Part shown: positions 1 to 44,091 of the stretch, in pieces
Layout of the letters: every line of letters starts with the position of its first letter
How positions within the stretch are numbered: the first letter of the stretch is position 1
Source of the DNA: an uncultured Pelagibacteraceae bacterium
Lineage (GTDB): Bacteria > Pseudomonadota > Alphaproteobacteria > Pelagibacterales > Pelagibacteraceae
Direction of reading: 5' to 3'
DNA length: 44,091 bases
Assembly (NCBI GenBank): GCA_902533585.1
Contig: CACAMG010000004.1
Coordinates: 1 to 44,091 of the forward strand
Position numbers and translations under genes: made by a program
Notes under the pieces: model-generated
What the model saw: the letters and a program-made list of their open reading frames with translations, nothing else
Databases searched by the model: none
What the model was told of the DNA's origin: nothing

Positions 1-72
1 GGAACCCAATTTCACCCTGAAAAAAGTGATAAAGTTGGACTTAAAATAATTGATAATTTTATAAATTTATAA
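1..72 (+). CDS. hisH: Imidazole glycerol phosphate synthase subunit HisH, C-terminal fragment (truncated by window start)
   Basis: Frame 1 reads GTQFHPEKSDKVGLKIIDNFINL*. The QFHPEKS motif is typical of class I glutamine amidotransferases, and hisA follows directly. Not in the ORF track because it is truncated. Confidence 0.88.
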   Translation, partial: GTQFHPEKSDKVGLKIIDNFINL

Positions 73-73
73 A

Positions 74-796
74 ATGAAAATATTTCCAGCAATAGATATT
101 AAAGATAAAAAGTGTGTAAGATTAATCAAAGGAGACTTTGACAATAAAACTGAATATGCGGTATCTCCAATTGATCAGGCTGGTAAATATAAAGATCACG
201 GTTTTAAAAATTTACATATTGTTGATCTAGATGGAGCTTTAACAGGAGAAACTGTTAATTTAGATATTATTCAAGAAATAGTTAGTAAATTTGATCTTAA
301 AATAGAAATTGGTGGCGGTATTAGAAACTTTGAAAGTATTCAAAAATACACTGATGTTGGTGTTGAAAAGGTTATTTTAGGAAGTGCCGCAATAAAAGAT
401 AAAAATTTTTTAAAAGAAGCTTGTCAAAAGTTTCCAAACAAAATTGCTTTAGGCTTAGATGCTAAAGATGGATATTTGTCAGTGTCAGGATGGAAAGAAA
501 ATTCTAACCAATTAACTTTAGATTTTTTAAAAGAAGTGAACGATTATGGTGCTAGTAGATTGATTTATACGGATATTAATCGAGATGGTACTAAACAAAG
601 TCCTAATTTTGAAGAAACAGCAAAAGTTGCAAATAAATCTAATTGTCCTGTAATTATTTCAGGAGGAGTTTCTTCGATTAATGACATAAAAAAAGCAAAA
701 AATTTAAATAAAAATATTGAAGGTATAATAGTTGGCAAAGCTATATACGATGGTGATATTAAATTAGATGAACTAGTTAAAGAAATAGATGCTTAA
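74..796 (+). CDS. hisA: Phosphoribosylformimino-5-aminoimidazole carboxamide ribotide isomerase
   Basis: 240 aa; [22 protein letters not shown] and EIGGGIR/ISGGVSS barrel motifs; his operon context. Confidence 0.97.
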
Positions 797-1544
797 AAAT
801 AGAATAATACCTTGTTTAGATGTCAAGAATGGTCGTGTTGTGAAAGGTATTAACTTTATTGATTTGAAAGATGCAGGCGATCCTGTTGAACAGGCTAAAA
901 TTTATAGTGATGGTGGAGCAGATGAAATTTGTTTTTTAGATATTACAGCTTCAAATGAAAATAGAGATATTATTTATGATGTTGTCGAAAAGACTTCTAA
1001 GAAATGTTTTGTGCCACTAACTGTTGGAGGTGGAGTTAGAAGTGTTGATGATATTAATAAATTACTTAACTGTGGTGCCGACAAAGTTTCAATAAATACT
1101 GCCGCAGTTCAAAAACCAGAAGTGGTACTTGAGAGTTCTAAAAAATTTGGATCACAATGTATTGTTGTTGCAATAGACGCAAAAAAAAATTTTGATAAAT
1201 GGGAAATTTTTACCCACGGAGGAAGAAATAATACCGGAATAGATGCAATAGAATTTGCAAAAAAAATGGAAGAAAATGGTGCTGGTGAATTATTAGTTAC
1301 ATCTATGGATAGAGATGGAACACAAGTTGGTTATGATATTGAATTAATGTCTAAAATATCGTCAAAAGTAAATATTCCAGTTATAGCATCAGGCGGAGTA
1401 GGAAATTTAGATCATTTGGTTGACGGAATAAAACTTGGAAATGCGAGTGCTGTTTTGGCTGCATCAATATTCCACTATGGAAAATATTCTGTTAAAGAAG
1501 CTAAAGAATATTTGGACTCAAAAGGAATACCTGTTAGGATTTAA
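789..1544 (+). CDS. hisF: Imidazole glycerol phosphate synthase subunit HisF
   Basis: 251 aa; [35 protein letters not shown] motifs; 8-nt overlap with hisA. Confidence 0.98.
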
Positions 1545-1545
1545 T

Positions 1546-1818
1546 ATGCTTAATACATTAGAAAGCCTGTTTAAACTTGCAAGAGAGAGAAAAAATACAC
1601 CAGTAGAGGGGTCTTATACAAATAAGTTGTTGAGCAACAAATCTTTTAGCAAAAATAAAGTTTTAGAAGAAATTAATGAGCTAATCGAAGCTGTGGAAAA
1701 GAATACTAATAAAATTCATGAAGCAGCAGATGTTTTTTATCATTTGATAATGTATTTAGAAGCGAATGATGTTAAAATTGAAAAGGTAATGGAAGAATTA
1801 AATAAAAGAAAAAAATGA
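1546..1818 (+). CDS. hisE: Phosphoribosyl-ATP pyrophosphatase
   Basis: Start reassigned to the ATG at 1546 (MLNTLESLFKLARERKNTPVEGSYT); EINELIEAV...EAADVFYHLIMYL is the HisE/MazG-like core. The listed ORF start at 1435 lies inside hisF. Confidence 0.92.
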   Translation: MLNTLESLFKLARERKNTPVEGSYTNKLLSNKSFSKNKVLEEINELIEAVEKNTNKIHEAADVFYHLIMYLEANDVKIEKVMEELNKRKK

Positions 1819-2180
1819 GCTACGACAATAATAATATTTTTGCAAAAATTCTAAGAGGAGAAATACCTTGTAAAAAAATTTATGAAGATGAATTCGTCTT
1901 ATCTTTTTATGATATAAATCCAAAAAAAAAAATTCACGCATTAGTTATACCTAAAGGAAAATATATTGATCTTGATGATTTTAGCCAGAATGCTCCTTCT
2001 GAAGAGATGGTTGGATTGTTAAAAGGTATAAATACTGTAGCTAAAAAACTTGGAATTTCAGTTGATACAGGCAAAGGCTATAGAGCATTAGCAAATATAA
2101 GCGAAGACGGAGGGCAAGAGGTTCCACATTTACATTTTCATTTGTTTGGAGGTGAAAAAGTTGGGAAAATGGTAGAGTGA
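1815..2180 (+). CDS. HIT family (histidine triad) hydrolase
   Basis: NIFAKILRGEIPCKKIYEDE...HALVIPKGKY...VPHLHFHLFGG (HxHxHxx triad). Confidence 0.95.
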   Translation: MSYDNNNIFAKILRGEIPCKKIYEDEFVLSFYDINPKKKIHALVIPKGKYIDLDDFSQNAPSEEMVGLLKGINTVAKKLGISVDTGKGYRALANISEDGGQEVPHLHFHLFGGEKVGKMVE

Positions 2181-2683
2181 CAACAAATGTAGACAGGAAG
2201 TACCTGGAAATAAAAAGTATAAAAGATTTAATAGAAGTTAATAAACCCAGCAAAGAATGCAAAATAGATCTAGTTGATCCTCCAGATTTTCAATTAAATA
2301 GATTTTTTTATAAGCAAATCGGTAAAAAACATAGATGGATAGATAGACTTTTATGGACTGATAAAGAATGGATTAATTATATTAATAATCCAAATGTCAA
2401 AACGTATATCTTAAAAGAAAAAAAAGAACTAGTTGGTTATTTTGAAAAAATTATTAATTTTAATAACTTAGAATGTGAAATTGCATATTTTGGAATTTTA
2501 GAAAATTATTTTAATAGAAATTATGGAGGTTTTTTATTGTCAGAAGCAATTAAAAAATCTTTTATTTTAGGAATAAAAAGAGTTTGGGTGCATACCTGTT
2601 CATTAGATCATAAACATGCACTAAAAAATTATTTATCAAGAGGTATGAAAATTTTTAAATCAGAAACTATTACTGTGAATTAA
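2177..2683 (+). CDS. GNAT family N-acetyltransferase
   Basis: GTG start overlapping the HIT stop; YFGILENYFNRNYGGFLLSEAIKKSFILGIKRVWVHTCSLDHKHALKNYLSRGMKIF resembles GNAT motif A/B. Confidence 0.8.
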   Translation: MTTNVDRKYLEIKSIKDLIEVNKPSKECKIDLVDPPDFQLNRFFYKQIGKKHRWIDRLLWTDKEWINYINNPNVKTYILKEKKELVGYFEKIINFNNLECEIAYFGILENYFNRNYGGFLLSEAIKKSFILGIKRVWVHTCSLDHKHALKNYLSRGMKIFKSETITVN

Positions 2684-2685
2684 AA

Positions 2686-3243
2686 TTAATTTCTTTGAGG
2701 GAGTAAGAAAATTTTTTCTTTTATACTTTTATTTATTTCAATATCAAATATATATGTAACTGCAAGATTTTGATATATGTCTTCCATTTGCCAACCAATC
2801 AAATTGTAGGTTTTTTTATCAAAAAAAATATTTACCACATTATTTTTGTTTTCTAATGAAAAATTATAGTATTTATCATTAATAGATCTTCCTTCTAGTT
2901 TTTTTATTTCATTTATTAAGTATCTTTTATCAAGAATTATGTTAAGTTGAGTTTTTTCTATAGGATATAAGAAATATTGATTACTCATTTTACTTTTAAT
3001 AACTACTGCTTTACCATTGGAAACTAAAATTCTTTTATTTTTGGAGCTATAAGAACAATAAATTTTTTTTGGATATTTAATTATACAATTTCCTGCTTCT
3101 GTTTTCCCATCAATCGTTTGTTTAAAATTAAAACTTAAGTTATTTATTTTTTCAAAATTATATAAAATTTTTTCTTTAATTGACCCGTATGCTGGACTAT
3201 AAAAATTTATAATTAAAATTATTAAAAATAATAATTTTTTCAC
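2686..3243 (-). CDS. lolA: Outer membrane lipoprotein carrier protein LolA-like
   Basis: Signal peptide; LSFNFKQTIDGKTEAGNCIIKYPKKIYCSY resembles the LolA fold; adjacent to ftsK as in many alphaproteobacteria. Confidence 0.8.
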   Translation of the reverse strand: MKKLLFLIILIINFYSPAYGSIKEKILYNFEKINNLSFNFKQTIDGKTEAGNCIIKYPKKIYCSYSSKNKRILVSNGKAVVIKSKMSNQYFLYPIEKTQLNIILDKRYLINEIKKLEGRSINDKYYNFSLENKNNVVNIFFDKKTYNLIGWQMEDIYQNLAVTYIFDIEINKSIKEKIFLLPQRN

Positions 3244-5333
3244 TTAAGAATTTCTCTTTTACCCACATGATTGGCTTTACTTACCTCACCTTCTGCCTCC
3301 ATCATATCAATAATCCTTGCAGCACGATTATATCCTATCTGAAGTTTTCTTTGTAAAAATGAAGTTGAAGCTTTGCCTTCAGATTTTACTAAATCCAATG
3401 CATTAGAATATAATTCATCTTTATCACCATCTTCTAATAAATTAGTATTATTTTCTTTTTCATCAGCAAAGTTTAATATTTCATCAACATAATCAGGTTC
3501 ACCTTGAGATCTCAGAAAATTATTTATTTTCTCTATTTCTGTTTCAGATACATATGGTCCGTGAATTCTAACAATCTTATTTGCTGAAGTCATGTATAGC
3601 ATATCTCCTTTACCTAGTAATTGCTCTGCACCTTGTTCACCAAGTATTGTTCTACTATCAATTTTAGAAGTAACTTGGAAAGAAATACGAGTAGGAAAAT
3701 TTGCTTTAATTGTTCCTGTTATAACGTCAACACTGGGTCTCTGTGTTGCCATTATAATGTGAATCCCTGCAGCTCTTGCCATTTGAGAGAGTTTTTGAAT
3801 ATATCCTTCTATTTCCTTTCCAGCCACAAGCATTAAATCAGACATTTCATCAACAATTACAACTATGTAAGGCATTGCAAGCTTATGTTTAGAGTTATAT
3901 CCATCAATATTTCTTACACCTACTTTAGTCATCAGTTTGTACCTATTTTCCATTTCTTTAACAACCCAACCCAAAACTGAGGCTGCCCTTTTAGGTTCTG
4001 TTATCACAGGACATAATAAATGAGGAATTCCTTCATAAGTTGAAAGTTCAAGCATCTTTGGATCAATCAAAATAAACTTACATCTGTTTGGAGGATGTTT
4101 ATATAACAAAGATAATATAATTGTATTTATGCATATAGATTTCCCAGAACCTGTTGTACCAGCAATCAGCAAATGAGGCATAGAACTTAAGTCACCAATT
4201 AAAGGAATTCCAGAAATATTTTTTCCAAGTGAAATTGGAAGTTTAATATCTTTTTTATTAAACGAAGAATTAGATATAATTTCGCTTAAATAAACATTTT
4301 CTCTCGATGAGTTTGGAATTTCAATACCAATTGTATTTCTTCCAGGTATTGTAGATATACGAGCAGACTCAGAACTTGTATTTCTAGCTATATCTTCTGA
4401 GAGATTAATTATTTTTGAAACCTTGACACCAGCAGCAGGTTCAAATTCATGTAAAGTAACTACTGGGCCATGATTAATTTTTTTTATTTTTCCTTCAACA
4501 CCAAAATCTAATAGGATTTTTTCTAAAAAACTTTCATCAATTTTTTCAGCAGACCTATCTTTGTCCCTTTCACTTTTTGTTGGTTCTTTTAAAAAATCAA
4601 CTAATGGAAGTTTAAATTTTTTAATTATTTTTGTACTTTGGACATTATTTTCAAATTGAAAATCTTCTTGTACCAAAGTTTTTTCTGGCATGTTATTGTC
4701 TTTAAAATTATCAATTGTTTTCTCATCAAAATTTCTATTATTTATTTTTTTTATTTTTAAAATAATAAATATTTTTTTTAAGAAATTATAAAATTTTTTT
4801 ATATTAAAATTAATACTTAATAAAAATCCAATTAAAGTAATAAATAAAATTACATAGTAAGAAATATTTTCATTTACTTTTATTAAAGAGAATAAAAAAC
4901 TATCTTGAAGGAAATTTCCAATAAAACCTCCATTGCCGTTAATTGTTAACCAAAAAGATTCAGAATAATATACTGAAAAGAATAATGATCCAAAAATAGA
5001 ATATAAAACAACAAAGAAAAAATTTTCTAAAATCAGTAAAATTTTTTTGTTTTTGAAAATATTAATACCTGTAAAAAACAAAGTGAACGAAATTAAAAAA
5101 GAAATTAATCCAATTGATTGAAAAAAAATATCAGAGATAACACTTCCTTTATATCCTAATATATTTTCGATTTTGGTCTCTTTAGGGAATATGAAATTTG
5201 GATCTTCAGGAGAATAGCTTATTAATGAAACTATTAATAATATTGATAAAACAGCTAAGAAAATACCAATTAATTCAACTATTCTTTTTACAATAAAATT
5301 AAAAACTTTTTGTGTAATATAATTTATATTCAT
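3240..5333 (-). CDS. ftsK: DNA translocase FtsK/SpoIIIE
   Basis: 697 aa; N-terminal TM segments, Walker A AGTTGSGKS, VVIVDEMSDLM, C-terminal gamma-like winged helix (SFLQRKLQIGYNRAARIIDMMEAEG). Confidence 0.98.
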   Translation of the reverse strand: MNINYITQKVFNFIVKRIVELIGIFLAVLSILLIVSLISYSPEDPNFIFPKETKIENILGYKGSVISDIFFQSIGLISFLISFTLFFTGINIFKNKKILLILENFFFVVLYSIFGSLFFSVYYSESFWLTINGNGGFIGNFLQDSFLFSLIKVNENISYYVILFITLIGFLLSINFNIKKFYNFLKKIFIILKIKKINNRNFDEKTIDNFKDNNMPEKTLVQEDFQFENNVQSTKIIKKFKLPLVDFLKEPTKSERDKDRSAEKIDESFLEKILLDFGVEGKIKKINHGPVVTLHEFEPAAGVKVSKIINLSEDIARNTSSESARISTIPGRNTIGIEIPNSSRENVYLSEIISNSSFNKKDIKLPISLGKNISGIPLIGDLSSMPHLLIAGTTGSGKSICINTIILSLLYKHPPNRCKFILIDPKMLELSTYEGIPHLLCPVITEPKRAASVLGWVVKEMENRYKLMTKVGVRNIDGYNSKHKLAMPYIVVIVDEMSDLMLVAGKEIEGYIQKLSQMARAAGIHIIMATQRPSVDVITGTIKANFPTRISFQVTSKIDSRTILGEQGAEQLLGKGDMLYMTSANKIVRIHGPYVSETEIEKINNFLRSQGEPDYVDEILNFADEKENNTNLLEDGDKDELYSNALDLVKSEGKASTSFLQRKLQIGYNRAARIIDMMEAEGEVSKANHVGKREILK

Positions 5334-5399
5334 TTTATTATAAATCTTATTTGTTACTTTGTATCATTTAATAATTATTGTTAAAATTAATTTTTGTTT

Positions 5400-6491
5400 A
5401 TGAAAATTTGCTTAATAGGAAATGGGCTAACTAATCTAGTTTTGGCAAAAAATTTAGTAAATAAAAAAATCAAAGTTGATCTTTATTCAGGATTAGAGAG
5501 GTTTAATAAGATGACCTCCAGAACTATAGGAATTACAAAGAACAATTTTGATTTTTTTAATAACAAAATCCTCGATATAAAAAAATTTTCTTGGCCAATT
5601 AACCAAATAAAAGTTTTTAGTGAATTTGACATAAATAATGAAATAATAAATTTTAATAAAAAAAACAATTTATTATTTTCAATTGTAAAATATAAAGATA
5701 TTTTTAATTTAGTTAATAATAGCTTAAAAAAAAATAAATATTTTAAAAAAATAAAAATAAAACAATCCTCTTATAAATCAATTCTAAATAAAAAAGATTA
5801 TAATTTAATAATTAATTCAGAATCTAAAAATCCAATTTTTAACAATTTTTTTTATAATAAAATTTATAAAAATTATAATAGCACTGCATATACGTGTATT
5901 TTGAAACATAAAAAATGTATTAATAATAATGCTACACAAATATTTAGCAAAATAGGTCCAATTGCCTTTTTGCCTTGCTCAAAAACTGAAACATCTATTG
6001 TTTTTTCTATTTTAGAAAATGAAAATATTAAATCAGAACAAAATATTAAAGATCTTATTACAAATTATAATAATAAATATAATATCAAATCTTTTAGTAA
6101 GTTTGAAAAATTTGTATTAAAATTTTCTGTCCAAAACAATTATTTTCATAATAATATTTTATCTTTTGGACAAAATTTACATCAAATCCATCCTCTCGCT
6201 GGGCAGGGATTTAATATGATTCTTAGAGATGTTCAAATGTTGTCTGAGTTAATTGATTCCAGATTGGAACTTGGTTTGACTTTAGATAAATCTTTACTCA
6301 AAGATTTTCAATCAAAAACAAAACATTTAAATTTTATTTTTTCTTTAGGAATAGATTTTATTCATGAATTTTTTAAATTTGAGAATAATTATGGAAATAA
6401 TTATTCTAGAGAATTATTTAAATTTGTTGGACATAACAAAACGTTTACAAAATATGTTAAAAAGTTTGCTGACGAAGGTTTTAGATTTTAA
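5400..6491 (+). CDS. Divergent UbiH/UbiF-like FAD-dependent monooxygenase
   Basis: N-terminal GNGLTNLVLAKNL dinucleotide fold and HPLAGQGFNMILRDVQML, a UbiH-family motif. Start ATG at 5400 preferred over 5394. Confidence 0.75.
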   Translation: MKICLIGNGLTNLVLAKNLVNKKIKVDLYSGLERFNKMTSRTIGITKNNFDFFNNKILDIKKFSWPINQIKVFSEFDINNEIINFNKKNNLLFSIVKYKDIFNLVNNSLKKNKYFKKIKIKQSSYKSILNKKDYNLIINSESKNPIFNNFFYNKIYKNYNSTAYTCILKHKKCINNNATQIFSKIGPIAFLPCSKTETSIVFSILENENIKSEQNIKDLITNYNNKYNIKSFSKFEKFVLKFSVQNNYFHNNILSFGQNLHQIHPLAGQGFNMILRDVQMLSELIDSRLELGLTLDKSLLKDFQSKTKHLNFIFSLGIDFIHEFFKFENNYGNNYSRELFKFVGHNKTFTKYVKKFADEGFRF

Positions 6492-7133
6492 TTATTGTAT
6501 AGTTGTGTTGCTAAAATTATCAAAAATATAAGTCTTTAATATTTCTTCTAATTTTTTTCTTCTTAAAATCAAATCGTTACATTCAAGTAAAATTTGTTTT
6601 TCCTCTAGTGAAAAAGGAGATGCCATCGAAAGTGCATTTATAGTTTGATCCATGCTTTGTTTTTCAAGTTCTTTCCAATTTATTTCATAACCTTTTTTTT
6701 TAAATAATGATTTATAATCTTTAAAGATAATTTCTAAATCAGAAAATTTTAAATCATCTTTTTTTTTGTTTAAATCATCAATAAAATCTTCATAACTCAC
6801 ATTATAATTTCTATAAAGTTTTTTACTTTCGACTTCTTTTTTTATTTTAAATCTAATAATACCATTAAGAAGAATTATGTACCTACCGTCGTCTGTTTCA
6901 TTAAAACTAGTAATTTTACCCATACATCCAATATCATATAAATCTGGTATTTTTTTACCTTCGTTTTTAGGCTGGATCATTCCAATCATTCTATTTCCTT
7001 TCATAGAGTCATCAATCATTTGAATATATCTTGGCTCAAAAATATTTAATGGAACAGTAGTATTTGGAAAAATAATAAAGTTGGATAAAGGAAAAACAGG
7101 CAAAATAGAAGGAAGATTATTTTTTTTTTGCAT
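6492..7133 (-). CDS. LON peptidase substrate-binding domain protein (standalone LON N-terminal domain)
   Basis: LPVFPLSNFIIFPNTTVPLNIFEPRYIQMIDDSMKGNRMIGMIQPK; no ATPase or protease domain. Confidence 0.92.
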   Translation of the reverse strand: MQKKNNLPSILPVFPLSNFIIFPNTTVPLNIFEPRYIQMIDDSMKGNRMIGMIQPKNEGKKIPDLYDIGCMGKITSFNETDDGRYIILLNGIIRFKIKKEVESKKLYRNYNVSYEDFIDDLNKKKDDLKFSDLEIIFKDYKSLFKKKGYEINWKELEKQSMDQTINALSMASPFSLEEKQILLECNDLILRRKKLEEILKTYIFDNFSNTTIQ

Positions 7134-7225
7134 AAAAAAAAATAATACATAATTTTTACTTTTTCAACGTTTTGATCAAACCGTGGGACACAGTTTGACT
7201 TAAATTTTAAAATTTTTATTATTGC

Positions 7226-7254
7226 TTACAATTCTAAAACCCGCTATCTATAAT
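7226..7254 (+). promoter_or_regulatory. Putative sigma70-like promoter of tRNA-Gly
   Basis: TTACAA (7226-7231), 17-nt spacer, TATAAT (7249-7254), 12 nt before the mature tRNA 5' end. Confidence 0.7.
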
Positions 7255-7266
7255 TGTTTTTTACAA

Positions 7267-7341
7267 GCGGGCATAGCTCAGTGGTAGAGCGTCTCGTTGC
7301 CAACGAGAAGGTCGTGGGTTCAAGTCCCATTGCCCGCTCCA
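7267..7341 (+). tRNA. tRNA-Gly(GCC)
   Basis: GCGGGCA/TGCCCGC acceptor stem, anticodon stem TCTCG/CGAGA with loop TTGCCAA (anticodon GCC), T-arm GTGGGTTCAAGTCCCAT, encoded CCA. Confidence 0.97.
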
Positions 7342-7344
7342 AAT

Positions 7345-8163
7345 ATGAAAAAAATAATTTACGATCTTGGCTCTGGTAATGGCGACAATATTCCATATTA
7401 TCTTTTGAAATCCGATCTTGTTATTGCTGTGGAAGCGATTCCAAAATTTTGTGAAGAAATAACAAATAAATTTAATAAAGAAATTTTAAAAAAAAAATTA
7501 ATTGTTGAAAATTTTATAATAACTACCGACAAAGGAAACTTAGATAAAGAATTTTTTATACACAAAAACAAAAATATTTTAAGTCAATTTCCCATACCAA
7601 AACCAGAATTAAGAGATCATTTTATCAAAACTAAGCTTCCTAGTAAAAATTTAATTGAAATTATAAAAAAACATGGAAATCCATATTATATAAAAATAGA
7701 TACTGAAAATTATGATTATGAAATACTTTCTGAACTTTTTAAAAACAATATTTTTCCAGAATATTTATCAGTAGAATGTTATAAAAATGAAATTTTTGAA
7801 AAAATAATAAACAATGAAAATTATAATTCATACAAGCTAGTCTGCGGAGCTAACGTGCACACAAAATATAATAATAGAATATTATCACTAGAAAATAAAA
7901 AAATTAAACATTCTTTCCCTTTACATTCCGCTGGACCATTTGGTAACGATATAGATGGAAAATGGTTAGCAAAAAAAAATTTTAAGTTTTTATTCTCTTT
8001 TGCTAATACAAATTGGATAGATATTCATTGTTCTAAATTTGATTTGCCGAATAAATATTATTTGCCAATTGATTTAATGTTATACTTTAATAAAAAAATT
8101 TTAAAAAAATTTTTAATATTAATTTTAATTATTATATTTATAGTTATAATTAAATTTTTATAA
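7345..8163 (+). CDS. FkbM-family methyltransferase with hydrophobic C-terminal tail
   Basis: IYDLGSGNGDNIPYYLLKSDLVIAVEAIPKFCEEI...YYIKIDTENYDYEIL; start moved to the ATG at 7345 because the upstream ORF is tRNA sequence. Confidence 0.8.
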   Translation: MKKIIYDLGSGNGDNIPYYLLKSDLVIAVEAIPKFCEEITNKFNKEILKKKLIVENFIITTDKGNLDKEFFIHKNKNILSQFPIPKPELRDHFIKTKLPSKNLIEIIKKHGNPYYIKIDTENYDYEILSELFKNNIFPEYLSVECYKNEIFEKIINNENYNSYKLVCGANVHTKYNNRILSLENKKIKHSFPLHSAGPFGNDIDGKWLAKKNFKFLFSFANTNWIDIHCSKFDLPNKYYLPIDLMLYFNKKILKKFLILILIIIFIVIIKFL

Positions 8164-8170
8164 AATTATT

Positions 8171-8515
8171 ATGAGCGAATTAACAAAAAAAAAATGTTTA
8201 CCATGTGAAGGGGGTTTGCCACCATTAAATATTGCTGAGATACACAAATATCAAAAAAAAGTTGATGGATGGTATGTAAAACCTAATGATAAAAAAAATT
8301 ATTTTTTAGAGAAAAATTTTAAATTTAAAAATTTTCTTCAAAGTCAGAATTTTGTAAATAAAGTTGGTGAAATATCAGAAAAAGAAAATCATCATCCTGA
8401 TATTTCTTTTGGCTGGGGTTATGCAAAAATTATTATTATGACTCATGCAATAGAAGGTCTTTCAGAGAATGACTTTATACTTGCAGCTAAAATTGATCAG
8501 ATAGTTAATGATTAA
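8171..8515 (+). CDS. Pterin-4-alpha-carbinolamine dehydratase family protein
   Basis: EKENHHPDISFGWGYAKIIIMTHAIEGLSENDFILAAKID, the PCD/DCoH motif. Confidence 0.92.
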   Translation: MSELTKKKCLPCEGGLPPLNIAEIHKYQKKVDGWYVKPNDKKNYFLEKNFKFKNFLQSQNFVNKVGEISEKENHHPDISFGWGYAKIIIMTHAIEGLSENDFILAAKIDQIVND

Positions 8516-10046
8516 AATGTCTTGTTTTTGAAAATACAAGAATGGTTCCTGTTTTATTTGCAAATTTAATAATTTCTTTATCTCTAATAGATCCAGAAGG
8601 TTGAATTATGGCTGTAACACCGGCCTGAACTAAACTTTCAATTCCATCGACAAATGGGAAGAAAGCATCTGAAGCAGCTATAATTTCATCATCAGTGTGA
8701 TTTTTTTGAAATTTTTTCATTTTGTTTATTGCAATTTTACAGCTATCAAGTCTATTTGGTTGTCCTGATCCAATTCCAACAGTAGCATCATCTTTTCCCA
8801 ATACAATAGCATTTGATTTAACATACCTACATACATTAAAAATAAAGATTAAATTTTTCAAGGTTTTTTTGTTAGGTTTTAATTTTGAAACTATCTTAAA
8901 GTCTTTATTCGAAAAAACTTTAGTATCTGATGATTGAACCAATATAGAATTAAAATTTGATAAAAAATTTTCAGTATTTTTTAAATTAAGATTATTTGCA
9001 TCAATAATTCTTAAGTTTTTTTTCTTTTTTAAAATTTTAAGTGCATTTTTTTCAATTCCATTTCCTATAATTATTTCAAGAAATATTTTATTTAATTCGA
9101 TAGCTAGTTTTTTTTTTATTTTAAAATTACATGAAACTATTCCACCAAAAGCACTTACAGGGTCAGATTTTAATGCGAGTTTATAACTTTTAACATGATC
9201 ATTATTTATTGATACACCACACGGATTTGTATGTTTTATAATTACTGTTCCTTTATTTTTAGGTAGTGACTTTGATATTTTTAATGCGCAAAAAATATCA
9301 TTGTAATTATTGTAACTAAGTTTTTTTCCGTGGATTTGTTTTATTTTTAAATCTTTTTTATTAGAATAAATTGCACTTATTTGATGAGGATTTTCACCAT
9401 ATCTTAATTCTTCAATTAAATTTCCATGAAATAATTTTTTTTTAGGAAATCTATTCTTAGAATTTTTATTTAAATAATTTGTTATTAAAGAATCATAATA
9501 ACCTGTTTCCACAAAAGCTTCTTCTGACATTTTTTTTCTAAATTCTAAAGTTGTAGAACCTCTATTTTTATTTAACTGATTAATCAAATTGTCATATTGA
9601 GTAGGACTTGTAATAATAGTTACATCATTATAGTTTTTTGCAGCTGCACGAGCCATTGCTGGTCCACCAATATCAATGTTTTCAATAATTCTTTTATGAC
9701 TATTATTTTTTTCACTTATTTTTTCAAAAGGATAAAAATTTACTATAATTAAATCAATTTCTTCAAATTTATGTTTTTTTAACTGAAATTTGTGATTTTT
9801 ATTTTTTCTTTTACTTAAAATTCCAGCATATATTTTTGGGTGCAAGGTTTTAACCCTTCCATCTAAAATTTCGGGAGAATTAGTATATTTTGATATTTCG
9901 CTGCATTTAAATCCTAATTTTTTAATTTTTTTAAAAGTACCTCCTGAACTAATGAGCTTTATATTGTATTTTTTCATAGTTTTTATTAATGTTTTAAGAT
10001 TACTTTTGTCTGAAACTGAAATTAACGCTCTTTTTATATTTTTCAT
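8505..10046 (-). CDS. purH: Bifunctional AICAR formyltransferase/IMP cyclohydrolase
   Basis: RALISVSDKSNL...ISSGGT...LDGRVKTLHPKIYAGIL...LRYGENPHQ...KHTNPCG...DAFFPFVDGIE. Confidence 0.98.
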   Translation of the reverse strand: MKNIKRALISVSDKSNLKTLIKTMKKYNIKLISSGGTFKKIKKLGFKCSEISKYTNSPEILDGRVKTLHPKIYAGILSKRKNKNHKFQLKKHKFEEIDLIIVNFYPFEKISEKNNSHKRIIENIDIGGPAMARAAAKNYNDVTIITSPTQYDNLINQLNKNRGSTTLEFRKKMSEEAFVETGYYDSLITNYLNKNSKNRFPKKKLFHGNLIEELRYGENPHQISAIYSNKKDLKIKQIHGKKLSYNNYNDIFCALKISKSLPKNKGTVIIKHTNPCGVSINNDHVKSYKLALKSDPVSAFGGIVSCNFKIKKKLAIELNKIFLEIIIGNGIEKNALKILKKKKNLRIIDANNLNLKNTENFLSNFNSILVQSSDTKVFSNKDFKIVSKLKPNKKTLKNLIFIFNVCRYVKSNAIVLGKDDATVGIGSGQPNRLDSCKIAINKMKKFQKNHTDDEIIAASDAFFPFVDGIESLVQAGVTAIIQPSGSIRDKEIIKFANKTGTILVFSKTRHFNH

Positions 10047-11653
10047 TATATTTTACTTAGTTCCCAATTAATTATTTGATCTTCATTTTTTGTAATTCCT
10101 GAAATAAATATATTTTGATTTTCAGAAAAAGAATTTTTTTTACCGAAATATAAACCAGTTTCAACATCAATTAAATGATCTTTACATAAAAATCTCCAAC
10201 CAGAGTTTTCCATTTCAATTAAAATTGCTTTTCCTTCTTGTGTTTTTGTTACTTTTGCATACGGAGATAGGTGGAATCTAATTTCAAAATTAGTTGATTT
10301 AAAATTTTTCTTTTTAATTAATTTATCCTTACCAATTATTTTGTGAGTCTCTAATAAAAATTCTACCTCTCTTTCGTGAATTACACCGTATTTTTTTTGA
10401 TATCCATCATGAGCACCTTTTAATTTCCAAATATTTTTTTCACAAATTATATCTTTGTTTAAAATTTTGAAACTTTTTTCAATTAATGATTGTCCAGAAC
10501 TATTTTTTTTAAAATTACAAATAGAATTATTATCCAAAACTAATGAATTATGTGTAGCAGTTGATTTTGAAATATTATTAAGTTGATGTTTAAAATTTTG
10601 AAAATATCCTGAATTAGTTATAATTTTTTTTCCTTTGTAAATAAATTCAAATGATAGAACTCCTGATTGATAGTTATTTGAAAATTTTTTTTCTGGAGGA
10701 TTTCCTAAGTCCATAGCAACAGAAATATTTTTACTTTTTAATATTACATAACCACCAATTTCATTGTTAATATTTTTAAATTTATAACCATGTATTTGAA
10801 GATATTTGTCAAAATCAGAATGATTAGCATCATGATTTCCATTAAATAAAAAACTTAATTTTGTTGATTCCCAAGTAAAATTATATGCTTGTCCCAAATA
10901 TAATATGATCTCATTTAAATATTCAGGAATTTCATTTTGAGATTCTTTTAATAATTCTCTTATTAAAACAAAATATTTTAGATAAAAAATAAGTTGCCTT
11001 AAATTTCTTGATTTTGGAAATCCATCAGCATCAAAAGAGAAGCTGATTATTTTTTTTAATAAATTTAAACCATAATTTAAAAATTTTTCATGTTTATAGG
11101 AAAGACCTGATAAAATTACTGCAGTACATCCAATCATTTTATCATCAACTAATTCAGATCTGTTTATTTCATTAATTAAGTGATTAATTTGTTTTTTTAC
11201 CAGAAAATTAAATTTTTTTTTATATTCTTCTTCACTGTTTTCGTAAGTTAGTTTTGAATTAGAGATCCATGAAATTATTCTTTTAGATAGAATATCAATT
11301 TCCCAATTCTTGCTATTATAATTTTGATTATTTTTAATCCAATTTTTTATTATTGATTGAATAATTTTTTTTGATGATTTGAGATCTAAAGTAAATAACC
11401 AAAAAAAACTATGTAATTTATTATAATCATTTTCATTAATTTCTTTGTCTTCCCATACAGAATTTAAGTAATAATCTTCTATTTTATTTTTTTCTTTTTC
11501 ATATTTTATTATACAACTTATAATGCTAAGGCTTGGTCTGTAATCTAAAGTTTTTTCATCAATTTCAGATATTTTTTTATTATAAAATGAAGAATTTAGA
11601 TAAAGTTTTCTTATAAAATTAAAAGAACTTCTTAAAACCATTAGATTAGACAA
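10046..11653 (-). CDS. Heparinase II/III family protein
   Basis: C-terminal beta-domain pattern (NSGYFQNFKHQLNNISKSTATHNSLVLDNNSIC...VIHEREVEFL); located upstream of purH, as in other alphaproteobacteria. Confidence 0.82.
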   Translation of the reverse strand: MSNLMVLRSSFNFIRKLYLNSSFYNKKISEIDEKTLDYRPSLSIISCIIKYEKEKNKIEDYYLNSVWEDKEINENDYNKLHSFFWLFTLDLKSSKKIIQSIIKNWIKNNQNYNSKNWEIDILSKRIISWISNSKLTYENSEEEYKKKFNFLVKKQINHLINEINRSELVDDKMIGCTAVILSGLSYKHEKFLNYGLNLLKKIISFSFDADGFPKSRNLRQLIFYLKYFVLIRELLKESQNEIPEYLNEIILYLGQAYNFTWESTKLSFLFNGNHDANHSDFDKYLQIHGYKFKNINNEIGGYVILKSKNISVAMDLGNPPEKKFSNNYQSGVLSFEFIYKGKKIITNSGYFQNFKHQLNNISKSTATHNSLVLDNNSICNFKKNSSGQSLIEKSFKILNKDIICEKNIWKLKGAHDGYQKKYGVIHEREVEFLLETHKIIGKDKLIKKKNFKSTNFEIRFHLSPYAKVTKTQEGKAILIEMENSGWRFLCKDHLIDVETGLYFGKKNSFSENQNIFISGITKNEDQIINWELSKI

Positions 11654-12305
11654 TTCTTAATATTTCAATATTTTTTTTTAAATCTCCATTATTTTCTTTA
11701 AAAATAGTTGTACCAGAAACAAGTATATTTGCTCCAGATTCTATAACTACTTTAGAATTAGAAAAATTAATTCCACCATCTACCTCTATATCAAATTTTA
11801 ATTTTTTTTCTTTTTTAATTTGATTTATTTTTTTAATTTTTTCTAAAACTTCTGGCATAAATTTTTGTCCACCAAATCCAGGAAAAACACTCATAATTAA
11901 AACTAAATCTATTTGATCTAAATAATTTAAAATTACATTTATGCTAGTATTTGGATTTAATGATAAACCAACTCTTTTTTTTAATTGCTTTATATGTTTT
12001 ATTGACTCGCTAAGATTTTCAGTTGCCTCTGGATGAATAGTGATCGTATCTGCTCCTGCGTCAGCATAATCTTTTATGTATTTGTGTACTGGACTAATCA
12101 TTAAATGAACATCAAATGGTATACTTGTGTATTTCCTTAAAGCTTTTATAACAGGCGGTCCTATAGTTAGATTTGGAACAAAATGACCATCCATTACATC
12201 CACATGAATCATATCTGCCCCACCTTTTTCTAGCCTTTTTATTTCGTTACCAAGTTGACTAAAATCCGCAGATAATATTGATGGAGAAATTTTTATTTTA
12301 TTCAT
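11646..12305 (-). CDS. rpe: Ribulose-phosphate 3-epimerase
   Basis: KISPSILSADFSQLGNEI...HVDVMDGHFVPNLTIGP...VFPGFGGQKF...EVDGGI. Confidence 0.97.
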   Translation of the reverse strand: MNKIKISPSILSADFSQLGNEIKRLEKGGADMIHVDVMDGHFVPNLTIGPPVIKALRKYTSIPFDVHLMISPVHKYIKDYADAGADTITIHPEATENLSESIKHIKQLKKRVGLSLNPNTSINVILNYLDQIDLVLIMSVFPGFGGQKFMPEVLEKIKKINQIKKEKKLKFDIEVDGGINFSNSKVVIESGANILVSGTTIFKENNGDLKKNIEILRIV

Positions 12306-12349
12306 TTAAGTTGACAATAAAGTAGTATCAACTTTTTTTAAAAATAAAA

Positions 12350-12694
12350 TTATTTTTTGCCAAATAAATCGTATATTATTCTTGAAATTTCGCTATCTAA
12401 TGGGAAAGAAAGCATACCCATTTCACCATATCCTAGCATTATAGGCATTAAATAAAACCTTATCATGAATATAAACCAAGCAATATAAAGTGGAACAATG
12501 GCTCTTACCAGAAAACTAGGTGTCATAAATTTAAATAAATTTAAAATTGGGTTAGTTAATTTAACAAATACTTTCATAAAGAAAAACTCAGAGTCCTCCT
12601 TTTGGAAGATATTCATAGCCGTTCTACCAATAAGAGTGTACATGATAACACCCAGCAAATAATCGATTATATAGACGTATAAAGGTATATTCAT
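12350..12694 (-). CDS. Small membrane protein, possibly YggT-like
   Basis: 114 aa, hydrophobic; KLTNPILNLFKFMTPSFLVRAIVPLYIAWFIFMIRF is reminiscent of the YggT protein at 22532 ([34 protein letters not shown]). Confidence 0.5.
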   Translation of the reverse strand: MNIPLYVYIIDYLLGVIMYTLIGRTAMNIFQKEDSEFFFMKVFVKLTNPILNLFKFMTPSFLVRAIVPLYIAWFIFMIRFYLMPIMLGYGEMGMLSFPLDSEISRIIYDLFGKK

Positions 12695-12714
12695 CTTACT
12701 TTGATCAAGAAAAC

Positions 12715-12741
12715 TAAAGGGGCGAAAATATCGCCCCTTTA
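12715..12741 (-). terminator. Rho-independent-like hairpin downstream of the SSS symporter
   Basis: TAAAGGGGCGA-AAATA-TCGCCCCTTTA, 11-bp perfect stem; on the minus strand followed by GTTTTCTT. Confidence 0.7.
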
Positions 12742-12752
12742 AAAAAAGTTAT

Positions 12753-14591
12753 TTAGTGTTGTTTACCAAGAATAGTTCTACCACTTGGTACTCTAAGCTC
12801 GTCTACCATTTTCTGCGTAGCACTGTCTGGCTCTGGTGTCATTAAACTAACGACAACCATAACAACTAGACATACACTAGCTCCGATGATACCGAATCTT
12901 AAGTGGTCAATACCTAACCATGCAGGGTTACCCATAAATTTAGGATATACATAAATTAGATAAGCTGTTCCTGATGCAAGACCTGCAATCATACCTGCTA
13001 TTGCACCTTGTCTTGTTGCTCTTTTCCACCATACTCCTAGTACAAGTGGGAAGAACAATCCAGACATCGCAAAGTCGAAAGCCCAAGCAACTGCACCAAG
13101 GATACTAGTGATCCTCATTGATGCAATGTAAGCTCCAAGAGCTCCAATTACGACTAAAAGTGCACGAGCTACGATTAATCTTTTTCTTACGTCTGCTTTT
13201 GGATCAATGATTTTGAAATAAATATCATGTGATAAAGCATTTGCGATCGCAAGAACAAGACCATCAGCTGTTGACATCGCTGCAGCCATACCTCCGGCAG
13301 CAACTAATCCTGAAATTACATAAGGTAATCCAGCTACTTCTGGTGTTGATAATACAACAACGTCACCTCTCATGAACCATTCATTTAATTGAAGAATTCC
13401 GTCTCCGTTAAAGTCAGCAATGAAAGCTTGTTTTTGTGCAGTCCATGCAGAAACCCAATCAATTGCCATAACAGCAGATATTTCTTTTCCAATAATACCA
13501 GTTGGTAAATTTGGATCCATTAATGATAGTTTAGATAACGTCGCAAGCATTGGTGCTGATGTGTAAAGTAATGCAATAAAGAACAGTGACCAAGCAACTG
13601 ATTTTCTCGCAGCTTTTACACTAGGTGTTGTAAAGTATCTCATTAAAATGTGTGGTAAAGAAGCTGTTCCTACCATCATACATAAAGCTAATGAAATAAA
13701 TTTCCAAGCAGCCATTCCACCCGCAGGTACTTCAGAGTGCGGAAGTGCAATTGATTTTAATCCACCTGGAACGCCCGCAGCTTTAATATCTGCAGCAGCA
13801 TTTTTTACTAATCCAAACTGAGCTTCAAGTTCACCAAGTCTAGCAACTTCTTCTCCCAACATTAAATGTGGAAAGAATCCGTAACCACCTTTGTTACTAA
13901 TCCAGAATATTGGAAGTAGATAAGCTATAATCAATACTATGTACTGAGCAACTTGCGTCCAAGTAACTGCTCTCATTCCACCTAACATTGAACATAACAA
14001 TATACTAAATAATCCAACCCAGACTCCTAACTCAAATGGAATACCAAGTGCTCTTGCAGCAATTGTTCCTGTTGCGTTAATTTGAGCTGTCACATATGTG
14101 AAAGAAGCTAAAGTTAAAACAACTACAGCGCAGAATCTAGCTAGATTTCCACCATATCTTGTTCCAATAAAGTCTGGCACAGTATAACAACCAAATTTTC
14201 TTAAATATGGAGCTAACAATGATGAAACTAATATATAACCCCCAGTCCATCCGACCAAGAACGCCATATATGTATATCCACCAAAATAAATTCCACCTGC
14301 CATTGCTACGAACGAAGCACCTGACATCCAGTCAGCTGCAGTCGCCATACCATTGAAGACAGTTGGAACTTGTCGTCCAGCTACATAGTAAGCATCAACT
14401 TGTACAGTTCTAGATAAATACCCAATAAGAGCATATATAAAAACTGTGAAAGCTACGAACAAAATACCTATTGTTTTGGCAGTCATACCTGCTGATTCTG
14501 CAATAGCCATCAAAATGATGAATATTAAGAAACCACCAGTATATGTTCCATAAATTTTAGGTAAATTGTCAATAAATTTTCCTTTAAACAT
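12753..14591 (-). CDS. Sodium:solute symporter (SSS family, large subunit of a DUF4212-associated transporter)
   Basis: Start MFKGKFIDNLPKIYGTYTGG at 14591; YVAGRQVPTVFNGMATAADWMSGASFVAMAGGIYFGG is SSS-like, paired with a DUF4212 small subunit (ATG/TAA overlap). Confidence 0.93.
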   Translation of the reverse strand: MFKGKFIDNLPKIYGTYTGGFLIFIILMAIAESAGMTAKTIGILFVAFTVFIYALIGYLSRTVQVDAYYVAGRQVPTVFNGMATAADWMSGASFVAMAGGIYFGGYTYMAFLVGWTGGYILVSSLLAPYLRKFGCYTVPDFIGTRYGGNLARFCAVVVLTLASFTYVTAQINATGTIAARALGIPFELGVWVGLFSILLCSMLGGMRAVTWTQVAQYIVLIIAYLLPIFWISNKGGYGFFPHLMLGEEVARLGELEAQFGLVKNAAADIKAAGVPGGLKSIALPHSEVPAGGMAAWKFISLALCMMVGTASLPHILMRYFTTPSVKAARKSVAWSLFFIALLYTSAPMLATLSKLSLMDPNLPTGIIGKEISAVMAIDWVSAWTAQKQAFIADFNGDGILQLNEWFMRGDVVVLSTPEVAGLPYVISGLVAAGGMAAAMSTADGLVLAIANALSHDIYFKIIDPKADVRKRLIVARALLVVIGALGAYIASMRITSILGAVAWAFDFAMSGLFFPLVLGVWWKRATRQGAIAGMIAGLASGTAYLIYVYPKFMGNPAWLGIDHLRFGIIGASVCLVVMVVVSLMTPEPDSATQKMVDELRVPSGRTILGKQH

Positions 14592-14848
14592 TATTCGTCT
14601 CCCTTCTCGGTGAAACCACATTCCTCATCAATTTTTTCTTGTCTATTTGCAGACCAAAAAAGAATTATTACAAATGCAACGATAGATCCCTGTGCACACA
14701 TATAGTATGCTAGCGGATATCCAAGAAAACTTGCTGAGTTGAGGCTCGAACCAAACATGAAGATCAAATAACCGAAAAAGAACCAAAGTAGCAGAGTAAT
14801 AATCATCTGGCTTTTAGTTTTTTCCCAGTGTTTTTCCTTGTTTGACAT
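14591..14848 (-). CDS. DUF4212 family symporter small subunit
   Basis: 85 aa; HWEKTKSQMIITLLLWFFFGYLIFMFGSSLN...GYPLAYYMCAQGSIVAFVIILFW; strong SD (GGGAGGG on minus strand) before the ATG. Confidence 0.9.
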   Translation of the reverse strand: MSNKEKHWEKTKSQMIITLLLWFFFGYLIFMFGSSLNSASFLGYPLAYYMCAQGSIVAFVIILFWSANRQEKIDEECGFTEKGDE

Positions 14849-14967
14849 TTTTTCCCTCCCTATAGGTTAAAAAACGGAAGCATACTTATTTCGTGCTATA
14901 ATGGAACCCTAAAAAAGATCAATATGATTAGGCTTTTTTACATATAAAGATTAAAATAAAGCACAAA

Positions 14968-15594
14968 ATGGTGATGAAATATAAAGTTAGGCTTCGAGAT
15001 CTAAAACTTGAATATTTGAAAGAATATGTAGGACCTATTTTTAATTTTTTAAAACCGAAAAAAAAAATTAAAAACATTCCAGATTTAAAAAATTTTGTCC
15101 AGAAAAAATCAGCCTGGGTATCCCAGGAAACATTATATGGATATCTTAAAACAAGAATGGGAGCAAAATATGTTTTAATGTTTGATGATGAAATCTTTTT
15201 AGGATCAATAAATAAAGCAAAATGGAATATATATGCTATAGCTTTACAAGATCTAATTTTTTATTGCATTTCTTATATAAAAAATATTTTAAACATTGAT
15301 CATACATTAAATGCAATAGAAATTTATAAGGAAATTTTAGATGAAGAAAAAAAAAATCAAATGCCACAAGATGTTATAGAAAATTCAATAAGAAAATTTG
15401 AAGAAAGACTAAAAAAAATTAACTGGCAAGAATATCATTTAAATTTACCTTTTACTGAAAGCTCTTTGTCATTGTACGAATGGTCGCCCATTGCTGATGA
15501 ACTTAAAATTTTAGATAAAAAAATTGTATTAAATTCAATGATATTAAAATGGGATAATGTAAAAAAAGAATTTAAGGATATTATTAATTTTTAA
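14968..15594 (+). CDS. Conserved hypothetical protein
   Basis: 208-aa ORF, no motif I recognise; convergent with acs. Confidence 0.6.
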
Positions 15595-17678
15595 ATATTT
15601 TTTCTATTTTCAACCAAGCTATCAACAACACTAGGATCGGCCAATGTTGTTGTATCTCCCAATTGCTCATGCTCGTTTGCTGCAATCTTTCTTAGAATTC
15701 TTCGCATTATTTTTCCCGATCTGGTTTTAGGAAGTCCCGGCGAGAATTGTATTAGATCTGGTGTAGCTATTGGCCCTATCTGTCTTCTCACCCAATGTTT
15801 TAAATCTCTTTCTAATTCGCCGTTAGGTTCTTCTCCAGCATTTAAAGTTACATAACAGTACAGTCCATTACCTTTAATATCATGCGGGTACCCTACAACA
15901 GCAGCCTCAGCTACTTTTGGATGAGCAACAAAAGCACTTTCTATTTCCGCTGTACCAAGATTGTGGCCTGAAACAATAATTACATCATCTACTCTTCCAG
16001 TTATCCAATAATAGCCATCTTTGTCCCTTCTACATCCATCGCCAGTAAAATATTTACCATCAAATTGGGAAAAATAAGTTTCAATAAACCTATTGTGATC
16101 ACCATAAACAGTTCTCATTTGTCCAGGCCAGGATTGAGCTATACATAATCTTCCTTGAGCTTCTCCTTTAAGAACCTTTCCTTCTTGATTAACTAAAACA
16201 GGTTTTATTCCATAAAATGGCTTTGTTGCAGAACCAGGTTTTAAATCTATAGCACCCGTCTGTGGACTTATTAAAATTCCACCAGTTTCTGTTTGCCACC
16301 AAGTATCAACAATAGGACATCTAGAATCCCCAACAGTTTTATAATACCATTGCCAGGCTTCTGGATTTATAGGCTCGCCAACTGTACCTAATAATTTAAG
16401 AGATTTTCTTGAAGTTTTTTTAACTGGTTTATTACCTTCTCTCATCAAAGCTCTTATTGCAGTTGGAGCAGTGTAGAATATGTTTACTTTATATTTATCA
16501 ACTATCTGCCACCATCTTGAAGAATCAGGATAAGTAGGTATTCCTTCAAACATTATTGTTGTTGCTCCATTAGCAAGTGGACCATAAATTATGTAGCTGT
16601 GGCCAGTTATCCAACCAATATCAGCTGTGCACCAATAAATGTCTTTTGGTTTATAATTAAAAATATATTGATGTGTCATTGAGGCATAAACCATATATCC
16701 CCCAGTTGTATGAAGTACGCCCTTAGGCTTACCGGTAGATCCAGAAGTATAAAGTATAAATAAAGGATCTTCGGCATTCATTTCTTCTGGTTCACACTCA
16801 TTTGAAACTTTTTTTATAATTTCGTGATACCAAACATCTCTACTTTCATCCCAATTTATCCTGTTTCCAGTTCTTTTAACTACAATACATTTTTTTACAT
16901 TTGGGCAATTAAGTAATGCTTCATCAGTAATTGATTTTAAAGGTATTATTTTTCCACCTCTAACACCTTCATCTGCAGTTACAACATAGTCTGATTTACA
17001 ATCATTAATTCTTCCTGCTATACTATCAGGCGAAAAACCACCAAAAATTATTGAATGAACTGCCCCTATTCTTGCACATGCTAGCATTGTGTAAGCTAAC
17101 TCAGGTATCATAGTTAAATATATTGTTACACGATCGCCTTTTTTTATACCCAGTTCTTTCAATCCATTTGCTGCCTTTGAAACTTCTTGATGCAATTGTT
17201 TATAAGTTATTTTTTTTTGAACTTTTGGATCATCTCCAACCCAAATAATTGCTGTTTTTTCTTTATTTCTTTTTAAATGTCTGTCAATGCAATTTACGGA
17301 TGCATTTAATGTACCATCATAAAACCATTTAATATGAACATCAGATTTGCTGTATTTAACATCTTTTATTTTTGTATATGGCTTTATCCAAGAAATCCTT
17401 TTTCCTTCTTTTTTCCAGAAACCATCATTATCTTTTAATGATTGAGAATACTTTTTCTCATAACCAGATCTGTCAATATAAGCTTTTTTGATCCATTCGT
17501 TCTTAGTTTTATAAATTAATTCTTTATTTTCATTCTTTTGTTTAATTTTTTTTTTAGAAAAGGATTTTCTTTTTTTTGATTTCTTTTTTTTATTATTCTT
17601 TATCTTTTTTTTGGAAAAAGATTTTCTTTTTTTTGATTTCTTTTTTCTACGACTTTTTTTCTTTTTTCTTTTTTTCAT
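15591..17678 (-). CDS. acs: Acetyl-CoA synthetase with lysine-rich N-terminal extension
   Basis: [78 protein letters not shown]. Start codon less certain because of the polybasic leader. Confidence 0.95.
17541..17645 (-). repeat. Tandem ~57-nt repeat encoding [16 protein letters not shown] twice
   Basis: Protein residues 12-27 and 31-46 of the acs ORF carry the same 16-aa string with 19-aa periodicity. Confidence 0.85.
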
Positions 17679-17683
17679 GTTTT

Positions 17684-18100
17684 TTATTTAATACTACCCA
17701 TCTTCAAAATAATTTTCCAGCTTTTAGTGTCTATTGGCATTACTGATAATCTGCTCTGTTTTATAAGGGGAAGATGTTTTAGAGAGCTTTTTTTTTTAAT
17801 TTTTTCAAGGGTAACTGGGTTTTTTAACATTTTTTTAAACTTTACTTTGACAGCAACAAATCTTTCATTTTTATCGCTTGGATCAATAAATGCAGTTTTA
17901 ATTATTTCAACAATTCCAACAATTTCTTTTCCAATATTAGAATGATAAAAAAAACATAGGTCTCCTTTTTTCATTTTTTTTAAATTATTTGATGCTTGAA
18001 AATTTCTTACACCATCCCAAACAGTACCGAATCTACCATCTTCTTTTTGTTTATTAATTGACCAAACATTTGGTTCAGATTTTAATAACCAGTAATGCAT
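17684..18100 (-). CDS. EVE domain-containing protein
   Basis: [18 protein letters not shown]...[28 protein letters not shown], hallmark of EVE/THYN1-type proteins. Confidence 0.95.
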
Positions 18101-18148
18101 TTAGTTTATTTTAAATATTTTTTAATATGATACAAATAATATTAAAAA

Positions 18149-18694
18149 ATGCGTGAAGCAACTTATTCATATGGAAAAAATTTGTTTTCAATGGAACAAA
18201 TTAAAGAAATAAATCTTCAAATTAATAAAAGTTTTATTTCAGGAAGTGATTTGCCAGCACTAACTGCAAAAAAAACTTCAAATGTAAAATTTCTGATGCT
18301 TGGATCTATACAAAGACTAATAATACCATTTTTACAATACTGCCAAGAGGCTAATAATACATCTTTTGGATTTGATTTATTTCAATTAAGTTCTCAAAAA
18401 ATATTGAATTATAATATTTATGAAACTGGAACAGAATATTCTTGGCACGTAGATGCTGAGTCAAGATCTCCAATTAGAGATATAAAATTAACTTGTTTAT
18501 TAAATCTTTCCGAAGGACCATTTGAAGGAGGAGATTTATATTTATTTAAAGGTGGTGAAGTTAAGTGTAAAGAATTTAGAGAACCAGGAAGTGCAGTAGT
18601 TTTTCCATCATTTACAAATCACAGAGTCGAAAAATTAACATCTGGGAATAGAGCAACTTTAGCAATATGGATGCATGGACCAAAGTTTAGATAA
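18149..18694 (+). CDS. 2OG-Fe(II) oxygenase (PKHD-type hydroxylase-like)
   Basis: YSWHVDAES (HxD)...FEGGDLYLF...PGSAVVFPSFTNHRVEKLTSGNRATLAIWMHG. Confidence 0.9.
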   Translation: MREATYSYGKNLFSMEQIKEINLQINKSFISGSDLPALTAKKTSNVKFLMLGSIQRLIIPFLQYCQEANNTSFGFDLFQLSSQKILNYNIYETGTEYSWHVDAESRSPIRDIKLTCLLNLSEGPFEGGDLYLFKGGEVKCKEFREPGSAVVFPSFTNHRVEKLTSGNRATLAIWMHGPKFR

Positions 18695-18703
18695 TAGATT
18701 AAT

Positions 18704-19777
18704 TTAAAATTTTAAACCTGATCCTTTTAGAAATAGCGCATCTTTGTCTAGAGACCATCTAGGATTTACTGGTATTTCTAAAGTATCAAAATTTTTTAAT
18801 TTATATTTTTCCAAACCGACCATTGCTATCATAGCCGCATTATCACCACACAAATTAATATCTGGAAAAACATTTTCAAATTTATTTTCTTTACTTAACT
18901 CTACTAAGTTTTTTCTTATTCCTTTATTTGCTGCAACACCTCCAGCTATAATAAATATATTTTTTTTAGATTTATTATTTTGCTTAAATAAATTAAAAGC
19001 AATTTTAGTTTTTTCTTTTAGTATTTCTTCGATTGTTTTTTGAAAAGATGCAGCTAAATCAAATTTATCTTGTTGTGATTTAATTTTTTTTGTTATTCTA
19101 AGGACAGCAGTTTTTAAACCTGCAAAAGATAAATTACATCCACCTCTATTTATAATTGGTTTAGGGAGTTTAAATTTTTCAGGATTACCTTTTTTTGCAA
19201 ATTCTTCTATTTTTGGACCTCCTGGAAATTCAATTCCAAGAAGCTTTGCAGTTTTGTCAAAAGCTTCACCTAAAGCATCATCAATAGTTGTGCCTAGTCT
19301 TTCGTATTTTCCTAAACCTTTAACATTTAAATATTGTGTATGACCTCCAGATATTAATAAAAGTAAATAAGGATACTCAATTTTTGAATTAAGTTTAGGA
19401 CTTAATGCATGTCCTTCAAGATGATTAACTCCTATAAATGGTTTTCCCAATGAAATGGCAAATGCCTTTCCAAAGTTAAGTCCAACTGACAAACAAACAA
19501 TTAAACCCGGACCAGCAGTAGCTGCAACTGCATCAATGTCATTTAATTTTATACCACTTTCTTTTAAAGCTTTATTTGTAATTAGGTCTATTTTTTCAAT
19601 GTGTGATCTTGCTGCTAACTCAGGAACAATCCCTCCGAATTCCTTATGTATATCAAATTGACTTGAAATAATATTTGATAGAATTTTTGGAATTCCACTT
19701 TCATTATCTTGAATAATGGATACAGCAGTTTCATCACAACTAGATTCAATCCCCATTATTACTGCTTTTTTTTTCAT
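18704..19777 (-). CDS. tsaD: tRNA N6-adenosine threonylcarbamoyltransferase TsaD
   Basis: GIESSCDETAVSI...VPELAARSHIEKI...HLEGH...LLISGGHTQ...GGVAANKGIRKNL. Confidence 0.98.
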   Translation of the reverse strand: MKKKAVIMGIESSCDETAVSIIQDNESGIPKILSNIISSQFDIHKEFGGIVPELAARSHIEKIDLITNKALKESGIKLNDIDAVAATAGPGLIVCLSVGLNFGKAFAISLGKPFIGVNHLEGHALSPKLNSKIEYPYLLLLISGGHTQYLNVKGLGKYERLGTTIDDALGEAFDKTAKLLGIEFPGGPKIEEFAKKGNPEKFKLPKPIINRGGCNLSFAGLKTAVLRITKKIKSQQDKFDLAASFQKTIEEILKEKTKIAFNLFKQNNKSKKNIFIIAGGVAANKGIRKNLVELSKENKFENVFPDINLCGDNAAMIAMVGLEKYKLKNFDTLEIPVNPRWSLDKDALFLKGSGLKF

Positions 19778-19834
19778 AAAAAATTTTTTTAATTACTACA
19801 ATTAAACTATAAGAATAAAATATAAATAAAATTT

Positions 19835-20746
19835 ATGAAAAGAGATAAGTTAATTATTGGCTCTAGAGGAAGCAAATTGGCATTAATTTATGCTTTTAAA
19901 GTTAGAGATAAATTAGTTGAAAAGTATAAAAATAATATAGAAATAAAATCAATAGTAACATCTGGAGATGAGAATCAGAAAGATAGACTTTCAGATGTGG
20001 GTGGAAAGGGATTATTTTCAAAAAAAATTGAAATAGAGCTTTTAGAAAATAAAATTGATTTAGCGGTCCATGCATTAAAAGATATGCCATCAATTGAAAC
20101 AGAAGGATTAATCACAGATTGTTTTTTAAAAAGAAATTTTCCAAATGAAATTTTAATTAGTAAAAATCAAATTGTATTTGAAAAATTAGAACCAAATTCA
20201 ATTGTTGGCACATCTTCTTTTAGAAGAGAATACCAACTTAAAAGAAAAAGAAATAATTTAATTTTTAAATTAATTAGAGGCAATGTTGATACTAGAATAA
20301 AAAAATTAAATGAAGGTTTGTATGATGCAATAATTTTATCCAAAGCAGGAATTGATTCACTAAATTTAATAAATTATGTAACAGAGGAGTTTTTAGTAGA
20401 AGATATTATTCCAAGCGCAGGTCAAGGCATAATAGCAGTTCAATGTAGAAAAAATGATTATGAAATGATAGATTTTTTAAAAAAAATAAATCATGAAGAA
20501 ACCAGAACCTGCGCTTTAGCAGAAAGAGAAGTTCTAAAAACATTAGAAGGTGATTGTGAAACTCCAGTTGGTGTTTTTTCATTTATTAAAGAGAAAAAAA
20601 TTAATCTTATAGCGGAACTCTTTTCAATTGATGGAAAAGAAAGATATTATTTTAAAGATTCAAAAGAGTTACATCTTGCAAAAGATCTTGGTAAACATGT
20701 TGGTGAAATTTTAAAAAAGAATTCAAAAGGTAAATATAAAAGGTAA
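19835..20746 (+). CDS. hemC: Hydroxymethylbilane synthase (porphobilinogen deaminase)
   Basis: IGSRGSKLALIYA...VHALKDMPS...GTSSFRREYQLK...RGNVDTRIKKL...GDCETPVGV. Confidence 0.98.
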   Translation: MKRDKLIIGSRGSKLALIYAFKVRDKLVEKYKNNIEIKSIVTSGDENQKDRLSDVGGKGLFSKKIEIELLENKIDLAVHALKDMPSIETEGLITDCFLKRNFPNEILISKNQIVFEKLEPNSIVGTSSFRREYQLKRKRNNLIFKLIRGNVDTRIKKLNEGLYDAIILSKAGIDSLNLINYVTEEFLVEDIIPSAGQGIIAVQCRKNDYEMIDFLKKINHEETRTCALAEREVLKTLEGDCETPVGVFSFIKEKKINLIAELFSIDGKERYYFKDSKELHLAKDLGKHVGEILKKNSKGKYKR

Positions 20747-20748
20747 AT

Positions 20749-21447
20749 ATGCATATTTTATTAACCAGACCTCTTGAAGATTGCAAAGATTTAATTTTAA
20801 AATTTAAATCTTTAGGACATAAAATATCACATCTTCCTGTTATTAAAATTGAAAGAAAAAAATATGAAGAAATAAATTTCTTGGAATTTTCAGGAATTAT
20901 TTTTACTAGCTCTAATGCTATAAAAAATTTAATATTAAAAAACATAAACAAAAGTATTGCTTGTTTTTGTGTTGGTTCTGCAACTGAAAAATTTGCAAGA
21001 TCAAATGGTTTTCAAAATGTTTATTCTGCCGATGGAAATGTAAGTAATTTAAAAGAAATTATTTTACAGAATTTCAATAATAAGGATGGGAAATTATTAT
21101 ATGTTAGCGGAGAAATAGTCTCTTCTAATTTGGACAAAGATTTAATTTCTGAAGGATATTCAATTAAAAGAATTATAAATTATTCAGTATTACCAATTGA
21201 GAATTTAGATTTAAAATTTGTTGAAGATCTTAAATCTTCTTTACCTGAAATAATTTTTATTTATTCTGAAAATAGTGCAAAAAATTTCCTAAATTTGTTA
21301 AAAAAATATCAATTAGTTGACTATTGGATGAATACTAACTTAATGTGTATAGGAGAAAAAACATCATCTGTACTTAATGAAATTAAATGGAAAAAAATTT
21401 TTCTTTTTAGTCCAGGCGAAGAAGAGTATTTATTATATAAGGTTTGA
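20749..21447 (+). CDS. hemD: Uroporphyrinogen-III synthase-like protein
   Basis: ILLTRPLEDCKDL...GIIFTSSNAIKNL...YVSGEIVSSNLDKDL; directly after hemC. Confidence 0.88.
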   Translation: MHILLTRPLEDCKDLILKFKSLGHKISHLPVIKIERKKYEEINFLEFSGIIFTSSNAIKNLILKNINKSIACFCVGSATEKFARSNGFQNVYSADGNVSNLKEIILQNFNNKDGKLLYVSGEIVSSNLDKDLISEGYSIKRIINYSVLPIENLDLKFVEDLKSSLPEIIFIYSENSAKNFLNLLKKYQLVDYWMNTNLMCIGEKTSSVLNEIKWKKIFLFSPGEEEYLLYKV

Positions 21448-21449
21448 TT

Positions 21450-22535
21450 ATGGAAATTTTAAATAATTTTATAGATTTATTTATATCGGTTTGGAAAGAT
21501 GGTGTTGCGGGTGTAAATTTTACTCAAGTAATTATAGCTATTTTAATTTTATTTTTCTTTTTATTTCTTAGAGGCTTTATAGCAAAGTTCATTTTAAAAA
21601 GATTAGAAAATTATGTTTCAAAAACATCTAATAAATTTGATGATGCTCTTGTAAAGGCTGCTGAAGGACCTGCAAAATTTTTACCAATTGTTTTAGGTAT
21701 TTTTATTGCTTCATCATATATGGATTTTGAGGGAAAAACTTTAATTTTTATTGATAATCTAAATAGATCTTTGATTACAATTTTAATTTTCTGGTTAATT
21801 CATCAAGTTGTAGAACCAGCAACATACCTAATTAAAAAAGCTGAAGAACTTCTTTCAAGGGATTTATTAAACTGGATTATTAAAGCTAATAAAATATTAA
21901 TTATATTTTTTGGAGTTGCGGCAACTTTAGATGTATGGGGAATTAAAATTGCACCAATTATTGCTGGGCTAGGATTGTTTGGAGTGGCTGTTGCGTTAGG
22001 AGCACAAGATTTATTTAAAAATTTAATATCAGGTATTTTAGTTTTAGTAGAGAAAAGATTTAAAATAGGAGATTGGATTTATGTTGAAAATATAATTGAA
22101 GGTATAGTTGAACGCATAGGTTTTAGATCTACTGTAATAAGAAAGTTTGATAAATCTATAGCTACAATTCCCAACTCTTCTTTTGCAGAAAATGCAGTCA
22201 TAAATATAACCGAAACAACCAATTGGATTATTAGTTGGACAATAAATTTACAGTACGACACTACGGTCGAACAACTTAAAACAATAAGAAATGAAATAGA
22301 GGATTACATTAAAAAAAATGAAGATTACAAAACAGATCTTGGCTATGCAGTTAGAGTAGATAAATTTGCAGACAGTTCTATTGATATGTACATTCGTTGT
22401 TTTACAAAAACAGATGATTGGGATGAATGGTTAGCTGTAAAAGAACGACTTGCAATTCAAATAAAACAAATTGTAGAAAAAAACAAAGCTTCTTTTGCCT
22501 TTCCAAGTCAGTCTATTTATGTTGAGAAGAAATGA
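21450..22535 (+). CDS. Mechanosensitive ion channel family protein (MscS-like)
   Basis: IIAGLGLFGVAVALGAQDLFKNLISGILVLVEKRFKIGDWIYVENIIEGIVERIGFRSTVIRKFD; ATG at 21450 preferred. Confidence 0.94.
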   Translation: MEILNNFIDLFISVWKDGVAGVNFTQVIIAILILFFFLFLRGFIAKFILKRLENYVSKTSNKFDDALVKAAEGPAKFLPIVLGIFIASSYMDFEGKTLIFIDNLNRSLITILIFWLIHQVVEPATYLIKKAEELLSRDLLNWIIKANKILIIFFGVAATLDVWGIKIAPIIAGLGLFGVAVALGAQDLFKNLISGILVLVEKRFKIGDWIYVENIIEGIVERIGFRSTVIRKFDKSIATIPNSSFAENAVINITETTNWIISWTINLQYDTTVEQLKTIRNEIEDYIKKNEDYKTDLGYAVRVDKFADSSIDMYIRCFTKTDDWDEWLAVKERLAIQIKQIVEKNKASFAFPSQSIYVEKK

Positions 22536-22822
22536 TTGCAATATTTTATTTAGTTCTACAAATACTTAAAATTTATACCTACATAGTTATTGCCAATGTT
22601 GTTATAAGTTGGTTAGTAGCTTTTAATATTTTAAATACACAAAATAGATTTGTTTATTCTGTCTTGGAGTTTACATACAAACTAACAGATCCCTTTTTAA
22701 ATAGGATCAGACGTTATTTGCCTAATTTAGGTGCTTTTGACATTTCACCTATAATCCTTCTTTTGTTGATATGGTTCATTGAACTGTGTATGAAGCTTTA
22801 CGTGGCACCAATGATATTTTAA
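22532..22822 (+). CDS. YggT family protein
   Basis: YKLTDPFLNRIRRYLPNLGAFDISPIILLLLIWFI. Confidence 0.92.
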   Translation: MIAIFYLVLQILKIYTYIVIANVVISWLVAFNILNTQNRFVYSVLEFTYKLTDPFLNRIRRYLPNLGAFDISPIILLLLIWFIELCMKLYVAPMIF

Positions 22823-22825
22823 TTA

Positions 22826-23668
22826 ATGATACTAATAGATGGAAAAAAAGTAGCAGCTGAACTCAGAGAAGAGCTCAAACAAGAAGTTTCTAAACTAAAA
22901 TCTAAAATAAATAAAGTACCTGGCTTAACCGTAATTTTAATTGGAGAATTGGCTCCAAGCAAAATTTATGTCAAAATGAAAGAAAAAGCTGCTAACGAAG
23001 TGGGTCTAAAATCTGAGGTAATAAGATATCCAGAAAATGTTGAAGAAAAAACAATTTTAGAAAAAATAAATAAATTGAACGTTGACAAGTCAGTTTCTGG
23101 GATTCTGGTTCAGCTACCTTTGCCAAAACATATTGACAAACAAAAAGTGATTGAGACCATATCCCCAAAAAAAGATGTTGATGGTTTTCATCCTATAAAT
23201 GTTGGAAATTTATCCTCAGGTTATGATAGTTGTATACCTTGCACTCCACTTGGCTGTTATCTTTTACTAAAAAATTTTGAAAAAAATTTAACTGGAAAAA
23301 AAGCTGTAGTTATTGGTAGATCAAATTTAAATGGAAAACCCATGACACAGTTACTTCTTAAAGAAAATTGTACAGTAACCATCACTCATTCAAAAACTAA
23401 GGATTTAAAAGGAGAATGTTTAAAAGCTGATATTATTATTGCTGCCGTAGGTATTCCAAAATTAGTTAAAGGAGATTGGGTTAAAAAAGATGCGATTGTA
23501 ATTGATGTTGGTATTAATAAAACAGACGATGGTATCGTTGGTGATGTTGAATTTGATGAAGTTTCAAAAATTGCAAAAGCAATAACACCCGTTCCAGGCG
23601 GTGTAGGACCAATGACTATTGCATGTCTATTAAAAAATACTATTGAGTGTTTTAAAAAAAATATTTAA
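22826..23668 (+). CDS. folD: Methylenetetrahydrofolate dehydrogenase/cyclohydrolase
   Basis: SGILVQLPLPKHID, KDVDGFHPINVG, VIGRSNLNGKPMTQLLL, PVPGGVGPMTIACLL. Confidence 0.98.
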   Translation: MILIDGKKVAAELREELKQEVSKLKSKINKVPGLTVILIGELAPSKIYVKMKEKAANEVGLKSEVIRYPENVEEKTILEKINKLNVDKSVSGILVQLPLPKHIDKQKVIETISPKKDVDGFHPINVGNLSSGYDSCIPCTPLGCYLLLKNFEKNLTGKKAVVIGRSNLNGKPMTQLLLKENCTVTITHSKTKDLKGECLKADIIIAAVGIPKLVKGDWVKKDAIVIDVGINKTDDGIVGDVEFDEVSKIAKAITPVPGGVGPMTIACLLKNTIECFKKNI

Positions 23669-23674
23669 GCCAGT

Positions 23675-25351
23675 TTACAAATTTAATAAAAAATCTTCAA
23701 TTTCATTTAAAAAATTGCTATTTTCATAAAGAAATTTATCTGCGGAATTTTGGAGATTTTTTTTATTATCAAGAATATTTTTTTCATTATAATTAGCTAA
23801 CTCTATAGCTTTAGAAACATATTCATCTATAGAATTAACTATAGGAGGATTATCTATTTTCATTTGTTTATATGCACCATAAACAATTCTACTTTTCATA
23901 TATTCAGATGGCAATGAAACTGTAGGTGTTCCATAAAACATAGATTCATGAAAACTATTACCTGAACCAAAATATAGTGGGTCTAAAAGTACCGAAGCTT
24001 TACCACAAAAATTTATCCAATTTTCGTTAGTCATTTGGTCTACAAAAATAATTTTATCCATATTTGAAACAACATTTTTTTTTAATCTGGCACTAAGTTT
24101 TTTATAAAGAGTATAATTTTTATCTTTGACAAAATATATTTTAGCAGCAGGGTCTTTTTCTAAAATTTTTTTAATTATTTGATCAAAATCAGGATGAATT
24201 TTAACTAATGTTTGAGAGCATGAATAAATATTTTTTTGACAAATTTCTTCATCAGATAAAATATTATAAATTTTTGGTTTATAATAATACATAGGTAAAT
24301 TGTTAAATAAAACTAACTTTTCAGAGTATTTTTCTTGAGCGTCATTAGTTTCAATTAGTTTTGAAGATAAAAAATAATCTATTTTAGAATTTCCTGTTGT
24401 TTCTGGATGACCCCAAGATGTTATCTGAAATTTTGCTAGTCTTAAAAAAGTTAAAAAATATAGTTGATTTGACATTCCTATATCTGGATAAAAAATGATA
24501 TCCAAACCAGAATTTTTAATAATTTTAATTTTTTCATTAAATTTTTTTGGTAAAATAATATTTTTAAAATCTGATTTAATTTCTTCTTCCAGATAATTTG
24601 AAAAATCTTGACTTTTTTTAGTAGTTTCTAAATGAAATACATTAACTTCAAATTTTTCTCTATTTAATTTCAAAATTAAACCTTTAAAAAGTTTTGAAAT
24701 TGTATGATTGCTAAAAAATTCTGAAATAAATCCAATTTTAACTCTTCTATTTTTATTTTTGTTAATAAAATCGTTTTGATTAAGAACTGGGTAAATTTTT
24801 TTAAAAAAAGTATTAAATTTTTTATTTAAATTTAAATTATCAAACTGATCATAAGAATAGTAAAATGTTGGGCAATCTATTACTTCTTTATCAATATCAA
24901 GATTTGCTACTTCTTCAGATTCATTAAATTTATCAATAAAATTTTCTATTCTATTTCTACGACTTACTATTTCTTTATTATCAATGTTTATTTGAGGAAA
25001 AATTAAATACCTAATAAAATTATATCTTTTATTAAGGTTAACTTCTTTTATTCCTAAATTAATAAATTCTTCAAGTTCATCCATTTTATCTTGTTCCTTA
25101 AGAACTTTGAATAAAAAATTGAAAATTCTTATGTCTTTTTTTCCTAATTTAATAATTTTTTTTAGAGTATTTTCTGCCTCAGAATACATTTTGAGTTCGT
25201 GATAAACTAAAGATAAATTTTCTAGTATAGAAAAATTTTTAGAATTATTATTTAATACTTTTTCAAAAATTTCTTTTGCTTTTGAAAAATTTTTGTTTTT
25301 ATAATTTTCTACACCTTTTTTAAATAATTCTTGATCTGAAATTTCATTCAT
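23675..25351 (-). CDS. TPR + GT41-like (SPINDLY/O-GlcNAc transferase-type) glycosyltransferase
   Basis: N-terminal TPR-like helices; RVKIGFISEFFSNHTISKLFKG, QITSWGHPETTGNSKIDYFLSS, PLYFGSGNSFHESMFYGTPTVSLPSEYMKSR. Confidence 0.82.
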   Translation of the reverse strand: MNEISDQELFKKGVENYKNKNFSKAKEIFEKVLNNNSKNFSILENLSLVYHELKMYSEAENTLKKIIKLGKKDIRIFNFLFKVLKEQDKMDELEEFINLGIKEVNLNKRYNFIRYLIFPQINIDNKEIVSRRNRIENFIDKFNESEEVANLDIDKEVIDCPTFYYSYDQFDNLNLNKKFNTFFKKIYPVLNQNDFINKNKNRRVKIGFISEFFSNHTISKLFKGLILKLNREKFEVNVFHLETTKKSQDFSNYLEEEIKSDFKNIILPKKFNEKIKIIKNSGLDIIFYPDIGMSNQLYFLTFLRLAKFQITSWGHPETTGNSKIDYFLSSKLIETNDAQEKYSEKLVLFNNLPMYYYKPKIYNILSDEEICQKNIYSCSQTLVKIHPDFDQIIKKILEKDPAAKIYFVKDKNYTLYKKLSARLKKNVVSNMDKIIFVDQMTNENWINFCGKASVLLDPLYFGSGNSFHESMFYGTPTVSLPSEYMKSRIVYGAYKQMKIDNPPIVNSIDEYVSKAIELANYNEKNILDNKKNLQNSADKFLYENSNFLNEIEDFLLNL

Positions 25352-25353
25352 AC

Positions 25354-26538
25354 TTAACGAATTTTTCTTTTATGGAAATTGATAAATTTTTCAATGTTCA
25401 ATTTTTTAAAAGTTTTATTCTCTTCAAAAGAAACGGCTCTCAATGAGTAAGCTTTACTTTTTGTTTTTCTTGAAACTATTGTTATATTACCTTTATAAAC
25501 CTTTAATTTTACTATTCCATTTACTTGATGTTTTTTCTTATCAATAATTTTTTGAAGTTTAAGTCTTTCTTTTGAGAACCAATAACCATTATAAATAAGT
25601 TCAGCATATTTAGGCATAATTTCATCTTTTTCATGCATTATTTTTTTATCCAAAGTTACAGACTCGATAGCGCGATGTGCAGTCATCAGCAATGTTCCCC
25701 CAGGAGTTTCATAAACGCCTCTAGATTTTATTCCAATAAATCTATTTTCAACAAGATCAACTCTTCCAATTCCATTTTTACCTGCAATTAAGTTTAATTT
25801 TTGTAATAAATTACTTGGGGATAATTTTTTTCCGTTAACTGTTATTGGGTCTCCATTTTTATATCCAATAAATATATACGAGGCCTTATTGGGTGCTTTT
25901 TCAGGGGAATTTGTTCTTTGATAGATATATTCAGGAGCTGGGTTTTTTGGATTTTCTAGGATCTTTCCCTCAGTTGAAGTATGAAATAGATTATCATCAA
26001 TGGAAAAGGGCGGAGCACCTTTTCTGTCTCTTGGGATAGATATTTTATTTTTTTTTGCATATTTAATTAAATCATTTCTTGAATTTAATTTCCAAGTTCT
26101 CCATGGTGCTATTATCTTGATTTTATTGTCAAAAAAATGATAGCCAAGTTCAAATCTAACTTGATCGTTACCCTTTCCAGTAGATCCATGAGAAACAGCA
26201 TAAGCTTTAAATTTTTTTGCTACTTTAATTTGTGCTTTAGCGATTAATGGTCTAGCGATCGAAGTCCCTAATAAATAAACTCCTTCGTAGATAGCATGTC
26301 CTCTAATCATTGGGAAAACATAATCTTTAACAAAAGTGTCTTTTAAATTTTCTATTATTATTTTTTTTACTCCAAGTTTTTTAGCATTTTTTATTATTTT
26401 TTTTTTATTAATTTTTTGACCAATATCAGCAGTGAAAGCAATAACTTCTGCTTTATAGTTTTCTTGTAGCCATTTTAAAATTATTGAAGTATCTAACCCA
26501 CCAGAATAGGCGAGTACAATTTTCTTTTTAGCCTTCAT
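25354..26538 (-). CDS. argG: Argininosuccinate synthase
   Basis: KIVLAYSGGLDTSIILKWL, SHGSTGKGNDQVRFE, GRVDLVENRFIGIKSRGVYETPGGTLL. Confidence 0.98.
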   Translation of the reverse strand: MKAKKKIVLAYSGGLDTSIILKWLQENYKAEVIAFTADIGQKINKKKIIKNAKKLGVKKIIIENLKDTFVKDYVFPMIRGHAIYEGVYLLGTSIARPLIAKAQIKVAKKFKAYAVSHGSTGKGNDQVRFELGYHFFDNKIKIIAPWRTWKLNSRNDLIKYAKKNKISIPRDRKGAPPFSIDDNLFHTSTEGKILENPKNPAPEYIYQRTNSPEKAPNKASYIFIGYKNGDPITVNGKKLSPSNLLQKLNLIAGKNGIGRVDLVENRFIGIKSRGVYETPGGTLLMTAHRAIESVTLDKKIMHEKDEIMPKYAELIYNGYWFSKERLKLQKIIDKKKHQVNGIVKLKVYKGNITIVSRKTKSKAYSLRAVSFEENKTFKKLNIEKFINFHKRKIR

Positions 26539-26545
26539 TTATTTT

Positions 26546-27058
26546 TTATGTACAACTTTTTTTTGCTGCGTTATAAGCTTTGGTAAAACCCATCAAAGAG
26601 TAATGGTCTATAGTTTGAGAACCTGACTGATTGTATCCTGTAATCATAATTCTAGATGCTTTTTTCATTGTCTTGATTATTTTTTTTTCGATTTTACCAT
26701 CAGTTATCCACGCAAAACCTTCTTGAGCCAAATCAAATTTGTATTTTGATTTGCCTGATTTTGCTATTATTGAATTTTGGCTATTATATTCATACCCTGA
26801 AGTTGTACTTATTTCGTCAACAATTTTATCTAATGGTCTAAAGCTGACAAATAAACGTGCTTCTCTGTCTTTTTTTTTTGGAGATTGTAGAACTGGTTTT
26901 GACTGTGCAAAACAAACTTTATTGTTATCGCCTGATAAAACTAAAGTTTCCCAATCTTTAAATTTTCCAATATTTTTCAGTTCTTCAGATTGAGCTAAAG
27001 AAATATTAATAAAAAATAAGATTGATAAATTTAATATTATATTTTTAATTAAGGACAT
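26546..27058 (-). CDS. Invasion-associated locus B (IalB)-like secreted protein
   Basis: Signal peptide; FKDWETLVLSGDNNKVCFAQSKP...GFTKAYNAAKKSC. Confidence 0.75.
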   Translation of the reverse strand: MSLIKNIILNLSILFFINISLAQSEELKNIGKFKDWETLVLSGDNNKVCFAQSKPVLQSPKKKDREARLFVSFRPLDKIVDEISTTSGYEYNSQNSIIAKSGKSKYKFDLAQEGFAWITDGKIEKKIIKTMKKASRIMITGYNQSGSQTIDHYSLMGFTKAYNAAKKSCT

Positions 27059-28086
27059 GGGTTTGGATAAGTTTTTTGTATTTCATTAATTTCTTTAATA
27101 ACTTCTTCGCTTAAATTTACATTTACACTTTCTATATCAGTTTTCAACTGCTCCATTGTCGTTGCACCAATAATTACGCTTGTCATAAAGTCTTGTAGTT
27201 CACAAAATTTTAAAGACATCTGACTCATATTAAGATTGTATTTTTTGCTTATTTTATAATATTCCTCAACAGCTTTTTCCATGTTAGGTGTATTATATCT
27301 ATATTTCCAAAAATCCCCATGTTTTTGCATTCTTGATCCTTTTGGTAGATATCCATTTCTATATTTTCCACTTAAGTATCCACTTGCCAGTGGAGAATAA
27401 GCTAGACAACCAATCTTCTCTCTTATCGATATTTCAGATAAACCAATTTCGTAAGATCTGTTTAGTAAATTATATGGATTTTGAACAGACATCATTCTTG
27501 GTAAATTTTTATCTTTATGAAGTTCAAGGTAATTCATAACACCCCATGGTGTTTCGTTAGATAATCCAATGTATCTAATTTTTCCTTGTTCAATATATTT
27601 TTTTAGATTTTCCAATACATCTTCAAATTTATTCCAATTATTTTCTTTATGTTTATAACCAAGTTTTCCAAAATTGTTTACATTTCTTTCTGGCCAATGA
27701 AGTTGATATAAATCTATATAATCTGTTTTTAATCTTTTTAGACTTTTATTAAGTGCGTCATCAAAATTTTTTCCAACGAAGCTATTTTCGCCATCTCTTA
27801 AATAATTTCTTGTTGGTCCAGCAACTTTAGTTGCTAAAACAACTTTCTCTCTCTTTTTTGTTTTTTCAAACCAGTTTCCAATAATAATTTCTGTATGACC
27901 GTATGTTTCTTTTTTTGGAGGAACAGCATAAAGTTCAGCTGTGTCCCAAAAGTTAACGCCCTTATCTAAAGCATAGTCCATTTGTTCAAAAGCCTGAGCT
28001 TCAGAATTTTGTTCTCCCCAAGTCATGGTACCTAGGCAAATTGTGCTTACGTCTAAATCAGTATTACCTAATTTTTTATAGTTCAT
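27049..28086 (-). CDS. Aldo/keto reductase (Tas-like)
   Basis: LGNTDLDVSTICLGTMTWGEQNSEAQAFEQMDYALDKGVNFWDTAELYAVPP...YIDLYQLHWPERN. Confidence 0.95.
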   Translation of the reverse strand: MNYKKLGNTDLDVSTICLGTMTWGEQNSEAQAFEQMDYALDKGVNFWDTAELYAVPPKKETYGHTEIIIGNWFEKTKKREKVVLATKVAGPTRNYLRDGENSFVGKNFDDALNKSLKRLKTDYIDLYQLHWPERNVNNFGKLGYKHKENNWNKFEDVLENLKKYIEQGKIRYIGLSNETPWGVMNYLELHKDKNLPRMMSVQNPYNLLNRSYEIGLSEISIREKIGCLAYSPLASGYLSGKYRNGYLPKGSRMQKHGDFWKYRYNTPNMEKAVEEYYKISKKYNLNMSQMSLKFCELQDFMTSVIIGATTMEQLKTDIESVNVNLSEEVIKEINEIQKTYPNPCP

Positions 28087-28156
28087 ATTTATTAAGTGTT
28101 TGTTACCTATATTTTGATAGCTTGAAAATATATTAAAATATTACTATATATAAACT

Positions 28157-28915
28157 ATGGATTTCAATAGAGACAATATACTTAATAGATCAAGGACAGC
28201 TCAAAAGACTGTTGTAATGGATGAAGGCTTAAGAGCCTACATGTTAAAAGTTTATAATTATATGGCAACAGGAGTTTTGCTTACAGGTATAATAGCCTTA
28301 ATTTCTTTCAAATTATCAGCGGTAACTGATTCCTCAGGAGCGATCGTGGGTTTGACAAGTTTCGGTAACACAATTTTTTTCTCAGGGTGGAAATGGCTTG
28401 TGATGTTGGCTCCTCTTGGAATAGTTTTTTACATGAGTTTTGGCATAAATAAAATGAGTGCATCAAAAGCACAAACTGTATTTTGGATTTTTGCAGCTCT
28501 AATGGGTTTATCTCTTTCTTGGATTTTAATGGTCTATACTTCTACAAGTATTGCGAGGGTTTTTTTCATAACATCAGCTACATTTGGGGCTATGAGTATT
28601 TATGGTTATACAACCAAGAGAGATTTGACCAAACTTGGCTCTTTCCTTTTTATGGGTTTAATAGGAATTATTATTGCATCAGTAGTAAATATTTTTCTTA
28701 AATCTTCTATGATGTATTTTGTAATATCGATTTTAGGTGTTTTAATATTTGTTGGTTTAACAGCTTACGATACTCAAAAAATTAAAAATATGTATGCTGC
28801 ATCTGACAGTGGAGAAGTTATTGGAAAAAAAGCTGTTATGGGAGCATTAACGTTATATTTAGACTTTATAAATTTATTTATAATGTTGTTAAGATTGTTC
28901 GGCCAAAGAAGATAA
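28157..28915 (+). CDS. Bax inhibitor-1/YccA family membrane protein
   Basis: Seven-TM profile; LTAYDTQKIKNMY...ALTLYLDFINLFIMLLRLFGQRR. Confidence 0.95.
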   Translation: MDFNRDNILNRSRTAQKTVVMDEGLRAYMLKVYNYMATGVLLTGIIALISFKLSAVTDSSGAIVGLTSFGNTIFFSGWKWLVMLAPLGIVFYMSFGINKMSASKAQTVFWIFAALMGLSLSWILMVYTSTSIARVFFITSATFGAMSIYGYTTKRDLTKLGSFLFMGLIGIIIASVVNIFLKSSMMYFVISILGVLIFVGLTAYDTQKIKNMYAASDSGEVIGKKAVMGALTLYLDFINLFIMLLRLFGQRR

Positions 28916-29260
28916 TTATTTTTGCAGTTTTTTCCAATTAGTATTTTTTAATAGTGATATTAGATCATTAGAATTTTTATATATTTTACCATTAGAATCT
29001 GTAATTAAATATTTTAAATTTTTATTCTTTGGGTGAAAATTTTTACATATTTTATACATAGCGTTTTCGGCAGAATTTTTAAAAACACTAAAACCAACTT
29101 GTTTACTTGATATATTGAGACCATAATCTTTCCAAGATCCTTGGGAAACCATCTTAGCATAAAGATCTAATATTATTTTTAATTCTTTTTTTTCAAAAAA
29201 GTTAGTATCTTCATATTTATTAAAATTATTATTTACAATTAATTTTAAATTTCTATTCAT
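28916..29260 (-). CDS. DUF2794 domain-containing protein
   Basis: FFEKKELKIILDLYAKMVSQGSWKDYGLNISSKQVGFSVFKNSAENAMYKICK resembles alphaproteobacterial DUF2794. Confidence 0.8.
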   Translation of the reverse strand: MNRNLKLIVNNNFNKYEDTNFFEKKELKIILDLYAKMVSQGSWKDYGLNISSKQVGFSVFKNSAENAMYKICKNFHPKNKNLKYLITDSNGKIYKNSNDLISLLKNTNWKKLQK

Positions 29261-29807
29261 TTAATTTATGTTTGTTGATTATAGGTATAGCAGCGGCAGC
29301 AGTAAAAATTAGTGTTAAAGGCAAGATGCCCCATACTTTAAAATTTACCCAAAATTCTTCAGATTGTGTACGCCAAATTATTTCATTAAGTAAAGCCAAA
29401 CTGAAAAAAAAATATATCCATCTACTATTAAGAATTTTCCATCCCTCATCAGTCAATTTCATTGAATTACCTAACATTTTTTTTAACAAGGGTTCATCGG
29501 TAAAATACTTAGCAAATATTAAAGCAAGACCAAATAAAATATTAATTATTGTTGGTTTGATATAAATAAATATTGGATTATCAAAATAAATAGTAAGACC
29601 ACCAAATAATGTAATTAAGATTCCGCCTAATAGTGGAACCAAAGGAATTTTTTTTTCTAAAATCCAAACCACTGCTAATGCAATTATAGTTGCAATTATA
29701 AATGGAGGTATTGCTATTGTTAAATCTTTATCATTTTTGTAATAAAAACTGAAAAAAACTAAAAGAGGTCCAAAATCTGTGACAAATTTTATCAACGACT
29801 TATTCAC
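29253..29807 (-). CDS. Inner membrane-spanning protein YciB/IspZ (septation protein A family)
   Basis: LIKFVTDFGPLLVFFSFYYK...LTDEGWKILNSRWIYFFFSLALLNEIIWRT. Confidence 0.94.
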   Translation of the reverse strand: MNKSLIKFVTDFGPLLVFFSFYYKNDKDLTIAIPPFIIATIIALAVVWILEKKIPLVPLLGGILITLFGGLTIYFDNPIFIYIKPTIINILFGLALIFAKYFTDEPLLKKMLGNSMKLTDEGWKILNSRWIYFFFSLALLNEIIWRTQSEEFWVNFKVWGILPLTLIFTAAAAIPIINKHKLNE

Positions 29808-29885
29808 AGAATCATATTAACAGATTAAATTAACAATGAAATTTTTTTATTGATTTTTTTATTTAAATATTCATACTTAATAACA

Positions 29886-30206
29886 GTGAGCATTCAAAAA
29901 GCAAAATTTTCAATCGGAGATGTTGTAAAGCATAAACACTTTGACTTTAGAGGTGTAATTTATGATGTTGATTTTGAATTTAATAATTCTGAAGAATGGT
30001 ATCAATCTATACCTAAAAATGTGAGACCAAGAAAAGACCAACCTTTTTATCATTTGCTTGCAGAGAATGATGACGTTACTTATGAGGCATATGTATCTGA
30101 GCAAAATCTTTTGAGTGACGATTCTGACGAACCAATAAAACATCCTTTAATTAACGAAATTTTTTCGGGAAAAAAAGGATCTAGTTACTTTAAGCTTTCA
30201 AATTAG
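29886..30206 (+). CDS. hspQ: Heat shock protein HspQ / YccV-like hemimethylated-DNA-binding family
   Basis: AKFSIGDVVKHKHFDFRGVIYDVDFEFNNSEEWYQSIPKNVRPRKDQPFYHLLAE; GTG start at 29886 preferred over the ORF-track start. Confidence 0.88.
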   Translation: MSIQKAKFSIGDVVKHKHFDFRGVIYDVDFEFNNSEEWYQSIPKNVRPRKDQPFYHLLAENDDVTYEAYVSEQNLLSDDSDEPIKHPLINEIFSGKKGSSYFKLSN

Positions 30207-30244
30207 AAGTCGCGACAATATTTAAACACAATTTATTCAAATCT

Positions 30245-30273
30245 TAGACATAAGTATCCTTTATATATTTAAT
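30245..30273 (+). promoter_or_regulatory. Putative sigma70-like promoter between hspQ and ccmC
   Basis: TAGACA (30245-30250), 17-nt spacer, TTTAAT (30268-30273); each box 5/6 match to consensus. Confidence 0.5.
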
Positions 30274-30274
30274 T

Positions 30275-30328
30275 AAACCAAGGACACCTTATCATTCCTT
30301 AATTTATCTCCCTCAGTGTCCTTGGTTT
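30275..30328. other. 13-bp perfect inverted repeat (hairpin or dyad operator)
   Basis: AAACCAAGGACAC (30275-30287) and GTGTCCTTGGTTT (30316-30328) separated by 28 nt. Confidence 0.9.
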
Positions 30329-30371
30329 GATTTCCTTTAAAATAAAATAATTTAATATATAAAATTCCTAA

Positions 30372-31079
30372 ATGTTAAATTACTTCGATCCAAATAAAAT
30401 TTTTGCTTTTACTTCAAGGGCTCCCAAATATGTATTTTTTATTTTTGTAATAACATTAACCGTAGGTTTATTAGAAGCTTTAGTATTGTCTCCAGAAGAT
30501 TATATTCAAAGTGATTCAGTAAGAATAATGTATGTACATGTTCCCTCGGCCTGGATATCTCTTGGAATTTTTACATTAATTGCAATTTTATCTTTTGGTA
30601 GTTTATTTTTTAAAAATAAAAATTTTCCTATTATATCAAAAAGTTTAGCTCCATCTGGTTTAGTTTTTAATATCATAGCATTAGTAACTGGTTCTATCTG
30701 GGGAAAGCCCACTTGGGGCACCTGGTGGGCTTGGGATGCAAGAATAACTTCAATGTTAATATTAGCATTTTTTTATTTAATATATATTTTAGCGTGGAGA
30801 GTTTTTGAAAAAGAAGAAATAAAAATTAAAGTTTCATCAATTATTGCTATATTAGGTTTAGTCAATATTCCAATAATTAAATATTCAGTTGATTGGTGGT
30901 CAACTTTACATCAACCTTCATCCGTAAATTTACTAAGTAAAACTTCGATTGATCAATCAATGTTGGTTCCTCTAGCTATTATGACTGCGGCATTTGCACT
31001 TTTTTCATTTTTGATATTTTTAATGAAATATAATACAGAATTGATAAAACTAAAAAATAAAGGACTAGATAGACTATGA
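30372..31079 (+). CDS. ccmC: Cytochrome c biogenesis heme exporter protein CcmC
   Basis: MYVHVPSAWISLG...WGKPTWGTWWAWDARITSMLIL WWD-type motif. Confidence 0.96.
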   Translation: MLNYFDPNKIFAFTSRAPKYVFFIFVITLTVGLLEALVLSPEDYIQSDSVRIMYVHVPSAWISLGIFTLIAILSFGSLFFKNKNFPIISKSLAPSGLVFNIIALVTGSIWGKPTWGTWWAWDARITSMLILAFFYLIYILAWRVFEKEEIKIKVSSIIAILGLVNIPIIKYSVDWWSTLHQPSSVNLLSKTSIDQSMLVPLAIMTAAFALFSFLIFLMKYNTELIKLKNKGLDRL

Positions 31080-31096
31080 TTAAAGAGATTGTTTTA

Positions 31097-31309
31097 ATGA
31101 ATGGATATGGAATATACGTTTTGTCTGCTTTTTCATTTACATTGATTAGTTTTGCAGTTTTATATTTAACTATTAAGTTTCAGTTGGTTAGGGAACAAAT
31201 AAAGTTTAATAGGAAGTTTGCTAATTTAACTTCAGAAAAAATTGAATCTGCTAAAAAACAAAAATTATACAGAGAAATTATAATAAACACCTCTACATCT
31301 AAAATCTAA
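31097..31309 (+). CDS. ccmD: Heme exporter protein CcmD-like
   Basis: Small single-TM protein MNGYGIYVLSAFSFTLISFAVLYL between ccmC and ccmE. Confidence 0.8.
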   Translation: MNGYGIYVLSAFSFTLISFAVLYLTIKFQLVREQIKFNRKFANLTSEKIESAKKQKLYREIIINTSTSKI

Positions 31310-31324
31310 CTTTAAATTACATTC

Positions 31325-31741
31325 ATGGTAAGAAAAGTTAAATTAAGGATACTGTTTTTATCATTCATTTTTGCTACAGTTGTTCTTACAATTTTTTTGA
31401 TTTTAAAAACTTTTGAAGAAAATGTTGTATATTTTATTTCGCCAACAGAAATAAAAAGTCTTACAGAATTAGATAATAAAAAGTTAAGAGTTGGGGGAAT
31501 GGTGAAAAAAGGTTCTATTTTAACTACACAAAATAAAATTGATTTTATAATAACTGATTTTAAAAATGAAATAAAGGTGACTTATTCCGGGTCAGTTCCA
31601 AATTTATTTTCAGAAGGAAAAGGTGTAGTTGCAGAAGGTTATTTAAAAGACCTCAATTCTTTTAAAGCAAGTAAAATTTTGGCCAAGCATGATGAAAATT
31701 ATATGCCACCCGAAGTATTGAGAGCCTTGGAGGATAAATAA
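31325..31741 (+). CDS. ccmE: Cytochrome c maturation protein CcmE (heme chaperone)
   Basis: [12 protein letters not shown]...[23 protein letters not shown]...[14 protein letters not shown]. Confidence 0.97.
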
Positions 31742-31742
31742 A

Positions 31743-33620
31743 TTGTTATTTAGTAATGTTGGACATTATTCACTTATTTTTGGCTTAATAATTTCCGTAA
31801 TTTTAATACTTCATTCAATAAAAAGATTAAACGATAATAATATTATATTAGGTAAAAAAATATTTTATTTACTTTTTTCACAGTTTTTTACTGTGGTATT
31901 AAGCTTAATTTTTTTAATTTATTCATTTGTTATTTCTGATTTTAGTAACCAAACAGTTTATAATAACTCTCATTCCACAAAACCTCTTTTCTATAAAATT
32001 TCTGGCACATGGGGAAATCATGAAGGAAGTTTGCTTCTCTGGATGTTCGTACTTACTTTATTTATATTTATTTTTTTTATAAAATCTAAAAATCAACCTA
32101 AAAATTACAGATTACTTACCATAACATTTCAACAAATAATTATTATTGGTTTTTTTTTATTTTTATTACTTACTTCAAATCCATTTAATTATTTATATCC
32201 TGTACCAAAAGAAGGACTTGGTTTAAACCCAATCTTACAAGATCCTGCTTTAGCAATACATCCTCCTTTTTTGTATTTGGGTTATGTTGGATCATCAATA
32301 ATTTTTTCATCTTCACTCGCAGCATTGATACAAAACAATGTAAATAAAGAATGGGCTGTACACATTAAAAAATGGATTCTTTCCACTTGGATTTTTTTGA
32401 CCCTAGGAATCATGTTGGGTTCTATTTGGGCATATTATGAATTGGGATGGGGTGGATTTTGGTTTTGGGATCCAGTTGAGAATGTATCTTTAATGCCATG
32501 GATCTGTTTAACTGCATTACTTCATACGATTGTTGTATTAGAAAAAAAGTCTATTTTGAAAACATGGATTTTAATTCTTTCTATATCAACTTTTACTCTA
32601 AGCATGAGTGGAACTTTCCTTGTAAGATCTGGGATTTTAAATTCAGTTCATACATTTGCAAATGATCCAGGCAGAGGAGTATTTATTTTAGTTTTTTTAC
32701 TTGCACTTGTTCTTTTAGCAATAGTAATCTTTTTTTTATACCAAGATAAAAACATTAAAGTTGAAAAAAAAATTTTTTGGATGAGCAAGGAAACAGTTAT
32801 TTTAATTAATAATTGGTTTATGATGTACTTTTTGTCTGTAATACTAGTTGGAACTTTATATCCTTTATTTTTAGAGGTTTTAACAAATAATAAAATATCA
32901 GTTGGTCCACCTTTTTATCACAAATTGATTCTTCCATTTTTAGTTCCTTTTATGTTTTTAATGGCAATTGGTCCAAATTTAAAATGGACAAAACATAATT
33001 TTAATAAAATAAATTACCAACAAATTCTTTTGTTGATTGTTGCTTTAATAATTTCTTTTTTGATAGCTAATTTAAATGGTGTTAACTTATTATTTGTAAC
33101 AGTTGTTATCGCTTTTGGTTTCTATTTGTTTTTTGTAACTTTAAAAGATTTTTTTGAGAAAAAATATAATATTTCTCAAAAATTAGCTCATTTTGCTTTT
33201 AGTTTTTTTATTTTGAGCGTTTTGTTCAATGGTATTTTTTCAACTGAATTTTCAGCTAACATGAAAATCGGAGATAAAATTCATTTTGATGAAGGGATAA
33301 TAAAATTTAAAAAAATAGAAACTTACAATAATAAAAATTACAAATCACTTGTAGGTAGTTTTGAAATTCAAGATAAAAAAAATAATTTAATAAATTTAAA
33401 TCCAGAGATTAGAATTTATAATCAGCCATCAATTCTTACAAGTGAAGCTGATATTAAAACTTCATTTTTTTATGATAAATTTTTAGTTTTTAATATATTA
33501 AAGGATGATAATTTTTTTAATGTTAGATATCAAATTAAACCATTTATGTTATGGATTTGGATTTCAATATTATTGTTGGCGACTAGCGGATTGGTTAGTT
33601 TTATAAAAAAAATTAAATGA
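31743..33620 (+). CDS. ccmF: Heme lyase subunit CcmF
   Basis: TTG start; GTWGNHEGSLLLW, WGGFWFWDPVENVSLMPW, GTFLVRSGILNSVHTFA. Confidence 0.98.
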   Translation: MLFSNVGHYSLIFGLIISVILILHSIKRLNDNNIILGKKIFYLLFSQFFTVVLSLIFLIYSFVISDFSNQTVYNNSHSTKPLFYKISGTWGNHEGSLLLWMFVLTLFIFIFFIKSKNQPKNYRLLTITFQQIIIIGFFLFLLLTSNPFNYLYPVPKEGLGLNPILQDPALAIHPPFLYLGYVGSSIIFSSSLAALIQNNVNKEWAVHIKKWILSTWIFLTLGIMLGSIWAYYELGWGGFWFWDPVENVSLMPWICLTALLHTIVVLEKKSILKTWILILSISTFTLSMSGTFLVRSGILNSVHTFANDPGRGVFILVFLLALVLLAIVIFFLYQDKNIKVEKKIFWMSKETVILINNWFMMYFLSVILVGTLYPLFLEVLTNNKISVGPPFYHKLILPFLVPFMFLMAIGPNLKWTKHNFNKINYQQILLLIVALIISFLIANLNGVNLLFVTVVIAFGFYLFFVTLKDFFEKKYNISQKLAHFAFSFFILSVLFNGIFSTEFSANMKIGDKIHFDEGIIKFKKIETYNNKNYKSLVGSFEIQDKKNNLINLNPEIRIYNQPSILTSEADIKTSFFYDKFLVFNILKDDNFFNVRYQIKPFMLWIWISILLLATSGLVSFIKKIK

Positions 33621-34141
33621 AAAAAAACATTACATATATATTAATATTTTTTTTAAGTTTTTTTATTATTTTTATTCTATATAAATCTTTAAACAAAGAG
33701 AATGTCTATATTCCAGAGAAAGTTTTAAATGAAAAAATAAGCAATTTTTCGAGTAAAGATTTATTTACTGAAAATATAATAAATTCAGAGGATTTTATTT
33801 TAAAAAATAAATATAGCCTAATAAATATTTGGGCTTCATGGTGCCTTCCTTGTAGAGCTGAACATGAAATATTAATGGAAATAAGCAAAGATGATAGTAT
33901 TTTTTTAATTGGTATAAACTACAAAGAAAGAAGTGTTAATGCTAAAAGTTTTTTACATAAAGTAGGTGATCCTTTTGATATAATTTTTACTGATAAAGAT
34001 GGAACTTTGTCCATAAATCTTGGTGCATTTGGCGTACCAGAAACGTATATTGTTAATAGTGATCAAGAAATTATAAAAAGATATATAGGAACTTTATCTA
34101 AAAAACAATTTCAAGAAATTAAAAAAATAATTAATAAATGA
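33617..34141 (+). CDS. ccmG: Thiol:disulfide interchange protein CcmG/DsbE
   Basis: Thioredoxin motif WASWCLPCRAEHEIL...GVPETYIVNSDQEI. Confidence 0.96.
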   Translation: MKKNITYILIFFLSFFIIFILYKSLNKENVYIPEKVLNEKISNFSSKDLFTENIINSEDFILKNKYSLINIWASWCLPCRAEHEILMEISKDDSIFLIGINYKERSVNAKSFLHKVGDPFDIIFTDKDGTLSINLGAFGVPETYIVNSDQEIIKRYIGTLSKKQFQEIKKIINK

Positions 34142-34506
34142 AAATAATTAAATTTTTGTTAATAGTAGTTTTTTTCTCAATAACTCTTCAAAATTACTTG
34201 TTTGGAAAAGAAAATAAGTTAACAGTCGAAAAAATTTCAAAAAATTTAAGATGTTTAATTTGTCAAGGACAATCAGTTTATGATTCTCAATCAGATTTTG
34301 CAAATAGTGTAAAAATTATAATTAAAAAAAAAATAGAACAAGGAAAATCAGAAAATGAAATATATGAATTTTTTACCAATAAATATGGAGAGTGGATTGT
34401 TTATGATCCAAAATTGAACATTCAAACAGTAATATTATGGATATTTCCTTTAATTTTATTCATATTTGGAGGACTTTTAATTATCAGAAAAGTATTTATA
34501 AATTAG
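34138..34506 (+). CDS. ccmH: Cytochrome c-type biogenesis protein CcmH
   Basis: LRCLICQGQSVYDSQSDFANSVKIIIKKKIEQGKSENEIYEFFTNKYGEWI. Confidence 0.96.
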   Translation: MKIIKFLLIVVFFSITLQNYLFGKENKLTVEKISKNLRCLICQGQSVYDSQSDFANSVKIIIKKKIEQGKSENEIYEFFTNKYGEWIVYDPKLNIQTVILWIFPLILFIFGGLLIIRKVFIN

Positions 34507-34537
34507 AAAGAAAAAGAAGTATAATATTTAAATATTT

Positions 34538-35065
34538 ATGAAAAATACCTTAAATAAAATAAATGTTCTTGGAGCGTTTATATTTTTTTTATTATTGGTT
34601 TTTCCTGCTAAAGGAGATGAAAATAAACAACAATTTAACGAACATGAGTTAAATTTTTATTCAGGAATGTTTGATTTTAGTGACGATGGAAAAAGAGCAA
34701 CACTTTTTGGAATTCAGCATCAAAATGAAAGCCTTACGAGAGATAGTTTTTTAGGAACAATCTCACCAGTTACTGGATTAATGTTCACAGCAGATAATGC
34801 TGGGTATATTTACACTGGAGTTCAAGCAGAATATAAAATTGGAAAGATTAATCTTATTCCAAGTTTTACTCCTGGTTTATATAGCGAAGGAGATGGAAAA
34901 GATTTAGGCTCTCCTATAGAATTTAAAAGTGAGGTTCAACTTTCTTTCGATCTTTTTCAGAATAGTGAGCTAGGTTTCTCATATAACCACATTTCAAATG
35001 CAAGCATAGGAGATAAAAACCCTGGTGCAAACAGTTATATGTTTAACTTTCTTCAAAAATTTTAA
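34538..35065 (+). CDS. Acyloxyacyl hydrolase / PagL-like lipid A 3-O-deacylase family protein
   Basis: Signal peptide; C-terminal LGFSYNHISNASIGDKNPGANSYMFNFLQKF (HxSNA...NPG) as in PagL-like beta-barrels. Confidence 0.78.
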   Translation: MKNTLNKINVLGAFIFFLLLVFPAKGDENKQQFNEHELNFYSGMFDFSDDGKRATLFGIQHQNESLTRDSFLGTISPVTGLMFTADNAGYIYTGVQAEYKIGKINLIPSFTPGLYSEGDGKDLGSPIEFKSEVQLSFDLFQNSELGFSYNHISNASIGDKNPGANSYMFNFLQKF

Positions 35066-35074
35066 TTTAATTTA

Positions 35075-36229
35075 ATGAATTTAGGCAATTGTCATAATTT
35101 TTATGACTTTAGGGAACTTGCAAAAAGGAAGTTACCTTCTCCAATTTTTCATTATATTGATGGCGCAGCTGATGATGAAATTACTTATAAAAGAAATACG
35201 AGTGCTTTCGATGATGTTGATTTAGTGCCCAATGTACTAAGAGGTGTTGAGAATATAGATCTTTCAACAACTATTTTTGGAAAAAAAATTGATCTTCCTT
35301 TATATTGTGCTCCAACTGCTCTTCAAAGGCTATTTCATTACGATGGAGAAAGAGCTGTAGGGAAGGCAGCCCAGAAATTTAATACAATGTTTGGAGTTTC
35401 AGCTTTATCAACAGTAAGTGTTGAAGAAATAGCCTCATTGATTGATACACCAAAAATGTTTCAGTTTTATTTTCATAAAGACAGAGGATTAAATGATGCT
35501 GTGATGGAAAGAGTTAAGGCAGCAAAATTTGATGTAATGGCTTTAACAGTTGATACTATTACAGGAGGGAATCGTGAGAGAGATTTAAGGACAGGATTTA
35601 CATCTCCACCAAAACTTACCTTATCAAGTTTATTTAGTTTTGCGGTAAAACCTATGTGGGGAATAAACTATTTAACTAAAGGAAAATTTGAACTTCCTCA
35701 TTTACAAGATCATGTTAGTGAAGGAACAAGTACTGCAGTTTCAATAGGAAATTATTTTTCTAACATGTTAGATCAATCTATGAATTGGAAAGATGCTGAA
35801 AAACTTTGCTCTCAATGGGGAGGACATTTTGCTTTAAAAGGAGTTATGAGCGTTGAAGACGCAAAGCGTGCTTTGGATATTGGATGCACAGGTATAATGG
35901 TTTCAAATCATGGTGGTAGGCAATTAGATGGATCAAGGTCCCCTTTTGATCAGTTAGCTGCAATTGTAGATGCCGTGGGAGATAAAATGGATGTTATTTG
36001 TGAAGGAGGAATTCAAAGAGGAACGCATGTGCTTAAAGCACTTTCGTTAGGTGCAAAAGCTTGCTCTGGGGGCAGATTATATCTTTATGCACTGGCAGGA
36101 GCTGGACAAGCAGGCGTTGAAAGAGCATTAAATCAGTATCGTGCAGAAATAGAGAGAGATATGAAACTTATGGGATGTACAAAAATAAGTGATTTAAACA
36201 GAAATAATTTAAGATTTAGAAAAAAATGA
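35075..36229 (+). CDS. FMN-dependent alpha-hydroxyacid dehydrogenase (LldD/GOX family), copy 1
   Basis: SPIFHYIDGAADDEITYKRN...APTALQRLFHYDGE...MVSNHGGRQLDGSRSPFDQL. Confidence 0.95.
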   Translation: MNLGNCHNFYDFRELAKRKLPSPIFHYIDGAADDEITYKRNTSAFDDVDLVPNVLRGVENIDLSTTIFGKKIDLPLYCAPTALQRLFHYDGERAVGKAAQKFNTMFGVSALSTVSVEEIASLIDTPKMFQFYFHKDRGLNDAVMERVKAAKFDVMALTVDTITGGNRERDLRTGFTSPPKLTLSSLFSFAVKPMWGINYLTKGKFELPHLQDHVSEGTSTAVSIGNYFSNMLDQSMNWKDAEKLCSQWGGHFALKGVMSVEDAKRALDIGCTGIMVSNHGGRQLDGSRSPFDQLAAIVDAVGDKMDVICEGGIQRGTHVLKALSLGAKACSGGRLYLYALAGAGQAGVERALNQYRAEIERDMKLMGCTKISDLNRNNLRFRKK

Positions 36230-37308
36230 ATTTAAAAGATTGTCATAATTTTGAAGACTTTAAAAAGTTAGCAAAAAAAAAATTACCTTCACCTATTTTT
36301 CACTATATTGATGGAGGATCAGATGATGAAGTTACACTGAATAGAAATACCGAAGCATTTAATGATTATGATTTAATACCAAATGTTTTAAACGATGTAT
36401 CAAATATAGATATGTCTACAACTGTTCTTGGAGAAAAAATTGATTTTCCATTATTTCCTTCAGCAACTGCAATGCATCGACTTTATCACCACGAAGGAGA
36501 AAGAGCTTCAGCGAGAGCGGTTGAAAAAATGGGGACAATTTTTGGCACTTCAACAATGGGAACCGTTAGTATTGAAGAAATTGGACAAATTAATAAAGGT
36601 CCAAAATCATTTCAACTTTATATTCATAAAGATAGAGGTCTTACAGACAATTTATTAGAAAGATGTAAAAAAGCTGGCTTTACCAGCTTGTGTTTAACTG
36701 TTGATACTGTGGTAGCTGGCAACAGAGAAAGAGACAGACGAACAGGATTTACTACTCCTCCAAAATTAACATTAGCTAATATTATTCACATGACCGAGAA
36801 AGGAAGTAGCATAGATAAATCTGTCATTGATTATATAAATGAACAATTTGATCCAGCTATGAATTGGAAAGATGCGGAGTATTGTGTAAAAAAATGGAAT
36901 GGGCCATTTGCCTTAAAAGGAGTTATGTCAGTTGAAGATGCAAAAAAAGCAATCGATATTGGATGTACAGCAGTAATAGTTTCTAATCATGGAGGAAGAC
37001 AACTAGATGGTTCAAGAGCACCTTTTGATCAACTTGCAGAAATTGTAGATGCAGTTGGAGATAAAATAGAAGTAATACTTGATGGGGGAGTAAGAAGAGG
37101 GACGCATGTTCTTAAAGCTTTAAGTTTAGGTGCTAAAGCATGTAGTTTTGGAAAAGGTTATTTATTTGCTTTAGCAGCCGGAGGACAGAAAGGTGTGGAA
37201 AAAATTTTAGCAAACATGAAAACAGAGATTAATCGCGATATGAAATTAATGGGGTGTAGAACTTTAAAAGAATTAAATAGATCTAAAATAATCCATAGAA
37301 GGAATTAA
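36226..37308 (+). CDS. FMN-dependent alpha-hydroxyacid dehydrogenase (LldD/GOX family), copy 2
   Basis: SPIFHYIDGGSDDEVTLNRN...VIVSNHGGRQLDGSRAPFDQL; tandem paralogue of the previous gene. Confidence 0.95.
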   Translation: MNLKDCHNFEDFKKLAKKKLPSPIFHYIDGGSDDEVTLNRNTEAFNDYDLIPNVLNDVSNIDMSTTVLGEKIDFPLFPSATAMHRLYHHEGERASARAVEKMGTIFGTSTMGTVSIEEIGQINKGPKSFQLYIHKDRGLTDNLLERCKKAGFTSLCLTVDTVVAGNRERDRRTGFTTPPKLTLANIIHMTEKGSSIDKSVIDYINEQFDPAMNWKDAEYCVKKWNGPFALKGVMSVEDAKKAIDIGCTAVIVSNHGGRQLDGSRAPFDQLAEIVDAVGDKIEVILDGGVRRGTHVLKALSLGAKACSFGKGYLFALAAGGQKGVEKILANMKTEINRDMKLMGCRTLKELNRSKIIHRRN

Positions 37309-37310
37309 TT

Positions 37311-38474
37311 GTGAAAATCGCAAAAAATGTAAATAATTTAGGAACAGAATTAGTTTATGACATTTTTTCAAAGACAAAAAAGCTAGAAGCGCAAGGTAAG
37401 AAAATCATTGATTTAAGTCTTGGTCAATCAGCAGAGAGTCCACCAGAACATGTTATTGAAGCAACAATAAAAGCTTTAAGAGAGGGAAATAACGGATATA
37501 CGGTTCCAAATGGAATATTAGAGTGCAGAGAAGCAGTAAGTAGAAAAATTCAGGAACTTTATAATGCGAAAATTTCTCCAGACAGAATATTTATAATGCC
37601 AGGAGGAAAACCAACAATGCATTATGCAATCTCTTTTTTTGGTGAACCTGGAACGGAAATTATTTATCCTGACCCTGGTTTTCCTATTTATGAGTCGATG
37701 ATTAAATATACAGGAGCAAAACCTGTTCCATATAACTTATCAGACAAAGATGATTTTAATATTAATGTTGAAAAAATACTTTCATTAATAAATGATAAAA
37801 CAAGATTATTTATTATAAATAATCCACATAATCCAACAGGAAGTTTTGCTGATAAGTCTGTTATTGATAAGTTAGCATCTGGTTTGCTGAAATTTCCAAA
37901 TGTAGCAATTTTAAGTGATGAAATTTATGGAAGGTTAATATTTGAAAAAAAAGAATTTCCTTCATTTTTTAACTATCCAGATCTTTATGAAAGATTAATT
38001 GTTTTAGATGGTTGGAGTAAAACATACGCTATGACAGGATGGAGATTAGGATGGGGGGTATGGCCAGAAAAATTATTGAATAAAATGTTTAAATTTTGTG
38101 TAAATAATCATTCCTGTGTTAATGCAGCAATTCAGTATGGTGCCATTGCTGCTTTAGACGGACCAGATGAAAGCATAAATAATATGGTTAATAAATTTAT
38201 TAAAAGAAAAAATTTAATGTGTGACGGTTTAAAAAAAATTGATGGAATTAAATTTGTTGAAGCAAAATCTGGTTTTTTCATTTTTCCAAATGTAAAAGAA
38301 ACTGGAATGAATGGAGATGAATTTGCAAAAAAATGTCTAAATGAAGCTGGTGTAGCTTTAATCCAGGGTACTGCTTTTGGTAAGTTTTCATTAGATAATG
38401 TAAGAATTAATTTTACAACTTCAGAAGAAAATATCTCTCAAGCATTAGAAAATATCAAAAAAATGCTAAACTAA
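37311..38474 (+). CDS. PLP-dependent class I/II aminotransferase
   Basis: GTG start; IDLSLGQSAESPPEHVIEATIKAL...NNPHNPTGSFADKSVI...LDGWSKTYAMTGWRLGW. Confidence 0.94.
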   Translation: MKIAKNVNNLGTELVYDIFSKTKKLEAQGKKIIDLSLGQSAESPPEHVIEATIKALREGNNGYTVPNGILECREAVSRKIQELYNAKISPDRIFIMPGGKPTMHYAISFFGEPGTEIIYPDPGFPIYESMIKYTGAKPVPYNLSDKDDFNINVEKILSLINDKTRLFIINNPHNPTGSFADKSVIDKLASGLLKFPNVAILSDEIYGRLIFEKKEFPSFFNYPDLYERLIVLDGWSKTYAMTGWRLGWGVWPEKLLNKMFKFCVNNHSCVNAAIQYGAIAALDGPDESINNMVNKFIKRKNLMCDGLKKIDGIKFVEAKSGFFIFPNVKETGMNGDEFAKKCLNEAGVALIQGTAFGKFSLDNVRINFTTSEENISQALENIKKMLN

Positions 38475-38523
38475 TTTTTGTGTATTTTACTATATAATTT
38501 CTATATTATCTTAAAAAAAAAAT

Positions 38524-39897
38524 ATGAACGAACAAGTACAAGCAGAATTGAAAAAAATTTTTAATGGCAGGTTCTCTTTGTCAGAGTCAACACGTGCTAA
38601 TTATGCTCGTGGAGAAGATACGTATGATCCTGTTCTTTCTCAAGCGGTAGTTTTTCCAGAAACCAATGAAGAAGTTTCAAAGATATTAAAATTATGTAAC
38701 GATCATAAAGTTCCAGTCGTTCCATTTGGAACAGGAACATCTCTAGAAGGTCATGTAGTAGGTAACTCTAGTGGAATAACTATATCTTTAGAAAAGATGA
38801 ATAAAGTGCTTAGTGTTAATGTAAGTGATTTTGATTGTAGAGTTCAAGCCAATGTAACTAGAAAACAATTAAATGAACATCTAAGAGAAGACGGCGTCTT
38901 TTTCCCAATCGATCCAGGTGCTGATGCTGCGCTTGGAGGAATGGCAGCAACTTCTGCTTCGGGAACTATGGCAGTAAAATATGGAACAATGCGTACTGTG
39001 ATATCAGGATTAACAGTTGTTTTAGCCAATGGAGAAATTATTAAAACAGGAGGAAGAGCAAAAAAATCTTCTGCAGGATATAATTTAACAAATTTGTTTA
39101 TTGGTTCCGAAGGAACATTAGGAATCATAACTGAAGTTCAATTAAGACTATCTCCTATTCCAGAAAGCATTATGAGTGCAGTTTGTTATTTTCCTGATCT
39201 AGACTCAGCCGTTTTAACATCCCAAGAAGTAATTCAATATGGTGTTAATATTGCAAGAATTGAAATGTTAAATAAAGATCAAATGGAAATAAGTATTAAA
39301 TATTCAAAATTAGAAAATATAAAAGCTTCTCCGACCCTTTTTTTTGAATTTCATGGAAGCGAAGATTCAAATAAAGAGGCAATAAAAATTGTTGAGGAAT
39401 TATCAAAAAATAATGGAGGTGGAGATTTTAAATGGGCGGAAACAATTGAAGAAAGAAATAAGTTATGGAAGGCAAGACATGATGTTTATTATTCAGTAAA
39501 AGCCCTGGGCAATAATATGAAAGTATATTCGACAGATATATGTGTTCCAATTTCAAAACTTGTAGAATGCGTTTCTTGGGCTGAGCAACATGTTAAAGAG
39601 CATGGTTTAATAGCTCCAATGGTTGGCCATGTAGGAGATGGAAATTTTCACTCTATTATTTTGTATGATCCTAAAGATAAAGAAAAACAAAAACTTATAA
39701 GAGAATATAGTGACAAGCTTATAGAAAAAGCTCTAGAACTCGAGGGAACAATAACTGGAGAACATGGCATTGGATTACAAAAAAAACATTATTTATTGAA
39801 AGAACACCCTGATAATCTTCCTGTTATGAAGTCAATTAAAAGAAGCTTAGATGTAAATAATATCATGAATCCTGGAAAAGTTTTTGATCTTAATTAG
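38524..39897 (+). CDS. FAD-binding oxidoreductase (GlcD / D-lactate dehydrogenase type)
   Basis: VVPFGTGTSLEGHVVGNSSGITISLEKMNKVL...FFPIDPGADAALGGMAATSASGT...GHVGDGNFHSIILYD...ITGEHGIGLQKKHYL. Confidence 0.95.
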   Translation: MNEQVQAELKKIFNGRFSLSESTRANYARGEDTYDPVLSQAVVFPETNEEVSKILKLCNDHKVPVVPFGTGTSLEGHVVGNSSGITISLEKMNKVLSVNVSDFDCRVQANVTRKQLNEHLREDGVFFPIDPGADAALGGMAATSASGTMAVKYGTMRTVISGLTVVLANGEIIKTGGRAKKSSAGYNLTNLFIGSEGTLGIITEVQLRLSPIPESIMSAVCYFPDLDSAVLTSQEVIQYGVNIARIEMLNKDQMEISIKYSKLENIKASPTLFFEFHGSEDSNKEAIKIVEELSKNNGGGDFKWAETIEERNKLWKARHDVYYSVKALGNNMKVYSTDICVPISKLVECVSWAEQHVKEHGLIAPMVGHVGDGNFHSIILYDPKDKEKQKLIREYSDKLIEKALELEGTITGEHGIGLQKKHYLLKEHPDNLPVMKSIKRSLDVNNIMNPGKVFDLN

Positions 39898-40850
39898 TGA
39901 AAAAAATTCTTATAACTAGAAGACTACTACGATCTTGTGAGGAAAAGGCATCAGAAAGTTTCGATGCAAAACATAATTTTAATGATGAACTATATTCACA
40001 AGATCAACTAATAAAGCTAAGTGAAGGTTGTGATGGAATTTTAAGTTCTATAACTGATAAAATTGACGAAAAAACAATTTATCAATTACCAAAAACTATA
40101 AAAATTATTTCTAATTTTGCTGTAGGTTTTGGAAACATAGATTTACAAGCTGCAAAAAAAAGAGGCATTATAGTAACTAATACTCCTGATGTTTTAACTG
40201 ATGCTACTGCAGAAATAGGAGTTTTATTAATATTGGGTGCTTGCAGAAGAGCTTCTGAAGGAATTGACAGTGCGAGAAAGTCAAATTGGAGGTGGTCAAC
40301 AGATTATTTAATTGGCAAACAATTGACGGGTTCAAGACTTGGGATTTTAGGAATGGGAAGAATAGGACAAAAAATTGCAAGGATAGCAAAATCTTTAGGA
40401 ATGATTATACATTATCATAACCGTACTAAACTAAATGCAGAAAAAGAAAACGGCGCAATATATCATAATGATATTAAAAGTTTATTTTCAGAATCCGATG
40501 TATTGTCAATTTGTTGTCCATCAACTAAAGAAACTCAAAATTTAATAAACAAAGAAACTTTAGAATATTTTCCTATAGGAGCAGTAATAACTAATGTTGC
40601 CAGAGGTGATATTGTTGATGATGAAGCATTAATAGAAGCACTTAAAAAAAAAAAAATTTATGCAGCAGGTCTTGATGTCTATAAAAACGAACCAAATCTT
40701 AATCCTGGTTATTTGAAGCAAAAAAATATTTTTATACTTCCCCATCTAGGAAGTGCTACCAAAGAAACAAGAATAGCAATGGCAAATCTTGCAATAGAAA
40801 ATATTGTAGAATATTTCGACACAGGCTCATGCAAAAACAAAGTTAATTGA
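39897..40850 (+). CDS. D-2-hydroxyacid dehydrogenase (glyoxylate/hydroxypyruvate reductase-like)
   Basis: GTG start; GSRLGILGMGRIGQKIARIAKSLGM, VITNVARGDIVDDEALIEAL, GLDVYKNEP, PHLGSATKETR. Confidence 0.95.
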   Translation: MKKILITRRLLRSCEEKASESFDAKHNFNDELYSQDQLIKLSEGCDGILSSITDKIDEKTIYQLPKTIKIISNFAVGFGNIDLQAAKKRGIIVTNTPDVLTDATAEIGVLLILGACRRASEGIDSARKSNWRWSTDYLIGKQLTGSRLGILGMGRIGQKIARIAKSLGMIIHYHNRTKLNAEKENGAIYHNDIKSLFSESDVLSICCPSTKETQNLINKETLEYFPIGAVITNVARGDIVDDEALIEALKKKKIYAAGLDVYKNEPNLNPGYLKQKNIFILPHLGSATKETRIAMANLAIENIVEYFDTGSCKNKVN

Positions 40851-40954
40851 AATTAAATACTACTTTAAGTTGAATATAGTTATTTTTTATTAAGACTCCT
40901 AAAATATTTTGTGATTAAATATTGTTAAGTTAATTAACTAATGAGGAGAAATAA

Positions 40955-42085
40955 ATGACTAAAGATAAAAAAGTTTTGAAGACAAAAACTCCTTCAAGAC
41001 GTAAATTCTTTAAGGCTGCTGCTGCAACAGGTGTTGCTGCTGTAGCTGCATCATCTTTATCTGCTCCAGCTGTTGCTGCTGAAAGAATAGAAGCTGCAAT
41101 GGTAGCTACTTGGCCAAGAGATTTTCCTGGTTTAGGTACGGGCGCACAAAGATTTGCAAAAAGACTAGCTGACATGAGTGATGGACGTATACAAGTTACA
41201 TATTATGCATCTGGAGAAAGAGTAAAAGCATTTGACTCATTTGATGAAGTTGCATCTGGTAACTCACAAATGTATCATGCTGCTGACTACTACTGGGTTA
41301 AAAAACACCCAGCTTTTGGATACTTTACTGCATGTCCATTTGGTTTTACTTACTCAGAAATAAATGCTTGGATACACCATGGTGGTGGACAAGAACTTTG
41401 GGATGAACTAACTGATGATTATGGAACTCAAAGTTTTATTGCTGGTAACACAGGAGTTCAAATGGGTGGTTGGTTTAATAAAAAAATTAGATCAGCTAAT
41501 GACTTTAAAGGTTTAAAAATGCGTATGCCTGGATTAGGTGGACAAGTTCTTGGAAAACTTGGTGGTTCTCCAATTTCACTTCCTGGTGGACAAATTTATG
41601 AAAACCTTGTTTCAGGAGCAATTGATGCAACTGAGTGGGTAGGTCCTTGGAATGATGAAGCTATGAAGTTCCATGAAGCTGCTAAATATTATTACTATCC
41701 TGGTATGCACGAACCTGGTTCGATGTTAGCATGTGGTGTTAATAAATCATGGTTTACAAGCTTAACAAAATCAGATCAAACAACAATTAAAACAGCTTGT
41801 GCATGGGCAGATGAAATTACGATGGCTGAGTACAATGCTAAAAATGGTGCAGCATTAGCTCGTCTAGTAAATGATCACGGTGTAAAACTTGAAAGATTTA
41901 ATAATAAAGTTTATGACGCATTTGCCAAAGGTGCTGCAGAAGTTTATGATGAAGTTCAGCAACATAGTGCACTTGCCGCTAAAACGCATAAAGCTTTTGT
42001 TAAAGCTCGTAAAGAAATTGGCGCTTGGACTAACTTGTCTGACTCACCATATATTGAGCAAAGAAACAGAGCTCTAGGACTTTAA
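40955..42085 (+). CDS. TRAP transporter solute-binding protein (DctP/TakP-like), predicted Tat substrate
   Basis: PSRRKFFKAAAATGVAAVAASSLSAPAVAA signal; GLKMRMPGLGGQVLGKLGGSPISLPGGQIYENLVSGAIDATEWVGPWNDEAM. GAGGAG SD upstream. Confidence 0.95.
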   Translation: MTKDKKVLKTKTPSRRKFFKAAAATGVAAVAASSLSAPAVAAERIEAAMVATWPRDFPGLGTGAQRFAKRLADMSDGRIQVTYYASGERVKAFDSFDEVASGNSQMYHAADYYWVKKHPAFGYFTACPFGFTYSEINAWIHHGGGQELWDELTDDYGTQSFIAGNTGVQMGGWFNKKIRSANDFKGLKMRMPGLGGQVLGKLGGSPISLPGGQIYENLVSGAIDATEWVGPWNDEAMKFHEAAKYYYYPGMHEPGSMLACGVNKSWFTSLTKSDQTTIKTACAWADEITMAEYNAKNGAALARLVNDHGVKLERFNNKVYDAFAKGAAEVYDEVQQHSALAAKTHKAFVKARKEIGAWTNLSDSPYIEQRNRALGL

Positions 42086-42120
42086 TTAATAATACTTAAA
42101 GTTAGAGTAAAATTTGATAT

Positions 42121-42150
42121 AAGGGCCCTTTATTAAGGGCCCTTTATTTT
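42121..42150 (+). terminator. Intercistronic hairpin/attenuator between TRAP dctP and dctQ
   Basis: AAGGGCCCTT-TATT-AAGGGCCCTT (42121-42144) followed by TATTTT. Confidence 0.75.
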
Positions 42151-42189
42151 AGTGGGTTTTAATAAATAATAAATAGAGTATTTCGTTTT

Positions 42190-43173
42190 ATGATTGCAAA
42201 AAATAATTTACCAATATTGATTAGAATATTTAGTTATTCAATATTGGCTATTACTTTTGTTTTTTTAGTAAATAATGTTTTAACTGTATGGTTTGATTGG
42301 CCTGGTATTAAACAGTTATTTTCACAATATGGTTTATTTGGATTTAAAAAATTAAGCAAACCTTTAGAAGGGTCAGTACTAACTTTTGCTTTGATCCAAT
42401 TATTTTTTTATTTTATTTCAATATTATTAGTAATTTTTTATGTTTTTAAATCTATTAGGCAAACTTTAGAGTCTGATGCAAAAATTCTTACTAATTTTAC
42501 CGCTTATATTATCCGTTCATCTTTTTGGGCAGTTTTGATCGTTGGAATTGCAGATGCAATAGTTTCATTTATGGTTGTTGAAAAATTAACTGGACCAATC
42601 TTAGGTGAATATTTGAGAGTAAAATTAGTCATTCCAAACTTTAGAATTACTTATGTTCATTTTCCTTTAATATTAATTTCATTTGTCATTGGATATTTTA
42701 CAAGATCAGTAGGTTTTATTTGGTTAGCAATTTTAGTAGTTGCTAGTGAATTTGCAATTGTTCTATCTAGGTTTATATTTGAATATGAGCAAGCTTTCCA
42801 AGGAGATCTAGTTCGTTTTTGGTATTCAGCACTTTATCTTTTTGCTAGCGCATATGCCTTAATGCATGAAGGCCATGTAAGAGTAGATGTTTTATATACC
42901 GGTTTTAGTGAAAGAAAAAAAGCTTGGACAAACTCTATGGGATCATTGGTACTAGGTATTCCACTTTGTCTTATTGTTATTTTTTTAGGAATGGGTGGAA
43001 AAGCAAGTATTATTAATGGCCCAGTCATTTCTTTTGAAATTACTCAGCAAGGTTCAAATGGGCTATATTTGCTTTATTTAATGGCAATATATTTAGCTGT
43101 ATTTGCTGTATCAATGTTAATCCAATTTACAAGTTATTTTATGGACAGCAGCTATAAACTTTTGAAAAATTAA
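42190..43173 (+). CDS. TRAP transporter small permease (DctQ) with long N-terminal membrane extension
   Basis: RFWYSALYLFASAYALMHEGHVRVDVLYTGFSERKKAWTNS in the C-terminal half; 327 aa in total. Confidence 0.9.
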   Translation: MIAKNNLPILIRIFSYSILAITFVFLVNNVLTVWFDWPGIKQLFSQYGLFGFKKLSKPLEGSVLTFALIQLFFYFISILLVIFYVFKSIRQTLESDAKILTNFTAYIIRSSFWAVLIVGIADAIVSFMVVEKLTGPILGEYLRVKLVIPNFRITYVHFPLILISFVIGYFTRSVGFIWLAILVVASEFAIVLSRFIFEYEQAFQGDLVRFWYSALYLFASAYALMHEGHVRVDVLYTGFSERKKAWTNSMGSLVLGIPLCLIVIFLGMGGKASIINGPVISFEITQQGSNGLYLLYLMAIYLAVFAVSMLIQFTSYFMDSSYKLLKN

Positions 43174-43176
43174 TTT

Positions 43177-44091
43177 ATGGAACATCTATTTTTATCAATA
43201 CTAGTATTAATAATGATAGCAGCATTAGCATCAGGTTTTCCCGTTGCTTTTGCACTGCCGGGTTCAGCTATTATTGCAATAGGCCTTGCAGCTTTTTTTG
43301 GATATCTCTTTGAAGGAAATGCGAGTGCTTATTTTGCAACTGATGGTCCTATAGAATGGTTAACAGCGGGGATAACAAACTTTCGGAGCAATTATTGGGA
43401 TGTAGAAACTGATACTTTAATAGCAATACCTTTGTTTATTTTTATGGGCATTATGTTGCAAAAATCTAAAATTGCAGAAGATCTTTTAGTAACAATGGGT
43501 CAATTATTTGGACCTACACCTGGAGGACTTGGAATTTCAGTAATTTTTGTTGGAGCATTGCTTGCAGCAACTACGGGTATAGTTGGAGCAACAGTAATTG
43601 CAATGGGTCTAATTTCTTTACCTACTATGTTAAATAATAAATATGACAGAAGTCTTGCAAGCGGAATTGTCTGTTCATCAGGAACACTTGGCCAAATAAT
43701 ACCTCCATCAATTGTTTTAATTATTATAGCCGATCAATTAGCCAGTGCATCCGATGTTGCTAATACAATTAGACAAGCAGATTATAAATTAATTACTGGA
43801 GAGTTTAATATGCCTGGAGAATTTAGATTGGGATCTACCAGTGCTGGAGATATGTTTCTTGGAGCATTGTTACCGGGATTAGTATTAGTTGGTTTATATA
43901 TGTTGTACGTATTTATATACGCAAGAATAAATCCCAAATCAGCTCCTCCAGTTCCATTTAAAGGTCAATTAGATTTTAAATTTTGGACAAAAGTTATTGT
44001 GGTAATAATTCCACCGCTTGCATTAATATTTGCAGTACTTGGATCTATATTAATGGGTATAGCAACTGTAAATCAAGCCGGTTCTATTGGT
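43177..44091 (+). CDS. TRAP transporter large permease (DctM), truncated by window end
   Basis: Open from the ATG at 43177 to the window edge with no stop: MEHLFLSILVLIMIAALASGFPVAFALPGSAIIAIG...TLIAIPLFIFMGIMLQKSKIAEDLL...SSGTLGQIIPPSIVLII. Absent from the ORF track because it lacks a stop. Confidence 0.95.
   Translation, partial: MEHLFLSILVLIMIAALASGFPVAFALPGSAIIAIGLAAFFGYLFEGNASAYFATDGPIEWLTAGITNFRSNYWDVETDTLIAIPLFIFMGIMLQKSKIAEDLLVTMGQLFGPTPGGLGISVIFVGALLAATTGIVGATVIAMGLISLPTMLNNKYDRSLASGIVCSSGTLGQIIPPSIVLIIIADQLASASDVANTIRQADYKLITGEFNMPGEFRLGSTSAGDMFLGALLPGLVLVGLYMLYVFIYARINPKSAPPVPFKGQLDFKFWTKVIVVIIPPLALIFAVLGSILMGIATVNQAGSIG

Follow-up and report, generated by a model that had tools for sequence, protein, structure and literature searches.

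A conserved RNA hairpin between hspQ and ccmC in Pelagibacteraceae, with a C-rich loop that may pair with other mRNAs

RNAs with anti-Shine-Dalgarno (aSD) seeds have been described in the α-proteobacterium Sinorhizobium meliloti, where AbcR1 and AbcR2 (alpha-r15 sRNAs) and NfeR1 carry the seeds CUCCUCCC (in a 5' hairpin loop) and UUCCCCUC, and AbcR1/2 act on transporter mRNAs (PMC8844928). In Rhodobacter sphaeroides, the small stress RNAs CcsR1-4 are cut from a longer operon transcript (PMC10253847). For SAR11, Meyer et al. 2009 reported leader motifs of rpsB, rpsL and ffh and SAM-V, together with rhtB, pntA, bablM and SAR11_0636 elements (PMC2704228). In this study, we found that the gap between hspQ and ccmC of Pelagibacter holds a further hairpin element, which resembles each of these in part. 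Like AbcR1/2, it places an unpaired C-rich anti-Shine-Dalgarno seed, here a predicted one, in a hairpin loop of an alphaproteobacterial RNA. However, AbcR1 and AbcR2 are multi-hairpin RNAs with a Rho-independent terminator, whereas the SAR11 element is one long-looped hairpin, present in single copy, with no terminator seen, and whereas AbcR works with Hfq, the SAR11 element occurs in genomes where Hfq was not found. Unlike AbcR and NfeR1, it is fused to the ccm leader, and it has no detectable Rfam homology. Thus it is at most by analogy that the SAR11 element may be said to work like the aSD RNAs. The CcsR RNAs are four in tandem, lying between an upstream DUF1127 gene and a terminator, in contrast to the SAR11 element, which is single, at the 5' end, and beside hspQ and ccmC. 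The motifs of Meyer et al. are likewise short conserved RNAs in SAR11 intergenic regions, and those of ffh and rhtB are also single hairpins (PMC2704228).

The survey of Meyer et al. has no motif ahead of ccmC and does not mention SAR11_0287 (PMC2704228). It was limited to regions with a GC content of 26% or more (PMC2704228); the hspQ-ccmC gap has 24.8%, and about one third of the Pelagibacter relatives have less than 26% GC over the 165 nt before ccmC. The main text of the HIMB5 survey, its Table S1 aside, mentions neither ccm nor hspQ (PMC6429828). The first-pass annotation had not recognised a known RNA family in the gap, and our Rfam 15 search agrees, as it returned only a tRNA in the window, with no notable sub-threshold match there and none in the loci of four other genera. 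The element is best classed as a new family within a known kind of RNA, small hairpin leaders or aSD RNAs.

The window, by which we mean the whole stretch of 44,091 nt that was analysed, belongs to a contig (G000:C4) of a Pelagibacter (SAR11) genome. Its ccm operon, for cytochrome c maturation, continues downstream of ccmC with a ccmD-like gene, ccmE, ccmF, a thioredoxin-like gene, and ccmH. The 165-nt gap between hspQ and ccmC (30207-30371) had been singled out as the longest non-coding interval of the window, and this proved correct: a gap of 270 nt (1545-1814) is longer but coding (hisE-like), and one of 163 nt (7134-7296) overlaps a tRNA. A replication origin or terminus was ruled out by GC skew. 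The perfect 13-bp inverted repeat with a 28-nt spacer that had drawn attention to the gap (AAACCAAGGACAC at 30275-30287 and GTGTCCTTGGTTT at 30316-30328) is present as described, and the helix extends to 17 bp when one G-U pair is allowed (Table 1). The fold energy is -26.2 kcal/mol (z = -5.2), a value equalled by none of 200 shuffles, and the repeat is the only perfect 13-mer inverted repeat in the window (at least 5 G/C, spacer of at most 60), against 0.017 expected from first-order Markov windows.

Table 1. Features of the hspQ-ccmC region, in window coordinates
Feature	Position	Strand	Remarks
hspQ (Pfam YccV-like)	29850..30206	+	upstream neighbour; maximal ORF, conserved protein starts near 29889
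Conserved promoter-like block	30209..30252	+	Pelagibacter consensus CAttaTT.aAaCACAtTTagcTCAAAtCTt.G.CAtA; ends in TAGACA
Likely -10	30262..30269	+	TATATA 30262-30267 or TATATT 30264-30269
5' arm of RNA hairpin (AATTAAACCAAGGACAC)	30271..30287	+	folding, covariation
28-nt loop	30288..30315	+	fold; loops 17-38 nt across 118 distinct hairpins
First pyrimidine run of loop	30296..30301	+	UUCCUU in window, often UCCCUU elsewhere
Conserved exposed loop motif UUAUCUCCCUC (core CUCCC)	30304..30314	+	conserved; predicted unpaired
3' arm of RNA hairpin (GTGTCCTTGGTTTGATT)	30316..30332	+	folding, covariation
Remaining 5' leader to ccmC	30333..30371	+	rich in A+T and poorly conserved in sequence; 28-56 nt long in relatives
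ccmC (Pfam Cytochrom_C_asm)	30372..31079	+	ccm operon gene 1; always next downstream

The element is a structured RNA conserved through, and specific to, Pelagibacteraceae. All 30 Pelagibacter ccmC loci read first have the hairpin at the same position with hspQ upstream, and a covariance model built from 23 of them matched the element in 153 of 201 Pelagibacter genomes; ccmC was found in 154. Among the genomes without the element, six were checked for ccmC and gave no real match (one spurious match contained stops), and 12 were checked for hspQ, which was also absent. Since neither neighbour matched, it is the whole locus that is missing from these assemblies. About 12 fairly complete Pelagibacter assemblies (86-97%; G237, G257, G267, G305, and others) jointly lack hspQ, the element and ccmC; either the assemblies have a gap there or the locus has been lost. 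The element has no paralogues and occurs in single copy, the second matches being the opposite strand of the same palindrome (~30-35 bits versus 57-82). A copy of the element in phage was searched for and none was found. The ortholog comparison covers ~800 kb of genome G209.

Beyond Pelagibacter, the hspQ-ccmC gap of four other Pelagibacteraceae genera holds a hairpin of the same architecture but with different stems, GTCCAGTTTGAAG (g2), TACCTAACTGAG (g3), TGTCTGGTTTGGAG (g4), and GCCTAATTGAGAATT (g5), and in each of the four CUCCC lies in the loop, close to the 3' arm. In the g5 genome G470, a single contig (G470:C12) gave two equal-scoring ccmC matches on opposite strands (2520-3212 and 23019-23711), either an assembly duplication or a real second copy. 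The hairpin was not found in another family (f2), where ccmC follows a different gene, whose sequence and position suggest ccmB; weak matches in this family were discarded as apparent coding sequence (racemase-like). In a class-wide sample of 385 genomes only Pelagibacter sequences matched. One of these matches lies on a contig from a genome of another alphaproteobacterial family (G631:C48, locus L353), but the contig carries a Pelagibacter-like hspQ-ccmC pair (ccmC 76% and hspQ 88% identical) and is probably a binning error. Because the class-wide model at the chosen threshold missed both g2 genomes, divergent copies elsewhere are possible.

Perfect arms beside a promoter could belong to a DNA site as well as to an RNA, and the first-pass annotation had offered both a palindromic operator over the -10/start region of the ccm operon and a hairpin in the 5' UTR of ccmC whose loop is rich in pyrimidines. 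Alignment of the gap in relatives and examination of covarying pairs, which had been proposed as the way to tell them apart, came out in favour of RNA. Within Pelagibacter (23 sequences), 98.3% of cells pair and changes on both sides are seen at 10 of 15 pairs; across five genera (25 representatives), 98.1% are paired, with both-side changes at 10 of 11 pairs. The five-genus set contains 58 double changes versus a shuffle mean of 17, none of 500 shuffles reached the covariation score, and the pairing collapses when the partner is slid by 1. RNAalifold recovers the same helix unaided. Together with synteny, this covariation upholds the 5' UTR hairpin. The stem sequences themselves are almost wholly different between genera, so that what is kept is the complementarity and not the arm sequence, contrary to what would be required if a regulator of the ccm promoter bound the arms as half-sites. 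The mismatches point the same way. When pairs were assigned from the invariant CAAG/CTTG anchor, the 71 distinct elements of Pelagibacter comprised 809 Watson-Crick cells, 113 G-U, no A-C, and 1 other; an earlier count from the hairpin-finder set was biased by the finder's scoring and was set aside for this one. A G-U pair reads as A-C on the complementary strand, and the asymmetry therefore places selection on the + strand, the sense strand of ccmC. The element is thus almost certainly a + strand RNA hairpin.

The promoter-like block upstream of the hairpin carries ~44 bits over 48 columns (149 distinct sequences), and it occurs once in the complete genome G213 (56.4 bits, the next match 3.7). 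A TA at the place of the likely -10 is conserved in both the Pelagibacter and the other-genus sets, and from this -10 transcription would start near 30274-30276, at the hairpin or slightly upstream of it. The pair TAGACA-17 nt-TTTAAT that had been read as the promoter is literally present (30245-30250 and 30268-30273) but is absent from the consensus-scan list; TAGACA is only the end of the longer block, and TTTAAT is not the conserved -10. The distance from block to hairpin is 17-29 nt, usually 23-29 nt, and 45-46 nt in five loci that have ~20 extra nt. Such variable spacing fits an RNA better than an operator. The palindromic arms do adjoin a promoter, and a protein may bind the conserved block upstream of them, but with arms that change by compensation, tolerate G-U but never A-C, and stand at no fixed distance from the promoter block, we give an operator formed by the arms next to no chance.

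A strong hairpin after a stop codon also recalls an intrinsic terminator of hspQ, as had been suggested for the gap, or a bidirectional one. However, in 189 of 207 loci the 15 nt after the stem contain no run of five T, the opposite strand lacks a matching tract in 201 of 207, the loops are long (28 nt here), and the terminator scan called none. The terminator reading is therefore highly improbable. As no terminator lies between the hairpin and ccmC, read-through into ccmC is likely, and a small RNA processed from the leader is possible.

In contrast to the stems, the loop motif is kept across genera. CUCCC or CUUCCC is present in 113 of 118 distinct loops, most commonly in the form UUAUCUCCCUC; the remaining five have AUCCC/UUCCC (four) or CUCAC (one). 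The motif mostly starts 7-10 nt before the 3' arm and is predicted to be unpaired with a probability of 0.7-1.0, and a second CCC lies 5' of it in 52 of the 118 loops. The loop of G213 itself is without CUCCC (AUAUCCCUCU). A conserved complement to the loop was sought in the leader and around ccmC and was not found, which counts against a cis pseudoknot, and between the hairpin and the AUG we found no conserved ribosome-binding site, complement or second structure.

A stem that did no more than guard the ccm mRNA against RNase E/RppH at its 5' end, like the ompA leader, would agree with the position of the hairpin close to the inferred transcription start. However, such a stabiliser does not need the loop motif, which is nevertheless kept where stems differ, and in the five loci with extra nucleotides the base of the hairpin is 45-46 nt from the promoter block; we regard this explanation as quite unlikely. 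The reading that we prefer, at a probability of roughly 0.4, is that the element forms the 5' leader of the ccm operon RNA and that its anti-Shine-Dalgarno-like loop base-pairs with other mRNAs, transporter mRNAs being the probable ones. In this scenario, the dedicated conserved promoter would start the transcript at or just before the hairpin, and the transcript would probably continue into ccmCDEFGH. The sole job of the stem would be to present a loop with the unpaired C-rich seed CUCCC(U) on its 3' side, which would pair with AGGGAG/GGAGA-type ribosome-binding sites of other mRNAs. The best candidate targets would be highly expressed transporters, e.g. a sodium:solute symporter and a TRAP binding protein, and the acting form could be either part of the ccm mRNA or a cleaved 5'UTR-derived small RNA. 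What the analysis establishes is the conservation, structure, strand and exposed loop of the element, its promoter block, its restriction to the family and its synteny; where the transcript starts, its read-through and processing, what it targets and whether it raises or lowers their expression are inferred.

Target predictions speak both for and against trans pairing of this kind, by which AbcR RNAs repress transporter mRNAs at the ribosome-binding site. Within the window, the prediction puts a sodium:solute symporter gene (14591), a TRAP-type gene (40955), and a small membrane gene (14848) in the top three places. The symporter site reaches -13.6 kcal/mol with seven perfect pairs over AGGGAGA, and the summed energy of the three was matched by 4 of 200 shuffled seeds. 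In G213, the canonical seed ranks the symporter 1st and the TRAP gene 9th of 1437 genes; with the genome's own degenerate loop the symporter drops to rank 10. Genome-wide, target energies are barely above those of shuffled pyrimidine seeds (3/40, 3/60, and 5/60), so that the enrichment is weak and not discriminating; strong Shine-Dalgarno sequences mark highly expressed genes anyway. In the window, the small membrane protein gene stands ahead of the symporter gene on the - strand (12753-14848), and the two have unusually strong ribosome-binding sites, AGGGAGGGA and AAGGGAGA, complementary to the hairpin loop. Over the region -19 to -4 of the 1437 predicted genes of G213, TATAA is ~2-fold enriched directly ahead of the start codon, a pattern that would follow if leaderless or very short-leadered mRNAs are common in SAR11. 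In the same region AGGAG/GGGAG/GGAGA is ~5-fold enriched, yet in few genes.

Alternatively, the element may act in cis, with a protein (e.g. a cold-shock-type RNA-binding protein) or another RNA binding the C-rich loop and setting the stability or translation of ccmC and later genes. We consider this the main rival reading, though somewhat short of an even chance. The hairpin is always directly upstream of ccmC, 28-56 nt from its start, is absent in family f2, where ccmC appears to follow ccmB, and is not separated from ccmC by a terminator. In addition, Hfq (TIGR02383) was found in none of seven SAR11 genomes (G000, G213, G211, G012, G209, G201, and G340), six of them complete or nearly so, in a search whose controls in E. 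coli and Caulobacter were positive, a result that counts against trans pairing as well. It has been reported that the mRNA of ccmC (SAR11_0287) in stationary phase HTCC1062 is up 10.35-fold under sulfur limitation and 2.18-fold in the control (PMC5069961). However, linkage to ccmC alone is weak evidence for a cis role, because the hspQ-ccmC order is kept family-wide anyway, and linkage and reported induction fit either reading, trans or cis. Against a cis role stands the stretch from hairpin to AUG with nothing conserved in it. The loop is rich in C, its C-run varies, and the leader has no conserved partner for it; for these reasons we place trans pairing slightly ahead of cis, by a small margin.

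SAR11 bacteria are among the most abundant bacterial groups and have few transcription factors, and post-transcriptional control is thought to be unusually important in them. The hairpin is a further RNA, conserved across the family and missing from Rfam 15, and it stands at an operon for which strong induction of the first gene in sulfur-starved stationary phase has been reported with no known regulator. It shows that surveys filtered on GC content and length can miss elements of this kind. It also offers for testing a concrete 60-nt element with a defined loop seed and a promoter block. The element could explain how the ccm pathway is controlled in the stripped-down cells of SAR11. It is tempting, if doubtful, to go further and speculate that it is an Hfq-independent anti-Shine-Dalgarno riboregulator in the ccm leader, such that when ccm transcription rises (e.g. 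on sulfur starvation) the CUCCC loop would lower the translation of abundant transporters. If true, this riboregulator would link the uptake of nutrients to the assembly of the respiratory chain in bacteria that have few transcription factors.
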